Shown here: positions 1 to 64,000 of the stretch, piece by piece
Position numbering within the stretch: the stretch's first letter is position 1
Layout: each line of letters begins with the position of its first letter
From: Candidatus Jettenia sp. AMX2
GTDB lineage: Bacteria; Planctomycetota; Brocadiia; Brocadiales; Brocadiaceae
Direction: 5' to 3'
Length of the DNA stretch: 64,000 bases
NCBI GenBank assembly: GCA_030583665.1
Contig: CP129469.1
Location: 1,913,043 to 1,977,042, forward strand
Made by a program: the position numbers and the translations under genes
The notes under the pieces: model-generated
The model's database searches: none
The model's input: only the letters and a program-made list of their open reading frames with translations
Told to the model about the DNA's origin: nothing

Positions 1-247
1 TTTTTCTGGCATTAGTAAGAATTTGATTGCGGTTCGCTGCGTTAGGATTTATTTTTGGTGGGCAGGGCCCACCCTTATATGTTATGGCCAGATATCCCCC
101 TCCCTTGATGGAAGGTGTTAGGAGAGGGTGATCAGCCTTTTTCCCTCCCACCTGACCTCCCTCATCATGAGATAGGAACACCGGGTTTAGAATTCTTATA
201 CATTAAATTAAGTAATTGAGGAGGATAAACACTCTATCCATACCTGT
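1..247. repeat. Intergenic repeat-bearing segment
   Basis: No gene is visible here. Around 53-77 there is a palindrome of the type GGTGGGCAGGGCCCACC, which recurs near 3488-3622 and 42843-42866. Around 95-215 there is a second repeat, with CCTCCCTTGATGGAAGG, AGGGTGATCA, CCCACCTGACCTCCCTC and then TTCTTATACATT. The same order of blocks recurs at 29772-29900. Both look like dispersed noncoding repeats that collect between genes in this genome. Confidence 0.6.
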
Positions 248-1816
248 TTAACATTGGCTCCCCCGCTCTTTTAGCAATTTATATTCAATGCTATCCACAA
301 GGGCATGCCAGCTCGCATCAATCAGGTTTTCTGATACCCCGACGGTATTCCAGATATCTTTCTCATCCTGCGATTCAATGTTTACCCTTACTTTAGCCGC
401 TGTCCCCTTCCGTGGATTAATTACCCGCACCTTATAGTCAACAAGCTTCATGCCCTTTAATGAAGGATAAAACCTGTCCAGCGCCTTGCGCAGGGCAGAG
501 TCAAGGGCATTCACAGGGCCTTCGCCTTCACTTGCACAAAGTTCCTGGATGCCGTCTACCTTTATCTTAACCGTTGCCTCGGTTACCGGCAATCCTTTCT
601 CCCTTTTTTCAACAATCACCCGAAACCCCTGTAAGTCAAAGAAAGGCTTGTACTGACCGGCTTTCTTTTTCACCAGCAATTCAAAAGATGCCTCTGCTGA
701 TTCGAACTGATACCCTTCATTCTCAAGGTTTTGAACTTCGTTAAGGATAGACCGCATAAATTCCGTGTCATGGGTTAGATTAAACTTCTCTACCTTTGCA
801 AGAATCGTAGAACTGCCGGAGAGTTCTGAAATCAGTATCTTTCTTTCATTACCAACAGATTCCGGCGGGATATGTTCATAGGTACATCTGTTCTTCTGAA
901 CAGCATTGACATGCAATCCGCCTTTATGAGCAAAGGCACTTGTCCCTACAAAAGGCTGGTTAGGACGAAGAAGCAGATTGGCCGTCTCATAAACATACCT
1001 GGATACCTCGGTAAGTTTTCTGAGCTTGTTTTCGCCTAAACAATGATACCCCTTTTTCAGAACGAGATTGGGAATAACGGTACATAAATCTGCATTTCCG
1101 CAGCGTTCTCCAAACCCGTTAATTGTCCCCTGTACCTGTTTGACACCCTGGTCCACAGCTGCGAGGGTATTTGCCACCGCCAGATCTCCGTCGTTATGGA
1201 CGTGAATACCCAGCGTCACGTTTATTTTCTGCCTGACATCTACAACGACCCCGCCAATTTCTGCAGGTAAACTCCCCCCATTGGTATCACATAACACAAT
1301 AACATCAGCGCCGGACGACTGTGCTGTCTCTAATACTTTCAGGGCATATTCACGGTTCCTCTTGTATGCATCAAAGAAATGTTCAGCATCAAACATAACC
1401 TCCCGGTTTTTGGATTTAAGATATGAAATGGTATCGGCAACCATCCTGAGGTTCTCATCAAGTGTAACCTTTAATACATCTGTTACATGAAAATCACAAC
1501 TCTTACCGACAATGGTAACTACAGGCGTATCTGCAAGCAGTAGTGCCAGTACGCCCTTGTCATCCCCGATACGCTTATGTGCCCTCCGGGTACTGCCGAA
1601 TGATGCAATCTTGGCATGTTGTAATTTTAATGATTTAACCTCAATGAAGTATGATTCATCCTTGGGATTGGCCAGAGGATACCCGCCTTCGATATAATCC
1701 ACCCCTAAATCATCTAACTTCGAGGTAATGAGTAACTTGTCCTGCAGTGAAAAGGAAATCCCTTCGGACTGGCTGCCATCACGAAGGGTAGTATCGTAAA
1801 TGAAGATTTTATTCAT
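248..1816 (-). CDS. cimA: (R)-citramalate synthase
   Basis: Condenses acetyl-CoA with pyruvate to citramalate, the first step of the threonine-independent route to isoleucine. The 522-residue protein opens with the DRE-TIM metallolyase signature YDTTLRDGSQSEGISFS and carries the metal-binding HVHNDGDLAVANTL segment near residue 205 and a GFGERCGNADL loop. The C-terminal third (from about residue 390) matches the LeuA-type allosteric dimer domain, which binds the feedback amino acid in this family. Length fits the long citramalate synthase type rather than isopropylmalate synthase, though the two families are close. The gene stands alone, with repeats downstream and about 210 bp of intergenic DNA before the divergent phosphatase gene. 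Confidence 0.9.
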   Translation of the reverse strand: MNKIFIYDTTLRDGSQSEGISFSLQDKLLITSKLDDLGVDYIEGGYPLANPKDESYFIEVKSLKLQHAKIASFGSTRRAHKRIGDDKGVLALLLADTPVVTIVGKSCDFHVTDVLKVTLDENLRMVADTISYLKSKNREVMFDAEHFFDAYKRNREYALKVLETAQSSGADVIVLCDTNGGSLPAEIGGVVVDVRQKINVTLGIHVHNDGDLAVANTLAAVDQGVKQVQGTINGFGERCGNADLCTVIPNLVLKKGYHCLGENKLRKLTEVSRYVYETANLLLRPNQPFVGTSAFAHKGGLHVNAVQKNRCTYEHIPPESVGNERKILISELSGSSTILAKVEKFNLTHDTEFMRSILNEVQNLENEGYQFESAEASFELLVKKKAGQYKPFFDLQGFRVIVEKREKGLPVTEATVKIKVDGIQELCASEGEGPVNALDSALRKALDRFYPSLKGMKLVDYKVRVINPRKGTAAKVRVNIESQDEKDIWNTVGVSENLIDASWHALVDSIEYKLLKERGSQC

Positions 1817-2026
1817 AATTTCAAAATGGTATCAATGGTCTTACAGCTTGTCAAGATGAAAAGAGGGAGACCCTTATCTCATTATATCTCATTAAAACAG
1901 GGGCGAAATAGTTACCGGAATTAAATTACCTTGAAAGACTTGCAATTGCTGATAGAATAAATAGACTTTAAAAATTTCAGAAACCATAAACACAAAACAT
2001 TTTAAAAGAGGTAAAAGAAACCGATT

Positions 2027-2638
2027 ATGCTGCGTGGAATTATATTTGACATGGACGGGACACTTACAAAACCCAATGTGGATTTTGCTGCTATCGAACG
2101 GGAAATAGGCGCTAAGGTTGGATTCATTATTGATTATGCAGAAAAGTCAGGTCCCGAAGAACGCAGGAGGGCGCTGGAAATCCTTGAACGCTATGAGGCA
2201 CAAGCTGCGCATGAATCAGAACTTAATGAAGGAGTACTGGAGATGCTGGAGTTTATCTCGAAAAAAAATTTAAAAAAAGCCCTTCTGACCCGCAATTCCC
2301 GAAAATCAGTTGCGACGGTTTTGAGTAAACACAATCTGCATTTCGAGTTTATTGTAAGTCGTGAAGATACCAAACCCAAACCGGCACCTGACCCGATATT
2401 CCTTCTGAGCAAGAGAATGAACATCCATACAGACCATCTGTTAATGGTTGGCGATTATAAGTACGACATTATGTGTGGAAAATCTGCAGGAACGAAAACA
2501 GCCCTGTTACGTTACAGAGAATACATTGAAACAGAGATTATCCCGGATTTTGAGATACAAAATCTCAGGGAAATCGTCCACATTGTTGAACATTTTGAAA
2601 AAATTGAATTAAGTACCCATGGAGGAAATAATGTATAA
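2027..2638 (+). CDS. HAD-superfamily phosphatase
   Basis: A 203-residue haloacid dehalogenase-like hydrolase. Motif I is FDMDGTL (residues 7-13) with the nucleophilic aspartate, motif II is LLTRNS near residue 89, and motifs III and IV are in a MVGDYKYDIMCGKSAG segment near residue 142. An all-helical cap lies between motifs I and II, as in the phosphoglycolate phosphatase / beta-phosphoglucomutase branch. The substrate cannot be told from sequence. The stop overlaps the start of the LolA-like gene by 8 nt, so the two are probably co-transcribed. Confidence 0.8.
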   Translation: MLRGIIFDMDGTLTKPNVDFAAIEREIGAKVGFIIDYAEKSGPEERRRALEILERYEAQAAHESELNEGVLEMLEFISKKNLKKALLTRNSRKSVATVLSKHNLHFEFIVSREDTKPKPAPDPIFLLSKRMNIHTDHLLMVGDYKYDIMCGKSAGTKTALLRYREYIETEIIPDFEIQNLREIVHIVEHFEKIELSTHGGNNV

Positions 2639-3335
2639 AAACAGGTTCACATTACTGCTTCTGTTCTTATTCGTGAATATCTTTCTTTCCTGCGGATTGG
2701 CCTTGTCCAGAGAGACATCTGCTCGGGAAGATTTAACTGATATTTTTAATGAAATGGAGATAGCCAATACGGCGTTTAAAACAATGAAAGCAGACATAGT
2801 TTATACCCGTACCATTGCGCTACTCGAATACACCGAAGTCTCTCACGGAGAGATCAGCTACAAAAAACCCAGGAGATTATACCTGAAATTTGCCCCACCC
2901 CGCGACGAGATAAATATTATCGATGAAAAACATATATGGATATACCGCCCTGCAAAAAAACAGGTTGAAAAATATGATGCAGGCAGCAGTGATCCCTCTC
3001 GTGGTACCAGTTTTCTGGATTTTGGATACGGTTCCGCTGTAGGAAAGATAAGGAAAGATTACGATATCACCTTGCTGGATACAAAAGAAGAAGGGAAAAA
3101 ATGGTTCTATCTCCTGGATCTGTCGCCAAGGGATCCAAGGTCTCATTATTCAAATATCCGGTTATGGGTGGAAGAAGGATTCTGGCTTCCGAACAAAATA
3201 GAGCTTTATGAGAGTGATGGTGAGATAGTTAACATCATAGAATTGAAAAATATAAAATTGAATAAAAGCATATCCGATAAACTTTTCAGATTTGACGTAC
3301 CCAGAGGGGTCGAGGTAATCGAACCGTTTCATTAA
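2631..3335 (+). CDS. LolA-like outer-membrane lipoprotein-sorting protein
   Basis: An exported protein of about 234 residues with a hydrophobic signal (MYKNRFTLLLLFLFVNIF) ending at a Cys in FLSCG, so a lipoprotein is possible though the lipobox is imperfect. The mature part has the LolA/LolB half-barrel pattern: KPRRLYLKFAPP, then IWIYRPAKKQVEKYDA, then a Lys-rich C-terminal sheet with LFRFDVPRGVEVIEP. By family it would carry lipids or lipoproteins across the periplasm. I chose the ATG at 2631 because GGAGG at 2621-2625 is well placed for it; an in-frame ATG 12 nt upstream overlaps that ribosome binding site. It overlaps the phosphatase gene. Confidence 0.7.
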   Translation: MYKNRFTLLLLFLFVNIFLSCGLALSRETSAREDLTDIFNEMEIANTAFKTMKADIVYTRTIALLEYTEVSHGEISYKKPRRLYLKFAPPRDEINIIDEKHIWIYRPAKKQVEKYDAGSSDPSRGTSFLDFGYGSAVGKIRKDYDITLLDTKEEGKKWFYLLDLSPRDPRSHYSNIRLWVEEGFWLPNKIELYESDGEIVNIIELKNIKLNKSISDKLFRFDVPRGVEVIEPFH

Positions 3336-3909
3336 ATTCTTCGCTGGTCGTTCGGAATGACTATGTTTGTCATTCCGAGGGCTTGTCCTGAGAAAAACCG
3401 GCAGGGAAGCTTGTCATAACGGCAAAATACATTCATGGCAGGTCAATCGTGTTCCTCTGTTGACAATAGATTTTACGTTTTTAATGATGTAGGGTAGGCA
3501 CTGCCCACCAAAAAATAAACACGGCAAATGACCGAACAAATTGTGGTAGGCGATGCCTACCCTAAGGACTTTATGCACGCAGATTAATATGTAGGGTAGG
3601 GCATTGCCCACCGAAAATAAGCATCGTATATAGCCAAACAAGCCAGGTTTTCGGTGCGTAATCCAATAAACACCAGAAACATAACCGGTATTTTTTGAAA
3701 AACAGAAGCTTTTGGCTATAGTAATGAACTAAACGGTAATTGACAGGCAATATCAAGCACAGCATACTTAAGATATCTCTTATTACGATGCTAAGCATTG
3801 ACACCCTCTTCACCCTGCCAGAGGAGACAGGTCATATCCCCCTTCTTTATATGATGATCAAAGGAGAAGAATACGTTTGAACTTCTTTTGCACAGAGAGC
3901 CATCGTAAC
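3336..3909. repeat. Gene-free stretch with clustered palindromes
   Basis: About 570 bp without a credible gene. Three close copies of one palindrome family lie at about 3488-3510 (TAGGGTAGGCACTGCCCACC), 3546-3566 (GGTAGGCGATGCCTACCCTA, in the other orientation) and 3592-3614 (TAGGGTAGGGCATTGCCCACC). Copies 1 and 3 are followed by an A-rich AAAATAA tail, as are copies at the window start and at 42843. A CATTCCGAGGGCTTGTCC motif lies at 3371-3390. These are REP-like elements; the palindromes could fold as hairpins in RNA or single-stranded DNA. Confidence 0.65.
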
Positions 3910-4653
3910 ATGTCAGGCAACAGAAAAATCCTGGTGACAGGCGCTGCAGGTTTCATTGGTTTCCATTTTTGTAAAAGACTCCTGGAATGCGGAAGCCTTG
4001 TCGTTGGTATTGACAATCTTAACGATTATTATAACATCAATCTAAAGCTTGACCGGTTAAGTCAGCTTGAAGAAATCAGTAATTTCAGTTTTTTTAAAAC
4101 GGATCTTTCCAACAAAGAATCAATTACTCACCTTTTCGGGAAAGAAAAATTTGATAGCGTCGTGAACCTTGCGGCGCAGGCAGGAGTCAGGTATTCCATT
4201 ATAAATCCCCATGCTTATACAGACAGCAATATCACAGGATTTCTCAATATCCTTGAAGGATGCCGGCACCACAAGGTCAGGCATCTTGTCTTTGCTTCAT
4301 CAAGCTCCGTTTACGGGGCGAATACAAAGATGCCGTTTTCAATGCATCATAATGTCGATCATCCCGGAACCCGATCCGCACTGAAATGGAAATAACCCCG
4401 ATTCAGCAAGAAGCTATGCCCCTTACAGACTATACAATATTGGGAACAACAACCCTGTTGAGTTATTACGGTTTATTGAGGTCTTAGGGGATTGTCTCAA
4501 GAAAAAGGCAAAGAAAATTCTGAAGCCAATGCACCGGCAACATATGCCGACATTGATGATTTAGCAAGAGATACGGGTTTTAAACCGTCAACAACGATCG
4601 AGGAAGGAATGAATAAATTTGTGGAGTGGTACAAAGAATATTATAAGATTTAG
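3910..4653 (+). pseudogene. UDP-glucuronate 4-epimerase, internally deleted and frameshifted
   Basis: The first 160 residues are a good extended short-chain dehydrogenase: the NAD-binding VTGAAGFIGFHFCKRL at the start, NLAAQAGVRYSI, and SSSSVYGAN carrying the first active-site serine region. After about 4380 the frame is lost and the YxxxK active-site region is only a scrap. The far C-terminus survives in another frame: LYNIGNNNPVELLRFIE around 4428-4480 and ATYADIDDLARDTGFKPS followed by the usual end WYKEYYKI up to 4653. Roughly 100 central residues are missing. It would have made UDP-galacturonate for surface polysaccharide, matching the mannose-1-phosphate gene that follows. Confidence 0.8.
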
Positions 4654-4702
4654 AATGCCTCTCTGGACATAACAGTATTTATGGTAGGACATCTACCCCC
4701 GG

Positions 4703-4731
4703 TTGACATATTAATTTTACCTTTTTATCCA
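4703..4731 (+). promoter_or_regulatory. Candidate sigma-70 promoter for manC
   Basis: A consensus -35 TTGACA at 4703-4708 is followed after 17 bp by TATCCA at 4726-4731, a weak -10. The start codon of the guanylyltransferase gene is 28 bp further on, with GAGGAAA as ribosome binding site. The -35 is convincing, the -10 less so. Confidence 0.4.
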
Positions 4732-4758
4732 CACTCATTCATGTAAAGAGGAAATCGA

Positions 4759-6153
4759 ATGAAGACACTCGTTCTCGCAGGTGGTTCCGGCACAAGACTC
4801 TGGCCGTTGAGCAGGCAGAATTTTCCAAAACAATTTCTGAAATTAAACAAAAACAAATCGCTTCTGCAGGAGTCCGTAGAAAGACTTTCCGGAGTAATCT
4901 TGCCGGACGATATTGTCATAATAACAAACAATGATTATCAGTTTTTTGTTGCTTCGGAATTAAAGAATTTACCTGGTATTCACACCATCCTCGAACCGGC
5001 AAGCAGAAACACAGCGCCTGCAATAGCCCTAGGTGTTAAATATTGTACGGATGTTTTAGGATGCAGTAAAGAAGACGTTGTTTTTATATCCCCTTCTGAT
5101 CATATAATCAGACCTGAAGAAAAATTCAAAGAATATTTAAGAGAGGCAAAGGAAATTGCACAAGAAGGTTATATTGTCACCTTTGGGATTCAACCAACAA
5201 AACCGGAAACAGGATACGGGTATATTAAGGGTAATGAGAATGAACAACCATCGCGTAGCAGTCAAAAATATGTTAAGGTTGAGAAATTTACAGAAAAACC
5301 AACGAAGGAACTGGCTGAATATTATCTCAAAAAAGGCAACTATTACTGGAATTCAGGCATGTTTGCTTTTACCATAGGAACAATAATGGGAGAATTAGAA
5401 AAATACGCCCCACAGATACATAAGGAACTTGCAAAGGGATATGATGAAATGATATCAACCTTTATTCAAATGCCTGATATTTCAATAGATTATGCAGTAA
5501 TGGAGAAATCAGACAAGGTTGTAACACTGCCTCTCGATTTATACTGGAATGATATAGGCTCATGGGATTCATTATTCGATGCGCTGGATAAGGATGAAAA
5601 CGGGAACGTAAAAATCGGCGATATAGTGTCCATTAATACCAAAGAGACCCTGATTATTGGCAATAAGAGGCTGATCTCCACCGTAGGACTGGAAAATTGT
5701 TTGATCATAGAAACAAGCGATGCTATATTGATTGCAAAGCGGGGAGAAGCCCAAAGGGTAAAGGACATCGTGGCAACGCTAAAAAGTAAAGCAAGAAGCG
5801 AAGCGAACGAGCATGTTACTATCTACAGACCGTGGGGAAGTTATACGGTGCTTGAAGAAGGCCCAAGATATAAAATAAAACGCATTGTAGTGCATGCAAA
5901 TGAACGGTTGAGCTTACAGATGCATCATCACAGATCTGAACATTGGGTTGTCGTAAAAGGCGTGGCAAAAGTAACTGTTGGTAATGAAGAGAAATTCATC
6001 CATGAAAACGAGAGTACTTATATACCGAAATCAACCTTACACCGGCTCGAAAACCCGGGCAAGATACCACTCGAAATAATAGAGGTTCAAAACGGGGAAT
6101 ATATCAAAGAAGACGATATTGTCAGAATTAATGACATATACGGAAGGAAATGA
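4759..6153 (+). CDS. manC: Mannose-1-phosphate guanylyltransferase / mannose-6-phosphate isomerase
   Basis: A 464-residue bifunctional enzyme of GDP-mannose synthesis. The N-terminal nucleotidyltransferase domain starts with VLAGGSGTRLWPLSRQNFPK, has the ISPSDHII magnesium-binding segment near residue 115 and FTEKPTKELAEYYLKKGNYY near residue 177. A left-handed beta-helix follows. The C-terminal cupin domain (from about residue 350) has RPWGSYTVLEEGPRYKIKRI and the metal ligands in QMHHHRSEHWVVV, which is type II phosphomannose isomerase. GDP-mannose would feed polysaccharide or glycoprotein glycosylation. Its stop lies directly against an attC-like site on the other strand, so it marks a border between core and accessory DNA. 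Confidence 0.93.
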   Translation: MKTLVLAGGSGTRLWPLSRQNFPKQFLKLNKNKSLLQESVERLSGVILPDDIVIITNNDYQFFVASELKNLPGIHTILEPASRNTAPAIALGVKYCTDVLGCSKEDVVFISPSDHIIRPEEKFKEYLREAKEIAQEGYIVTFGIQPTKPETGYGYIKGNENEQPSRSSQKYVKVEKFTEKPTKELAEYYLKKGNYYWNSGMFAFTIGTIMGELEKYAPQIHKELAKGYDEMISTFIQMPDISIDYAVMEKSDKVVTLPLDLYWNDIGSWDSLFDALDKDENGNVKIGDIVSINTKETLIIGNKRLISTVGLENCLIIETSDAILIAKRGEAQRVKDIVATLKSKARSEANEHVTIYRPWGSYTVLEEGPRYKIKRIVVHANERLSLQMHHHRSEHWVVVKGVAKVTVGNEEKFIHENESTYIPKSTLHRLENPGKIPLEIIEVQNGEYIKEDDIVRINDIYGRK

Positions 6154-6154
6154 T

Positions 6155-6242
6155 TAAGCTCACTTGCGCTTCTGGCGTGCAGCTTGCGGCTCTTTGCAAG
6201 GCGCATGGCGGAAAAGCGTCAATGTGGAGCGGCTTGTTAGGC
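6155..6242 (-). other. Integron attC-like site after the methyltransferase gene
   Basis: Read on the minus strand, the methyltransferase stop is followed after four bases by GCCTAAC, a perfect RYYYAAC core, then AAGCCGCTCCACATTGACGC. The two arms pair as TTGACGCTT with AAGCGCAA, leaving one A unpaired, and as AAGC..CTCCAC with GTGAGCTT. The far core (around 6155-6163) is degenerate. Length is about 88 bp, within the attC range. Position right after a stop codon is typical of a gene cassette. Confidence 0.6.
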
Positions 6243-6246
6243 GGAT

Positions 6247-7212
6247 TTATATACTTTGTCGTGCCCATTCTTCGTTTGGATTCATGATACGAGAAGGTCT
6301 TTCGTGTTGAAATAAGGTATTTTGACTTGAATGAGTCTTTATTCTCTGATTTGCCAATTTTACATATTCAGGTTCAATGTCATATCCGATATGGTGCCTT
6401 CCATCTTTAAGAGCAGCAAGGCATGCGGTTCCACTGCCACAAAATGGGTCTAAAACAACATCACCTTTGAAAGTATATAGTTGGATTAAGCGATGGGGTA
6501 GCTCCTCTGGAAAGGGAGCAGGATGGCCTATACTACGGGCTGACACTGCCGGAAAAGTCCAGACACTCTTAGTCCACTCAAGGAATTCTTCTTTGCTTAT
6601 GGTGTTCTCTTTATGGCTTCTCTTTCTTGAAAATGATTCTTTTGAGAAAACTAAAATATATTCGTGAATGTCTCGTAATACAGGGTTTGCGGCTGATTGC
6701 CAGCTTCCCCATGCTGTGGAAGGGCTTGCGCTCGATGCCTTATTCCAAATTATTTCACCACGCATAAAAAAACCGATTTCTTGCATATCCTCTATGATAT
6801 AGCTGTGAAGCGGTATATATGGCTTCCTGCCGAGGTTGGCAACATTAACACAGGCCCGTCCCCCAGTTACAAGCTTTTTATATGTCTCTGAGAACACTCT
6901 CTTTAGTAAGTCCCTGTACTCATCAAGAGAAAGGTCTTTGTCGTATTCCTTTTTTACATTATACGGTGGTGATGTGACCATTAAATGAACGCTGCAGTCA
7001 GGAATATCATCCATTATCTCGCTTGATTTGCAGTAGATTCTATCAAGGTTTTCGGTTGGTATGTGGTTTTCAATGAATCTTACCTTTTCAATTGGTTTTT
7101 TGCCCTCGTACAATTTGCTATCATAAAACACAGAAGAATCATGATTGATTCTCCCCGGCGTTCCGAAAGAACTTGTTTTTGTCCCATTTCGCTTATGTTT
7201 TAACTCTTTCAT
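6247..7212 (-). CDS. Site-specific DNA methyltransferase (N4-cytosine type) of a type II system
   Basis: A 321-residue SAM-dependent DNA methyltransferase. The catalytic motif TSPPYN is at residues 80-85 and the SAM-binding DPFCGSGTACLAAL is near residue 255, so motif IV precedes motif I, the beta-class order. SPPY rather than DPPY suggests N4-methylcytosine. It would protect the recognition site of the endonuclease encoded just upstream; its ATG lies 6 bp after the endonuclease stop, with AAGGAATAACGGG in front of it. The gene looks intact. Having an attC-like site right behind its stop suggests that the pair arrived as an integron cassette. Confidence 0.85.
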   Translation of the reverse strand: MKELKHKRNGTKTSSFGTPGRINHDSSVFYDSKLYEGKKPIEKVRFIENHIPTENLDRIYCKSSEIMDDIPDCSVHLMVTSPPYNVKKEYDKDLSLDEYRDLLKRVFSETYKKLVTGGRACVNVANLGRKPYIPLHSYIIEDMQEIGFFMRGEIIWNKASSASPSTAWGSWQSAANPVLRDIHEYILVFSKESFSRKRSHKENTISKEEFLEWTKSVWTFPAVSARSIGHPAPFPEELPHRLIQLYTFKGDVVLDPFCGSGTACLAALKDGRHHIGYDIEPEYVKLANQRIKTHSSQNTLFQHERPSRIMNPNEEWARQSI

Positions 7213-7218
7213 ATCCCG

Positions 7219-8082
7219 TTATTCCTTGATTAACTTTAAGAAGATTTCTGCCTTCTTTTCGCAGGTCGTTTCACGGTTAGCAGTCTCAATAATCTTTCCT
7301 AATTCTTTCTTGCTTTTCATGCTGGAAAAGAAGTTCCTTTCTTCTGAAAGCAAAACGTCAAAGGAATTCTTAAGTTCTTCAAAACTGTCAAACCTGTAGA
7401 ATCCCTGTTTTTCAGTATTCTTGATGTCCTCTCCATTGTCATCCAATGGCTTTAGGTTCACAGACCAGAAACCCTGTATAATCCCGGCCACCTTTAGGTG
7501 GTCAACCTTTGGATAGTAACTATTTGTGATGGGGGTGTTGCCCATCACAATAATCGGTATTCTTGCCGCCTTGAAACTCGAAACCCTTATATTTATACTC
7601 TTGCCTATACCTTTTCACATTGAATCAGAACGCAACAAGCCAGGGTTACCCTGATGGGTCTTGTAATCTCCAATACAAGACAAGGCTTTGCCTTGTAATT
7701 CCCAATTCCAGACGATGGACATCTTAACTTCAATTATAGCCAAAATGTCCTCTGGATGCTGGTTAATATTCTTGTTTTTTGAAATGACAACATCAGCTGG
7801 GGATTGATTTGACAATGCTATCTCATTACAGATTGCGCCTTGCACGGCAAACAATCCCTTATCTTTTACAACTTTTTCGATTAAGTCAGTCGTCCATTTC
7901 TCGGTAAAATTCCCGATTAAGGCATTTCTGCTTTGAAGGGTGCTTTTCTTGCCGTCATATCCCTTGGGCCAGTAGGCAAGGTACCTATCGTTGTCGGTTA
8001 CATAGAATAACTGTTCAGGAGTGGCGAATTTGACTGATTCAGTGAAGAACCTCTTTTCAACTTCTTTGTTCCATAGTTCCAT
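7219..8082 (-). pseudogene. Type II restriction endonuclease gene with an in-frame stop
   Basis: Two open stretches, 155 and 109 residues, lie in the same frame and are separated by one TGA at 7615-7617 and a short open link. Read through, they give one protein of about 287 residues: LLRSDSM, stop, KGIGKSINIRV, then AARIPIIVMGNTPITN. The first part has an acidic EVKMS core after ILAIIEV (near residue 128), as expected for a PD-(D/E)XK nuclease. Pairing with the adjacent methyltransferase supports a restriction role. One T-to-G change from TTA would explain the stop. A truncated 155-residue product seems unlikely to cut. A sequencing error cannot be excluded. Confidence 0.75.
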
Positions 8083-8157
8083 AATGTGGAGATTCTACAT
8101 TCTTTTGATTAAAATATAAAGTCTTTTCTTTGGTCGGTTGCCTTTCATCAGTTACGC

Positions 8158-8218
8158 AACTAACGCCAGCGCTAAGCCGTGCCGCTTTTTGATGTCGGCT
8201 TGAGCGCATAGCTAGGGC
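8158..8218 (-). other. Integron attC-like site upstream of the restriction endonuclease
   Basis: On the minus strand the 61-bp site runs from GCCCTAGC to GTTAGTT. The inner arms GCGCTCAAGCCG and CGGCTTAGCGC pair fully except for one unpaired C, the extrahelical base expected in attC, and the outer CTAGC pairs with GTTAG through one G-T wobble. The arm CTCAAGCCGAC and the GGCTTAGCGC...GTTAG end resemble well-known resistance-cassette attC sites. The endonuclease start is 75 bp downstream; upstream, an IS3-family element abuts it at 8231. Confidence 0.7.
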
Positions 8219-8273
8219 ACAACTGCGGAATGTGTCAATGAAAATTAGACATTTTTTTAAAGAATTTAGACTC

Positions 8274-9269
8274 TCACGATAGTGTATTTTCCCGTTTTGG
8301 TTGATTAATCCATGCAGCCTGTGGTAAACGTGGAGGTTCAGGTACTTTTCCCTTGAACCGTTCCGGATGTTTTTCAAAAGCGGTCTTTAACACACGGCTT
8401 CGTTCTTTCACAATATGATCTGTACGTCCATAATGAACAGATTCGGGAGTAAAGAGTCCGATGCCTGAATGATAGTGTTCCGTATTGTACCAGAGAAAGA
8501 AATTCTTACAGAATATTCTGGAAGATTCAATAGAGGTAAAAAATCCAGGGAATTCAGGATGATACTTAAGGGTTTTAAACTGTGATTCAGAATAGGGATT
8601 ATCATTACTGACGTAAGGCCTGGAGTGGCTTTTTGTAATCCCCAGGTCAGAGAGCAGAAAGGCAACTGGTTTAGAAGTCATACTTGATCCCCGGTCAGCA
8701 TGAATAATCAGTTGTCCAGGTTGAATACCCTGTTTGTTGGCAGTCTCACGTATCAACCTTTCAGCCAGAGCCGCTTGTTCCCTGTGTGCAACCATCCAGC
8801 CGACCACATAGCGACTGAAGATGTCAAGGATCACATAGAGATAAAAATAACTCCATTTTGTTGGCCCTTTCAGTTTTGTGATATCCCAGGACCATACCTG
8901 ATTGGGGGCAGTTGCCAGGAGTTCAGGTTTCTGATATACGGGGTGACGTAACAGGTTTCTTCGTTCCCTTACCTCGTGGTGTTTTTCCAGGAGACGATAC
9001 AGAGTTCTTACAGAACACAGATAGACCCCTTCATCCAGGAGGGTTGTATATACTTGCCGGGGAGACTTATCACAAAAACGCTCAGAGTGTAAGGTATCAA
9101 GTATGATGTGTTCCTCCGTGGGAGACAATGCCAGAGGTGGTTTTACCGTGATACGCCTTTGCTGAATATTTTTCTGGTAGTAGTAATAACTTGCCCGTGG
9201 GATGCCCAACGTTTCACAGGCATTTTTCATACGAATCTCTTTGGCAAGTGATTCAACGGCAAGCATCAT
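8274..9269 (-). CDS. IS3-family transposase, OrfB (DDE integrase core)
   Basis: A 331-residue transposase catalytic subunit. An HTH-like segment (residues 15-30, ACETLGIPRASYYYY) is followed by the rve integrase core: WSWDITKLKG holds the first Asp, IIHADRGSSM the second and NPYSESQFKTLKY the Glu. The start ATG overlaps the orfA stop as ATGA, so it is likely made by translational coupling; a frameshift fusion is possible in this family. It seems intact. Confidence 0.92.
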   Translation of the reverse strand: MMLAVESLAKEIRMKNACETLGIPRASYYYYQKNIQQRRITVKPPLALSPTEEHIILDTLHSERFCDKSPRQVYTTLLDEGVYLCSVRTLYRLLEKHHEVRERRNLLRHPVYQKPELLATAPNQVWSWDITKLKGPTKWSYFYLYVILDIFSRYVVGWMVAHREQAALAERLIRETANKQGIQPGQLIIHADRGSSMTSKPVAFLLSDLGITKSHSRPYVSNDNPYSESQFKTLKYHPEFPGFFTSIESSRIFCKNFFLWYNTEHYHSGIGLFTPESVHYGRTDHIVKERSRVLKTAFEKHPERFKGKVPEPPRLPQAAWINQPKRENTLS

Positions 9270-9754
9270 CTGTTTTCTCCTATCAGAGTGGAATGGATAT
9301 TCAACATTTCTGAGATTTTTTTTTGAATCTCGATAATGGTTTCAGCCTGTTTGAGCCTTTGCTGAAGAGAATTAATTTCGCATTCAAGTTCTTTGATACG
9401 TCGTGCTGCCGGATCAGATTTTTTCTCCTTTGGTCCGCGTCGTTTTGGAGAAAGCGCCTCCAGGGTGCCACGTTCCAGTTGACGGCGCCAGGTAGTGAGA
9501 TTAGACGAATAAAGACCTTCCCTTCTCAAGAGTGCTCCAATCTGCCCGAGATTTGTGCAGGCATCGGCCTCCCGAAGGATGCGAATCTTATACTGTGCAG
9601 TAAACTTACGTCTTGCTGCTTTTTCTGACACCTCTGGGTCGGGGACACAATTGCCAGCAGGAGCGTTGGTGGAACCTCCGTTCGCCCTACGGGCTCTCTC
9701 CGGTTCCACCAACGCTTGTAAAGTATTTTCTTTGCTTTTCTCATTATTTTTCAT
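9266..9754 (-). CDS. IS3-family transposase, OrfA (helix-turn-helix)
   Basis: A 162-residue DNA-binding subunit. The central RRKFTAQYKIRILREADAC and the following NLTTWRRQLERG form the helix-turn-helix of the IS3 OrfA type, and residues 118-150 (IKELECEINSLQQRLKQAE) form a heptad-like coiled coil for dimerisation. The first 45 residues are a low-complexity extension. The N-terminal coding sequence recurs as a scrap at 30869-30888. Confidence 0.88.
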   Translation of the reverse strand: MKNNEKSKENTLQALVEPERARRANGGSTNAPAGNCVPDPEVSEKAARRKFTAQYKIRILREADACTNLGQIGALLRREGLYSSNLTTWRRQLERGTLEALSPKRRGPKEKKSDPAARRIKELECEINSLQQRLKQAETIIEIQKKISEMLNIHSTLIGENR

Positions 9755-9773
9755 AGTTGTTTTCCTCCTCGCC

Positions 9774-10052
9774 CTACACTAAACTATTACAAGGAAAATG
9801 TCCAACTATTATAGACACAGAGGGCTGTTGGTAAAGAAATTCGGGAGCGAAATCCGCTCCATTTGGCCGAACGAGAGTTGCAAACTCCACATTAACTGAC
9901 AATTCGGCAAACCGCGCCTTATCTTTCAGCGGTTGGAATACCTCACCCCAAAGTTCTTTTTCAAGGTTTACCTCGCCTTCTATTCCGTCTTCAAACTTAA
10001 GCCAGACACGGTAATCCCCTTGATATTTTGCTTCTCGCAATTTCGGCAACAT
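9774..10052 (-). pseudogene. DUF2442 protein, 3' end replaced by IS sequence
   Basis: The first 76 residues match the small DUF2442 family: YRVWLKFEDGIEGEVNLEKE, then VRPNGADFAPEFLY near the normal end. From 9819 onward the frame runs through the inverted repeat of the IS3-family element and picks up about 15 foreign residues (SIIVGHFPCNSLV). Since the family ends soon after PEFLY, function may survive. The neighbouring DUF4160 remnant is its usual partner; such pairs behave like toxin-antitoxin genes, though biochemical roles are poorly known. Confidence 0.75.
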
Positions 10053-10056
10053 GACA

Positions 10057-10226
10057 TCACTCCAGCGGTTTAATACTTTTCAAAGGCCTTCTGTTTCTAG
10101 CTAAATTCCAATTTTCGTTAAGCTCGTCTTTGTGATATTCACGCCATTCCTGCACCAGACCCAAAACCCGGGGCGGCAGGCGGCCCTCAATAATTTCTCC
10201 CGTATCAATGGCACATGAAGGGTTAA
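10057..10226 (-). pseudogene. DUF4160 protein, N-terminus lost
   Basis: Only the C-terminal half of a DUF4160 protein remains: IDTGEIIEGRLPPRVLGLV, then EWREYHKDELNENWNLAR and the usual end PLKSIKPLE. The family opening with a histidine-rich segment is missing and is replaced by the HicB-like remnant upstream in another frame. It ends 4 bp before the DUF2442 start, the normal arrangement. Confidence 0.7.
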
Positions 10227-10352
10227 CCCAAATGCAATAACTCCTTTGCATGAAGGAATATGACCTGAAAAAGTACCATCTTCCAGCTTGTCGTACTCCA
10301 CTTGGCTCATAGCGCGGTTTATATATTCACTTAGTATAAAATGGACAGTCAT
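10227..10352 (-). pseudogene. HicB-like antitoxin, C-terminus lost
   Basis: Starts at an ATG with a good AGAGAGG site six bases upstream. Residues 1-42 look like a HicB-type antitoxin opening (LSEYINRAMSQVEYDKLEDG, then GHIPSCKGVIAFG). After GVIAFG the sequence jumps into the DUF4160 remnant, so a deletion fused two antitoxin-like genes. The ORF itself continues out of frame to 10101. Confidence 0.6.
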
Positions 10353-10404
10353 AACTACCTCTCTGTAACTTTTATACATTAATCACCGGAGTTTTACAAG
10401 CCCA

Positions 10405-10440
10405 ATCGCACCCTAACACCCAGGCATTCAGCCGTATCAC
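10405..10440 (-). other. Possible half attC/attI site at the edge of the accessory block
   Basis: On the minus strand CGGCTGAATGCCTGGGT leads into GTTAGGGTGC, which resembles the right half of an attC ending in a GTTRRRY core. It lies between the aminotransferase stop and the HicB-like remnant, which is where a cassette row would begin. The left half is missing, so this is suggestive only. Confidence 0.3.
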
Positions 10441-10480
10441 ATCTTTCGTGTTTATTTTAAACAAAGTACTGAGGTATGTG

Positions 10481-11578
10481 CTATTGCCTTGCAAGTTTAT
10501 GCAAAATATCTATACCGAGTTGAATTGTCTCTTCACTGGCAGCATAGGAAATGCGGAAATGTGTGTGGCGTTCTGAAAAGACGCTGCCGGGAATGATAAG
10601 TAAGTTCTCTTTAATTGCCGCTGATACAAATTCTTCGTCAGTGCCCCATGGCACCTGTGGAAAAAGATAAAAGGCCCCACCCGGTCTGACCATTTGATAG
10701 GTATCCTTTAATCCATCATACAGTAAATCCCTTTTCTTCCTATAGCTTGCAATATGTTTGCTTAAATCTGTTTCTAAAGATCTGGAGATTGCATACTGAG
10801 CAAAGGAAGGGGCACAAACAAAGGTATATTGCTGTAATTTAATCATTTCGTTAATAATCGTGGCAGGTCCTGCGGCATAGCCCATCCTCCATCCGGTCAT
10901 TGCGAAGCATTTGGAAAAGCCATCTACGATTAACGTATTCTCGTAGTAACGGCCAATACTTTCAAACTCCCCACTATAATCGTAATAATGATATATCTCA
11001 TCTGAAATAACAATGAGATTATGTTTTTTTGCTAATTCCGCAATTTCTTTGATATCCTGTAAACTGTATATAATCCCGGTCGGGTTCGCAGGACTATTGA
11101 TAACAAGCATCTTGGTTTTTTGAGTTATAAAAGGTTGAATCCGTGCGGCGGTCAGTTTAAAATCAGGATAGGTATTTACTAGCACCGGTTTCCCGCCACA
11201 GAAGCTGGTTAAGTGCTTATAGCTGACGAAGAAAGGATCCGGGATCAGGACTTCGTCATCCGGATTAACCAACACCATAAAAGCCAGTGTCAGGGCACCA
11301 GACACCCCTGAAGTAATCATGATACTCCCGGCATTTATTCCACGCTCTTTTTGCAATTTTTCGAGCAATATATTGCGGAGTTCAGGTATACCCTGTGTAA
11401 CGGTATATTTATTCATACCATCATTAACAGCCATGACGGCTTGTGCCTTAATCTCTTCAGGAACATCAAAATCCGGCTGACCTATACTCAGGTTCACCGG
11501 ATTTTTCATTTTTTGTGCTAAATCAAAGACCTTTCTGATTCCCGAGGAGTCTAGTTTAGACATCCTGTGCGCAATCAT
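10481..11578 (-). CDS. PLP-dependent aminotransferase, class I/II
   Basis: A 365-residue fold-type I aminotransferase. NSPANPTG (Asn165) and ISDEIYHYYDY (Asp193, Tyr196) contact the cofactor, and Lys223 in DGFSKCFAMTGWRMGY is the Schiff-base lysine. HFRISYAAS near the C-terminus holds the Arg that grips the substrate carboxylate. The family includes aspartate and aromatic aminotransferases; the donor cannot be fixed. Its ATG overlaps the stop of the small basic protein gene, and the two probably form one operon with the SPOR-like gene. Confidence 0.85.
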   Translation of the reverse strand: MIAHRMSKLDSSGIRKVFDLAQKMKNPVNLSIGQPDFDVPEEIKAQAVMAVNDGMNKYTVTQGIPELRNILLEKLQKERGINAGSIMITSGVSGALTLAFMVLVNPDDEVLIPDPFFVSYKHLTSFCGGKPVLVNTYPDFKLTAARIQPFITQKTKMLVINSPANPTGIIYSLQDIKEIAELAKKHNLIVISDEIYHYYDYSGEFESIGRYYENTLIVDGFSKCFAMTGWRMGYAAGPATIINEMIKLQQYTFVCAPSFAQYAISRSLETDLSKHIASYRKKRDLLYDGLKDTYQMVRPGGAFYLFPQVPWGTDEEFVSAAIKENLLIIPGSVFSERHTHFRISYAASEETIQLGIDILHKLARQ

Positions 11579-11829
11579 TTTTTCTTGGCCTTTTCCTTTG
11601 TAGCGGCGCTTGCTTCTGCACCAACAGCGGCTTCCTTCTCTTTAGCCTTTTTCTCTGCCTTGCCCCTTTGCTTCAATTTCATAACTTTTACCTTGGGAAT
11701 GCCAAAAACAGATTTTGTAGGTTCCCATCGCCCCTCTTCTTTCAGTATTTTAATACGCTCTATCCTTCGTAATACATTCCTTGGCCTGACCAATCTGCCT
11801 TTCATTTTCAAACTTTTATCAATACTCAT
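11575..11829 (-). CDS. Small basic protein of the Planctomycetes-Verrucomicrobia-Chlamydiae type
   Basis: An 84-residue, Lys-rich protein. The conserved part is MSIDKSLKMKGRLVRPRNVL, then RIERIKILKEEGRW and SVFGIPKVKVMKLK, followed by a low-complexity Lys/Ala tail. This matches the family TIGR04137, known from Planctomycetes, Chlamydiae and Verrucomicrobia; its role is unknown, perhaps linked to RNA or ribosomes. The ATG at 11829 has GGAGG nine bases upstream; an in-frame GTG at 11835 overlaps that site. It is a useful phylum marker. Confidence 0.8.
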   Translation of the reverse strand: MSIDKSLKMKGRLVRPRNVLRRIERIKILKEEGRWEPTKSVFGIPKVKVMKLKQRGKAEKKAKEKEAAVGAEASAATKEKAKKK

Positions 11830-11844
11830 ATTCACCTCCAGAAA

Positions 11845-12666
11845 TTATCTCATACGTACAGGATAACTACCCTTAAATGGTTTTGTGTTTTCATAACTAA
11901 AATCCGCCAGTCTCTTCTGTGCCTGAATCAAATCACCACTATCCCTTGCATCAAATTCACCTACACAAACAAGAATCTCTCTCCCTGCGTCTACAATAAA
12001 GGTATTATAGTTCAGGGTGCTTTGTATCGTCTGGGCAACCTCTTTTGCCCTGTCAAGGTTCCCCTTTGTATTTCTGTAAGAAATTGCCCTTAATGTCCAT
12101 TTATCGGTACTCACAGCCCCTGGTTGCCCGGCAGGTTTCTCGGTTTTCTGTGGTATAGGTACAGCTTTGTTTGCTGTCTTTTGGTCTTCCCCTACAGGCC
12201 TGAATTGTCCAAGGCCGGCTTTTTTGGTATCTTCCTGAGACTCCGGCACATTTACCCATGCCTCTACCTGTTTCATTACACCCTTATTATGCCCGATCTT
12301 ATATCCGACAAAAAAACAGGCAATAGAGAAAAAAATTGCAACAATAACACCAATAACAAGGGTCTCTTGCCTTAAAATTACTTCGTCTTTGAGTAAGAAA
12401 CGCCCACCTTTTGACGGTGCTGATGTTTCTATCTTTTTCTGAAAACTTGCATCTTTTGTACTGGTATTTCGTATCCACCCCAGTGGATCGGAAGAAACAC
12501 CGGGTTTACTTACAGCTTTCTCCTCAGTCTCTGAAGGTGAAGGTTGCGGTTTTACGGCATCTGCCGTCTTTTCGATAGGCTTAACATCTTTTTTCTGAGT
12601 ATCTTGTAAATTCCCGGGCGCCTTAAAAACTTCAAAAAACTCCTTTGAATCGCCTCCTTTACTCAT
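11845..12666 (-). CDS. Membrane-anchored SPOR-like protein
   Basis: A 273-residue protein with a cytoplasmic Pro/Lys-rich N-terminal half, a single membrane segment at about residues 107-124 (LVIGVIVAIFFSIACFFVGY) and a C-terminal domain of about 75 residues. That domain (WTLRAISYRNTKGNLDRA, VAQTIQSTLNYNTFIVDAG, ILVCVGEFDARDSGDLIQAQ) has the pattern of a SPOR repeat, which binds denuded peptidoglycan glycans, but similarity is only by pattern. It probably starts the operon with the small basic protein and the aminotransferase. Confidence 0.6.
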   Translation of the reverse strand: MSKGGDSKEFFEVFKAPGNLQDTQKKDVKPIEKTADAVKPQPSPSETEEKAVSKPGVSSDPLGWIRNTSTKDASFQKKIETSAPSKGGRFLLKDEVILRQETLVIGVIVAIFFSIACFFVGYKIGHNKGVMKQVEAWVNVPESQEDTKKAGLGQFRPVGEDQKTANKAVPIPQKTEKPAGQPGAVSTDKWTLRAISYRNTKGNLDRAKEVAQTIQSTLNYNTFIVDAGREILVCVGEFDARDSGDLIQAQKRLADFSYENTKPFKGSYPVRMR

Positions 12667-12752
12667 ACATTTACTCCATTTAATTACAGGATGTTCTTTA
12701 AATTCTTGAAGAATTTATTTCTATCGGGCATTCTATCCGCTAGCACTTGCTA

Positions 12753-12781
12753 AGTTTATAGGAAACCGATTTTAATGTCAA
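12753..12781 (-). promoter_or_regulatory. Promoter for the SPOR-aminotransferase operon
   Basis: On the minus strand TTGACA (12776-12781) is followed after 17 bp by TAAACT (12753-12758). It lies about 90 bp upstream of the SPOR-like gene, back to back with the ligA promoter, their -35 boxes 17 bp apart. Confidence 0.55.
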
Positions 12782-12798
12782 GCGATTTATATCTCTTA

Positions 12799-14911
<2,113 letters not shown>

Positions 14912-15022
14912 TGATGTCTTTCTTGATTGTATATAGAGCGATTTAAATAATGCCGCATAATTTCCGTAAAGTATTGTTCGGTTTTTCATATATCAAAGAT
15001 TTTAGGCATTATTTATGTCGTT

Positions 15023-15113
15023 ATGTATAGTAATAACCCTGTCAAAGTTTTTGGCAGTCATAATTCCCCCTTAGAAAAAGGGGGCAAGGGGGTTGTAGAA
15101 AGGAATAACCTAA
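15023..15113. repeat. G/C-run repeat upstream of tldD
   Basis: The stretch AATTCCCCCTTAGAAAAAGG, then GGGCAAGGGGG at about 15061-15091, is an imperfect inverted repeat of the kind scattered in intergenic DNA of this genome. The rest of the 200 bp before tldD shows no gene. GAAAGGAATAACC just before the start codon can serve as ribosome binding site. Confidence 0.4.
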
Positions 15114-16475
15114 ATGGAAAAACTGATAAAAGATGCCTTGAAATCAGCAAAAGCAGATTATGCAGAAATAAGGGTACACGAAGGTGTTACAACCAATGTT
15201 GCTTATGTGGGAAAAGAGCTTGAGAATATCGGCAAAAACAGTATGCTTGGCGGATGTGTAAGGGCATTGTTTAAAGGCGGTTGGGGATTCGTTGCCTTTA
15301 ATGATATTGAAAATCTTCCAAAATACATAGAAATGGCTTGCGAACAGGCTCAATTTATTGGGACACAGGAAAGCAAGCTGGCCTCTGTACCTGTAATACA
15401 GGATTACGTGAAAACAAGCGTAGAAATAAATCCTTCCGATATTTCCTTAACGGAAAAGCAATCCTTGTGTAATAAATACAACTCAATGATTCTCTCTTCA
15501 AAACAAATTCAAACCTCAAGTGTAAGGTACTTAGACTCTCACGGGACTGTATTTTTTGCCAATACAGATGGCAGTTTTATAGTACAGGAAACTATTTTCT
15601 GCGGCATTTCACTCCTTGCCATGGCAAGGGATGGTATGAATGTGCAACAGGCATATCATTCAACGGGTGACCTGCGTGGTTTTAGAAATGCCCTGAATTT
15701 AGAACAAAAAACCGGGGAAGTGACCAAACGTGCAATCGACCTCCTTACAGCAAAACCTGTAACGGGCGGCAAATATACGGTTATTATTGATCCAAAATTA
15801 TGTGGCGTCTTTGTTCATGAGGCATTCGGGCATCTCAGTGAAGCCGATTTCATCTATGAAAATGAAAAAATGCGGGAAATTATGGTTATTGGTAAACGGT
15901 TTGGGAGCGATGCGCTCTCTATTGTTGACGATGGTTCCCTGGTTGGCGAGGCAGGATATAACAAATATGATAATGAGGGTACCCCGACACAAAAGACCTA
16001 TCTTATCAAAAATGGTATTTTAACCAACCGTCTTCACTCACGGGAAACCGCTGCCAAAATGAATGAAAAACCTACGGGAAATGCGCGGGCAATAGGTTAT
16101 GCGCACGGCCCTATTGTGCGTATGACAAACACTTATATGGAACCTCGTGATTGTTCATTTGAAAAAATGCTCTCTGAGGTTGATTACGGCATTTATGCCA
16201 TTGGGGCACTTGGCGGACAAACGAACATGGAAATGTTTACCTTTAGTGCTGAAGAGGCTTACCTGATACGAAACGGGAAAATACAGGAGAAACTGCGGGA
16301 TGTTGTCCTCACCGGCAATGTGTTTGAAACACTTATGAATATCGATGCAATTGGAAGTGATCTTAAGATGTACGGGGGATTGGGAGGATGTGGCAAAGGT
16401 GGACAATCTCCCTTGCGTGTAAGCGATGGAGGACCACATGTACGCATCCAAAATGTTATTATCGGAGGAAGGTGA
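15114..16475 (+). CDS. tldD: TldD metalloprotease subunit
   Basis: A 453-residue member of the TldD/PmbA family. The zinc-binding HEAFGHLSEAD (HExxxH, near residue 237) marks the catalytic subunit. TldD with TldE degrades unfolded or modified peptides and matures some ribosomally made peptides. The C-terminal GGCGKGGQSPLRVSDGGPH is the typical end. The stop codon is directly followed by the TTG start of pilT, and pmbA/tldE lies 2.3 kb downstream, so the two subunits are separated by two pilus ATPase genes. Confidence 0.92.
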   Translation: MEKLIKDALKSAKADYAEIRVHEGVTTNVAYVGKELENIGKNSMLGGCVRALFKGGWGFVAFNDIENLPKYIEMACEQAQFIGTQESKLASVPVIQDYVKTSVEINPSDISLTEKQSLCNKYNSMILSSKQIQTSSVRYLDSHGTVFFANTDGSFIVQETIFCGISLLAMARDGMNVQQAYHSTGDLRGFRNALNLEQKTGEVTKRAIDLLTAKPVTGGKYTVIIDPKLCGVFVHEAFGHLSEADFIYENEKMREIMVIGKRFGSDALSIVDDGSLVGEAGYNKYDNEGTPTQKTYLIKNGILTNRLHSRETAAKMNEKPTGNARAIGYAHGPIVRMTNTYMEPRDCSFEKMLSEVDYGIYAIGALGGQTNMEMFTFSAEEAYLIRNGKIQEKLRDVVLTGNVFETLMNIDAIGSDLKMYGGLGGCGKGGQSPLRVSDGGPHVRIQNVIIGGR

Positions 16476-17522
16476 TTGGATATTATAGGTCTTTTAGAAT
16501 TTGCCAAGAAAGAAAATGCATCAGATATTCATATAAGTTCAGGGGAACCCCTTATGATCCGCATCCATGGAGAAATAAGAAAAATCGACACCCCGCCCTT
16601 GAATAAAGAAGAGGTACATAAGATACTCTATGATATCCTTAATGACCAACAACGAAAGATCTATGAGGAATTTCATGAATTGGATTTTGCCATTGCGTTC
16701 AGCGATACCGGACGCTTCAGGGTAAATGCCTTTCTGCAGCAAAGAGGCGATTCTATTGTATTCAGAACTATACCAACAACAATCCCTACCCTGGAACAGT
16801 TAGGTGTGCCGAAAATTATTGAAGATTTAACAAAAAAAGAAAAAGGACTCATTCTCGTAACAGGTCCGACAGGCTGCGGCAAGTCAACGACACTGGCTGC
16901 AATGATCAACCTTATCAACCACGAGGAAAAATGTCATATCCTCACCATTGAGGACCCTATCGAATTTGTACATACATCCAGAAATAGTCTTATTAACCAA
17001 AGGGAACTTGGACCACACACCCACAGTTTTGCCAATGCCTTAAAGTCCGCATTGCGCGAAGACCCCGATGTTATCCTTGTCGGTGAAATGAGGGATCTGG
17101 AGACCATTTCTCTGGCGCTTACCGCTGCCGAAACCGGACACCTTGTATTCGGGACACTCCACACATCCAGCGCACCCAAAACAGTTGACAGAATCATTGA
17201 TGTTTTTCCTCCGGAACAACAGGGGCAGGTAAGAACGATGTTTTCTGAATCTATCCAAGCGGTTATTACCCAGCAACTGATAAAACGAAAGGACGGAAAA
17301 GGACGTGTTGCAGCATTAGAGATCATGATTGGTACAACCGCGGTCAGAAACCTGATAAGAGAAAACAAAATTGCCCAGATTCCCTCATCCATACAAACTG
17401 GCCGTCAGCATGGTATGCAAACTATGGACCAGGCTATCGTTGAACTCTGTCAAAAGGGCATGGTTTCCAGAGAATCAATTGAAAAACTGGTAAGTAACCC
17501 AAGTGTACTGAGTGGTATTTAA
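16476..17522 (+). CDS. pilT: Type IV pilus retraction ATPase PilT
   Basis: A 348-residue secretion-type ATPase. Walker A is GPTGCGKSTTLAAMI, the Asp box is HILTIEDPIEFVH, Walker B is PDVILVGEMRDLETI and the His box is FGTLHTSSAPKTVDRI. The PilT hallmark AVRNLIRENK is near the C-terminus. It drives pilus retraction and twitching. The start is the TTG at 16476, right after the tldD stop, with GGAGGAAGG as ribosome binding site. Co-transcription with tldD is likely. Confidence 0.92.
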   Translation: MDIIGLLEFAKKENASDIHISSGEPLMIRIHGEIRKIDTPPLNKEEVHKILYDILNDQQRKIYEEFHELDFAIAFSDTGRFRVNAFLQQRGDSIVFRTIPTTIPTLEQLGVPKIIEDLTKKEKGLILVTGPTGCGKSTTLAAMINLINHEEKCHILTIEDPIEFVHTSRNSLINQRELGPHTHSFANALKSALREDPDVILVGEMRDLETISLALTAAETGHLVFGTLHTSSAPKTVDRIIDVFPPEQQGQVRTMFSESIQAVITQQLIKRKDGKGRVAALEIMIGTTAVRNLIRENKIAQIPSSIQTGRQHGMQTMDQAIVELCQKGMVSRESIEKLVSNPSVLSGI

Positions 17523-17539
17523 AAATATTATCACACGAT

Positions 17540-18643
17540 ATGGAAATTAAAGAACTTTTACAAGAGATGGTACGTCTCGATGCCTCGGATGTCTATATCA
17601 CCGTTGGCCTTCCGCCTTGTTATCGCAAAGAAGGTATAAATACCCCTTACAGTACTAAAAACCTCACAACAGAAGACACCCGTATGCTCGCAGAGAGTGT
17701 CATGGATGAAAAGCAGCGAAAAGACTTTTATGAGAAAATGGAGATGAACCTTGCCTTGTATTATCCGGAAATCGGGCGCTTTCGGGTAAACATCTTTTAT
17801 CAACAGAGAAACATTGGAATGGTCATACGTCAGATAAAAGTACAGATCAAGAATATTGACGATTTGCAGCTTCCTCAAATATTGAAAGATGTCATTATGA
17901 TAAAACGGGGACTCATCCTTGTAGTTGGTGCAACAGGTTCCGGAAAATCAACTACCCTTGCTGCTATGATCGATTACAGAAACACCAATGCCACAGGACA
18001 TATCATTACCGTTGAAGACCCCGTAGAATTTGTACATCAGCATAAAAGCTCGGTTATCACACAAAGGGAGGTTGGTATTGATACGTTATCGTTTCACGAT
18101 GCATTGAAAAATACTTTACGTCAGGCCCCGGATGTTATTCTCGTTGGTGAGATCCGTGATACGGAAACGATGGAGTCTGCCATTACCTTTGCTGAAACCG
18201 GGCATCTGTGCCTGGGAACTCTTCACGCAAATAATGCCAATCAAGCAATAGAACGTATTATGAACTTTTTTCCTGTAGAGCGACACGAACAGATATACTT
18301 ATTACTTTCGCTTAATCTGTGCTCTGTCATTTCACAAAGGCTAGTGCCGGCAAAAGACGGAAAACGGGCTGCCTGTTTTGAACTATTACTAAACACCCCA
18401 AGGGTCAAGGATCTTATCCTTAAAAAACAGATCGGATTATTGAAGGAGACTATGGCAAATGGGACGCAGGAGGGTATGATCACCTTTGACCAATCATTAT
18501 TTAATCTCTATAAAGAGGGTAAGATTAGCTATGAAAACGCCATTGCTCATGCAGACAGTGCCAATGACCTTCGGTTACGTATAAAGACAGAAGGATTTGG
18601 AGAAAAAGAAGATAACATACCAATGTTCAGATTAAAACAATAA
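17540..18643 (+). CDS. Second PilT/PilU-type pilus ATPase
   Basis: A 367-residue paralogue of the preceding gene, 17 bp downstream. Walker A is GATGSGKSTTLAAMIDYRN, then ITVEDPVEFVHQHK, Walker B PDVILVGEIRDTETM and LGTLHANNANQAIERI. In place of the PilT AIRNLIRE it has RVKDLILKKQIGLLKE, closer to PilU, an accessory retraction ATPase that works with PilT. Pairs of pilT and pilU are common, their placement inside a tldD-tldE pair is not. Confidence 0.88.
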   Translation: MEIKELLQEMVRLDASDVYITVGLPPCYRKEGINTPYSTKNLTTEDTRMLAESVMDEKQRKDFYEKMEMNLALYYPEIGRFRVNIFYQQRNIGMVIRQIKVQIKNIDDLQLPQILKDVIMIKRGLILVVGATGSGKSTTLAAMIDYRNTNATGHIITVEDPVEFVHQHKSSVITQREVGIDTLSFHDALKNTLRQAPDVILVGEIRDTETMESAITFAETGHLCLGTLHANNANQAIERIMNFFPVERHEQIYLLLSLNLCSVISQRLVPAKDGKRAACFELLLNTPRVKDLILKKQIGLLKETMANGTQEGMITFDQSLFNLYKEGKISYENAIAHADSANDLRLRIKTEGFGEKEDNIPMFRLKQ

Positions 18644-18807
18644 TTATTTATCTAATATAACGTGATGTAACCACAATCAAAAATCCCCAGGATGTGAAGT
18701 TCACGAACAGAAACATTATCCTGAACGTAGTAATGCACCAGCGTAACAGCCAGGTTTTATAAATTTGTAAAAGAGATGAGAGCAAAATTTAAAAGGATAT
18801 ATCTATT

Positions 18808-20121
18808 ATGAATAAAATCGAGGAAAAGATACTGGATTTGGCTCTAATGCATACACCCTCTGTAGAAGTTCTTTATGAAGAGGGTGAGACGCGGTCAGTA
18901 AATTTTGAGAATAATAAATTGAAATCCGTAAATACAAAATCAATCCGTGGAATCGGACTCCGGATAATCAAAGACGGAAGAATAGGATTCTCCAGTACCA
19001 CAGATTTCCGGCAGCCGGAGAAATTGGTTGCTAATGCGGTAGAAAGTGCGAAATTCGGCCAACTCGCCACTTTTGATTTTCCTTCAAAAAATACCTTTTG
19101 TGATGTTGCCGTTTTTGATCAGCGTGTTATTGATTATCCCATTCATACCTGTATAGAAATAGGCAAAGAGGCCATTGATAAATCATTATCAGTGAACCCG
19201 GCTTATGAATGTGGCGTTGGGATTGGTAAGGGACACGGCATGCGGAGGCTCATTAATTCCAAAGGTCTCGATGTTTCTCTCTCATTTACAGCATTTAGCC
19301 TTGGCATTGAAATATTACAGGTTAAGGGGCAAAGTTTGGTTTGTGTCGGTGAAGGTGAGGGTTCCAAAAGTCTTGCTACCGATATCCATAAGCATACGGA
19401 TAAGGTATTAAACGCTTTGAGGCTTGCCGAAAAAGAAGTAAAGCTGAAAACAGGTTCCTATCCGGTAATCGTTACGGCAAAGGCCATCGGGAACTTACTG
19501 GGAACCTTTGAATCAGGTTGCAACGGAAAACTAATACAAAAGGGCGCCTCACCCCTTACCAATAAACTTGGCGAAAAGATTATTGATGAAAGAATCAGTA
19601 TCTATGATGATGCCACGATTGATATGGCGGATGCGAGCTATCCATGGGATGGGGAAGGTGTACCATCACAGCGCACACCGTTGTTTGAAAAGGGTGTTTT
19701 GAAAAACTACCTCTTCGATTTGCAAACAGCCGGAATAATGAAAACAAAATCAACGGGAAACGGCAACCGCGGTTTTTCTTCTCAGCCTTCTCCTGGCAAT
19801 TCAAATATCACTATTGATCCCGGAAATATGTCATTGGAGGCAATGATCAGAGATGTAAAATACGGGGTGTTGGTAGACCAGGTACTTGGCGGAGGACAAA
19901 GCAACGTTCTCGCAGGCGAGTTTTCTGTAAACATTGATTTTGGCTACCTGATTGAGAAGGGAGAAATTGTAGGCAGGGTAAAGGATTGCATGTTTGCAGG
20001 AAACGTATTTGACATATTCAACAATATTGTAGCGATTGGCGATAAGACAGAATGGCACGGTTCACTGAACGTACCCCCCTTTTACTTCGCATCAATAAAT
20101 ATATCGGGGAAAGATGATTAA
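18808..20121 (+). CDS. pmbA: TldE/PmbA metalloprotease partner subunit
   Basis: A 437-residue homologue of TldD without HExxxH: the equivalent region reads NLLGTFESGCNGKLIQKGAS. It forms the heterodimer with TldD. Typical family blocks are SRGIGLRIIKDGRIGFSST-like text near residue 45, DDATIDMADASYPWDGEGVP and VLGGGQSNVLAGEFSVNIDFGYLI. It is preceded by 164 bp of non-coding DNA without a clear promoter; AAAAGGATATATCT precedes the ATG. Confidence 0.9.
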   Translation: MNKIEEKILDLALMHTPSVEVLYEEGETRSVNFENNKLKSVNTKSIRGIGLRIIKDGRIGFSSTTDFRQPEKLVANAVESAKFGQLATFDFPSKNTFCDVAVFDQRVIDYPIHTCIEIGKEAIDKSLSVNPAYECGVGIGKGHGMRRLINSKGLDVSLSFTAFSLGIEILQVKGQSLVCVGEGEGSKSLATDIHKHTDKVLNALRLAEKEVKLKTGSYPVIVTAKAIGNLLGTFESGCNGKLIQKGASPLTNKLGEKIIDERISIYDDATIDMADASYPWDGEGVPSQRTPLFEKGVLKNYLFDLQTAGIMKTKSTGNGNRGFSSQPSPGNSNITIDPGNMSLEAMIRDVKYGVLVDQVLGGGQSNVLAGEFSVNIDFGYLIEKGEIVGRVKDCMFAGNVFDIFNNIVAIGDKTEWHGSLNVPPFYFASINISGKDD

Positions 20122-20562
20122 ATAGTAATTTCTTAATAAGTTGTGGTAATGGAGTCACTAGCCTGGATTTTCACGCAAGTCAATTAACCTAAGTATTTTA
20201 CCCGGTCTTTTGGATTTGAGCTATACAAAATTACCCCAAATCCCTTAAAAAAGAATTATTCCGTAAGGGATATCCAGTCTTTTATTAAAATTGATCGCCA
20301 AAGAACGAAAAAGCCATATTGTGGACCTGGTTTTTGATGAAGGAGCGGCTTTGGATGTTGGACTTAATGTCCTGCCAAAGACGGCTTATATTTGTGAATA
20401 TTCCGAAAGAATTACTCATACGGATAATATAAGATTCATGCATTCATGTGCTTGAAATGGTTAACAAACAGTTCAAGCAGACAGTCAGAAGCTGTCCGCC
20501 GCTTAAACCTGGCCTGAAAATAGGATATTGAATAAATCTCTAAAATAATTTAAAATTTTCTT
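20122..20562. other. Gene-free stretch with a transposase scrap
   Basis: Apart from the transposase scrap at 20282-20455 I see no coding sequence. The stretch marks the change from core genes to the decaying toxin-antitoxin zone. Confidence 0.5.
20282..20455 (+). pseudogene. Transposase N-terminal remnant
   Basis: Fifty-seven residues in one frame without a start: LLKLIAKERKSHIVDLVFDE, then GLNVLPKTAYICEYSERITH. This resembles the N-terminal helix bundle of a DDE transposase family with KERRSHI..F(D/N)EALGLFAGLNILPKKSF. The rest is gone. The family is recalled by pattern only. Confidence 0.45.
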
Positions 20563-20784
20563 ATGATTATTGAAAAAATTCCAGAATTAAAAAGATTGTC
20601 TAATACCGAGAAACTTTTACTCATCAACGAGTTGTGGGATTCTTTATCATTACAAGAAGATGCTTTACCGGTTCCAGAATCTCATAAAAAAATATTAGAT
20701 GAACGCCTTAGAGATCATGAAGCGAATCCAGAACAAGGTTCTACATGGAAAGAAGTAAAGTCTAGGATATTGAAGAAAAAATGA
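20563..20784 (+). CDS. Addiction-module antitoxin
   Basis: A 73-residue protein with the pattern of small addiction-module components: LSNTEKLLLINELWDSL, then PESHKKILDERLRDHEANPE and a basic end STWKEVKSRILKK. These pair with RelE/ParE toxins, as here, where the next gene overlaps by 4 nt. It would bind and neutralise the toxin. Confidence 0.75.
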   Translation: MIIEKIPELKRLSNTEKLLLINELWDSLSLQEDALPVPESHKKILDERLRDHEANPEQGSTWKEVKSRILKKK

Positions 20785-21114
20785 ACCTTGAAATTTTCAT
20801 CAAGCCTCGAGCGAAATTGGATTTATTTGAGGTCTTCAAATTTTACGATGAACAATCTTTTGGTTTAGGCGATGAATTTATCCGTTGTGTTGACACCAAA
20901 TTGGAATTTATTGTTAAGAATCCTAAGGCTTGCCCAAAAATGTATAAGGATTTTCATCGTGGATTAGTTCCAAGATTTCCTTTTGGTATTTATTATAAAA
21001 TAGATGGGAAAAAGAATCGTGGTTTTTGCTGTTCTTGAATTAAGACAAGATCCTGAAAGAATTCAGTTTGATTACATAAATAGAATACTATTTCTAAATT
21101 CTGATTTGAATTAA
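20781..21114 (+). pseudogene. RelE/ParE toxin with a C-terminal frameshift
   Basis: The first 78 residues have the ParE pattern (IKPRAKLDLFEVFKFYDEQS, then NPKACPKMYKDFHRGLVPRF and FGIYYKIDGKK). The frame then shifts at the run GGGAAAAAG near 21008-21014. In the next frame the expected ending continues: RIVVFAVLELRQDPERIQFD up to the stop at 21112-21114. One extra base in the run explains it. The product as read would lack the last strand and be inactive, unless the run is a sequencing error. Confidence 0.7.
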
Positions 21115-21123
21115 GGTATTTAG

Positions 21124-21873
21124 ATGGGAGAGATGCTTAAAAATTCCCCACTCGTTGAAGCAGTTTGTGAGTTTCTGTTTGACCCGGAATCGGAGTGGGA
21201 TTGGACAGTTCCTGGCCGCTTATTTGAAAAAATAGGTAAAGAGTTTTCTGAACGTGCAGAGGTACATCGTTTAGGAGTAACAGTTCAACAGTTAAGCAGA
21301 AAAAATACACAGCCACCTGTCATTGAATCGGGGCCTGAAAGGATTCAGCTAAAGCGGTCAGATGGTAGCGCAATGGTCCAGGTAGGCCCAAGACAATTAA
21401 TTATTAACCATTTACGACCTTATCAAAATTGGGACACATTTTGTGAGTTGATATCTCGGGTTTATTCAGCATATTTAAACGTAATCAAAAGTGGACAAAT
21501 ATCACGACTTGGCCTACGATACATCAACCAAATAGATCTCGCAGGATTTAGTTCTGACTGGAAAAAAATAATTTCCATATGGCCATCGTTTCCGAATAAA
21601 CTTAAACGGGATGTTGCTACATTTTTTCAAAGATATGAATTAAAACATGATAAGCCAGAAGGATTACTTATCCATCAGACAGGTCTCATTCAGTCCGATG
21701 ATAAATCCATGGTTGTGTTAGATCTTGATTTTATCTCAACTGCGGTTTCTGAATTAGTCGAAAAAGATAAAATTACTGAATGGCTTAATCAGGCACACGA
21801 TCGAGTTGAAGAGTCTTTCATTGATTCATTGGAGCCAGATGCTTATATATGGCTCAAGGAAGGGAAAAAATGA
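21124..21873 (+). CDS. TIGR04255 family protein
   Basis: A 249-residue protein of a sporadically distributed family without known function. Recognisable blocks are LKNSPLVEAVCEFLFDPES at the start, RIQLKRSDGSAMVQVGPRQL in the middle and SRLGLRYINQI. Families like this are found beside defence or toxin-like genes. Its stop overlaps the next start as ATGA. Confidence 0.65.
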   Translation: MGEMLKNSPLVEAVCEFLFDPESEWDWTVPGRLFEKIGKEFSERAEVHRLGVTVQQLSRKNTQPPVIESGPERIQLKRSDGSAMVQVGPRQLIINHLRPYQNWDTFCELISRVYSAYLNVIKSGQISRLGLRYINQIDLAGFSSDWKKIISIWPSFPNKLKRDVATFFQRYELKHDKPEGLLIHQTGLIQSDDKSMVVLDLDFISTAVSELVEKDKITEWLNQAHDRVEESFIDSLEPDAYIWLKEGKK

Positions 21874-22235
21874 ATACGGGTACTTATCCTACCAAAAATC
21901 ATCCTGAAGTTATAAAAGGTGAACCCTTAGATAATGTACAGAAATGTAACATCAAATTACGGGATATACCACCGCATAGAACCTGTACCAGCGTCTTATC
22001 AATGGCGGTAATAAGTATAATGCTTACAGCTCATACCCCAAGTGCCTGTACCGAGTCGTTTCCTGGATTTGATGTTATAGAAGAGTGGCAGTTATTGCGT
22101 CAGCGTTCTGCAAAGACACCTCTTGGTGAACGACTCATGCGCATACGTGAGCGTATAATTAAATCCGGGACACCGCTTTTGGATTGGGATGGCATTGAGC
22201 ATGAAGTAGCTAAACGCCGTGGTGAAAAAGCATGA
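21870..22235 (+). CDS. Hypothetical protein before a PIN gene
   Basis: A 121-residue protein from the ATG that overlaps the previous stop. The first half has a hydrophobic stretch (CTSVLSMAVISIMLTAHT), but the C-terminal half (VIEEWQLLRQRSAKTPLGER, then LMRIRERIIKSGTPLLDWDG) looks like an antitoxin-type tail. It overlaps the PIN gene by 4 nt. I think it is the antitoxin of that toxin, or a fusion of a foreign N-terminus with an antitoxin tail. No family recognised. Confidence 0.5.
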   Translation: MNTGTYPTKNHPEVIKGEPLDNVQKCNIKLRDIPPHRTCTSVLSMAVISIMLTAHTPSACTESFPGFDVIEEWQLLRQRSAKTPLGERLMRIRERIIKSGTPLLDWDGIEHEVAKRRGEKA

Positions 22236-22651
22236 AAGAGAATAAAATCTTAACGTATGTTGATGCAAACATATTGATAGCAGCAGCACGTGGAAAAGAT
22301 GACATTCATCAGCATGCAATGAAGATACTTGATGATCCCAATCGGGAATTTACGGCAAGTGAATTTCTCCAACTTGAAGTACTACCCAAACCATTATTCA
22401 ATAAATTAAATGACGAAGCGGAATTCTACAATGCATTTTTTGAAACGGTAGAAAAATGAGCTACTGATTTTCAAGACATCGTTAAAGATGCATATAAACA
22501 TGCGGTTTGTCACGGCCTCAGTGCGTTAGACGCTTTGCATGTATCCTCTGCATTAACCGTTGGTGCTGACGAGTTTATTACAGGAGAAAAACCCACAAAA
22601 CCCATCAACAATGTATCCGCATTAAAGGTCTATTCTATTCATAATGAATAA
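22232..22651 (+). pseudogene. PIN-domain toxin with an in-frame TGA
   Basis: The opening ILTYVDANILIAAARG holds the first acidic residue of the PIN fold, and LQLEVLPKP the second. The frame is stopped by TGA at 22457-22459, then continues in frame with ATDFQDIVKDAYKHAVCHGL, SALDALHVSSALTVGADEFI (the third acidic site) to a TAA at 22649-22651, 139 codons in all. TGG to TGA would explain the stop (EKWATDF). As read, the product lacks half the active site. Confidence 0.75.
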
Positions 22652-22948
22652 ACATCGTAATCCCCAAAGCGGGATTTTGATGTATTGCATTCCTTGTAAA
22701 AATATTTCAAAAAAACCTGCCGGAAATGCTCCGGTCGGTTCATTGTTAATAGCTACTATAATATAGTTGCACCCTTCCCTTTCCAGTAAAACAATGGGGA
22801 TTACTTTAAATAAGTTTATCCAAAGAGCAATCGAGAAGGAATTAGTACATAAAGAATAATCCGGGGACTGCGCAAGCTTGATATTCCGAACCGTAAAAAG
22901 TAGAATAACAAAAATGAAAGGCTAAGGTAGCTCCCGAAAAACCGTTAT
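22652..22948. other. Remnant-bearing gap
   Basis: At 22794-22859 a 21-residue ORF, MGITLNKFIQRAIEKELVHK and one more residue, looks like the end of a ribbon-helix-helix or HicB-type antitoxin. No ribosome binding site precedes it. I see nothing else. Confidence 0.35.
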
Positions 22949-23203
22949 CCTAAACGGTCTGCATTTAATCTTGCGAAGGAATTTATTGAAATGAATGGTA
23001 TTGATATTGAGAGGCCAAAATTTCTGAAGGAACCTGGCTTTTCAGATATTGATGCCTTGCATATTGCATTGGCAGAAAGGTCCAATTCAGACTATTTCAT
23101 TACCTGCGATGATGATATAACCAATTGTTACGAGAAACATAAAGATTTGATAAAAATTAAGATTGTAAGTTTGTTAGTATTTATTGGCTTGGAGGTTGAA
23201 TAA
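22949..23203 (+). pseudogene. PIN-domain toxin, N-terminus lost
   Basis: The frame from 22949 reads PKRSAFNLAKEFIEMNGIDI, then FSDIDALHIALAERSNSDYF, ITCDDDI. This is the C-terminal half of a PIN nuclease with the second pair of acidic residues (SDIDALH and CDDD). The first half with its catalytic Asp is missing, so it is dead even though an internal ATG at 22991 exists. Confidence 0.65.
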
Positions 23204-23204
23204 T

Positions 23205-23399
23205 ATGGGGACCACATTCACAGAAATAAAAACTATGGGATGGAGGGCTTTGGTTAAAGAACTTGGTTATGCCGGAGCCACAAAGTTTATTCTCCTTTAT
23301 GAAAAAGGGGATGGAAATTATACAAAAGAACGCAAAGAATTATTCAAAGATATTACCATCGAAGATATTGTCAAAGAAATTAAAGGTGAGAAGCATTAG
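23205..23399 (+). CDS. Small protein linked to a PIN remnant
   Basis: A 64-residue protein, MGTTFTEIKTMGWRALVKEL at the start and TIEDIVKEIKGEKH at the end. GGAGG lies 8 bases upstream of the ATG at 23205. Its place directly after a PIN remnant suggests an antitoxin or an accessory of that pair, but I do not recognise the family. Confidence 0.45.
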   Translation: MGTTFTEIKTMGWRALVKELGYAGATKFILLYEKGDGNYTKERKELFKDITIEDIVKEIKGEKH

Positions 23400-23427
23400 A
23401 AACCATTTAGTGTTTACAAGCGCTAGA

Positions 23428-23680
23428 GGACACCTGCGGTAAGGACGTTTTGCCTCTTTTCCCATGGATAAAGCATATCTCTACCTGGCCACACGCTCTG
23501 TTGAACTGAATCCTGTTAGAGCGAAGTTGGTGAAGAAACCACGGGAATACCGATGGAGCAATCACCTTGCAGGGCAAGACGTCGGCTTGTGCATGTGGCA
23601 CCGCTGCTTGAGATGTTTGGTAAGTGGGACGATTTTCTTTCCAGAGGTCTGTCGGATGAGGAAACCGAGTACAACTTTTC
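23428..23680 (+). pseudogene. REP-associated transposase fragment, copy 1
   Basis: Contains FPMDKAYLYLATRSVELNPV, RAKLVKKPREYRW from the C-terminal part of an IS200-like Y1 transposase of the REP-associated kind. The N-terminal half with the His-x-His motif is absent and the frame breaks after HLAG. Two longer copies lie at 29203-29470 and 33241-33660. Confidence 0.75.
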
Positions 23681-23889
23681 ATTGTAGTCATCCGTCCGCC
23701 ATACGTTCTTAGCATAATCATATCCATCGATTCTTAAGGTATATTCAATAAGACCTACATATTTGTTATTATCGGAATCTAGTGATAAGTACATTTTTAT
23801 TTCATAGTCTCTCGTTGAAAATCCTTCTTAGCCGTCGCAAACCTAAAGCCAGGTGTCAGTTGAGCTGAGGGACGAAGTCCCTTCTGCTT

Positions 23890-23974
23890 CCAACAGCGTG
23901 TTCGTCCGCCGCGGACGTTAAACGCTGTTGGCTTTATTGCGCCCCGTTCCTCCCGACCGCGGTCGGGAGGAACG
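23890..23974. repeat. Stacked perfect palindromes
   Basis: Two strong hairpins lie in 85 bp. The first pairs CCAACAGCGT (23890-23899) with ACGCTGTTGG (23932-23941) and holds a nested CGTCCGC...GCGGACG stem. The second is a perfect 30-bp palindrome at 23945-23974 centred on CCGACCGCGGTCGG. A smaller GGGACGAAGTCCC hairpin is at 23868-23880. The first hairpin has attC-like outer cores (GCCAAC, GTTGGA), but at about 50 bp it is short for attC. Confidence 0.65.
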
Positions 23975-24063
23975 ACCCAGCTCAGCAGCCTGGGCCGCGC
24001 GGGGACCTATGATTCTCCAGAAGCGAACATGCAGCCCCGGTCTGCTGCAGCGCCTGGTTCGCT
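23969..24063 (-). other. attC-like site after the DUF4239 gene
   Basis: On the minus strand AGCGAACCAGGCGCTGCAGC opens the site 24 bp after the DUF4239 stop, and GGCTGCTGAGCTGGGTCGTT closes it. CCAG..GCTGCAGCAG pairs with CTGCTGAGCTGG and GAAC with GTTC. Length is about 95 bp. The cores are degenerate compared with RYYYAAC and GTTRRRY. Confidence 0.45.
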
Positions 24064-24086
24064 CTCGTTGAGCCGGATCATGACAC

Positions 24087-24875
24087 TCAGCGGCTCTGGA
24101 CCTCCATCGATCTCCGCAGGTCGATCATCGGCTGCTGGCTAACCCGGATCAAGCCCTGACCCGGCCGGTCCAGGTCCGTGACCAACCAAATGACCAACGC
24201 GAACGTGAGTGCGACCACGAACACCACCGGTGGCCGCCGTGTACCGGTCAACCCACTCTGGTAACCCATAGCGGCGAACGACAGGACTGCGACCGCGAAG
24301 AGCACAATCCAAACGGTTGTCGGGATTCGGCTCCACAGACCCTCCGTCACTCGCTTGGCGTGCAGGTCGATCACCTCGTTGAGCGTCTGGACGAATAGCC
24401 CTGTGGGGATCGAACGAGGGTCCTTCTCGGCCGCTGCGACCGCCTCGGCCCACAGCCGCCTGTGCAACTCCTCCGACCGTCGGATGGCGTGATCGATCGA
24501 CTCCCCCGGCGTGGCCGCGATCCGCACGACCACGTATTCGCGGAGGTTCTGGCGGACCTGTGCGCGGTGAGGCTCGGGGAGCAGAACGGCCCGGAGATAG
24601 GCGGTCCCAATAGCGTTCGATTCGTCAAGGAGGACTTCCCGCCGGACATCAAACCGGGATACCGCGATCCCGAACGTGAATGCCAGCAGAAACGCGAGCA
24701 GGCCGAGTTCGGCAGCCACCATCCCGCCAACAGGAGCGTCGTTCTCCTTGCTCCCCCTATGGCCTCGCACTCGCCCCAGGCGGAAACCCGACTCGTGGGA
24801 GAACAGGATCACTACGAACACCAGAAGGAATAGTGCCCAAAGAGGCAGAGCTTCAAGTAGCGTGTTGCCCGGCAT
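24087..24875 (-). CDS. DUF4239 (bestrophin-like) membrane protein
   Basis: A 262-residue membrane protein of the DUF4239 kind: two membrane segments at the start (LPLWALFLLVFVVILFS and LGLLAFLLAFTFGIAV), a long soluble loop starting SRFDVRREVLLDESNAIGTA, and two more near the C-terminus. The family is related in fold to bestrophin channels; function is unknown. The ATG at 24875 has GAGGGC upstream; the frame is open to 24911. It is strongly GC-rich compared with core genes, and lies between two attC-like sites, so it is probably a cassette of foreign origin. It seems intact. Confidence 0.7.
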   Translation of the reverse strand: MPGNTLLEALPLWALFLLVFVVILFSHESGFRLGRVRGHRGSKENDAPVGGMVAAELGLLAFLLAFTFGIAVSRFDVRREVLLDESNAIGTAYLRAVLLPEPHRAQVRQNLREYVVVRIAATPGESIDHAIRRSEELHRRLWAEAVAAAEKDPRSIPTGLFVQTLNEVIDLHAKRVTEGLWSRIPTTVWIVLFAVAVLSFAAMGYQSGLTGTRRPPVVFVVALTFALVIWLVTDLDRPGQGLIRVSQQPMIDLRRSMEVQSR

Positions 24876-24929
24876 CAGTGCTGCCCTCGTTGGACGACCC
24901 ATCCCATGCAAGCTCCCCCTTCTGCCAAG

Positions 24930-24988
24930 AGCGAACGCCAGAGATAAACCACGCGCAGCAGCGCGTTGGCCCCAGCGGCTTGTTCGGC
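24930..24988 (-). other. Integron attC-like site, 59 bp
   Basis: On the minus strand it runs from GCCGAAC to GTTCGCT; CGAAC pairs with GTTCG. Inside is a hairpin ACGCGC-TGCT-GCGCGT flanked by CC(A) and GG. The length is exactly that of the classical 59-base element. It follows a decayed cassette gene and precedes the DUF4239 gene in the same direction. Confidence 0.6.
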
Positions 24989-24994
24989 TCGTTT

Positions 24995-25591
24995 GGTGGT
25001 AGGCAATTCTGGAAGCTGTGCACAGACTTGCTCACGATAATCTTCTTTAGAGATGTAATTGGCATAATGAGACACTCGAACAATTCGAAACTCATTACCC
25101 AGATTTCGCTTGGCGATCATCTCAGCGTCTTTTCCGAATGTGACGAGAACCGGGTTGGTAAAACCGAGAACTTCAATCTCCTCCCGAAGTTTTCGAATAT
25201 TGTCTTCCTCAAAGTATTTGTTTCTCCGCAAAAAGCTCATTATCCTTCCCGAAGCCTTCTCTTCAAAATTCTTGATGATGTCTGTCATATATGAACCCCA
25301 ATAGGGAGAGCCCTTTAGAGCTTATCGAATCTTAAAATCGGTGGCCATTGGTCTGCAATCATGGAAATTACCGAAGGGTCATTCAATCCTTCGAGAAATA
25401 TTCAGTCCCAAAAAAATCGCGTTTCCATGCAACGCCTCAAGAAGCGTCGGATTGTCATCCGGGTTCAATACGGTCAGGTCACCGATGTTATCTTTCGGAT
25501 TCACGACTTCCTCCGCCCATACTGCCCAGCTTGCAAAATGTCCAAAGCGTTCTCGGATTTCTAAAAATGTTTGATACTGATCTTTTTTTGT
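24995..25591 (-). pseudogene. Unnamed cassette protein with two in-frame stops
   Basis: One frame carries KKDQYQTFLEIRERFGHFAS, WAVWAEEVVNPKDNIGDLTV, LNPDDNPTLLEALHGNAIFL, ISRRIE, stop TGA, PFGNFHDCRPMATDFKIR, stop TAA, ALKGSPYWGSYMTDIIKNFE, then LREEIEVLGFTNPVLVTFGK and HYANYISKEDYREQV. I know this as a widespread uncharacterised protein of about 190-200 residues but have no name for it. CGA to TGA explains the first stop. It has no clear start codon after the GTTAGGC core and runs into the following attC at its end. A second copy of the opening lies at 27743-27828. Confidence 0.7.
25507..25591 (-). repeat. Cassette-start repeat, copy B
   Basis: These 85 bp are nearly identical to 27743-27828. 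On the minus strand both begin with ACAAAAAA(A/T)GATCAGTAT and end within the coding segment WAVWAEE. Similarity begins just after a GTTRRRY-like heptamer in each case, GTTAGGC here and GTTCAGC there. Confidence 0.85.
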
Positions 25592-25839
25592 GCCTAACGG
25601 GTTGCGGATCAGCGGCGGGAGGACAGGCGAGCTTGCTCGCCTGGGCGACCGTCCGCTGCAGCCGCTTGATGGCCGGCGCTTCGCGCCGGACAGAAAGCGG
25701 ATGGCTATCCGCAGCCCGATGGCGCGGCGCGAAGCGTCCGCGCCATCAATGAAGCTAAGCTGCCGGAGCCACCTGCAACAACGTCATGTCGCGCGAAGCC
25801 GTGATGGCGGCCCCGGTCAGCTTCAGCGTTTTGTTCGGC
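25592..25839 (-). other. Composite attC-like region between two cassettes
   Basis: On the minus strand it opens with GCCGAAC, which overlaps the end of the CMD gene, and closes with a perfect GTTAGGC core at 25592-25598. AAGCTGACCGG pairs with CCGGCAGCTT inside the first 100 bp; a second arm pair is GCGGACGGTCGCCCAGGCGAGC with its partner near 25600-25640, around a GGCGAGCAAGCTCGCC hairpin. Further hairpins lie at 25673-25760. At 248 bp it is too long for one attC and looks like two sites fused, or one site invaded by a hairpin-rich insert. Confidence 0.5.
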
Positions 25840-26484
25840 CTGTCTCTCCGGCCGCCTCAAACCGTCCCAACTCCGCCGCCAGGATCGGCACGCTGAGGTT
25901 GCACGCCTGCACGCCCAGGGCGACGCAAATTTTGAGGACCTCCATGATCTCCTCCATTGTGGCGCCGAGTTTCAGGGCCACCTTGATGTGCCGGCGCGTC
26001 CCCGGCGCATACATGTGGGTGATGGAGGCATCGAAAGCAATACTAAGAAGTTCCGCCAACTTGGGCGAGAGGACTTCGCCAATGTAAACCGGGGCGCCGG
26101 CGGCGATAAACGCTTCCGTTCACTGCGGATCCAGTTCAAAAAACGGATCCCAGGCCGTATTCCACTGACCCTCGGCTTTCATCTTGTCGCAGACCGGCGT
26201 CTCCCCGGCCTGCTTCGGCTTAGGATGCACACCGGCCGCCTTCGCTTCTTCCAGAAGAATGGGAGCGACCAGGCTGCAAGTGTGAATCGACAGGAGCGAC
26301 GCCATCTTGAGAATCATCAGGATCTCATCGCGCGTCGCCCCCGCTTCAGCAGAATGCCGCTGGTCCACGGGTTCTTGGACATCCTGAGGCATTGGTCGGC
26401 CCAGGCGGGGTCCCATTCGCGCAATATCGCCAGCGCGGACCCGTCCCATGGACCTGTTTCACTTGCCTGATCGGTTGTTGCCAT
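25823..26484 (-). pseudogene. Two-domain carboxymuconolactone decarboxylase-like protein, decayed
   Basis: Starts MATTDQASETGPWDGSALAI, then DPAWADQCLRMSKNPWTSGI. A deletion near 26340 removes about 35 codons including the core of the first domain and shifts frame; GATRDEILMILKMASLLSIH continues. After ELDPQ an in-frame TGA at 26120-26122 replaces an expected Trp (DPQWTEAF). The second domain follows with SPKLAELLSIAFDASITHMY and GATMEEIMEVLKICVALGVQ. Members are AhpD-like, often with a Cys pair, of unclear substrate. The last codons overlap an attC-like core. Confidence 0.75.
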
Positions 26485-26541
26485 TGTCACTCCTCTATTG
26501 CAGGACACTATTGGCCGGCGACCTGTCCATTCATGCGACGG

Positions 26542-26835
26542 CTACCATGATTTTCCCTCGACCTTCGTGGGATAAGTCTTGACCCCGTAATCCGGAACAT
26601 ACACCGTACAGCCGGTGGTAACATCGTACCGCAAGCTGTACGTGCGACACGTAACGACCTTGCCTTCGAGTTTTCCCGATTCCAGGGATGCAGCAGCGTG
26701 GAGACAACGATCGTCCATCGCATGGATGGTCCCATCGACGTTAAAGAGGGCGATATCCTTGCCCTGGATCGTGAACGTCGAGCCGGTGCCCGGCGGCTGT
26801 TCGTCCAGCCGCGCCACCTCGACAAACTCTGCCAT
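26542..26835 (-). CDS. Rieske-type ferredoxin lacking one ligand
   Basis: A 97-residue Rieske [2Fe-2S] ferredoxin, starting MAEFVEVARLDEQ, with GGGAGG seven bases before the ATG. Box 1 is DRCLHAAASL with the Cys-x-His pair. Box 2 reads VVTCRTYSLRYDV, where the family has CxxH: the His is Tyr here. Without it the cluster should not form in the normal way. A C-to-T change in the His codon would do this. It lies between two decayed genes in a GC-rich cassette-like row, so I read it as a gene at the start of decay. It may have served an oxygenase or nitrite reductase-like partner; nothing shows which. Confidence 0.75.
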   Translation of the reverse strand: MAEFVEVARLDEQPPGTGSTFTIQGKDIALFNVDGTIHAMDDRCLHAAASLESGKLEGKVVTCRTYSLRYDVTTGCTVYVPDYGVKTYPTKVEGKSW

Positions 26836-26949
26836 GAATGACCTCCCACCTCTGTGACGGGGCGATCGATAAGAAGTCCCGTGCCCCAAGTAGACACGGG
26901 ACTCGAATACGCACGACAGGCCGTACACGCGCACCGCACAGGACCGGCC

Positions 26950-27336
26950 TTACAGCCGAAACATCCCGACGATGAACGCAATCACTCCTAGGGTCCCATC
27001 AGGACTGCCAGAACCAAGGCCAGCGACATGGGCGCTTCCAAGTACATCGCGCGCAACGCCTTCAGTTGCTACCGATGCTGCCAGGTCACGATCACAAGGG
27101 TAGACACCCCGATGGCCATGACGCACAGGCCATAGAGCGTCCCCCGAAGATATATTCCCCATGCGTGGGCAGTTTCTCCTAGTACAAGTAGAAGAAGAAT
27201 TTGTAAAGGGCGTCAGGGAGGTCGCCGTTCGATTCCAGGCCAAGAGTGTCCGCTCATACGCCAAGAACGTGCGCTCAAGGGCCAGCTTCGCTTGATCAGC
27301 TGCCGGGGTTGCATCGATCGGTTTCGCTTCCGCCAC
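26950..27336 (-). pseudogene. DUF202 (YidH-like) membrane protein, decayed
   Basis: Starts at GTG with VAEAKPIDATPAADQAKLAL, then ERTFLAYERTLLAWNRTATS, the DUF202 signature. After SLT the frame shifts: the next frame has FFFYLY, stop, EKLPTHGEYIFGGR, and the last part with GVIAFIVGMFRL is in the first frame again. At least two frameshifts and several stops. The start overlaps the end of the upstream membrane-protein gene. Confidence 0.7.
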
Positions 27337-27338
27337 GG

Positions 27339-27821
27339 TTACCGCTCTCCTTCCTTCTCCGATTTCTTTGACACAATCCGCCGTCCCAGGCGATTGGCGA
27401 TACCCCGAAACACCAGGTAGGGGAGGATCGCCAGTACCGTCGCCACGATCACCGTCTGCACCGGGTAAACCCAGCGCAGCACAAGGAGCTGGTAGACCAC
27501 ATCCAGCACGCAGGCAACGAGGAAGAGCTTGCCCACGTCCTTCCACAGCTGCCGCAGTAGGGACCGCCTTTGCGCCGGCTTAAGCGCTAAGGTCCAGAAG
27601 AAGATGGACCGGCCTTCACAAGCATCGTTCAACCCCGACCGAATCGCAATGATCGAAGCCACCAGGGGCTGAAGGATAAACCGAACATGCAAGGGTCCGC
27701 TGTACCGAGCGATGAGTTCGTTCCAACCGCGGGAGAATGCTTCTTCCTCCGCCCATACGGCCCAGCTTGCAAAATGTCCAAAGCGTTCACTGATTTCTGA
27801 AAATATTTTGATACTGATCAT
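27339..27821 (-). CDS. Hybrid gene: cassette-start peptide fused to a membrane protein
   Basis: A 160-residue ORF of two origins. Residues 1-26 (MISIKIFSEISERFGHFASW, then AVWAEE) belong to the cassette gene also found at 24995-25591. From ARYSGPLHVRFILQPLVASI onward it is a membrane protein with segments at LFLVACVLDVVYQLLVLRWV and VIVATVLAILPYLVF, of a kind often seen next to DUF202. The junction is at about 27743. The ATG comes from the A-to-T difference ATGATCAG versus AAGATCAG. It may be expressed from the first cassette position, but the fusion is probably an accident. Confidence 0.55.
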   Translation of the reverse strand: MISIKIFSEISERFGHFASWAVWAEEEAFSRGWNELIARYSGPLHVRFILQPLVASIIAIRSGLNDACEGRSIFFWTLALKPAQRRSLLRQLWKDVGKLFLVACVLDVVYQLLVLRWVYPVQTVIVATVLAILPYLVFRGIANRLGRRIVSKKSEKEGER

Positions 27822-27828
27822 TTTTTGT
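27743..27828 (-). repeat. Cassette-start repeat, copy A (next to the integrase)
   Basis: Partner of 25507-25591. It lies in first-cassette position, immediately after the GTTCAGC heptamer on the minus strand. Similarity stops at GCGGAGGAAG, where the membrane-protein sequence begins. Confidence 0.85.
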
Positions 27829-27998
27829 GCTGAACATTTAAGTATACAATCTGTATAAAACGGCTAAGGCAGACTGTCTCGATCTATATTAGAAGTTGCC
27901 GTATCTTCTTGTCACACATTGTAATTACTTTCGCATCAAACTTTTCCTGCATTTTCGTTAATCGTTCATTTCGTATTATACAGACTTTATAATACGTC
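27829..27998 (-). promoter_or_regulatory. Candidate attI site and leader between integrase and first cassette
   Basis: The 170 bp hold no gene. The crossover heptamer would be GTTCAGC (27829-27835, minus strand). Next to the integrase stop is a perfect inverted repeat, CGTATTATA and TATAATACG with a 7-bp spacer (27972-27996). It contains TATAAT on the minus strand with TTATAG 18 bp upstream, a possible cassette promoter. It could equally be a weak terminator or an integrase binding site. Confidence 0.45.
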
Positions 27999-29036
27999 CT
28001 ATAACCCATCGACCGGGTTTCGGACACCATGACCTCCTTTGTTCAAGACATGGGTGTAGATCATCGTCGTGCTGACGTCTTTGTGGCCAAGAAGTTCCTG
28101 AATGGTGCGAATATCATAGCCGGCATCAAGCAAATGCGTGGCAAAGGAGTGACGGAAGGTGTAGTAGCCGGCGTGCTTGACTACACCCGCCTTGCGTACC
28201 GCTTCCTTGACAGCCCGCTGAAGAATCGTTTCGTGGATATGATGCCATCCTTCTTCACCGGACTTTGTGTACTTCCACCGTTTTTCCTGCGGGAAGACCC
28301 ATTGCCAGCGCCACTCATCCGGGGCATTGGGATATTTGCGGTCGAGCGCACCGGGCATTTGAACGCGCCCACAGCCTTCGGACAGGTCTTTCTCATGAAT
28401 CGACTTGACTTTCTTGAGATGCTCCTGAAGTGGAGACTTGAGCGATTCTGGAAGTATGGCGATCCGGTCTTTCGCTCCCTTACCATCGTGAACGGTGATT
28501 TCGTTCCGCACAAAGTCAATGTCCTTAACCCGCAGGCACAGGCATTCCATCAGACGCAGCCCCGCACCGTACATAAGCGAAGCCATCAGCCACTTGTCTT
28601 CCGAAAGGTTCGATAATACGGCTTTCACTTCATCACGGGTCATAACCGCTGGCAGGCGTGTTGGCTTACGGGCACGGATGACCTTGCCGGGATCGCCGAC
28701 TTCGCGATCGATTACGTAGCGATAGAGGAACAGCAAGGCTGAAAGTGCCTGGTTCTGCGTTGAAACGCTCACCTTTTCCCTCAAGGCGAGATGCGTAAGG
28801 AAGACGTTAATCTCAGGTTCAGCCATCTCTGCAGGGTGACGAACCTTATGGAAGAATATGAACCGCTTGACCCAATAACAATAGGTCTGCTCTGCGCGGC
28901 TGCTGTAATGGCGGGAAAGAAGGGCTTCCCGAAGATGGTTCAGTAATTTCGGCTTGCGATCCGTATTCAAAGTTTCTGCCGGACGCTCGTTAATAATCCC
29001 CTCTGTGTCTATTGTTACGTTGTGAGCTTGTCGCAC
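27999..29036 (-). CDS. intI: Integron integrase (tyrosine recombinase)
   Basis: Recombines attI and attC sites. The SAM-like N-terminal domain has LREALLSRHYSSRAEQTYCY and the catalytic domain SLMYGAGLRLMECLCLRVKD with the first Arg. The IntI-specific insertion, ALDRKYPNAPDEWRWQWVFP, sets it apart from XerC/D. FRHSFATHLLDAGYDIRTIQ and LLGHKDVSTTMIYTH carry box II and the nucleophilic Tyr. The His of HxxR is Tyr here (YYTFRHS), a tolerated but uncommon change. I prefer the GTG at 29036 with GAGGGA upstream, about 345 residues; the frame is open to 29141. The gene points the same way as the cassettes beyond its 3' end. Confidence 0.88.
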   Translation of the reverse strand: MRQAHNVTIDTEGIINERPAETLNTDRKPKLLNHLREALLSRHYSSRAEQTYCYWVKRFIFFHKVRHPAEMAEPEINVFLTHLALREKVSVSTQNQALSALLFLYRYVIDREVGDPGKVIRARKPTRLPAVMTRDEVKAVLSNLSEDKWLMASLMYGAGLRLMECLCLRVKDIDFVRNEITVHDGKGAKDRIAILPESLKSPLQEHLKKVKSIHEKDLSEGCGRVQMPGALDRKYPNAPDEWRWQWVFPQEKRWKYTKSGEEGWHHIHETILQRAVKEAVRKAGVVKHAGYYTFRHSFATHLLDAGYDIRTIQELLGHKDVSTTMIYTHVLNKGGHGVRNPVDGL

Positions 29037-29202
29037 ACGCTTCTTCCCTCTGTTAAGATCAGAAGATGTATAGAAGCTTATTTTCTGTTGAAAATTATAA
29101 CACAAAAAAATAATGTCGCAAACTTTTTTAATTTTTCTCAATAAAATTAAAATATCACCTTAATTCTGCAAATGATTTTCGCATAACGAAAATCGATCTT
29201 CT

Positions 29203-29470
29203 GCAATAGATTGAACTGAATTCTGTTAGAGCGAAGTTGGTGAAGAAACCACAGGAGTGCCGATGGATTAGTGAACGTTCACGCCTTGCAGGGCAAGCCG
29301 ATCGGCTTGTGCATGTGGCACCGCTGCTTGAGATGTTTGGTAAGTGGGACGATTTTCTTTCCAGAGGTCTGTCGGATGAGGAAACCGGGGAGTTTCGATG
29401 TCATGAGAGAACCGGGAGACCACCTGGCACGGACAGTTTTATAGACCGGATTGAAAATGCTCTTGGTTGA
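29203..29470 (+). pseudogene. REP-associated transposase fragment, copy 2
   Basis: From LNSVRAKLVKKPQECRW to the normal end TDSFIDRIENALG it matches the C-terminal part of copy 3 (33241-33660), nearly base for base, including about 75 bp after the stop (to 29545). The N-terminal catalytic half is missing. Confidence 0.8.
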
Positions 29471-29548
29471 ATACTACACAGGCATAAACCTGGCCCAAGG
29501 GGACCTCAAAAGAAAAGTGTGAATCTCCATGATTAAGTATGGTGTCCC

Positions 29549-29705
29549 CGGAATTTATTCTTTTGCGACGCATCTTTTGGAAGCCGGCTATGATATTCGA
29601 ACGGTTCAAGAGCTGTCGGGTCATAAGGATGTACGGACCACGATGGTTTATACCCATGCACTTAACAGAGGTTGCAGAGGAGTAAAAAATCCCATTGATT
29701 TTTAA
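29549..29705 (+). pseudogene. C-terminal fragment of a second integron-type integrase
   Basis: Fifty-one residues without a start: [39 protein letters not shown] and the end GVKNPIDF. It includes the Tyr nucleophile and differs from the integrase at 27999-29036 at many positions, so it is a diverged relative rather than a copy. It directly follows the 75-bp tail of transposase copy 2. Confidence 0.75.
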
Positions 29706-30328
29706 ATGGGTAAATGGGTATTATGCGGAAACCATATAAACAATAGTTAAATTAGGCCTTCGGCGACTAAAAAACACATTTTCCCTCACTTGGCGGGAGG
29801 GATTAAGGGAGGGTGATCACAGATTGTTCCTTTCACCCCCACCTAACCTCCCCCATCGAGGGGGAGGAATTAACAGTTTGAAATTCCTATACATTGAACG
29901 AAACCGCTTCGCGATAGCTTTGAGCATAGAGAATAATGTATTTGTTCCTTGAAAATGAGCATTTCAAGACTTCACCCTGAGATTTTCCATGATTTGCTGG
30001 ACAATTAGGAATTCCCAAACTAAGTTACTTTTGTTTTGCGTTATTTGAGTAATTTTGTAAAATGGCATATCCGGGACATATGGTTGCCTTTACCTGGCTT
30101 TTGAGGAAATCACCAGCGGAGATAGGGGAAGAGAGAAAATTACACCCCCTCATTCATTCATCGCCGGGGAAAGGGTAATTTCAGAATTGATTTATTCCAT
30201 TTAGCGCTATTGCCATAGTTCCTATGACGGCTTCCTGGGATATTACCAATGCAGATATTGATTGGGAAATGGAGACGTCTGTGTTAGTCTTATATGATGA
30301 GTAATTTTAGAGAGGCAGGAGGTCATCA
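29706..30328. repeat. Gene-free stretch with a dispersed repeat
   Basis: At 29772-29900 lies a second copy of the repeat seen near 95-215: TTGGCGGGAGGGATTAAGGG, AGGGTGATCA, CACCTAACCTCCCCCATC and AATTCCTATACATTGAACG. The rest shows only a scrap ending WDITNADIDWEMETSVLVLY before 30304, perhaps the tail of an old gene. GGCAGGAGGTCATC precedes hicB as its ribosome binding site. Confidence 0.5.
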
Positions 30329-30544
30329 ATGAAACTTACAGCAATTATTGAACGCGAAGGCAATGGATACGTATCATTATGCCCGGAGTTAGATATCGCA
30401 AGCCAAGGTGATACTATTGAGCAAGCACGGGACAACCTGAGGGAAGCATTAGAACTTTTTTTCGAATCAGCATCAACAGAAGAGATAAAACATCGACTTC
30501 ACAACGATGTTTTCGTCACCCAGGTTGAGGTGGCAGTTGGGTAA
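30329..30544 (+). CDS. hicB: HicB antitoxin
   Basis: A 71-residue short HicB: MKLTAIIEREGNGYVSLCPE, then LDIASQGDTIEQARDNLREA, the partial RNase H fold of the family without a separate DNA-binding domain. It neutralises the HicA mRNA interferase encoded next, with which it overlaps. GGAGG lies 6 bases upstream. The order hicB before hicA is the less common one but well known. Confidence 0.85.
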   Translation: MKLTAIIEREGNGYVSLCPELDIASQGDTIEQARDNLREALELFFESASTEEIKHRLHNDVFVTQVEVAVG

Positions 30545-30758
30545 ACTCCGTGCCCTTTCCGGTAAAGAGGTTTGTGCTATTCTTGGCAAACACGGTTTCC
30601 TTGAAGTGCGTCGGCGAGGTAGCCATATCGTAATGCAAAAGAAACTTTCCGAAGAAACGATTACTGTTCCAGTTCCAGATCACAATGAAATCCGTATTGG
30701 AACTTTGCGGTCTATTATTCGCCAGTCTGGATTGCCTCGGAGTGAATTTGAATCATGA
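30537..30758 (+). CDS. hicA: HicA mRNA interferase toxin
   Basis: A 73-residue protein with the dsRBD-like HicA fold: LSGKEVCAILGKHGFLEVRR, RGSHIVMQKK with the catalytic His in GSH, and VPDHNEIRIGTLRSIIRQSG. I choose TTG at 30537 as start because TTGAGGTGG precedes it and the family starts a few residues before SGKE; the frame is open to an ATG at 30507. It seems intact. The stop is 9 bp before an attC core. Confidence 0.82.
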   Translation: MGKLRALSGKEVCAILGKHGFLEVRRRGSHIVMQKKLSEETITVPVPDHNEIRIGTLRSIIRQSGLPRSEFES

Positions 30759-30767
30759 GGTTACAGT

Positions 30768-30802
30768 GTCTAACAAAACGCTCCACCTGACCGCTATTCC
30801 GC
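30768..30802 (+). other. Left half of an attC site after hicA
   Basis: GTCTAAC, a perfect RYYYAAC, lies 9 bp after the hicA stop, followed by AAAACGCTCCACCTGACCGC. This matches the first half of the attC at 6155-6242 (GCCTAACAAGCCGCTCCACA, TTGACGC) at most positions. The right half is missing because an IS3-family end begins at 30803. It suggests that hicBA was a cassette. Confidence 0.55.
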
Positions 30803-30888
30803 TGTGTCAATAATAGTTGGACATTTTTCCTTGTAATAGTTTAGTGTAGGGCGAGGAAGAAAACAACTATGAAAAATAATGAGAAACG
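30803..30888 (+). mobile_element. Solo end of the IS3-family element
   Basis: From TGTGTCAATAATAGTTGGAC to ATGAAAAATAATGAGAAA it is nearly identical to the reverse complement of 9736-9819, including the orfA start. The rest of the element is missing; the sequence jumps into an IS1380-like transposase gene. Confidence 0.85.
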
Positions 30889-31121
30889 TCTGCAGAAATC
30901 TCCGGCAGTAGTGGGATCGGGTATTTCTTTTCTGCCCATTGCCATCTGAAGAGCAACATCTTCCCTGAGTGCCTCAATATCTTCAAGAAAGCCTCCTCCT
31001 ATAAAACCATTGGCAGAAAGTGTCATAATATGTTCAGATTCCGGATATCCTCTCTCTTGTTCTTTAACATGAATATGATGATCCAGTATGCGGGGGATAT
31101 CAAGGGCTTCTGCCATTGTAT

Positions 31122-32965
31122 CTGACATTCAAGAGGTTTTTCAGAGAAAAGATAAAATTTAATTGATTTTTTAGGAAGATAGATTAATCTACCCGGTAAA
31201 AACCTTCAGAAAAGAAAGGAAAAGGTATGCAGGGGAGTGAATCTTTTGAAATTCTAACTACCAAGAGACTTGATCACCTTCCTTTGGTATCAGCTTGTAT
31301 GCGATACTTGGAAATTGGTCAGATTATCGACGAACTGGTTGATTCTCACAAACTCAATTGTGTAAGTACCGGAGAATGTCTCCAGGCAATGGTCTTGTCA
31401 ATCCTGACCGGTCAGCATGCTCTGTACAAAGTCTCAGAAGTATTGGGTGACTATGATACCGAGATTGTTTTCCAGAAACAGATTAAGGCCGAGTCATTCC
31501 ATGATAACCGGTTAGGGGCGGCACTGGATCAGATGTGGGAAGCCGGTTTGGGAATGTTGTATTCAAAGCTCATAGCAAAAGCTATCATGAAATACTCGCT
31601 AGGACTGGAGAAGCTGCATTTTGATACTACCAGTATTAGCCTGTACGGTGCTTATGAGCAAGAAGAAGATGGGGATGACATTCCGAGAATTACGTATGGA
31701 CATAGTAAGGATAAGAGAACAGACCTCAAGCAAGTACTATTTGGAATGACGGTTAGTGGAGATGGGGGAGTTCCTCTTACAGGAAGGATTACCTCGGGGA
31801 ACACCTCTGACAGCACGGAGAACCGGTTTAACCTGGAAACATTGCGAGAGATAGTGCCGGATATTTCCCGGAGCATCCTTGTTTCGGATAGTAAATTTTT
31901 TTCTGCCCCAACCGTAGAGATGGCCTTTGAGCAGGGGATTTCTTTTATCAGTTTGATGCCAAAAACGGTAGGGATGTATGAGGAGATACTCAAGGAGGAT
32001 AAGCCATCAGAGATTCTTTTGACTACCCCAGGTAGGAGAAAAGGAGAATATGAAGAGTACCGGGGGTTTTCTCTGATAGCACCTTATGTCTATAAGACAG
32101 ACAACGCAGAGCAAAGACACAGGCAGATGAGGTTTGTGGTAGTGGAATCAACCGCCCTTCAGAAACAGAAAGAAAGGGTATGGAAGGCAAAGAAAGAAAA
32201 GGAATATCAGGGGCTTACGAAACTTTCTCAGGGGATACAGAAAAGGGAATTTGCTTGTGAGGAGGATGCGCTGAGGGAAATTGATAAACTCAGAAAACAG
32301 ATCAAGGTAGACTATCATAGGTTGGGCTTTGAGAGGGAGAAGAGAACGGTTATTGAAAAAAGACAGCACAGAGGCCGACCAAGAGCAGGAGAACAACTTC
32401 CCCAGAGGGAGAGTTGGACAGTAAATCTCTCTTTTCAGGAAGACGCTGAGCACCTCTCTCAGAGTAAGCAAAGACTGAACAAATTCATTCTGGTAACGAA
32501 TATTTTGGATTCTTCCCGGATGACTGATGCAGAGATTCTGAAGGCATACAAGGGACAGTCTTCAGTGGAGACAAACTTTAAATGGGCTAAGAATCCTGCA
32601 GCAGTAGCTCCTATCTTCCTGAAGGATCCAAAGAGAATTGCGGTCTTAGGATTTGTTTATCTGGTAGCCCTTATGGTATATACGCTGATGCAACGGCAGA
32701 TAAGACAGTCACTGAAAAGGGATCAGAAGAGCATACCGGGTAATAAGGGACTAACTGATAATCCAACAGGGAGAGTACTGTTTCAAAATATGAGAGGAAT
32801 AGCTGTGGTTGTTGTCTCTCTTGGTGAGTCTGTCTTTAAGCAGGTTACCAATTTTACGCAACTGCATGAGGATATTCTGAATTATTTCGCCTTTGATACT
32901 GCAATCTATCAATCATTAAAAACGATTTCTTCTGCTTAAGAAGAAAAAAACCTCTTGAATGTCAG
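31122..32965 (+). mobile_element. IS1634-family insertion sequence, complete
   Basis: An 1844-bp element with matching ends CTGACATTCAAGAGGTTTTT, read inward from both sides. A 6-bp direct repeat TTGTAT flanks it at 31116-31121 and 32966-32971, a target duplication of the size known for this family. It carries one transposase gene and sits in an older transposase gene, so it is a recent arrival. Confidence 0.92.
31227..32939 (+). CDS. IS1634-family (IS4-type) transposase
   Basis: A 570-residue DDE transposase. The catalytic Asp pair is in FDTTSISLYG and ILVSDSKFFSAPT, and the Glu in the C-terminal GQSSVETNFKWAKNPAAVAP, the Y-type signature being slightly altered. A charged coiled-coil insert (about residues 305-380) separates the last two motifs. 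GAAAGGAAAAGG is a ribosome binding site. It is intact and could be active. Confidence 0.9.
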   Translation: MQGSESFEILTTKRLDHLPLVSACMRYLEIGQIIDELVDSHKLNCVSTGECLQAMVLSILTGQHALYKVSEVLGDYDTEIVFQKQIKAESFHDNRLGAALDQMWEAGLGMLYSKLIAKAIMKYSLGLEKLHFDTTSISLYGAYEQEEDGDDIPRITYGHSKDKRTDLKQVLFGMTVSGDGGVPLTGRITSGNTSDSTENRFNLETLREIVPDISRSILVSDSKFFSAPTVEMAFEQGISFISLMPKTVGMYEEILKEDKPSEILLTTPGRRKGEYEEYRGFSLIAPYVYKTDNAEQRHRQMRFVVVESTALQKQKERVWKAKKEKEYQGLTKLSQGIQKREFACEEDALREIDKLRKQIKVDYHRLGFEREKRTVIEKRQHRGRPRAGEQLPQRESWTVNLSFQEDAEHLSQSKQRLNKFILVTNILDSSRMTDAEILKAYKGQSSVETNFKWAKNPAAVAPIFLKDPKRIAVLGFVYLVALMVYTLMQRQIRQSLKRDQKSIPGNKGLTDNPTGRVLFQNMRGIAVVVVSLGESVFKQVTNFTQLHEDILNYFAFDTAIYQSLKTISSA

Positions 32966-33240
32966 TTGTATAATGCAGCGGAAGCCCGGTATGTACCGTC
33001 AATGGCTCATCAGTGACTTCCAGTCTGACTTTATGTCCAGAACGAGTGGTCAATGGAATCCCTTCTTTAAGTTTCTGAGGAATATGCTTTTTCATTTTTT
33101 GCATGAAATGGTCTCCTTCTGGTCAAAGGGTGTTTTTTCCAGAAAATATAAGCCTTTCATGGGTGTTTCTCAAGATAATTTTTACCTTATCACTGGATTA
33201 AGGTTATTGACTTTATTTTAAAAACAGTTAAGATGTGGCC

Positions 33241-33660
33241 ATGTCTTGGATTGCTCGTGTAGTAGTCCCTGGATTACCACATCATATCCGTTATACGCGC
33301 CGGGTGAACTTCCGGGAAGGTTGGCGGGGACACCTGTGGCCAGGACGTTTTGCCTCTTTTCCCATGGATAAAGCATATCTCTACCTGGCCGCACGCTCTG
33401 TTGAACTGAATCCTGTCAGAGCGAAGTTGGTGAAGAAACCACAGGAGTACCGATGGAGCAGTGCACGTTCACACCTTGCAGGGCAAGCCGATCGGCTTGT
33501 GCATGTGGCACCGCTGCTTGAGATGTTTGGCAAGTGGGACGATTTTCTTTCCAGGAGTCTGCCGGATGAGCAAGCCGGGGAGTTTCGATGTCATGAGAGA
33601 ACCGGGAGACCACATGGCACGGACAGTTTTATAGACCGGATTGAAAATGCTCTCGGTTGA
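33241..33660 (+). pseudogene. REP-associated transposase, internally deleted, copy 3
   Basis: Starts MSWIARVVVPGLPHHI, then jumps to RYTRRVNFREGWRGHLWPGR, FASFPMDKAYLYLAARSVEL and runs to the normal end IENALG. About 55 residues with the His-x-His motif and part of the active site are deleted in frame. The ORF is open, so a 139-residue product could be made, but not as a nuclease. The last 340 bp, including 75 bp after the stop, recur at 29205-29545. Confidence 0.8.
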
Positions 33661-33836
33661 ATACTACACAGGCATAAACCTGGCCCAAGGGGACCTCAAA
33701 AGAAAAGTGTGAATCTCCATGATTAAGTATGGTGTCCATAAAATTATGAATAGGCACGTTATATTGTTAAAAATTCATATTCCGCAACATTATGCGGGTC
33801 AGTCTAATTAATGTTAGGTAAAAAACGAGGCTAAGC

Positions 33837-34484
33837 ATGGATGACGATTCAAGATTTGTAACCAAAATGCACTTTGATGCTCTAGTCGAAGACTATAAAG
33901 CTAGGGAGCAAGAAACACTCAAACACATAGAATTAACACATAAAGCGTTTCACGTAAGCATTGGGATTGCCGGCTTTCTTATTGCAGCAATTCCTTTTAT
34001 CGAGGAAAAAAGGCCCCTCCTGATTGGCATTTTCCCATTTTTCCTTTATCTAAGTGCTCTTACACAATTACGGTATATGTGGACAGTTGCTGTGCATGAT
34101 CGATATTTGGTTAAAGTTCTGGTGCCAGATATCAAGGATCTTTTCGGCAGTATTCCTACCAGTAATGTACAACGCTATGAAAAATTGATGTTCTGGAAAA
34201 CCGGCTACTGCGCACGAGTATATGCCGAGAATTGGCATGATCTTATTATCGAAAATTCTAGGCTTTTCTTCCCAATACTAATGGGTATATTATTTTTCAG
34301 CATTTTTGTCTGGAGCAATTATAATCAATTATTTCTTTGTCATTCGTACAGTTTGTATATAAACGCTCTTTCTCTTGGCATATTTTTGGCAAATCTGGTT
34401 TTCATCGCATACGTACCTATTAAAGCTTGTGTTCTTTATAAATTTATCAAAAAGACATTTGAAGTAACTACTCAGGTAGTTTGA
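33837..34484 (+). CDS. Hypothetical membrane protein
   Basis: A 215-residue protein. The first 45 residues are charged (FDALVEDYKAREQETLKHIE). Two membrane segments follow (VSIGIAGFLIAAIPFI and LLIGIFPFFLYLSALTQL), a soluble loop, then two more (LFFPILMGILFFSIFVWS and INALSLGIFLANLVFIAYVP). No family recognised. The layout recalls small membrane proteins of defence islands, but nothing proves such a role. Confidence 0.6.
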   Translation: MDDDSRFVTKMHFDALVEDYKAREQETLKHIELTHKAFHVSIGIAGFLIAAIPFIEEKRPLLIGIFPFFLYLSALTQLRYMWTVAVHDRYLVKVLVPDIKDLFGSIPTSNVQRYEKLMFWKTGYCARVYAENWHDLIIENSRLFFPILMGILFFSIFVWSNYNQLFLCHSYSLYINALSLGIFLANLVFIAYVPIKACVLYKFIKKTFEVTTQVV

Positions 34485-34811
34485 GCAAAAAATACTATAT
34501 AGCAGTGCGATATATACTAAATTTTTAGTAGCGGAAGACATTCTCGATAAACTTGCAGATGAAGCCTTTGCAGAGCACAAAAAAGGTAAAACAAGGCCGC
34601 TGGATATTGACCGTTTATGAACTCAAGGACAGCGGGGTGTTTCTGGATGTGTTATTCAGATTGTCAGCAGCAATCAAAATCAGGCAAGAAAGGCTTACAA
34701 ACCAACTCTTTAAATAATAGAAATTAATTGACTCAGATGAAAGAAGTTGCTACCATGCCTGCTCATTGAAATTGTGCAATCTTACTTACTCACTCCGGAA
34801 TACAAAGAGAA
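34485..34811. other. Gap with toxin-antitoxin scraps
   Basis: At 34528-34620 the frame VAEDILDKLADEAFAEHKKG, KTRPLDIDRL ends in a stop and looks like an antitoxin tail. At about 34655-34715 IVSSNQNQARKAYK resembles a RelE-type toxin segment. Both lack the rest. AGAGAAATGG is at the start of the next gene. Confidence 0.4.
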
Positions 34812-37424
34812 ATGGCAAAGAAGAAGTCTGAGAAAAAACCGATTGAGCAATATGAGCATAAAGGGAAGGAACGCATAAATAATCCACCGGTTGGACTCGT
34901 TACACCTGAAACAGATAAAGAAACAGGAAAGAAAAAATACTCTTACGATCCACATATCGACCCTGCCCTCCAGTTTGATTCACAACGCAGCCAAATAGAG
35001 AAGATCATTAATAATGGTCTGAATGCTGAAACCCTTGAAGAGGCAAAGGCTGCATTACACGAATTAAACAAACGCCAGGCGCCTTACCTCAATTGGGCAG
35101 GCAAGGCAGAGCATACCTCTTTTGAAATTCCAACAGTATCCCTCCATGTCCATGAACGTATCGACCCTCGCACCATTATCGAAACTGTACGCAAACGCAA
35201 TGGGCAATCGTATGTGCAGCTATCCCTCTTTAAAACAAAAGAAGAAAATCCACCCCTGCGTGAGGCTATAGAATTTTATAAGCACAAACACAACTGGACT
35301 AACAGATTGATCGCGGGTGATTCCCTGCTGGTCATGAATTCATTGGTTGAAAAAGAAGGGCTTTCAGGAAAAGTCCAGATGATTTACTTTGATCCGCCTT
35401 ATGGGATTAAATATGGTTCCAATTTCCAACCATTCGTAAATAAGCGGGATGTGAAGGATGGAAAGGATGAGGATCTAACTCAGGAACCTGAGATGATTAA
35501 GGCATTCAAGGATACATGGGAGCTTGGAATTCATTCATATCTAGCGTACCTACGAGATAGATTACTATTAGCACGAGAACTTCTGAATGAAAGTGGAAGT
35601 ATTTTTGTACAAATTTCAGATGAAAATGTGCATTTGGTTAGGTGTTTAATGGATGAAGTGTTTGGGAAGGAGAATTTTATAAGCTTGATTGTCCTTAAAA
35701 AATCAGGAACAACTCCATCAAATCAGATTGCCAATGTAAGTGATTATCTTATATGGTATGCAAAGTCAAGAGAGTTGGTGAAGTTTAGGCGGTTATTTTG
35801 GGAAAAGAATTTAGATGTATACTCAAAAAAAGATGAGAATGAAGAAGCATTTTTTTATGCAGATTTGCAGTCTGCTGGAGAGACTAAAACAGACCAAAAA
35901 TTTACTTTTGGAGGGAAAGAATACCTACCAAGGTTAGGCTATCATTGGTCTACAAGTGTTGAAGGGCTGGAACGATTATCAAAAGCAAGGAGGATTCATC
36001 TCGTCGGTAACAATTTAAGATACAAACGATACTTAAAAGATTTTCCTTTAACAGAAATAACACATATTTGGGATGATCTCTCAGGCGTGACAGGTAATAT
36101 TTATGTCGTGCAAACACCAAATCGAATTGTAGAACGTTGTATCCTCATAACTACCGATCCCGGCGATCTCGTCTTTGATCCCACCTGCGGCTCAGGCACC
36201 ACCGCCTATATTGCCGAACAATGGGGCAGACGATGGATTACCTGCGATACTTCACGTGTAGCAATTACCCTCGCTAAACAACGCCTGATGACGGCCCTTT
36301 TTGATTACTACGAACTTGCCCATCCGGATGAAGGTGTGGGAAGTGGTTTTCGGTACAAGACCGTCCCACATATTACCTTAAAATCTATAGCCAATAATGA
36401 ACCACCTGCACAGGAGACGCTCTATGATCAGCCGCTTTTGGATAAATCCAGGGCAAGGGTAACAGGCCCCTTCACGGTAGAGGCCGTTCCTGCCTCAACT
36501 GTAAAACCTTTATCTGATATCGATACTGCAGGGGCAGGTTTCAAACCTGTCCCCGCAGAAGACATTGCACGTTCCGGTGAAACACTGCGTCAGGCAGAAT
36601 GGCGTGATGAACTTCTAAAATGTGGCATCCGGGGAAAGAATAATCAGAAAATCCTCTTTTCACGGGTAGAACCATTACCCGGCACACGATGGCTGCATGC
36701 AGAGGCTGAGACCAAACCTAACGATCTTGGTGCGGATACCGTTCGTGACCCTGACATACTGGACGAACAATCACAACGCGTCGTCATCTCCTTTGGTTCA
36801 GAATATGCCCCGTTGGAACAGCGGCAAGTATCACTTGCCATAGAAGAGGCCCAAAGACTCGTTCCCAAACCCGGTATCATCGTTTTTGCCTCATTTCAGT
36901 TTGACCCTGAGGCTGCAAAGGATATTGATGAAACCAACTGGCCCGGTACTACCTTACTAAAAGTACAGATGAATACTGATCTCCTTACCGATGATCTTAA
37001 GAAGAAACGCGCAAGTAATGAAAGCTTCTGGCTCATCGGTCAACCCGATGTAAAGTTGGTGAAGATGAAAGAAGGAAAGGATAAAGGTAAATACCTTGTT
37101 GAAGTTCATGGGTTTGATTACTACAATACCAAGACAGGTATCATTGAGTCGGGTGGTACGGAAAGGATTGCTTTATGGATGCTGGATACAGACTATGATG
37201 GCAGGAGCCTTTTCCCGCGACAGGTCTTTTTTCCCATGTCCGGTGAAAAAGACGGCTGGTCACGGTTGGCGAAGAATTTAAAGGCAGAGATTGATGAAGG
37301 ACTTATCGAGGCTTACAGAGGTACTATCTCACTGCCATTCGAGTCAGATAAATACAAGCGTATTGCGGTAAAGATCGTGGATGATAGAGGAATTGAAAGT
37401 TTAAAGGTTATGGAAATCGTATGA
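34812..37424 (+). CDS. Type III-like DNA methyltransferase (N6-adenine)
   Basis: An 870-residue modification subunit. DPPYGIKYGSNFQPF at residues 194-208 is the catalytic motif IV and FDPTCGSGTTAYIAEQWGRR near residue 455 the SAM-binding motif I, the beta-class order. DPPY points to N6-methyladenine. About 390 residues follow, including FGSEYAPLEQRQVSLAIEEA and LLKVQMNTDLLTDDLKKKR, typical for the long methyltransferases paired with a helicase-nuclease of the BPTD_3080 type. That partner is 1.1 kb downstream, after an inserted transposase unit. It looks intact. Confidence 0.87.
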   Translation: MAKKKSEKKPIEQYEHKGKERINNPPVGLVTPETDKETGKKKYSYDPHIDPALQFDSQRSQIEKIINNGLNAETLEEAKAALHELNKRQAPYLNWAGKAEHTSFEIPTVSLHVHERIDPRTIIETVRKRNGQSYVQLSLFKTKEENPPLREAIEFYKHKHNWTNRLIAGDSLLVMNSLVEKEGLSGKVQMIYFDPPYGIKYGSNFQPFVNKRDVKDGKDEDLTQEPEMIKAFKDTWELGIHSYLAYLRDRLLLARELLNESGSIFVQISDENVHLVRCLMDEVFGKENFISLIVLKKSGTTPSNQIANVSDYLIWYAKSRELVKFRRLFWEKNLDVYSKKDENEEAFFYADLQSAGETKTDQKFTFGGKEYLPRLGYHWSTSVEGLERLSKARRIHLVGNNLRYKRYLKDFPLTEITHIWDDLSGVTGNIYVVQTPNRIVERCILITTDPGDLVFDPTCGSGTTAYIAEQWGRRWITCDTSRVAITLAKQRLMTALFDYYELAHPDEGVGSGFRYKTVPHITLKSIANNEPPAQETLYDQPLLDKSRARVTGPFTVEAVPASTVKPLSDIDTAGAGFKPVPAEDIARSGETLRQAEWRDELLKCGIRGKNNQKILFSRVEPLPGTRWLHAEAETKPNDLGADTVRDPDILDEQSQRVVISFGSEYAPLEQRQVSLAIEEAQRLVPKPGIIVFASFQFDPEAAKDIDETNWPGTTLLKVQMNTDLLTDDLKKKRASNESFWLIGQPDVKLVKMKEGKDKGKYLVEVHGFDYYNTKTGIIESGGTERIALWMLDTDYDGRSLFPRQVFFPMSGEKDGWSRLAKNLKAEIDEGLIEAYRGTISLPFESDKYKRIAVKIVDDRGIESLKVMEIV

Positions 37425-37446
37425 TAAAACATGAGAAATGCCATTC

Positions 37447-37513
37447 CTCTCGTTCCTCTCGTTCCAACGCTCTGCGTTGGAACGAACCACCAGACGCTCA
37501 GCGTCTTACACCA
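37447..37513. repeat. REP palindromes upstream of the REP-associated transposase
   Basis: CGTTCCAACGCTCTGCGTTG, GAACG (37460-37484) and AGACGCTCAGCGTCT (37492-37506) are two hairpins. The same two sequences in the reverse order and orientation follow the transposase gene (GACGCGGAGCGTC, then CGTTCCAACGCAGAGCG). The gene is thus bracketed by inverted REP units. Confidence 0.8.
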
Positions 37514-37525
37514 GGTATCTGAAAC

Positions 37526-38062
37526 ATGAGAAACCGATATAAACATTTTCATGATCATAGCCCTTACTTTGCAACCTGTACCATTGTAAATTGGATCCCG
37601 ATCTTTACCTCACCCTACAGGTTTGAAATAGCTATAGAAAGCCTTCGTTTTCTCAGAAATGATGGATTATTCAAACTCTATGCATACGTCATCCTTGAAA
37701 ATCATGTCCACATGATAGCTGCATCAGAAGAACTTAGCAAAGACATTGGACGATTTAAATCTTATACGGCAAGAAAGATCATTGATTCCGCCATGTCGGA
37801 AAAAAACACATGGCTGCTGAGTCAGCTTAAAGAAGAGAAGAAAAATTTTAAATGTGACAGAACACACCAATTATGGCAGGAAGGATTTCATCCGCAGCAA
37901 ATACAATCTGAAGCGATGATGCGGCAGAAAATAGAGTATATTCATTACAACCCGGTAAGAAGAGGCTATGTCGATGACCCTGCCAGTTGGATTTATTCAA
38001 GTGCAAGGAATTTTATGAGCAATGATAATTCAATACTGGAGTTAGATCCCATTATTTGGTAG
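37526..38062 (+). CDS. REP-associated tyrosine transposase (RAYT)
   Basis: A 178-residue IS200-like Y1 nuclease. The metal-binding HxH is in LENHVHMIAAS near residue 68, and the Tyr nucleophile is probably in RFKSYTARKII. The end, IEYIHYNPVRRGYVDDPASW, is typical of RAYT. Such enzymes cut single-stranded REP hairpins and are held to spread or maintain them. It lies between two genes of a restriction-modification operon. It appears intact, and its 3' end is repeated in tandem behind it. Confidence 0.88.
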   Translation: MRNRYKHFHDHSPYFATCTIVNWIPIFTSPYRFEIAIESLRFLRNDGLFKLYAYVILENHVHMIAASEELSKDIGRFKSYTARKIIDSAMSEKNTWLLSQLKEEKKNFKCDRTHQLWQEGFHPQQIQSEAMMRQKIEYIHYNPVRRGYVDDPASWIYSSARNFMSNDNSILELDPIIW

Positions 38063-38470
38063 ATATGACGCGGAGCGTCTCATGGTGCATTCCAACGCAG
38101 AGCGGTGGAACGAGAAAACCCGGTGAGAAGGGGCTATGTCGATGACCCTGCCAGTTGGATTTATTCAAGCGCAAGGAATTTTATGAACAATGATAATTCA
38201 ATACTGGAGTTGGATCACATTATATGGTAGATATGACGCGGAGCGTCTCATGGTGCGTTCCAACGCAGAGCATTGGAACGAGGAAAGACCCGGTAAGAAG
38301 AGGCTATGTCGATGACCCTGCCAGTTGGATTTATTCAAGTGCAAGGAATTTTATGAACAATGATAATTCAATACTGGAGTTGGATCACATTATGTGGTAG
38401 ATATGACGCGGAGCGTCTCATGGTGCGTTCCAACGCAGAGCGTTGGAACGAGGAACGAGGAACGAGGAAA
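37947..38470 (+). repeat. Threefold tandem repeat of the RAYT 3' end plus REP
   Basis: Three units of about 170 bp start at about 37949, 38117 and 38288. Each has AACCCGGT-like text, the coding sequence of RGYVDDPASWIYSSARNFM to the stop, then ATATGACGCGGAGCGTCTCA and CGTTCCAACGCAGAGC. Unit 1 is the true gene end; units 2 and 3 are copies differing at a few bases (ATTATTTGG, ATTATATGG, ATTATGTGG). Units 2 and 3 share GAACAATGATAATTC and GTTGGATCACATT against unit 1, so they arose from each other. Confidence 0.9.
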
Positions 38471-38510
38471 CGTGGAGCGTTGGAACGAGGAATAGGCCAG
38501 AGAAAGATAA

Positions 38511-41300
38511 ATGAAACATACCATCGATCAGCTCATCATCAACTCCCCCTACGAAGAGCCAAGACACTATTGGAGCTATGACCGTGAGACCCGCTCCTTC
38601 TCACAAAAAGAGGGCAGACGCCCTGCAGGCTACGTAATTGCCTCAGAGAATTCAAGATCATTCGATGACCCCGGTATTTTTATCGAACTACCGTTGGTAA
38701 ATAAAATACGGTTACGGGTAAATGCATGGCGCGAATCCGGCTATCCTGGCGTTACCGGTATTACCAAACGCTTGCTTGAACATTGGTATAATCCGGAGGA
38801 ACGGGAATACCTGCGTTTCTTCTTCTGTCAGTTAGAGGCAATAGAAACACTCATCTGGCTTGTCGAGGCACCTGAAGCAGAAAAGGTTGGTATAGAAATC
38901 CCATCAGATGGTGGATTTTTTAAGCGTTTTTGTTCAAAAATGGCAACTGGCTCAGGCAAAACCATTGTTATGGCAATGCTTATCGCCTGGCAGGTTTTAA
39001 ATAAGGTCACGTATCCCCATGATACCCGATTCTCCAGACATATCTTCGTTGTTGCTCCGGGGCTTACCGTAAAAAACCGTATTCAGGTATTAATACCTGC
39101 ATTTCAGGGAAACTATTACGAAGAATTCAATATCGTTCCTTCAGCCCTTCTGGAAAAATTGCATCAGGGAAAGGTGCTCATTCATAACTGGCATAAATTA
39201 AACTGGGAAACGGAAGAAAGGATCGCCAAAAAGAAAGGTGTAGATAAACGGGGCGCAAAAAGCAACGAGGCCTATGTACGCGATGTATTGGGTGAAATGG
39301 CAAATGCCCGTAACATTATTATCATGAATGATGAAGCTCATCATGCCTGGCGTGTACCGGCGGAATCAAAGATTAAAGGTGTTAAAAAGGAAGATATTGA
39401 AGAGGCCACAAAATGGATTGGTGGTCTGGACAGGATTCACAGGGCAAGAGGCATACTTGCCTGTTATGATTTCTCAGCTACGCCGTTTGCACCGTCAGGT
39501 AAGAAAAGTTCGGAAGAGGCATTGTTTGGCTGGATTGTCAGCGACTTTGGACTCAATGATGCCATAGAATCAGGATTGGTAAAAACCCCACGCGTTGTTA
39601 TCCGGGACGATGGTGTGCCCGATGCAAGGACGTATAAATCGAAACTTTACCATATCTATGAATGGGTTAAAGACGATTTGAATCGTAAGGCGGAAGAATA
39701 TGAGACCCTGCCCGATCTGGTAATCAATGGCTATTATCTCTTAGGAAAGGATTGGTTAGAGACGGCAAAGGCCTGGCAAGAGGCTAAATTTAAAACGATC
39801 CCTGTTATGATCTCCGTTGCAAACCGTACAGAAACCGCAGCCCGGATTAAGTATGCATTTGACCATAAAAAAATCAGGATAGACGAGCTCTGTATCCCGG
39901 AACAAATACTCCACATCGATTCAAAGGTCCTCGAGATGGCAGAATCGCAAGAGGAAGCCGAAGCATTTGACGAGAGTACAACTACAGAAGAAGACCAGAA
40001 TACTGAACCCTCACACAAACTCTCAAAGAAAAAACAGGCAGAGGTGCTTCGTCAGATGGTTGATACTATTAGTCAGGCAGGAAAACCCGGCGAAAGAATT
40101 CAGAAAGTAATCTCGGTAGGTATGCTTTCTGAAGGCTGGGATGCAAAGACGGTTACCCACATCATGGGACTTCGGGCGTTTTCCAGTCAATTACTGTGTG
40201 AACAGGTTGTGGGTCGGGGCCTCAGAAGGACATCCTACGAGATCAATCCAAAGACAGGGTTATTCGATGCTGAATATGTAAACATCTTTGGAGTGCCATT
40301 TACCTTCTTACCCCATGAATCTGAAGATGGTCCGCCACCGCCTCCGCCACCTCCAAAGACACGGATAGAGCCAGTGAAAGAGAAGCGGCAGTACGGAATA
40401 AGCTGGCCCAACATTATCCGTATTGATCATATATATAAACCTGAATTAAAACTTGATATGGACCCGGTTAAGGTACTTGAGTTACATGCAAGTGACACAA
40501 AAATGTTGGCAGAACTTGCCCCTGTCGTAGAGGGTAAACCGGATATTACCAAAATTTCCTCAATCGCCCTTGAAGACTTAGGGAGAAAATTCAGGATGCA
40601 AAGGATTGTGTTTGAAACTGCAGGGGATATCTTTGATCAAATGAAACCGAACTGGAAGGGCAACAAAGAGTATTTACTTGCTCAATTGATTCGATTAGTA
40701 GAAGAGTTTATTGCATCCGGTAAGATCCATATTTCTCCACCACTCTTTTATCAGGATGAGGTAAGGCGCCGTCTGCTCATAACCCTTAATATGAGTAAAC
40801 TCGTACAGCATATCTGGGAAGCCATTCGTTTTGAAAATACGGAATCCGTTGTCCCTGTATTTGACAGCGACCACCCTATCCGTTCAACAGGAGACATGCA
40901 GACCTGGTATACAGGCAAGCCGTGTGAGTACACGAAAAAGTCGCATATCAACTTTTGTGTCTTTGACAGTACATGGGAATCAACAGAAGCCTTCGAACTC
41001 GATAACAATCCTCATGTTGAGGCATGGGTAAAGAATGATCACCTTGGATTTGAAATCTTCTATATTTTTGAGGGGATTGTCCGGAAATATCGCCCTGATT
41101 TCATCATAAAACTCAGAACAAACGATTTTCTCATACTCGAAGTCAAAGGGCAGGACACCAGGAGAGACAAGACCAAACGTGAGTTCCTGAACGAATGGAT
41201 AAAAGCGGTTAACGAACATAGCGGTTTTGGAAAGTGGCAATGGGGTGTATCTAAAGATCCGGGTGATATTAAGAATATTATAGAAAGAGCAGTCACTTAA
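38511..41300 (+). CDS. Type III-like restriction subunit (DEAD-family helicase plus nuclease)
   Basis: A 929-residue protein of the BPTD_3080 restriction endonuclease type. Walker A is MATGSGKT (144-151), Walker B is IIMNDEAHHAWR near residue 270, and the second RecA domain has SVGMLSEGWDAKTVTHIMGL and LCEQVVGRGLRR. A run of eight prolines (about residue 615) links to the C-terminal part. The nuclease is in RKYRPDFIIKL and FLILEVKGQD, a PD-(D/E)XK core near residue 870. It should translocate along DNA and cleave unmethylated sites. Co-transcription with the methyltransferase gene now runs through about 1 kb of repeats. Confidence 0.87.
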   Translation: MKHTIDQLIINSPYEEPRHYWSYDRETRSFSQKEGRRPAGYVIASENSRSFDDPGIFIELPLVNKIRLRVNAWRESGYPGVTGITKRLLEHWYNPEEREYLRFFFCQLEAIETLIWLVEAPEAEKVGIEIPSDGGFFKRFCSKMATGSGKTIVMAMLIAWQVLNKVTYPHDTRFSRHIFVVAPGLTVKNRIQVLIPAFQGNYYEEFNIVPSALLEKLHQGKVLIHNWHKLNWETEERIAKKKGVDKRGAKSNEAYVRDVLGEMANARNIIIMNDEAHHAWRVPAESKIKGVKKEDIEEATKWIGGLDRIHRARGILACYDFSATPFAPSGKKSSEEALFGWIVSDFGLNDAIESGLVKTPRVVIRDDGVPDARTYKSKLYHIYEWVKDDLNRKAEEYETLPDLVINGYYLLGKDWLETAKAWQEAKFKTIPVMISVANRTETAARIKYAFDHKKIRIDELCIPEQILHIDSKVLEMAESQEEAEAFDESTTTEEDQNTEPSHKLSKKKQAEVLRQMVDTISQAGKPGERIQKVISVGMLSEGWDAKTVTHIMGLRAFSSQLLCEQVVGRGLRRTSYEINPKTGLFDAEYVNIFGVPFTFLPHESEDGPPPPPPPPKTRIEPVKEKRQYGISWPNIIRIDHIYKPELKLDMDPVKVLELHASDTKMLAELAPVVEGKPDITKISSIALEDLGRKFRMQRIVFETAGDIFDQMKPNWKGNKEYLLAQLIRLVEEFIASGKIHISPPLFYQDEVRRRLLITLNMSKLVQHIWEAIRFENTESVVPVFDSDHPIRSTGDMQTWYTGKPCEYTKKSHINFCVFDSTWESTEAFELDNNPHVEAWVKNDHLGFEIFYIFEGIVRKYRPDFIIKLRTNDFLILEVKGQDTRRDKTKREFLNEWIKAVNEHSGFGKWQWGVSKDPGDIKNIIERAVT

Positions 41301-41408
41301 GGATTAAGATGCAGTCCTCGCACCTTTCGCGTGCCTTTCCATTATTTTCCTGCATTATTTCGACCTGTGATTGTGCAGTAATCCTTCTCAAATGGTTAGG
41401 CGTTCCTA

Positions 41409-42341
41409 CTAAACGGAGTACCCCTTCTTGCTTGTGATCCGTCCGCTTGACGTTCCCTCTGCCCATGCCGAGTACTGTTTTGGAGGCGTGCTCTTTGGCA
41501 CGGACAACTCTTGTTGATACGTCCCGTCCGATCGAGCATTGGCAGAGGATTCCGTCGTGACACCCTCGGAAGTGGTCTTGATCACGATAGCCTCGTTTGA
41601 CTTGAAGCCGCCCCCAGAGACCCGCCGAATCGCAAACGACTGAGAAAAGCCGGAGAGGTCGATCTCAACGTGAATCGTGGCAAGAGACTGTGACGAACTC
41701 CCCCCGCCGGCGTGGGCATGAGTAGCGAGTTGATGCCTCAATGAAATAACTTCCTGCTCCAGTCGGGCAATCCGTTGAAGCCATAGCTGAATACTGACTC
41801 CTTGGATAGTCAGGTTGCCTGTTATTTCAACATTGCCTTCAAATAATCCGCCGAGCCGTCCCCCTTTACCATGCACACCGATACCCGTTTGGCTGCTGCC
41901 GTAAACACCAGCATCACTGGTGCTGTTGCCTTCGACCCCCGTGGCGTTTTTGGCAACGCCAACAACGCCACGTCCTTTCTCGCTGTTGCCAAACACGCCA
42001 TCAGCACTCGTGCTAATACCATGGACGCCGATTCCGCTATCACTAATCCCGCCAACGGCGGTTGATGTTTTGCTTCCTCCAAATACACCGGTGCCGTTTT
42101 CTGCATCTCCCCGAACACCAGGACCGGCTTTGCTCACACCATGAACTCCAATTCCACTGCCACTCATGCCGCCGACGCCACTTGAACTTTGACTGCCACC
42201 CCATACACCAACACCGCTTGTAGATGTGCCTATGACTCCAGACCCGCTTTTGCTGGTGCCGCGAACGCCAATACCAGCAGCATTCTCCCCAGATACGGCT
42301 GGAGTGTTAGTATCTGCACTTGTGCCGATTACGTTAGACAT
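41409..42341 (-). CDS. Gly-Val-rich repeat protein with coiled coil and C-terminal domain
   Basis: A 310-residue protein. Residues 15-155 are about ten repeats of 15 residues of the form GxGVxGxSxSGxGVxG, for example GIGVHGVSKAGPGVRGDAEN and GIGVHGISTSADGVFGNSEK. A short segment with LFEGNVEITGNLTIQGVSIQ follows, as in phage tail-fibre or adhesin stems, then a coiled coil (LQRIARLEQEVISLRHQLAT). The end (from about 210) looks like a beta-sandwich (IHVEIDLSGFSQSFAIRRVS). There is no signal peptide. The gene lies between attC-like sequences, is GC-rich, and is of unknown function. Confidence 0.65.
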   Translation of the reverse strand: MSNVIGTSADTNTPAVSGENAAGIGVRGTSKSGSGVIGTSTSGVGVWGGSQSSSGVGGMSGSGIGVHGVSKAGPGVRGDAENGTGVFGGSKTSTAVGGISDSGIGVHGISTSADGVFGNSEKGRGVVGVAKNATGVEGNSTSDAGVYGSSQTGIGVHGKGGRLGGLFEGNVEITGNLTIQGVSIQLWLQRIARLEQEVISLRHQLATHAHAGGGSSSQSLATIHVEIDLSGFSQSFAIRRVSGGGFKSNEAIVIKTTSEGVTTESSANARSDGTYQQELSVPKSTPPKQYSAWAEGTSSGRITSKKGYSV

Positions 42342-42387
42342 TTGGAATCCTCCTTCATTTTAGTTAATTGAGGCGTTAAAGTTTGCA

Positions 42388-42447
42388 CTCTAACACGGAA
42401 TTAACCGGGCGCGGCTGTTTGCGCTCCGGTTGAGTGATTTGTTGTGC
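42388..42447 (-). other. Integron attC-like site, 60 bp
   Basis: On the minus strand it runs from GCACAAC to GTTAGAG. AACCGGAGCGC pairs with GCGCCCGGTT leaving one A unpaired. The flanks AAATCACTCAACCGG and GGTTAATTCCGTGTTAG follow the pattern of classical attC sites. It lies 39 bp after the HEPN-like gene stop and 46 bp before the start of the repeat-protein gene, in the same direction. Confidence 0.68.
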
Positions 42448-42486
42448 CATTATTTGTTTAGGACACAATTTTCGTCTTTGCACGTT

Positions 42487-42831
42487 TTACTTTTTTAAGC
42501 TACGAAGCAGTCCATACCGGATATCCAAAACCCGTTGGTGGATCTCCGAGGCACGTTCTGCAATATCCTTCAATTTTAGCGTTGCTTCCGACATGTGAAC
42601 ACTATCTTCCAGCTCTCCAATTGTGAACAATAACGACCGGTGAGCGACATGATTCCGTTCCTTCGTAATCTTCCGTAAATCGCTCTGCAGCACTGAATCG
42701 TCATTAATCTTTGCAAATGCATTTACAAGCGGTCCAAGTGGAAGATTGCTGATGTCTTCAGTCTCGTATTTTAATGGAAAATGGGCCGGCATCTGAATAC
42801 TGGCAATTTCCATTGCCGACAGAAGACACAT
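42487..42831 (-). CDS. HEPN-like small protein
   Basis: A helical protein of 114 residues. KERNHVAHRSLL includes Arg-x4-His, the catalytic pattern of HEPN ribonucleases, in the middle of the chain. LPLGPLVNAFAKI and LKLKDIAERASEIHQRVLDI are amphipathic helices. It may begin at a second ATG at 42813. The gene start is next to a palindromic repeat at 42843, so a truncated N-terminus is possible. It could be a lone toxin or part of an abortive-infection gene. The family call is mine and unproven. Confidence 0.45.
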   Translation of the reverse strand: MCLLSAMEIASIQMPAHFPLKYETEDISNLPLGPLVNAFAKINDDSVLQSDLRKITKERNHVAHRSLLFTIGELEDSVHMSEATLKLKDIAERASEIHQRVLDIRYGLLRSLKK

Positions 42832-42837
42832 TTTCAG

Positions 42838-42872
42838 TTTTATTTTGGTGGGCAGTGCCCGCCTTACACTTT
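42838..42872. repeat. Palindromic dispersed repeat
   Basis: TTTTATTTTGGTGGGCAGTG, CCCGCCTTACAC is the same element as at 40-77 and 3488-3622, including the A/T-rich flank. Confidence 0.6.
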
Positions 42873-42929
42873 TGACTACAGCAGGGGAAAAAGAAATGTA
42901 TCAACGGCATGAAACTCTTATAAAAACAA

Positions 42930-43002
42930 AGCCCGCGATCGGAGTCGAACCGACAACCTCATCATTACGAATGACGTGCTCCGCCAGTTGAGCTACGCGG
43001 GC
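42930..43002 (-). tRNA. tRNA-Thr (anticodon CGU)
   Basis: The cloverleaf reads GCCCGCG at the acceptor 5' end, TAGCTCAACTGGCGGAGCA in the D arm, CGTCA-TTCGTAA-TGATG as anticodon stem and loop, TCGGTTCGACTCCGA in the T arm and CGCGGGC. The anticodon CGT reads ACG. CCA is not encoded. Confidence 0.92.
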
Positions 43003-43026
43003 TAAAGTGCAATACATGAACACTAA

Positions 43027-43054
43027 ATTATATGAAAATTTTTTTTATTTACAA
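43027..43054 (-). promoter_or_regulatory. Promoter of tRNA-Thr
   Basis: TTGTAA (43049-43054) and TATAAT (43027-43032) on the minus strand with a 16-bp spacer, about 25 bp upstream of the tRNA. Confidence 0.6.
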
Positions 43055-43078
43055 TAGTTATTTGGTTCTTTCATCCAT

Positions 43079-43909
43079 TTACAAAGCGGGGTTTTTAAGA
43101 ATATTATGTATTTCTACTGTCTGGTCGATCAGGTCCGGCAAATTTTTCAAAGAAAGCATGGTGGAAGCATCTGAAAGCGCCTTTTCCGGGGCCTCGTGTA
43201 CCTCCATAAATAGCGCGTCACATCCCGTTGCAACGGCAGCTCTCGCAAGCGGCATGACCATTTTCCTTTCACCTCCTGATATAGTTCCCTGCCCTCCCGG
43301 CAACTGAACACTGTGCGTTGCATCGTAGATTACGGGATACCCCAATTCACGCATAATAACCAATGAACGCATATCGCTAACCAGGTTATTATAGCCAAAA
43401 CATGCCCCCCGCTCCGTTAATAAAATTTGTTCATTTCCGGCGCTGCGTATCTTCTCAACGACAGAACTCATATCCCACGGGGCCAAAAACTGCCCTTTTT
43501 TGATATTCACCGGCTTGCCTGTTTTTGCTGCTGCCAGGATTAAATCCGTTTGCCTGCAGAGAAAGGCGGGAATCTGTATTATATCAAGCACTTCCGATAC
43601 CATTGACACCTCTGTCTTACAGTGAATATCGGAAAGTACCGGTAAATCCAGCTTCTTTTTAATATCCGTTAAAATCTTTATTCCTTCATGAATACCAGGT
43701 CCCCGGTATGAATTAACGGAAGTCCTGTTTGCTTTATCATATGATGCTTTAAAAATGAAGGGGATTTTTTTTGTAGTAAAAAGGATTTTTAATTGCTCAG
43801 CTAATCTTAAACAACTTTCTGAATCCTCTATAACACAAGGGCCTGCTATGAAAACCAGGGGATGCCCCTGGCCAATAAGCAGATTTTTCATAGTAATAAC
43901 TTTTGTCAT
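43079..43909 (-). CDS. kdsA: 3-deoxy-8-phosphooctulonate (KDO-8-phosphate) synthase
   Basis: Condenses phosphoenolpyruvate with arabinose 5-phosphate for the KDO sugar of lipopolysaccharide. The 276-residue TIM barrel has FIAGPCVIEDSESCLRLAEQ at the start, FKASYDKANRTS, PVLSDIHCKTEV and PAFLCRQTDLILAAAKTGKP, all conserved in KdsA. Near the C-terminus are YDATHSVQLPGG and FMEVHEAPEKALSD. Its presence implies lipopolysaccharide-like lipids in the outer membrane. The start may be the ATG at 43909 or at 43891. Confidence 0.93.
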   Translation of the reverse strand: MTKVITMKNLLIGQGHPLVFIAGPCVIEDSESCLRLAEQLKILFTTKKIPFIFKASYDKANRTSVNSYRGPGIHEGIKILTDIKKKLDLPVLSDIHCKTEVSMVSEVLDIIQIPAFLCRQTDLILAAAKTGKPVNIKKGQFLAPWDMSSVVEKIRSAGNEQILLTERGACFGYNNLVSDMRSLVIMRELGYPVIYDATHSVQLPGGQGTISGGERKMVMPLARAAVATGCDALFMEVHEAPEKALSDASTMLSLKNLPDLIDQTVEIHNILKNPAL

Positions 43910-44222
43910 CTTACGGAATATTATTGAAAGTGAAGTGCCTTGCTATAAAAACAAGTATGTACTATAAATAACAATCCATTCCGTGTCAATACAATATAAG
44001 AACCTTCAGTAATAAATCTGTCACCATCATCAGAAAATAATTGATACCTGGCGTATTTCTGTGTAAAATTGGGGACTGTCGGGCTTAAACGAAACAATTA
44101 TAATAGCCGGTTTTAACAACCGATATGTAAAGTAATAGTGAATTTTCAGGGTAAATTTTATTCAGTATGAAAGGGAAAAATAGCCACCCATCTAAAAATT
44201 TCAAATCATGAGGACAACCAGG
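43910..44222. other. Intergenic region between kdsA and a divergent gene
   Basis: About 310 bp. I find no gene, strong hairpin or clear promoter. It must contain the promoters of two divergent units. Confidence 0.4.
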
Positions 44223-44588
44223 ATGAAAAATAAGGTATTAGCGTACTTTTTTATGTTGTGTACAATTTCTTTTCCGGTATTCGGACAGGCCTATATGTAT
44301 GATACCCCTGAGATCAGATTGAAAACAGGTTTGCCCAGTGTGTTTGCCGTCCAGAGCGTCCGGCAAATATCTGATAATGAAAACGAATCGGTATTGAATA
44401 TCGTCGTGGGGGTGAAAAAAGGTAGGATTGAATCGGTAAGCAGAGACGGAGGATCCTGGATTGTCACCGTACGGACGAATAGTAAGGAAGCTTCAACCTA
44501 TTTGATAAAAGATCGCCAGTTTAAGATTGTTGGAGAAGAATCAAAAAAAGTTACTATCAATGCAATACACTGGAAAGATGGAAACTGA
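44223..44588 (+). CDS. Exported hypothetical protein upstream of cobM
   Basis: A 121-residue protein with a signal peptide (MKNKVLAYFFMLCTISFPVF, GQA). The mature part, about 100 residues, is beta-rich (VLNIVVGVKKGRIESVSRDG, WIVTVRTNSKEASTYLIKD). No family recognised. The stop overlaps the cobM start as TGATG, so the two are translationally linked, though periplasmic location fits poorly with corrin synthesis. An ATG at 44208 is also possible. Confidence 0.6.
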   Translation: MKNKVLAYFFMLCTISFPVFGQAYMYDTPEIRLKTGLPSVFAVQSVRQISDNENESVLNIVVGVKKGRIESVSRDGGSWIVTVRTNSKEASTYLIKDRQFKIVGEESKKVTINAIHWKDGN

Positions 44589-45313
44589 TGCCCATGAAAG
44601 TATTCTTTGTCGGTGCAGGACCGGGCGATCCTGAATTGCTAACGATTAAGGGTTTAAAGGCTATCCAGGGTGCAAGCTATTGTATTTATGCAGGATCTCT
44701 CGTCAATAAGGAATTGCTTGCCTTTCTTCCGCAGCATGCAAAAATATATGATTCTTCAACCATGAACCTGGAAGCAATTACCGCAATTTACAAAGAGGCC
44801 ATGGAACAGGATATGGATGTAGTAAGGATTCATTCAGGAGACCCTTCCATTTACGGTGCAACGCAGGAACAGATGCAGGTTCTCGATGAATTGGGAATTT
44901 ACTATGATATCATCCCGGGCGTCAGCTCATTTGTTGCTGCGGCAGCTGTTTTAAAACAGGAGCTTACGCTTCCGGGGGTTACCCAGACAATTATTATTAC
45001 GCGCATGGAGGGCAAAACTCCAATCCCTGAAAAAGAGCATCTCAGTGCCCTGGCTATGACAACTCCCACCTTATGTATCTTTTTAAGTATTGAAAAAATA
45101 GAAGAAATTGTAAATATCATTCTTCCGTATTATACTCAGGATTGTCCGGTAGCCGTTGTTTATAAAGCAACCTGGCCGGATCAAAAAATTATTCACGCAA
45201 GGCTATCGAACATTGTTGAAAGAGTGAAAGAGGCATCTATAAAAAGGTCAGCAATGATAATTGTTGGAAGGGCATTGGAAAAAGAATTTCAAAGATCGGT
45301 GTTATATAGTTAG
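44588..45313 (+). CDS. cobM: Precorrin-4 / cobalt-precorrin-4 C11-methyltransferase
   Basis: A 241-residue tetrapyrrole methyltransferase of the CobM/CbiF kind: FVGAGPGDPELLTIKGLKAI at the start, YAGSLVNKELLAFLP, then VRIHSGDPSIYGATQEQMQV, the SAM-binding motif. IIPGVSSFVAAAAVLKQELT, PGVTQTIIITRMEGKTP are typical. It methylates C-11 in B12 ring synthesis. No other cob/cbi gene lies in this window. B12-type cofactors are plausible for anaerobic carbon metabolism. Confidence 0.9.
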   Translation: MPMKVFFVGAGPGDPELLTIKGLKAIQGASYCIYAGSLVNKELLAFLPQHAKIYDSSTMNLEAITAIYKEAMEQDMDVVRIHSGDPSIYGATQEQMQVLDELGIYYDIIPGVSSFVAAAAVLKQELTLPGVTQTIIITRMEGKTPIPEKEHLSALAMTTPTLCIFLSIEKIEEIVNIILPYYTQDCPVAVVYKATWPDQKIIHARLSNIVERVKEASIKRSAMIIVGRALEKEFQRSVLYS

Positions 45314-45484
45314 CGTACATTGCATCAGGATATTTATTCAACATGAATGCTTATTTCAAAGAGAACATAATGTTGAAATACTGGCAAATAGCCAAGAAAA
45401 TGCTTGCTTCAAGCGGCTGTTTGATGTATTCTACCCCCAAAATTGCTGTACCTTTTATAAACCATTTTGAAAGGAGGTTAGGAA

Positions 45485-45760
45485 ATGAATAAACAGGAAC
45501 TGATTGAATTAGTAGCGAAGGAATGTGATATGTCAAAGGCTAACGGAGAAAAGGCGGTAAATGCTGTTTTAAATGGTATAAAGAACGGTGTTGAAAAGAG
45601 TAAAGAGGTCCGTTTAATTGGTTTTGGCAGTTTCTCCGTAAAAACGCGAAAAGCACGGAAGGGGCGCAACCCGCAAACAGGCGATATAATCGATATTAAA
45701 TCCAGCAAAACAGTAAAATTCAGTCCGGGACAAGACTTTAAAGATGTTGTAAACAAATAA
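45485..45760 (+). CDS. hup: HU-type histone-like DNA-binding protein
   Basis: A 91-residue protein: MNKQELIELVAKECDMSKAN, then VRLIGFGSFSVKTRKARKGR, NPQTGDIIDI with the DNA-bending Pro in the RNPQTG arm tip. KFSPGQDFKDVVN is the standard end. It compacts and bends DNA. A strong site GAAAGGAGG lies 8 bases upstream. IHF cannot be fully excluded, but a single homodimeric HU fits. Confidence 0.92.
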   Translation: MNKQELIELVAKECDMSKANGEKAVNAVLNGIKNGVEKSKEVRLIGFGSFSVKTRKARKGRNPQTGDIIDIKSSKTVKFSPGQDFKDVVNK

Positions 45761-45892
45761 AATACATCAGATTCTCCGCTTCACCCAGAATGGCGATGCT
45801 TGCATTCCGAGTACCGGTTCTGAACGAAGCAGAAGAAAGAAAGGCGCTGAAGAATTTCTGTTGAAAATTACCTAACATAATATATAAAAAAT

Positions 45893-45923
45893 AAAAAAAA
45901 GCAGGTATATACCTGCTTTTTTT
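45893..45923. terminator. Bidirectional terminator between hup and typA
   Basis: Perfect palindrome GCAGGTATATACCTGC at 45901-45916, preceded by eight A and followed by seven T. It can end transcripts of hup and of typA, which converge here. Confidence 0.88.
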
Positions 45924-45983
45924 ATTTCCAAAGTATTCTCCAATGAAGGTCATGTATTTCTCTTTCTGCCGCTTGGCCAGGAA

Positions 45984-47831
45984 TTATATCACGGCAGGCT
46001 CCGGAGACTGAAGTCTGCGGATTATCCTTCGTTCATTTTCACTCAGGAGTTTTTTTCTTAATCTGAAGGTTTTTGGGGTAACCTCTACCAGTTCATCATC
46101 TTCTATGTATTCAAGGGCCATTTCTAAAGAAAACTCTCTTGGGGGAGGGAGTTTGATCCCTTTATCTGCAGTGGCACTCCGAATATTAGTAGCCTTCTTT
46201 GCCCGTATAACATTCACCGTAATATCGTTTTGCTCGCAATGTTCTCCCACAATCATGCCCTCATACACCTGATCTCCCGGTTTTACAAACATTACTCCTC
46301 TCTCTTGTAATCCATCCAGAGCATAGGCTGTAGCCTCGCCTGCAGCCATAGAGATAAGCACGCCCTGTATACGATGCGTAATATCGCCTTTATAAAGCTC
46401 ATAATCATAAAAGTTATGATACATAATGGCCTCTCCGCGCGTAGAACTAAGAAGACGGTTCCTTATACCTATGAGACCGCGGGAAGGTACTTTAAACTCA
46501 AAATGGGTAATTTCCTTATTCGTATCCATCCGAAGCATCTCGCCTTTTCGTACTCCCAGCATTGAGATCACCTGGCCTTCATACTCCTTAGGCACATCAA
46601 TTACCACATATTCTACCGGCTCTGCTTTTTTTCCGTTTATTTCCTTAAAAATTACTTTAGGTTTTGATACCTGCAGCTCATATCCGTCACGCCGCATATT
46701 CTCAAGCAGAACTGACAAATGAAGAAGACCACGACCTGAGACACGAAAGGCATCCGGCGTTTCCGTATCTTCCACCTTAAGGGCGACGTTAGATCTGAGT
46801 TCTTTGTAAAGCCTTTCTCTCAGATTCCTGCTTGTAACGTATTTTCCATCACGCCCGCTAAAAGGAGAATTATTTACCGAGAATATCATAGAAAGCGTAG
46901 GCTCATCGATAGTAATCTTTGGCATTGCCTGCGGGTCTTCGAGAGAGGCAATGGTATCGCCAATATCAAGGTTTTCAATTCCGGTTAAAGCAATGATGTC
47001 ACCTACTCCCGCTGATTTTGTTGTTTGCCTTTCCAGCCCTGCAAAAATATACAATTCCGTCACTTTGTGTACTGTCCGGTTACCATCCCTGTCAATGCGG
47101 GTAACCTGCTGACCAACGTTAATAATACCGTTAAATATCCTGCCAACGCCAATCCGGCCTACATAGTCATTATAATCCAGCGAAATTACCTGCACCTGCA
47201 GGGATGAATCCGGATTGCCTTTAGGTTTTGGAATATATTGTACAATAGCGTCAAGCAATGGGACAATATTATTATTAACGTCCTCCAAAGCCCGTTTTGC
47301 ATAGCCTTCCCGTCCACTGGCATAGATAACAGGAAAATCTAATTGCTCATCATTTGCTTCAAGTTCAACAAAAAGATCAAAAATATCATTTAATACTTCA
47401 GTACAGCGCGCATCAGGCCTGTCAATTTTATTGATCACTATCAGTGGTTTTAAATTGTAACTCAGGGCTTTGCGGAGTACAAACCTTGTCTGCGGCATAG
47501 GTCCTTCTGCTGCATCTACCAATAATAATACACCGTCGGCCATTTTGAGAACACGCTCAACTTCTCCACCAAAATCGGCATGTCCTGGCGTATCGATAAT
47601 ATTAATCTTCAGCCCTTTATAGGTAATAGCGGTATTCTTTGCCAGAATAGTGATGCCCCGCTCCCGTTCGAGATCATTGGAATCCATAATCCTCTCTGTA
47701 TTTTGAATCTGCTGATTCGATCTGAAGGTGCCGCTCTGCTTAAGTAACTGATCAACAAGGGTAGTTTTGCCATGGTCAACGTGAGCAATTATCGCCACAT
47801 TCCGTATATCATCTCTTAAAAACTTTGTCAT
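45984..47831 (-). CDS. typA: Ribosome-associated GTPase TypA/BipA
   Basis: A 615-residue translational GTPase. G1 is [15 protein letters not shown], the switch region [18 protein letters not shown]3 [15 protein letters not shown] and G4 [10 protein letters not shown]. The C-terminal half has the BipA-type domains ([40 protein letters not shown]). It assists 50S assembly under stress or cold. Length and motifs are normal. The leader contains a terminator-like hairpin (47884-47917). Confidence 0.95.
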
Positions 47832-47883
47832 TTTTTCCTCAAATTCTCAATAATACCTGCAACGGTTTCACAAAATGCTATAA

Positions 47884-47917
47884 ATAAAAAAAGCCGCAAT
47901 AAAGTTACAGCGGCTTT
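47884..47917 (-). terminator. Terminator-like hairpin in the typA leader
   Basis: On the minus strand AAAGCCGC pairs with GCGGCTTT across a 12-nt loop, followed directly by TTTTTTT. It lies 53 bp upstream of the typA ATG and 10 bp after a candidate -10 box. No minus-strand gene lies upstream for it to terminate. Confidence 0.6.
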
Positions 47918-47926
47918 CTACGATAT

Positions 47927-47956
47927 ATTATATAAATTATTAAGCCTCCTAAACAA
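47927..47956 (-). promoter_or_regulatory. Candidate typA promoter
   Basis: On the minus strand TTGTTT (47951-47956) and a perfect TATAAT (47927-47932) with an 18-bp spacer. The transcript would start near 47920, just before the hairpin. Confidence 0.5.
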
Positions 47957-48046
47957 TGCTTATTATCACAAACAGGCCATTTTTTGTCAATAGAAAACAT
48001 TACTTTTACCTTGTCCTCTCTTTATCAGGAAGTTATCATTTATAAC

Positions 48047-48850
48047 ATGGGAATAGTTGCAGGAATAGATATTGGCTCTACAACAACAAAAATTGTGCTC
48101 ATGCAAGGCAATAGAGTCATTGGTACAAATATATCTTCTACAGGGTCTAACTGCAAAAAGACCGTAAAGATGTTGCTCTGCGAAATGTTGAAAGATCACC
48201 AAATCCAGGGAGAGGAAGATATCCAATACACAATCGCTACCGGTTACGGACGAAGGATGATTCATGCAAACGAGATTATCACTGAAATAACTGCGAATGC
48301 CAAAGCAGTAAAATGGCTCATGCAAGATAAAGTAACCATTAGAACTATTATTAATATTGGCGGACAGGATTGTAAGGTAATCGCATTGAATGACAAGGGC
48401 ATGATGGTTGATTTTGTTATGAATGATAAATGCGCTGCCGGAACAGGAAGATTTTTAGAAGTGATGAGCCGTGTTCTGGAGGTTGAACTGGATGAACTGG
48501 GTATACTATCCGGTAAAGCAGAAGATATTCCGCCGATAAATAGTTTGTGTACCGTATTTGGCGAATCTGAGGTTATTTCACTATTATCACAGGGGAGGAG
48601 GGTAGAGGATATTATTGCTGGTATTCATAAATCAATTGCCAAAAGGGTAGGAGCAATGGTCAGGAAGGCTGGTATGAAAGAAGCAGTATTTTTTGATGGA
48701 GGCACGGCCTTTAATCAGGGATTAAAAAAAGCATTAGAAACAGAATTGGAAGTTGAACTTTATGTTCCACCCGAACCGCAAGTCACCACTGCGCTGGGTG
48801 CGGCAATTATTGCTTCTGAACGGCTCTTTAAAAAAAACCTCGTAGATTAA
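48047..48850 (+). CDS. BadF/HgdC-type activator ATPase
   Basis: A 267-residue ASKHA ATPase from the ATG at 48047: MGIVAGIDIGSTTTKIVLMQ is the phosphate-1 motif, NIGGQDCKVIALNDKGMMVD phosphate-2. NDKCAAGTGRFLEVMSRVLE and NSLCTVFGESEVISLLSQGR contain the two Cys that bind a [4Fe-4S] cluster between subunits. Such proteins activate 2-hydroxyacyl-CoA dehydratases or benzoyl-CoA reductases by ATP-driven electron transfer; no such partner is in the window. The frame is open to 47984, but the family start is at MGIVAG. Confidence 0.85.
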   Translation: MGIVAGIDIGSTTTKIVLMQGNRVIGTNISSTGSNCKKTVKMLLCEMLKDHQIQGEEDIQYTIATGYGRRMIHANEIITEITANAKAVKWLMQDKVTIRTIINIGGQDCKVIALNDKGMMVDFVMNDKCAAGTGRFLEVMSRVLEVELDELGILSGKAEDIPPINSLCTVFGESEVISLLSQGRRVEDIIAGIHKSIAKRVGAMVRKAGMKEAVFFDGGTAFNQGLKKALETELEVELYVPPEPQVTTALGAAIIASERLFKKNLVD

Positions 48851-48866
48851 CGCACATAAGAACCAG

Positions 48867-49328
48867 TTAATTATTGCGCTTCTTTAAAAGCCTTTCTTCA
48901 AATTTCACGATAGCTTCTTCCTGTTCTGCTGTCTCTATCGAACCAGGCCTTTTTTTGCGTACTTCTAAAATAGCCTTTTGTGCATCGCATCCCTTATTTA
49001 CCAGATAACACGCAAGCATAGTACCTGTCCTGCCAATTCCAGCATCACAATGAACAACAATTCTTTTTTTAGAAGTATTCAGATTATTCACAAATAGCAA
49101 AAACTCATCGATCTGTTCCTGTGTTGGCGATGTAAGATCTACAACGGGAATATGCTTGTATTCAAAACCGAATTCTTCGATTAAGGTTTTATGAAGCGGT
49201 AATTCAGACAATGAAACTATCGCTTCAATCCCGATATCTTTCAGAAACTCGAGATCTGCTACTACCGACATAGGTCTCCCCATGCCAGCAATTTCGCCTT
49301 GTATTAACCAACTAAAATTTCTCGGCAT
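48867..49328 (-). CDS. Dual-specificity protein phosphatase
   Basis: A 153-residue phosphatase of the Cys-based class. The P-loop HCDAGIGRTGTMLACYLV (C-x5-R) is near residue 92, and the general-acid Asp is likely in VVDLTSPTQEQIDEFL. The start MPRNFSWLIQGEIAGMGRP is typical of the DSP23-like group, as is the length. Targets are unknown. It overlaps maf by 17 bp, so the two are translated from one message. Confidence 0.85.
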   Translation of the reverse strand: MPRNFSWLIQGEIAGMGRPMSVVADLEFLKDIGIEAIVSLSELPLHKTLIEEFGFEYKHIPVVDLTSPTQEQIDEFLLFVNNLNTSKKRIVVHCDAGIGRTGTMLACYLVNKGCDAQKAILEVRKKRPGSIETAEQEEAIVKFEERLLKKRNN

Positions 49329-49908
49329 TTGTATTATTGATAAAATTGTTTAATGTTTCTTTCACTGTTTCCAAAGGCAAACCAACTGCATTTGAATAAC
49401 TACCGGCTATTCTCTCTGCAAATTTTCTTTCTTTATCCTGAATCGCATATGATCCTGCTTTATCCAGCGGTTCACCTGTTTTAACATATTCATCGATCTC
49501 TTTTTCAGATATATATCTAATTCTAATATATGTCGTACAAAACCGCAACATTTTCTTTTTTAACAGTGTATCCAACATACAAATACCAGAAATAACCTCG
49601 TGTTCCGAATTGCTTAACATTGAAAGCATTTTTTTAGCATCATGTGCATCTTTCGGTTTCCCCAAAATACGTTTATCATATACAACAATAGTATCCGCGG
49701 CAAGAATAATTGCCTCACCGTTTACTCTGTTTGCAACGTCTCTTGCCTTCAGGTATGCAAGATGCTGAACAAAATCAGCAGGCTGGAAACCGGAATAAAC
49801 AGATTCCTCGACCTCGTGAGGTATACTATCAAAAGGATATCTTAATACACTTAATAATGCGATACGCCTTGGCGAATCTGATGCAAGTATAAGACGTTTT
49901 CCTGGCAT
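49312..49908 (-). CDS. maf: Maf-like nucleoside triphosphate pyrophosphatase
   Basis: A 198-residue Maf protein from the ATG at 49908: GKRLILASDSPRRIALLSVL is the signature, AIILAADTIVVYDKRILGKP and DKAGSYAIQDKERKFAERIA, GSYSNAVGLPLETV follow. It hydrolyses non-canonical or modified nucleotides (house-cleaning) and has been linked to septum arrest. The frame is open to a GTG at 49917. It is preceded by the rplQ terminator. Confidence 0.9.
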   Translation of the reverse strand: MPGKRLILASDSPRRIALLSVLRYPFDSIPHEVEESVYSGFQPADFVQHLAYLKARDVANRVNGEAIILAADTIVVYDKRILGKPKDAHDAKKMLSMLSNSEHEVISGICMLDTLLKKKMLRFCTTYIRIRYISEKEIDEYVKTGEPLDKAGSYAIQDKERKFAERIAGSYSNAVGLPLETVKETLNNFINNTNAEKF

Positions 49909-49926
49909 ATTCAACACACCCTAAAC

Positions 49927-49960
49927 AAAAAACCCTTCTGCTATCAATCCGGCAGAAGGG
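49927..49960 (-). terminator. Terminator of the alpha operon
   Basis: CCCTTCTGC (minus 49960-49952) pairs with GCAGAAGGG (49941-49933) across a 10-nt loop, followed by TTTTTT on the minus strand. It lies about 30 bp after the rplQ stop. Confidence 0.88.
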
Positions 49961-49991
49961 TAAATATAAAAATTGGGGTATTTTCTCCGAT

Positions 49992-50552
49992 TTACTCTGT
50001 TTTCACTTCAGGTTTTACCAATTCTGACGGTTGGGATGCTCCAGAACCTTCAACCAATTCAAAAATCACACGGGAGGCATTATCATTAAGCCGTCTTCCT
50101 ATCATACGCAGTTTTCTCTCTCTCCCCTCCATCTTATATTCAAGTTTTGGTATCTTACCCATTGTATTGCCCGATAATGAACCTAATCGCGTCCCTGACA
50201 ACTTTAATATTCTTGTATATCCACCACTTCGGTTCATATATCGCTGGCCAATTCCACCAGTTTCGCGCCACTGGCCCTCTCCAAATAGTTTTTTTACAAC
50301 ATCGGCGTTTCTCAGCCTCGAAAGGACCTGGCGATAACAATGAACATACCCTGGTCTATCGGTATTTTTCTTTAACAATCCCTTCTTCGCAAGGGTGATT
50401 ATTTTTTCAGCAAAAGACTTTGTCTCTTTTGCTTTTTCCTGCGTGGTAACTATCCTTCCATAGGTAAAAAGACTATTCGTGATATTCCGCCTTAATGCCT
50501 TCCTATGGGAGGCAGTTCTCGATAAGTGTCTTCCTCTCATTCTGTGTCTCAT
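49992..50552 (-). CDS. rplQ: 50S ribosomal protein L17
   Basis: A 186-residue L17. The start MRHRMRGRHLSRTASHRKAL and TYGRIVTTQEKAKETKSFAE are conserved. It is longer than the usual 120-130 residues owing to a C-terminal extension (from about residue 125, EYKMEGRERKLRMIGRRLND) with a Ser/Glu-rich end. Last gene of the alpha operon, starting 4 bp after rpoA. Confidence 0.93.
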   Translation of the reverse strand: MRHRMRGRHLSRTASHRKALRRNITNSLFTYGRIVTTQEKAKETKSFAEKIITLAKKGLLKKNTDRPGYVHCYRQVLSRLRNADVVKKLFGEGQWRETGGIGQRYMNRSGGYTRILKLSGTRLGSLSGNTMGKIPKLEYKMEGRERKLRMIGRRLNDNASRVIFELVEGSGASQPSELVKPEVKTE

Positions 50553-50556
50553 GAAA

Positions 50557-51573
50557 TTATCCTTTCACCTTTTCCAATTCTTTCGCTGGCAACGGCATTC
50601 CGATTGACAAATTCAACTGAACTAATTTTTTCTTTACCTCTTTCAGTGTTGTTTTGCCAAAATTTTTAATCTCGAGCAACTGATCTTCTGTTTTTGAAAG
50701 AAGATCCATAACTGTTACAATATTTGCAGTTTCAAGACAATTAGACGCCCTTACAGACAAATCCAATTCACTGATTGGCATATTAAGTTTCCTGTTCAAC
50801 TCTTCTTCTGAAATCTCGGGCATCTGCTCAATTCCCATTCGCTTCTCTACCTGTTGCAATTCTCTGCCAATTTCAAAATACTGTACAAACGGATTTAAGT
50901 GCTTCCTTAAAATTTTCGAAGCTTCAACGATAGCTATTTCCGGAGTAGTAACACCATTTGTCCATATTTCCAGTATTAAGCGGTCGTAATTTGTTCGCCT
51001 GCCCACGCGGGTTTCTTCAACGGAACAGCGAACGTTTCTTACCGGAGAGAAGATAGAATCAACTGCGATCAAACCTATTTCCTGATCCTCCGTTTCATGT
51101 TCTTCTGCTGTTACATACCCTCTGCCCCTCTGTATATGCATTTCTAAGTTAAAATCTACATCTTCAGAAATTGTAGCGATATGCAAATCACCATTAACAA
51201 TTTCTACACTACTGTCTGCTATTATATCACTCGCCTTTACCACACCTTTTCTAGACGTCTCCAGCCTTATCACCCTGGGCTGGTCTGTGTGAAGTTTAAC
51301 AACAAGGCCTTTTATATTCAATATTATATCTGTTATATCTTCAACAACACCGGGAACATGGGTAAACTCATGCCCGATATTGTTTATTTTCACAGATACA
51401 ACAGCACTCCCCTCCAGGGAAGAGAGTAAAATCCTTCGTAAACTATTTCCAATCGTCTGGCCAAAACCACGTTCAAAAGGAGCTGCTATAAATTTACCAT
51501 ATGTATCGGTCAAAGTCTCTCTTTCCACCTCTAAACGAACTGGAAGTTCAAGACCTCTCCACCTTATTCGCAT
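50557..51573 (-). CDS. rpoA: RNA polymerase alpha subunit
   Basis: A 338-residue alpha subunit. The N-terminal dimer domain has [20 protein letters not shown] and [20 protein letters not shown]; the C-terminal domain has [20 protein letters not shown] and [16 protein letters not shown], which contact UP elements and activators. I place the start at 51573 ([11 protein letters not shown]) because CAGGGGG is well spaced before it; the frame is open to 51654. Confidence 0.95.
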
Positions 51574-51732
51574 ATTTTCCCCCTGATCCATTAATAAGGG
51601 ATTTAAGAATTTATCATCCGGTTTGAGTATTTCATTAAGAATAAAGAAAAACAAAATTTCGCGAGGCTGTTTTCAACAATCTGATATCTGATGGCAACGC
51701 AACTACGGAATGAATACATAGACTAAGTACAT

Positions 51733-52359
51733 TTATTTAGAACACAACTCAATAATGAGCTGTTCCTGCACAGGCACAGAAATATCTTCCCTTGTTGGAT
51801 GCTGAGCTACTATCCCCTCCAAAGTGTCCCCTCTAAAATCAATCCAGCCTGGCAAAGTACGGCCTTTAACCTGATCAATGCTTGATCTTATAATATTCTG
51901 ACTCGATTCATTATTCTTCACTTTTATGACATCCCCGACTCTCACAAGGTATGAAGGTATGTCAACTTTTTTATCATTTACCGTTATGTGGCCATGTCTG
52001 ATAATCTGCCTGGCTTGTGACCTTGAAGCAGCGAATGCGATCAGATACAAAACGTTATCCAATCTTTTCTCCAACATGTTTAAGAGGTTTTCACCGGTAT
52101 TTCCCTTTTGTCTCTCTGCTTTCCTATAGTAATTCCGAAATTGACTTTCCAGAATTCCATAAAAACGCTTTACTTTTTGCTTTTCTCTAAATTGAACACC
52201 ATATTTTGATAACTTGCCTTTGCTCCATGTATATCGACCAGGCGGAAACTTACGTCTTGTAATACCGCATTTTACCGTATCACAACGGGTTCCCTTAAGA
52301 AACAATTTTTCACCTTCTCTCCTGCACAATCTACATTGCGGACCTACATATCTTGCCAT
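51733..52359 (-). CDS. rpsD: 30S ribosomal protein S4
   Basis: A 208-residue primary assembly protein. The N-terminal CRLCRREGEKLFLKGTRCDT, VKCGITRRKFPPG holds four Cys and so is the zinc-binding form. LDNVLYLIAFAASRSQARQI with HGHITVNDKKVDIPSYLVRV is the S4 RNA-binding fold. Between rpsK and rpoA, as usual. There are 160 bp to the rpoA start, rather long, in which I see no gene. Confidence 0.95.
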   Translation of the reverse strand: MARYVGPQCRLCRREGEKLFLKGTRCDTVKCGITRRKFPPGRYTWSKGKLSKYGVQFREKQKVKRFYGILESQFRNYYRKAERQKGNTGENLLNMLEKRLDNVLYLIAFAASRSQARQIIRHGHITVNDKKVDIPSYLVRVGDVIKVKNNESSQNIIRSSIDQVKGRTLPGWIDFRGDTLEGIVAQHPTREDISVPVQEQLIIELCSK

Positions 52360-52397
52360 ATCATTCCTTTCTCATGCCTCATTTAATCCAACCTTAT

Positions 52398-52778
52398 TTA
52401 TACTCTGCGCTTTTTCCTTGGGCGGCAACCATTATGGGGAAGCGGAGTAACATCTTCAATTGCTTTAAGGGTTAATCCTGCTGCCTGAAGCGCCGTAATC
52501 GCTGACTCTCTGCCTGGCCCCGGACCCTTGACTCTGACTTCAACCTCCTGAACTCCGCATTTCCTGGCTTTTTCAGCCGCATTGGTCGCTGCCTTCTGTG
52601 CTGCAAATGGCGTGCTTTTACGTGATCCCTTAAAGCCAACGGCACCGGCACTAGCCCAACATATCGTCTCGCCATTAATATCTGATATCGTCACATAAGT
52701 ATTATTAAAGGTTGCTTTAATATTTGCAATCGCACGAACAACATTGTGTCTCACTTTTTTCTTAACTGCTGCTGACAT
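52398..52778 (-). CDS. rpsK: 30S ribosomal protein S11
   Basis: A 126-residue S11: [40 protein letters not shown] and the basic end [15 protein letters not shown]. It forms the platform of the small subunit. It is separated from rpsM by a methyltransferase gene. Confidence 0.95.
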
Positions 52779-52840
52779 GATTATTTTTGTTCCCCGATAA
52801 AAATAAATTTTCCTGTGAGTTATTTATAGTAATACACTTT

Positions 52841-53650
52841 TTAATTTAACTCAAATTCATCGAAATAATCTTCTAAAATAAAATTTGTATTAAACATTTT
52901 ATTGAGCTTTTTGTAACTATTCATGTTGTATTTAATATTACCCTTCTTTCTGCGAGCTATTATCATCAAATTTTTTGGAGTAATCTTAGGATTTATTACC
53001 TCTGTAAATTTTACATAATAGCCGGCCCCTGTCAGAAATTGCGCTCTTAAAGCCTCAGTTAAGATATCAGCGAACCGATACCGCAAAAGCCCGAAATCAG
53101 TTATATCAGCCAACGGATGGCCCCTTTTTATACGACTCCTGATTTGATTCTCGCAGCATGGAACTACAATAATATATTTCGCTTTTAACTTTATACCTTT
53201 TGCAATTGTTTCATCTGTGGCAGTATCGCATGCGTGCAACGCTAAAACCATATCAACCGGTTTCTCAGGTTTAACATCAATAATCCTTCCTGTGATAAAC
53301 CGCATGTTGTTATACTCTAGTTTGTCACTTAGCTGACAACATTTCTCAATCAATATTTGATTAATATCCGTGCCATAAAAATATGCGTTCACCTGATAAT
53401 ATTTAGCCAAAACATAGTTTAAGGCAAATGAAAGGTACGATTTACCACATGAACATTCTAAAAAAACGATCTCCTTCTCTGGTGGATACGTTTGAATAAT
53501 TGGCAGGATTTGTTCACAAAACCCTATTACCTCATTCAGTTTTTTTACATCCCTTTCACTACCGGACTGTTCAACCTTCAGAGCGATGGCGTCAGAAAAC
53601 TTTTTATCAAACCGTAATTCTTCTCCTATAGTTTTTTTGAACGAAGTCAT
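52841..53650 (-). CDS. SAM-dependent methyltransferase (Methyltransf_32-like) in the alpha operon
   Basis: A 269-residue protein with the class I fold: VFLECSCGKSYLSFALNYVL replaces the glycine-rich loop, YFYGTDINQILIEKCCQL binds SAM, and MVLALHACDTATDETIAKGI is a motif of the Methyltransf_32 group, followed by IIVVPCCENQIRSRIKRGHP. Relatives act on RNA or have unknown substrates. It lies in the same direction between rpsM and rpsK, 42 and 62 bp from them, so it is probably transcribed with ribosomal genes. That place suggests rRNA, tRNA or a ribosomal protein as target; this is inference. Confidence 0.75.
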   Translation of the reverse strand: MTSFKKTIGEELRFDKKFSDAIALKVEQSGSERDVKKLNEVIGFCEQILPIIQTYPPEKEIVFLECSCGKSYLSFALNYVLAKYYQVNAYFYGTDINQILIEKCCQLSDKLEYNNMRFITGRIIDVKPEKPVDMVLALHACDTATDETIAKGIKLKAKYIIVVPCCENQIRSRIKRGHPLADITDFGLLRYRFADILTEALRAQFLTGAGYYVKFTEVINPKITPKNLMIIARRKKGNIKYNMNSYKKLNKMFNTNFILEDYFDEFELN

Positions 53651-53691
53651 TTCACCCTGAACAGCCTTGCCTCTCTAATGAATTCAGCAAA

Positions 53692-54075
53692 TTAACCTAA
53701 TTCTTTTACACTCTTTTTACCGGCAACAGTCTTTTTGCGGCCTTTCCGGGTACGTGCATTTGTTTTTGTTCTTTGCCCTCTCACCGGTAAACCAAATTTA
53801 TGCCGCAACCCCCGATAGCAACCGATGCTCTTCATACGAGCAATATTCTGCATCTCTTGCCTGCGCAACTGGCCTTCAGTAGTAAAATGCTTTTCAATGT
53901 ACGTACCCAGTGCGCTTAACTGATCCTCGTGAAGGTCCTTTGCGCGAATACTCTCATCAATACCAAGATCTTTCGATATTTTCCGGGCCAGAGATTTCCC
54001 GATGCCATAGATATAGGTAAGGGCAATGACAATTCTTTTATCTGAGGGAATATCATTTCCAGCAATTCTCGGCAT
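53692..54075 (-). CDS. rpsM: 30S ribosomal protein S13
   Basis: A 127-residue S13: [39 protein letters not shown] and the end [20 protein letters not shown]. It contacts the head of the 30S and the 50S. In the normal place after rpmJ. Confidence 0.95.
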
Positions 54076-54110
54076 TCACAATTCCTTTCTTCATTCTATT
54101 TGAAATTTAT

Positions 54111-54224
54111 TTAACCCTGCCTTTGTTTGTGACGGGGATTTGTACATATAACACGAACAACGTTTTTTCTTCTTATTATTTTACAATTTTCACAAATTCT
54201 TTTTACCGACGACCTGACCTTCAT
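54111..54224 (-). CDS. rpmJ: 50S ribosomal protein L36
   Basis: A 37-residue protein, [37 protein letters not shown]. The Cys pairs and the His make it the zinc-binding form. Between infA and rpsM, as usual. Confidence 0.95.
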
Positions 54225-54264
54225 AATTTATCACCTGATATAAATAGTAACTTTCTGAGTAACT

Positions 54265-54483
54265 TCAAACTTGCCTGTAAATAATTCTTCCTTTATCGAG
54301 GTCATAGGGTGACATTTCAATAATAACTTTATCACCAGGCAAGATCTTGATAAAATGCATTCTCATCTTTCCTGAAACATGCGCAAGCACCTTATGACCG
54401 TTCTGTAATTCTACCCAAAACATTGCATTAGGAAGTGCCTCTTTTACCGTTGCCTCCACCTTTATCGGTTCTTCTTTTGGCAT
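54265..54483 (-). CDS. infA: Translation initiation factor IF-1
   Basis: A 72-residue OB-fold protein: [40 protein letters not shown], ending [13 protein letters not shown]. It binds the A site during initiation. Between map and rpmJ. Confidence 0.95.
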
Positions 54484-54509
54484 ATAAGATTTCCAGTTTC
54501 TTTCATAAC

Positions 54510-55262
54510 TTATTTTGTAAGAATATCAGTTCCTTCTTCAGTTACAACAATGGTATGTTCGAAGTGGGCAGACAGCTTTCTGTCTTTTGTAACAACTGTC
54601 CATTTATTTTTTAAAACTTCTGTTTCATGCTTGCCCATGCATATCATTGGTTCAATGGCAATGGTAACCCCTGACATTAAAGCCTCGTCGTATTCGAGTA
54701 GCCATTCATTCACAAAATTAGGAACCTGCGGATCCTCATGCATATATCTGCCTACGCCGTGTCCGGTATAATTTCTTATTACAGAATATCCGTTCCCTTC
54801 TACATATTCCTGCACCGTCCTGGAGATCACCGACAGCATTACATTTGCCTTTATTGCATTGATTGCCAAATACAATGATTTTTCGCAAACATCGATAAAA
54901 TTCTGTATTTCTCTACTAACCTCTCCGATGGGTATTGTAATCGCTGCATCTGCTATATATTTCCGGTAACTCACCCCAACATCAATACTCAGAATGTCGC
55001 CTTCTTTCAGCCTCCTCTGATCCGGAATACCATGTACAATCTCATCATTTATCGATGCACAGATACTTTTCGGGAAACCCCTGTAACCTTTAAAAACCGG
55101 CACACCACCGTGACTTACTATATACTTTTCGACCTCTGTATTAATATAATCTGTCGTAACATCTAATCTGGCAATTTCTTTTGCTAATTTTAAGGCGCCT
55201 GCGGTAATTTTCCCGGCGCTCCTCATTAATTCGATCTCTCGATCCGATTTTCGTACTATCAA
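54510..55262 (-). CDS. map: Methionine aminopeptidase, type I
   Basis: A 250-residue enzyme that removes the initial Met. Metal ligands are Asp in [20 protein letters not shown], His in [14 protein letters not shown], Glu in IAIEPMI and in the final [11 protein letters not shown]. It lies 1 bp after adk, as in many spc operons. Confidence 0.95.
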
Positions 55263-55263
55263 C

Positions 55264-55938
55264 TCATTCCACCGCCATAGTTTTTTTCTTTTGCAAAGAG
55301 TCTAGTATCAAGAGTATTTTCTCTGTAATTTCTTCTCTATTTCCATCACTCCTGATTTCATTTAATATATTGTTTTTTTTATAATAGGTTATCAAATCTT
55401 CTGTTTGCTCACGGTAAACCCTCATCCGTTCCAATACGGTTTCGGGTTTGTCATCTGCACGTTGACGTAATACACCTCCACACCGGTCGCATATTCCTTC
55501 TTTTACCGGAGGTACGAATGTTACATGATAATTTGTTCCACAGGTGCTACATGTTCTCCTTCCAGATAATCGCTGAACTACGCTTTCCTGAGAAACTGAG
55601 AAATACAACACTACATCAAGCATCGTACCAAGGCGATGTAACATTTCATCGAGAACTTTTGCCTGTGCGAGCGTTCTTGGAAAACCGTCTAATATAAATC
55701 CTGCGCGGCAATCATTTTTAACGATGCGCTCTTTAATAATATCAACAACATTCTGGTCAGGAACCAGTAATCCTTTTTCTATATAAGAATGAGCTTTTAT
55801 TCCTGTCTCCGTACCACTCTCAACTGCTTCTCTCAGCAAATTTCCGGATGAAATATGTGGTAGTTGTTTTACCGTACTAATGGTTTCCGCCTGAGTTCCT
55901 TTACCAGCTCCCGGGGGTCCAAGGATCACAATTCTCAT
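55264..55938 (-). CDS. adk: Adenylate kinase, zinc-lid type
   Basis: A 224-residue enzyme, 2 ADP to ATP and AMP. P-loop ILGPPGAGKGTQAE at the start, FILDGFPRTLAQAKVLDEM for AMP binding. The long lid has CSTCGTNYHVTFVPPVKEGI, CDRCG, four Cys for zinc. Overlaps secY by 4 bp. Confidence 0.95.
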   Translation of the reverse strand: MRIVILGPPGAGKGTQAETISTVKQLPHISSGNLLREAVESGTETGIKAHSYIEKGLLVPDQNVVDIIKERIVKNDCRAGFILDGFPRTLAQAKVLDEMLHRLGTMLDVVLYFSVSQESVVQRLSGRRTCSTCGTNYHVTFVPPVKEGICDRCGGVLRQRADDKPETVLERMRVYREQTEDLITYYKKNNILNEIRSDGNREEITEKILLILDSLQKKKTMAVE

Positions 55939-57317
55939 CCCATTCTACCTCTGATCCTCGCCCCTCCGCTTAAAAATCCACTATATTGCCGCATAATCAT
56001 ATGGGATTCTATTCGCTGTACCATGTCAAGCGCTACGCCTACAATAATCAGCAATCCGGTTCCTCCATAAAACCCGGCAATAGCAACATTCAGTTCAAAT
56101 CCTCCGGCTACAAGTTTTGGCAAAATTGCAATAAAGGCAAGAAAAGCAGCCCCAGCTAACGTAATTTTACCCATAATTCCTTCCAGATACTCAGCGGTTC
56201 TATGACCAGGCCTGATGCCAGGAATGAAACTTCCGTAATCCTTCATATTGTTTGACATTTCTTTAGGATTAAATTGTATGGCTGTCCAGAAATAACAAAA
56301 GAAGGTAATCAGTATGGTATACAGGATAACATAAATGACGCCTCCCTGCAATATTTCAGATAAACGTGAAGTTAGCCAGTACCCGGAAGTCCCCGGATCA
56401 AACCGTACCTGTATACCCTGCAGGATAGCAGCCGGGAATATCAGCAACGATTGGGCAAATATAATCGGCATTACGCCAGCTTGGTTTACCCTGAGTGGTA
56501 AAAAATGTCTCTGTCCTCCATAAACCTTCCTTCCTCTGGTATGCTTCGCCTGCTGCACAGGTATTCTTCTCTGTCCCTGCGTAATAAAAACCACTCCCCC
56601 GACAATCGCTAAGAACATTCCCAGAAGTATAATCAATTTTACAATACCGATTTGATGCTCAGCCGGGGTCACGGAAAACGTAAAGTTTTGCATAACCTGG
56701 GAAAACGCCCAAGGTAAGCGGTCAATAATGCCCACCATAATTACAATGGATATTCCGCTGCCAATGCCATACTCTTCAATCTGTTCACCTATCCACATTA
56801 ATGTCATTGTTCCGGTAGTTAAAAGCAAAGCAGCCATCATCTGAAATCCGATGCCCTGTAAATGTACCGGGATAACCGGAACACCATTAAATTCAACAGT
56901 ATAAAGTGTTCTGGTCATCACAAACGCCTGAAACATGCAAAGTCCCACTGTTGCCAGGCGGGTATACTGGTTTATCTTTTTTCTGCCAACTTCACCTTCC
57001 TTCTGCAGTTTTTCCAGATAGGGGACGACACCAACAAGTAACTGGAAAATAATAGATGCGCTTATATAAGGCATAACCCCCAACCCAAAAATTGCCCCTG
57101 AAGCAAGGGCGCCGCCGGCAAACATATCAATTAAACCAAGTAGCTGCCCGACTCCCGTTTGGGTAAATTGTTGAAAGTATGATTTCAATACTGTCGTATC
57201 GATACCCGGTATTGGTATAAAAACGCCAACACGGCATAACGCAATCAACCCAAGCGTTATCAGTACTTTTTTTCGTAACTCCGGAATCCTGAATATGTTC
57301 CCAAATTGCTCAATCAT
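55935..57317 (-). CDS. secY: Protein translocase subunit SecY
   Basis: A 460-residue membrane protein with ten predicted helices. GVFIPIPGIDTTVLKSYFQQ near the start, YGIGSGISIVIMVGIIDRLP and IPVQQAKHTRGRKVYGGQRH in the cytoplasmic loop C5 region are conserved. It forms the export pore with SecE. Overlaps rplO by 4 bp, adk by 4 bp. Confidence 0.95.
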   Translation of the reverse strand: MIEQFGNIFRIPELRKKVLITLGLIALCRVGVFIPIPGIDTTVLKSYFQQFTQTGVGQLLGLIDMFAGGALASGAIFGLGVMPYISASIIFQLLVGVVPYLEKLQKEGEVGRKKINQYTRLATVGLCMFQAFVMTRTLYTVEFNGVPVIPVHLQGIGFQMMAALLLTTGTMTLMWIGEQIEEYGIGSGISIVIMVGIIDRLPWAFSQVMQNFTFSVTPAEHQIGIVKLIILLGMFLAIVGGVVFITQGQRRIPVQQAKHTRGRKVYGGQRHFLPLRVNQAGVMPIIFAQSLLIFPAAILQGIQVRFDPGTSGYWLTSRLSEILQGGVIYVILYTILITFFCYFWTAIQFNPKEMSNNMKDYGSFIPGIRPGHRTAEYLEGIMGKITLAGAAFLAFIAILPKLVAGGFELNVAIAGFYGGTGLLIIVGVALDMVQRIESHMIMRQYSGFLSGGARIRGRMG

Positions 57318-57760
57318 GACAAGACCTTCGCTTCTCCGCCTGCAGTTTTAATTTTATTTTCAGCCTCCCGGCTAAATTTACTGGCAATAACCGTTATAGA
57401 ATTTTTTAGTTCGCCATTTCCCAATACTTTAACACCATTCATCTGAGCTTTTTTAATCATGCCGGATTCCTTTAACTTCTCGGTAGTAACAACGGTACCT
57501 TTTTCAAACCGTGCAAGGTCTCCGACGTTTATGATTGTATACTTCTTTTTAAACGGATTATTAAACCCTCTTTTCGGTATTCTACGGAATAGCGGCGTCT
57601 GTCCACCTTCAAACTGTATGCTTGTTTCGTTTCCAGACCTTGCCGTTGCTCCTTTTCCTCCCCTTCCTGAGGTTTTCCCGCTACCGGAACCTCTACCCCT
57701 CCCTACTCTTTTTTTATATTTTCTGCATGAATGTGTTGCTTTTATATCAGCGAGATTCAT
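57314..57760 (-). CDS. rplO: 50S ribosomal protein L15
   Basis: A 148-residue L15: the glycine-rich KRVGRGRGSGSGKTSGRGGK, then FEGGQTPLFRRIPKRGFNNP. It overlaps rpsE by 14 bp with no rpmD gene between, unlike the classical spc order. Confidence 0.95.
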   Translation of the reverse strand: MNLADIKATHSCRKYKKRVGRGRGSGSGKTSGRGGKGATARSGNETSIQFEGGQTPLFRRIPKRGFNNPFKKKYTIINVGDLARFEKGTVVTTEKLKESGMIKKAQMNGVKVLGNGELKNSITVIASKFSREAENKIKTAGGEAKVLS

Positions 57761-58241
57761 CTATTTCAACCCCCCTTAGTTCTGCCACTTCCTGTTTAGT
57801 CCTTAAAGACCGCAATCCTGTCAATGTAGCTTTCGCTACATTTAACGGATTCCTTCTACCAAAGCATTTAGTCAGTATATTTGTAATTCCGGCAGATTCA
57901 AGAACCGCGCGGGCTGAAGCACCAGCTTTTATCCCTGTACCCGGCAAAGCCGGCTTCATATAAATATTTGCAGCCTTATATCGCCCCCAGGCTACATGAG
58001 GTATCGTACCTTCCAGCAAAGGAATTTTTACCATTTCTCTTTTTGCCTCTTTGACTGCTTTATTTACAGCGTTTGGTACCTCCCGGGCCTTACCAAAACC
58101 TATTCCGACGCTACCTTTCCCATCACCTACCACAACAAGGGCACTAAAACTCATCGACTTGCCACCTTTGGTTACCGTGGTACAGCGGTTAATTTTCACT
58201 ACCGTTTCCTGCAGATTTACAGGTTCTTCCAAACGTCCCAA
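57747..58241 (-). CDS. rpsE: 30S ribosomal protein S5
   Basis: A 164-residue S5: ETVVKINRCTTVTKGGKSMS, FSALVVVGDGKGSVGIGFGK, and LESAGITNILTKCFGRRNPL. It supports decoding accuracy. Confidence 0.95.
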   Translation of the reverse strand: MGRLEEPVNLQETVVKINRCTTVTKGGKSMSFSALVVVGDGKGSVGIGFGKAREVPNAVNKAVKEAKREMVKIPLLEGTIPHVAWGRYKAANIYMKPALPGTGIKAGASARAVLESAGITNILTKCFGRRNPLNVAKATLTGLRSLRTKQEVAELRGVEIDESR

Positions 58242-58271
58242 ACTACTCTCCTTGTCAGAAACAAATACCGG

Positions 58272-58640
58272 TTAAAAAACTAAATTATTTTTCCTTGCAC
58301 TTTCAGCTAATGCCTTTATTCTTCCGTGATATTTGTAACCACCCTTATCAAAAACAACTTTCGTAATACCTTTGCTTCTCGCCGCTTCTGCGATCCATTT
58401 CCCAACAACTTCAGCAGCAGAGACACTCCCCCCATAAGGTATCAGCGATTTAACATCCGGGGTGACTGTTGACGCTGAAGCTAACGTTTTGCCTTCGGCG
58501 TCATTAATAATCTGGCAATAAATATTTTTAATACTCCGGTACACACTCAACCTGGGTCTCTCACTGGTGCCAAGCACCTTTCGTCTGACCCGCAAATGCC
58601 TTCTTGTTCTTTTCCTTAATTTTTCTTTTATCCGATCCAT
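58272..58640 (-). CDS. rplR: 50S ribosomal protein L18
   Basis: A 122-residue L18 that binds 5S r[63 protein letters not shown]. Confidence 0.95.
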
Positions 58641-58688
58641 ATGCCGAACCCATAAACAATCTATATTTTTAACCTCACTGATAAAATA

Positions 58689-59249
58689 CTAACCCCCCGA
58701 CGCAAACGCTTTGCCGGCCTTCCTTCTGATAACCTCACCTTCGTATTTAACACCCATTCCCTTATAAGGCTCGGGTGGTTTCATTTCCCGGATTACTGCA
58801 GAAAATTGTCCTACTGTCTGTTTGTCTGCACCAGAAACCGTTAATTTTACCGGATTTGTAGGATTTTTTATTTCTACTTTTATCCCTTCCGGAATTTTCA
58901 ATTGAATCGGGTGAGTATAGCCAAGCGACAAAACAAAATCTTTACCCTGCACTTTTGCGGTATATCCTAGTCCTACAATTTCCAGGTTTTTTGAATATCC
59001 GCTGGTCACCCCCGTAATCATGTTGGCAATCAACGAACGCGTCAAACCATGTAAAGCTTTGTGAGTTTTGTCACTTGAAGAGGTTGTTACCAGAATCTGG
59101 TCTGTGCTTTTATTGTAAGTCATTGTTAACTCCGGAGAAAACATTTGACTCAATTTCCCCTTTGGTCCTTCTACATTCAATGTATTCTTAACCACTGAAA
59201 CCTTTACGTCCTTAGGGACATTAACAGGTTGTTTTCCTATACGAGACAT
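58689..59249 (-). CDS. rplF: 50S ribosomal protein L6
   Basis: A 186-residue L6 with two related domains: MSRIGKQPVNVPKDVKVSVV at the start and MKPPEPYKGMGVKYEGEVIR, RKAGKAF at the end. Confidence 0.95.
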   Translation of the reverse strand: MSRIGKQPVNVPKDVKVSVVKNTLNVEGPKGKLSQMFSPELTMTYNKSTDQILVTTSSSDKTHKALHGLTRSLIANMITGVTSGYSKNLEIVGLGYTAKVQGKDFVLSLGYTHPIQLKIPEGIKVEIKNPTNPVKLTVSGADKQTVGQFSAVIREMKPPEPYKGMGVKYEGEVIRRKAGKAFASGG

Positions 59250-59277
59250 ATATAATTCCTCTCCGGTCAGACGTTAC

Positions 59278-59679
59278 CTAGTACACAATACAAAGAAGCT
59301 CTCCACCTATTTTTAGCTTCCTGCATTCGCGATCGCTTTTTACTCCCCCTGGGGTAGAATATATTGCTATTCCAATCCCACCAAATATTTTGTCTATCTC
59401 TTTTGCTTTCTTGTAAACCCGCCTGCTTGTTTTACTGACCCTTTCAAGACGACTAATGACTTGTTGCTTTAAAGGGCCAAATTTAAGGTAAACCCTGACG
59501 ATATTTTTATAATCAGCGATAGGAACCTCTTTATAATCTTTAATAAACCCTTCTTCTTTTAGTATTTTAAGAATTGCTACTTTCATTTTTGAAGAAGGTA
59601 TATCAAGCGATTCCCATCTGTTCAAATTTGCATTTCTTATGCGAGTAAGCATATCAGCTATAGGGTCTGTAATTGACAT
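59278..59679 (-). CDS. rpsH: 30S ribosomal protein S8
   Basis: A 133-residue S8: DPIADMLTRIRNANLNRWES, SSKMKVAILKILKEEGFI, and GGIGIAIYSTPGGVKSDREC. In many bacteria S8 represses the spc operon; no matching site was checked here. Confidence 0.95.
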   Translation of the reverse strand: MSITDPIADMLTRIRNANLNRWESLDIPSSKMKVAILKILKEEGFIKDYKEVPIADYKNIVRVYLKFGPLKQQVISRLERVSKTSRRVYKKAKEIDKIFGGIGIAIYSTPGGVKSDRECRKLKIGGELLCIVY

Positions 59680-59723
59680 ATCTTTATTCCTTAACGATAA
59701 TACATTTTTTTAATTTAATATTT

Positions 59724-59909
59724 TTACCAACTTGCCTTCTTTACCCCTGGAATCTCTCCCCGTGAAGCTAAATTTCTGAAACAAATTCTGCAAATCTGAA
59801 ATTTACGATAATAGGCCCTGCTCCGTCCGCACAAATTGCATCTGTTATATCTTCTTGTTTTATATTTTGGATTTCTCTTTGACTTCTCAATAAGACATTT
59901 CTTTGCCAT
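59724..59909 (-). CDS. rpsN: 30S ribosomal protein S14, zinc type
   Basis: A 61-residue short S14 with CNLCGR and [22 protein letters not shown]: four Cys for zinc. The short zinc form is usual outside proteobacteria. Confidence 0.95.
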
Positions 59910-59918
59910 TCACACTCC

Positions 59919-60461
59919 TTATTCCGACCTTAAAGGCATACCCAACAGTTTTAACAATTCACGTGACTGATCATTTGAATTTCCGGTAATAACCAAAGTG
60001 ATATCCATTCCCTGAACTGCCTCAATAGTATCTATATTTAATTCAGGAAAAACGCTCAATTCGCTCAGCCCCAGCGTATAATTCCCGCGTCCATCAAAAG
60101 ATTTCGGAGAAAGTCCCCGAAAATCTTTTATTCTTGGTAACACAATGCTGATAAGGCGATCCAGGAATTCGTACATCATTTTTCTTCGCAAGGTTACTTT
60201 GCATCCGATAGGAATATCCTTCCTTAGCTTAAACCCTGATATAGCTTTCTTTGACTTCGTTACCAGCGGTTTTTGGGCGGTAATTATCGACAAATGTTTG
60301 ACCGCCTCTTCAATTATCTTCTTATTCTCAACAGCTTTACCAAGCCCCATGTTGACAACAACTTTCTCTAATCTTGGTACCGAAAGCACATTCTCATAAT
60401 GAAATTTATTCATTAATTGCGGTACCACTTCTTTCTGGTATTTTTCTAATAATCTCGACAT
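59919..60461 (-). CDS. rplE: 50S ribosomal protein L5
   Basis: A 180-residue L5 that binds 5S rRNA: VPRLEKVVVNMGLGKAVENK, TKSKKAISGFKLRKDIPIGC, and DFRGLSPKSFDGRGNYTLGL. Confidence 0.95.
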   Translation of the reverse strand: MSRLLEKYQKEVVPQLMNKFHYENVLSVPRLEKVVVNMGLGKAVENKKIIEEAVKHLSIITAQKPLVTKSKKAISGFKLRKDIPIGCKVTLRRKMMYEFLDRLISIVLPRIKDFRGLSPKSFDGRGNYTLGLSELSVFPELNIDTIEAVQGMDITLVITGNSNDQSRELLKLLGMPLRSE

Positions 60462-60478
60462 ATCTTAAGTCCCAAAAA

Positions 60479-60814
60479 TCATTCATCAGACAATATCTCG
60501 GAGCCACAATAAGCACAGGCACGTACCTTGTTTCCACCCTCCAAGATATTCTTTCTAGTCCGAACACCTTTTCCATTTCTTTTACAATTTTTTGACTGGC
60601 AGACCGGCAACACGTTCGCAGCAGACAGAGAAGCTTCCTTTTGAATCCTTCCTCCCTGGGTATTTTTTTGATTTGGTTTTGTGTGTTTATAAACCAGATT
60701 TATACCTTTTATAACAACACGCTTCTTACCTGGTAAAACTTTCAGTATTTTCCCGGTTTTCCCCGCTTCGTTCCCGGCCGTTACGATAACCAAATCATTT
60801 TTACGAACATGCAT
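60479..60814 (-). CDS. rplX: 50S ribosomal protein L24
   Basis: A 111-residue L24 with the KOW motif VTAGNEAGKTGKILKVLPGK near the start and NLVYKHTKPNQKNTQGGRIQ. A C-terminal zinc-like CQSKNCKRNG...CAYCG is present, a common variant. Confidence 0.95.
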   Translation of the reverse strand: MHVRKNDLVIVTAGNEAGKTGKILKVLPGKKRVVIKGINLVYKHTKPNQKNTQGGRIQKEASLSAANVLPVCQSKNCKRNGKGVRTRKNILEGGNKVRACAYCGSEILSDE

Positions 60815-60851
60815 AATATTCTCCGTGTTTATATATCTAGTAACAATACTA

Positions 60852-61220
60852 TCAAACTACTTCTGCGGCTAACGATACAATTTTAGCAAAATTTTTCTGG
60901 CGCAATTCTCTTGCAACAGCACCGAATATACGCGTTCCTCTTGGGTTTCCGTCATTATCAACAATAACGATGGCGTTTTTATCAAATCTTAAATACGAAC
61001 CATCATCCCTGCGAATATTCTTTCTAGTTCGTACGACAACACCCTTCACAACATCACCTTTTTTAACAACCCCGTCAGGAATAGCTTTTTTGACTGCTGC
61101 AACAACAATATCGCCAACTGTTGCATATTTTCTGCTTGTGCCACCCAGCACCTTTATACACTTGGCTTTTTTGGCACCGCTGTTATCCGCAATTTCCAAC
61201 TGTGTTTGTTCCATAATCAT
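60852..61220 (-). CDS. rplN: 50S ribosomal protein L14
   Basis: A 122-residue L14: [40 protein letters not shown], and the basic [26 protein letters not shown] lies 8 bases before the ATG at 61220. Confidence 0.95.
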
Positions 61221-61247
61221 TTGAGAAACTCCTTAATATCCGCAGCC

Positions 61248-61508
61248 TTATTTTCCCAAAACCCTGACCAATCTGGTATTTTTTGTCTTGCTTACCGGCC
61301 TCGTATGCATAAATTCAATTTTATCTCCAATCTTAGCCTGGTTATTTTCATCATGCACCTTAAATATCGAGGCTCTTTTTATATACTTTCCGTATTTCGG
61401 ATGCTTTAAAAGGCTTGTAACTTCTACAACAACTGTCTTTTGCATCTTATCTCCAATTACCGTTCCAACAAAACTCTTCTTTCTTCCTCTCTTGTTACCT
61501 TTTCCCAT
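61248..61508 (-). CDS. rpsQ: 30S ribosomal protein S17
   Basis: An 86-residue S17: GTVIGDKMQKTVVVEVTSLL, KHPKYGKYIKRASIFKVHDE, and EFMHTRPVSKTKNTRLVRVL. Confidence 0.95.
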   Translation of the reverse strand: MGKGNKRGRKKSFVGTVIGDKMQKTVVVEVTSLLKHPKYGKYIKRASIFKVHDENNQAKIGDKIEFMHTRPVSKTKNTRLVRVLGK

Positions 61509-61509
61509 C

Positions 61510-61731
61510 TTAAGCCTGTTCCTCCTTTTTTCCAGAATCTTTACCGATATCCTTCTCTCTTAATATGGTCAGTAACCTTGCAATATTCCTTCTTACCTCT
61601 TTTCTCTGTGCAGGGTTCCTGGTTTCTCCGGCCTGCCATTGAAACCGGATATTCAACAACTCACGCCTGCATGCATCGATCTCTTCCAATATCTCCTGAC
61701 GAGTTTTATTTCTTATTTCACTGGACTTCAA
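61510..61731 (-). CDS. rpmC: 50S ribosomal protein L29
   Basis: A 73-residue L29, two helices: LEEIDACRRELLNIRFQWQA, NPAQRKEVRRNIARLLTILR. It overlaps rplP by 4 bp and lies 1 bp before rpsQ. Confidence 0.95.
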   Translation of the reverse strand: MKSSEIRNKTRQEILEEIDACRRELLNIRFQWQAGETRNPAQRKEVRRNIARLLTILREKDIGKDSGKKEEQA

Positions 61732-62147
61732 ACTGTCTTTCTCCTTTGCACTAACCTAACCTTAACAGGCATCTTATGGGCCATCCTGTTAAAAGTCGCT
61801 TTTGCTATTTCTTCCGTGATGCCACTTAATTCATATAAAATAGTTCCTGGCTTAACAACTGCAACCCAAAGTTCCGGTTCACCTTTACCTTTTCCCATAC
61901 GTGTTTCAATCGGTTTCGATGTTACCGATTTATGAGGAAAGATCCTTATGGTCAACTTTCCTTCCCTCGGAAGCGAATGTGAAGCAGCTACCCTGCCTGC
62001 TTCGATCTGCTGGGAAGTAATCCACCCAGGTTCTAACGACTGCATACCAAATTCTCCAAAAACCACAGTATTGCAACGCGTTGCGTTTCCTTTAATTTTC
62101 CCTCTTTGCGATTTCCTGAACTTCACTCTCTTTGGCATCAGTCGCAT
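61728..62147 (-). CDS. rplP: 50S ribosomal protein L16
   Basis: A 139-residue L16: [40 protein letters not shown], and [13 protein letters not shown]. The start at 62147 has GGAG seven bases upstream and lies 56 bp inside rpsC, a long overlap. Confidence 0.93.
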
Positions 62148-62790
62148 ATTTTTTCTCCTTCTCGGAAATTACTAATCCTCTATAAATCCAAACTTTGACT
62201 CCAATAACGCCATATGTTGTTTTAGCCTCAGCAAAACCGTAATCAACATCAGCCCGCAATGTATGCAGTGGTATGCTTCCCGAAGTCATCTTTTCAGTCC
62301 GTGCTATTTCCGCCCCCCCTAATCTACCTGCAACCTGTATCTTCACACCCTTTGCACCGGCATCCAATGAGGTATCCATTGCCTTTTTCATAGCCCTTCT
62401 GAAAGCTGCACGTTTAACAAGTTGCTCAGCTATATTTTCTGCAACAATCTGCGCATAAAGTTCCGGCTTGGTAATTTCTTTAATTTTAATAACAACATCG
62501 CGTTTTATCAGCTTTTGAATCTCGTCCCTCAGCTTATCAACTTCTGCCCCTTTCCTTCCGATTATTAATCCCGGGCGGGCCGCATGCAGAGTTATCCTCG
62601 CATCCTGCCTGGTTCTTTCTATTTCTATAATCGGTAGCCCTGCAAAGCCGTAGCTCTTCTTAATCACTCTCCGTATCTTTTGATCCTCAACAAGCAATGA
62701 CCCAAAAGATTTTTTGTCAGCATACCAAAAAGATCTCCACTCTTGCGTTATTCCCAACCTTAAGCCAATTGGACAAACCTTTTGACCCAT
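62092..62790 (-). CDS. rpsC: 30S ribosomal protein S3
   Basis: A 232-residue S3 with an N-terminal [20 protein letters not shown], a KH domain ([20 protein letters not shown]) and the C-terminal [28 protein letters not shown]. Its last 18 codons overlap rplP. Confidence 0.95.
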
Positions 62791-62791
62791 T

Positions 62792-63160
62792 TTATCTCCT
62801 TACCTGCTTTTTATTATGAACACCCTTTGTCTTTTCCGTTAATGTAACCGTTATATGACTTGTCCTTTTTAAAATTCTGGCAGACATTCCACGTGGTCTT
62901 GGGCGCTGCCATTTTCTGCTTGGTCCTGTATCTACCGTGGCCCGTGCTATATATAAAGATTCCACGTCTACTTCCATATCCTCATTTGCTGCGGACATGG
63001 CAGCCCGTATTACCTTATCAACCATATAGGATGCACGTTTATGGGTTAACCGCAACAACCTTAATGCATCACTGACTGACTTCCCCCGTACAAGATCCAT
63101 AACATACCGCGCTTTTCTCGGCGATATCCTGGCATATTTGTGAGAAGATTTAAATTCCAT
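62792..63160 (-). CDS. rplV: 50S ribosomal protein L22
   Basis: A 122-residue L22: [60 protein letters not shown]. Its loop lines the exit tunnel. Confidence 0.95.
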
Positions 63161-63205
63161 TTGAATAACTGCCTTTCAATGTAAAAATGACAATAGTATC
63201 ATCTG

Positions 63206-63490
63206 CTAACCGCGTGGTGATTCTTTCTTTTTTACACCCCCGTGTGATCTGAACATCCTTGTTGGTGCAAATTCACCTAATTTATGCCCTACCATATCAT
63301 CGGTAACAAAAAGTTTCTGAAATCCTTTTCCATTATGAATCATAAAGGTATGAGTTACGAACTCTGGCAGAACTGTACTGCTTCTGCTCCACGTTCGTAT
63401 CGGTTCATTACTTTTGGTTTCTTTCTGTTTCAATACTTTTTTTAATAATTTGCTATCAATAAATGGCCCTTTTTTAACTGAACGGCTCAT
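63206..63490 (-). CDS. rpsS: 30S ribosomal protein S19
   Basis: A 94-residue S19: [74 protein letters not shown]. Confidence 0.95.
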
Positions 63491-63516
63491 ATCATCTCCT
63501 GATAGTAATATCTTAC

Positions 63517-64000
63517 TTATAAATTACCACGGGCACCTATACTTCTTCTGCGAAGAATAAATTTATTGCTTAGTGCCCTCTTTCTCCTGGTTTTGCCACC
63601 TTTTGCCAGCAGACCGGTTCTTGAGCAAGGATGCCTTCCTCCTCCGCTTCTTCCTTCGCCACCGCCCATAGGATGTGATACAGGGTTTTGAGCCACACCT
63701 CTTACGTGTGGTCTTCTGCCCATCCAGCGGTTTCTTCCGGCTTTTCCCAATCTGACATTCATATGGTCTGTATTACCGAGCGCCCCTATGGTAGCCCTGC
63801 AACCTTCAAATATCTTCCTTACTTCGCCGGATGGGAGAGTAATATTAGCATAGTTTCCCTCTTTTGCAAGCAGTTTGGCGCTGCTACCGGCCGAGCGGGC
63901 CAATTGTCCACCTTGTCCTGCACGTAACTCTATATTATGAATCTCCATACCCAATGGAATATTCCGCAATGGCATACAATTTCCAATCTCAGGTTCCACT
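63517..64000 (-). CDS. rplB: 50S ribosomal protein L2, partial
   Basis: The C-terminal 160 residues; the start is beyond the window edge. [40 protein letters not shown] and [20 protein letters not shown] hold the catalytic-centre loop with its His. It is the first-read end of the S10 operon here, followed by rpsS. Confidence 0.95.

Follow-up and report, generated by a model that had tools for sequence, protein, structure and literature searches.

The 64,000-nucleotide stretch of chromosome analysed here (the window) carries an integrase gene followed, on the same strand, by a leader, an attachment site and a series of cassettes. The host is an anammox bacterium: its 3.46-Mb genome, a single contig, contains two hydrazine synthase alpha genes (PF18582), which are present in none of 14 control genomes. 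The features of the locus, with the evidence for each, are the following.

29552..29698, plus strand: second intI fragment (C-terminal residues 330-378), 73% identity, facing the opposite way
27999..29036, minus strand: intI, reversed-type integron integrase (TIGR02249; best PDB match 2a3v; tree)
28161..28163, minus strand: Tyr codon TAC at the catalytic His of HxxR, residue 267 of the 320-aa core
27836..27998, minus strand: conserved gene-free leader, from the intI stop to the attI crossover (aligned with 37 dispersed copies)
27973..27995, minus strand: distal leader palindrome GTATTATAAAGTCTGTATAATAC, adjoining the intI stop (sequence)
27829..27857, minus strand: attI (about 45 copies in the family keep TATACAGACTGTATAATCATTG^TTRRRY, then diverge)
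25742..27834, minus strand: cassette 1, GC-rich multi-gene segment with several broken frames (Pfam)
25742..25839, minus strand: attC of cassette 1 (rigid scan 22.5; DNA fold pairs the arms)
25592..25748, minus strand: ORF-less cassette of about 157 nt with attC 25592-25674 at its end (attC score 26.0; fold z -2.7)
24930..25597, minus strand: cassette 3, gene remnant (ORF 24875-25288) with weak attC 24930-24988 (flexible scan 22.1)
23967..24983, minus strand: cassette 4, Bestrophin-like membrane protein gene (24087-24911) with attC 23967-24063 (PF14023, E 1e-19; attC 30.6)

The open frame of intI extends over 27999-29141 on the minus strand, with its stop at 27999-28001. It contains no ATG start, and the GTG at 29036, where the earlier note had placed the end of the locus, gives a protein of 345 residues, the nearest relative having 344. 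The NCBIfam model TIGR02249 matches this protein over its full length with 454.9 bits (cut-off 265), and the XerC and XerD models score it far under their own cut-offs. The only close solved structure is that of Vibrio cholerae IntI4 (2a3v, E 7e-81), and the IntI-specific segment GALDRKYPNAPDEWRWQWVFP, already recognised in an earlier note on this DNA, aligns with its counterpart there. Among named genomes the nearest integrase, at 85% identity, is that of the Planctomycetia MAG H5_AMX3 from an anammox reactor (L009). A tree of 98 proteins split off the Xer outgroup with full support, so that the integrase groups as IntI and not with XerC/D, the placement that the earlier note had named as fatal to an integron. 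A Xer-type recombinase lying beside hairpins that are unrelated repeats would have nothing in its favour except the common tyrosine recombinase fold; the model scores, the separate outgroup and the presence of attC above background (see below) already refute it, and we assign it practically no probability.

The segment between intI and the cassettes is free of genes, as had been claimed, and its length is 163 nt (27836-27998) and not the 170 bp first given. Alignment of this leader to 37 dispersed copies gave a mean column identity of 80% across the attI-proximal 97 nt, and in L009 and the copies of the host's own genome the counterpart of the distal palindrome reads TATACAGTCTGTATA. An attI had been expected near 27829. 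Comparison of about 45 occupied copies located its crossover between G27835 and T27834, in a core box at 27829-27835. The window attI is composed of a palindrome, TATACAGATTGTATA (27843-27857), a drifted spacer, CTTAAAT, and the core, G^TTCAGC; it departs from the family consensus close to the crossover. When the regions beyond the 3' end of intI were compared with those behind its fragments in the same genome, the common stretch ended at TTTTATACAGACTGTATAATCATTG^TT, and past this point all copies differ.

To locate attC sites we used a covariance model in Infernal together with script versions, one rigid and one with variable spacers. The model was trained on 33 sites of other integron loci, whose orientation was set by the two extrahelical bases; neither the window nor L009 nor the host genome contributed any. 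The trimmed arms were aligned, the full-length alignment not being clean. In the window Infernal reported 24022-24063 on the minus strand with 22.7 bits and E 5e-4, as well as weaker matches at 25788-25839 and 24930-24988 (E 0.76). The variable-spacer scan gave 23967-24063 (30.6), 25592-25674 (26.0) and 24930-24988 (22.1), with 0 matches scoring 22 or more when 40 kb of random sequence of the same composition was scanned; the rigid scan gave 25742-25839 (22.5). Strict R''/R' pattern scans of the window detected no attC because its attC boxes are broken or their spacers longer, and Rfam produced no integron match in the window. Two of the attC sites are clear and two are weak or broken; they have paired R and L arms and extrahelical bases, and share one orientation. 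Of the three attC-like hairpins in the earlier note, that at 23969-24063 is recovered by both Infernal and the flexible scan, the E 5e-4 match being the kind of covariance-model hit that the note had called for. The hairpin at 25592-25839 is also attC, but as two sites around the 157-nt ORF-less cassette and not as one, while that at 24930-24988 is supported by the flexible scan and is weak in Infernal.

Cassette 1 contains genes for a membrane protein (27339-27821), a DUF202-like protein (26950-27546) and a Rieske ferredoxin (26542-26934), followed by CMD/AhpD-like remnants (25823-26449). In Pfam the Rieske match is strong (E 3e-14), the DUF202 and CMD matches are weak, and none of the cassette genes has a match in 37 related genomes. 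In the attC of this cassette the R'' and L stems are intact and R' is mutated, with ATTGATGGC replacing GTTRRRY; the R' box of the next site, attC 25592-25674, is GTTAGGC. The 157-nt cassette that ends with this site has a 96% identical copy elsewhere in the same chromosome (G000:882743-882902), just upstream of an intI pseudogene of canonical orientation that belongs to a second integron. The match ends at the R' box, which is direct evidence of cassette movement. Cassette 3 starts like cassette 1, with a 92-nt 5' repeat common to both. The earlier description of a row of GC-rich genes on one strand is borne out, the minus-strand ORFs being mostly 57-64% GC in surroundings of about 38-45%, with several frameshifted. 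Repeats flanking the locus resemble transposase remnants; a Pfam search of one piece gave no match.

The locus therefore combines an integrase of the IntI family, oriented attC sites, an attI beside intI and a mobile cassette. With both intI and attI present, it is not a CALIN, an attC cluster without any integrase. All of its attC sites are found past the 3' end of intI, on the strand of that gene, so the integrase does point along its cassettes, as the earlier note had proposed, and the layout in L009 is identical, with an attC 1.04 kb beyond the L009 attI. We scored orientation by the attC around 80 related integrases plus the integrases of related genomes, and two arrangements were seen. 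The tree placed the window and L009 integrases as sisters and contained a clade of 33 rows, including a Treponema locus, with 10 reversed and 0 canonical loci (support 99/89). The sole reversed locus outside this clade is a divergent second integrase of the host (1562074-1563009), with attC downstream on the same strand. In the related genomes no second intact intI of the reversed clade was found, the other full-length intI genes with attC nearby being canonical, and the host chromosome yielded no full-length intI of this kind besides that of the window. One IMG/VR contig (L288) has a 75% relative of the window integrase. These observations confirm that the locus is a real chromosomal integron of the rare reversed type in an anammox bacterium.

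The integron looks partly decayed: a catalytic His is changed to Tyr, attI has drifted and cassette genes are broken. The active-site residues R, K, R, H and Y are retained in the integrase. The His of HxxR is kept in 95 of the 96 aligned integrases, the Tyr being unique to the window copy, and the complete catalytic set expected of an active integron is not present. This substitution weakens the claim of activity for the window integron, not the claim of descent. Relative to L009, dN/dS for intI is 0.17 (0.079/0.466), which indicates purifying selection during most of that divergence, and from its sequence the window copy may have become inactive, or nearly so, only recently. Similarity to L009 begins only within intI, so the region upstream of the window gene differs from the usual one.

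The window attI proved to have many relatives. With up to 3 mismatches the attI 24-mer was found in 19 of 39 related genomes, at up to 7 copies per genome (reversed pattern, 0). With up to 2 mismatches, 21 planctomycete genomes among 392 contained it: 20 were Brocadiales, and the remaining occurrence lay elsewhere, on a very short contig stretch. In the host genome there are 7 copies, six well supported and one doubtful, besides the drifted window attI, giving up to about 8. Some 30 of 46 copies are preceded by an intI tail. Information content per base, taken across 45 copies, was 0.92 bits in the 58 nt of upstream leader and 1.74 in the 24-nt site, falling to 0.14 past the core box. As the pattern used for searching stopped at GTT, part of the conservation of those 24 bases reflects how the copies were selected; this caveat does not extend to the leader, to RRRY or to the fall after the core box. 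Directly past the core the roughly 45 copies lead to differing cassettes. Within 2 kb of the 45 copies, attC sites were downstream on the same strand in 23 cases, downstream on the opposite strand in 2, upstream on the same strand in 2 and upstream on the opposite strand in 0; with Infernal alone, 22 of 23 attC matches were on the attI strand. For about half of the copies no attC was detectable within 2 kb downstream.

These copies bear on two simpler readings of the locus. The motif is palindromic (TATACAGACTGTATA) and the leader contains further ACAGWCTGT repeats, as might be expected of a regulator's operator or of a generic repeat that takes no part in recombination, whose position at attI would be coincidental. 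Such an element would not account for conservation that ends right past G^TTRRRY, for attC enriched only downstream on the same strand or for intI tails upstream, and we consider it very unlikely. The window could also hold an ordinary single reversed integron of the Treponema/Kuenenia type and nothing further. The reversed layout is indeed not new: it has been published for Treponema, in which the IntI of T. denticola and others clusters with those of Kuenenia, Synechococcus, Chlorobium and Blastopirellula (PMC3607928), and our tree recovers this clade. We nevertheless find this reading improbable, as it is contradicted by seven more attI-like copies in the chromosome (six well supported) and dozens in the family, with their conservation and attC enrichment; it could stand only if the dispersed motif had no relation to attI.

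The dispersed copies, hereafter platforms, include derivatives that lack most of the integrase gene. An identical deletion was present in 7 aligned copies, in which the intI 5' region (-19) is fused to intI position +950 in L009 coordinates. A 40-mer across this -19/+950 junction matched 16 copies spread over 10 of the 33 family genomes and 3 genera, some genomes having several (reversed-pattern control, 0). A second deletion, common to other copies, removed the whole of intI and part of the leader. Short similar sequences are present at both deletion ends, so recurrent deletion is possible; the shared details of the sequence junction argue for a single origin of the -19/+950 deletion. There are also pairs of platforms that are nearly identical yet hold different cassettes. 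In one related genome (G010) there are copies 96% (789 nt) and 98% (240 nt) identical upstream, and in the host genome two copies are 95% identical over 230 nt; cassettes were thus probably gained or replaced after platform duplication.

The main rival account holds that the dispersed attI are the graves of many complete reversed integrons that were independently acquired and decayed in place, with no integrase-less spread and no use in trans. The lengths of the intI remnants and the left ends vary among copies, many remnants contain stops or frameshifts, and intI pseudogenes and several intI per genome are common among integrons (PMC2426708, PMC9024848), all of which would be expected of such decay. 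A single internal deletion shared by 16 copies in 10 genomes and 3 genera, several to a genome, would not be, and nor would the different cassettes in the near-identical platforms of G010 and the host. Independent decay is a serious possibility, though on balance we do not favour it.

Our preferred reading, which we consider highly probable, is that the locus is an integron of the reversed clade and a member of a scattered family of attI platforms that probably spread mainly without an integrase and were filled in trans. Here intI reads toward its own attI, and IntI inserted at G27835^T27834 the cassettes with their attC, so that integrase and cassettes are transcribed in a single direction. 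A reversed integron of this sort would have spread in the Brocadiaceae. Most platforms have lost intI by deletion, keeping the intI tail, the leader and attI, and each carries a cassette of its own attached at an identical core. The integrase-less derivatives would then have multiplied as non-autonomous elements, with cassettes delivered by an integrase supplied in trans. Against this, a second intact intI of the reversed clade, which could be a present source of such an integrase, was looked for in the related genomes and not found. In several platforms the (promoter) region upstream of intI has been retained and is fused at their front, and cassettes may be expressed from it. As to the carrier, we found neither a plasmid nor a viral or phage contig with a platform; the left ends of platforms vary, and no terminal repeats and no transposase were found. 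The idea that platforms travel inside larger cassettes is unsupported, attC being upstream in just 2 of 45. More tentatively, and with rather less confidence than doubt, we suggest that this may be a multi-site integron, in which one integrase serves many scattered attI platforms, each with its own promoter, that multiply as non-autonomous elements.

The closest relatives of this arrangement are the reversed integrons of Treponema (PMC3607928), with which it shares an intI directed toward attI and along the cassettes, the IntI clade, and attC with paired arms and extrahelical bases. Descriptions of Treponema, however, give one attI per integron followed by a long array, whereas here there are many scattered attI, mostly without intI, with one or a few cassettes each. 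Canonical chromosomal integrons of the same family (in G001, G008, G022 and G003) likewise combine IntI and attC arrays in anammox genomes, but their intI diverges from the cassettes and their IntI form a separate clade. The CALINs defined by IntegronFinder (PMC9024848) are also attC cassettes without a nearby intI; unlike them, the anammox platforms retain a recognisable attI, leader and intI tail. Integrons are typically described with one attI near the integrase, and IntegronFinder does not search for attI outside class 1 (PMC9024848), so that dispersed attI platforms would be missed. The nearest precedent for dispersed attI is found in the delta-attI-type cassettes of mobile integrons (PMC12901181), where an attI away from its own integrase is still used by IntI. 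In that case the attI pieces are fused to cassettes within class 1 arrays, whereas here they are separate chromosomal sites, with attC just upstream in 2 of 45. In the open-access full-text literature, which leaves subscription journals mostly outside, we found no report of dispersed attI and no study of anammox integrons. The scattering of attI through the chromosomes of the anammox family, mostly without an integrase, appears to be new in that we found no description of it.

The family of dispersed, occupied attI supplies naturally occurring attI sequences beyond those of class 1; it fixes the crossover base by comparison and makes the use of attI in trans testable. The platforms also explain single-cassette insertions of a kind that current integron finders would miss, and their anammox hosts matter for nitrogen removal. 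If true, a multi-site integron would let captured genes settle at several independent sites in these chromosomes.

The integron is flanked on both sides by direct repeats, two of which (23428-23667 and 29211-29510) are 100% identical across 86 nt. These repeats look like remnants of a single small transposase gene; the one translated piece that was searched against Pfam gave no match. The neighbouring features, in window positions, are as follows.

23428-23667, 29211-29510 and 33328-33700, direct repeats flanking the integron
30329-30758, HicB/HicA-like toxin-antitoxin pair, immediately outside the integron
31122-32965, insertion sequence; its DUF4277/DDE transposase lies at 31227-32939

The insertion sequence has perfect 20-nt inverted ends (31122-31141 and 32946-32965). 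Directly beyond the last attC lies hairpin-rich DNA (23860-23974), which has three further occurrences in the related genome G015 (C3:67887-68004, C7:766-859 and C36:22552-22624).

Within the array, cassettes 1 and 3 share their first 92 nt directly past the core site (27743-27835 and 25507-25598). It is as if the two were cassettes from one gene family, a GC-rich multi-gene segment having apparently been joined to one of them.

The counterparts of the leader (27836-27930 in the window) in related copies are predicted to form two hairpins, with arms AAGAAG/CTTCTT and ACAGTCTGT/ACAGACTGT, and the sequence itself is conserved among these copies. The hairpin loops, CGGCAA and TTGCCG, are mutually complementary and could possibly form a kissing pair. 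At six loci (L211, L214, L225, L235, L239 and L125) the leader has been lost between its two TATACAGWCTGTATA palindromes, a deletion that places attI 10 nt past the intI stop.

The host chromosome (G000, contig C1) carries other integron loci, the two arrays comprising L121-L124.

1828631-1857151, minus strand, attC array of about 8 sites
1542214-1561137, minus strand, attC array of about 7 sites
881605-883615, frameshifted intI (L120) of about 60% identity; orientation canonical, attC at 883549-883615

The first array begins past an intI C-terminal remnant at 1841463, and the second past a divergent, intact integrase-like gene (1562074-1563009). On its attI side, the L120 intI has the 157-nt cassette that is also found in the window.

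Elsewhere, an integrase 75% identical to that of the window was found at L288 (2179-3814 of contig 3300034524_000163, classed as viral in IMG/VR), where the layout is reversed and an attC (3755-3814) lies downstream of the integrase. The platforms of L215 (G022) and L229 (G001), from genomes of two genera, are 100% identical across 2 kb of upstream sequence and share the same cassette start; this identity across genera reflects either recent transfer or contamination.
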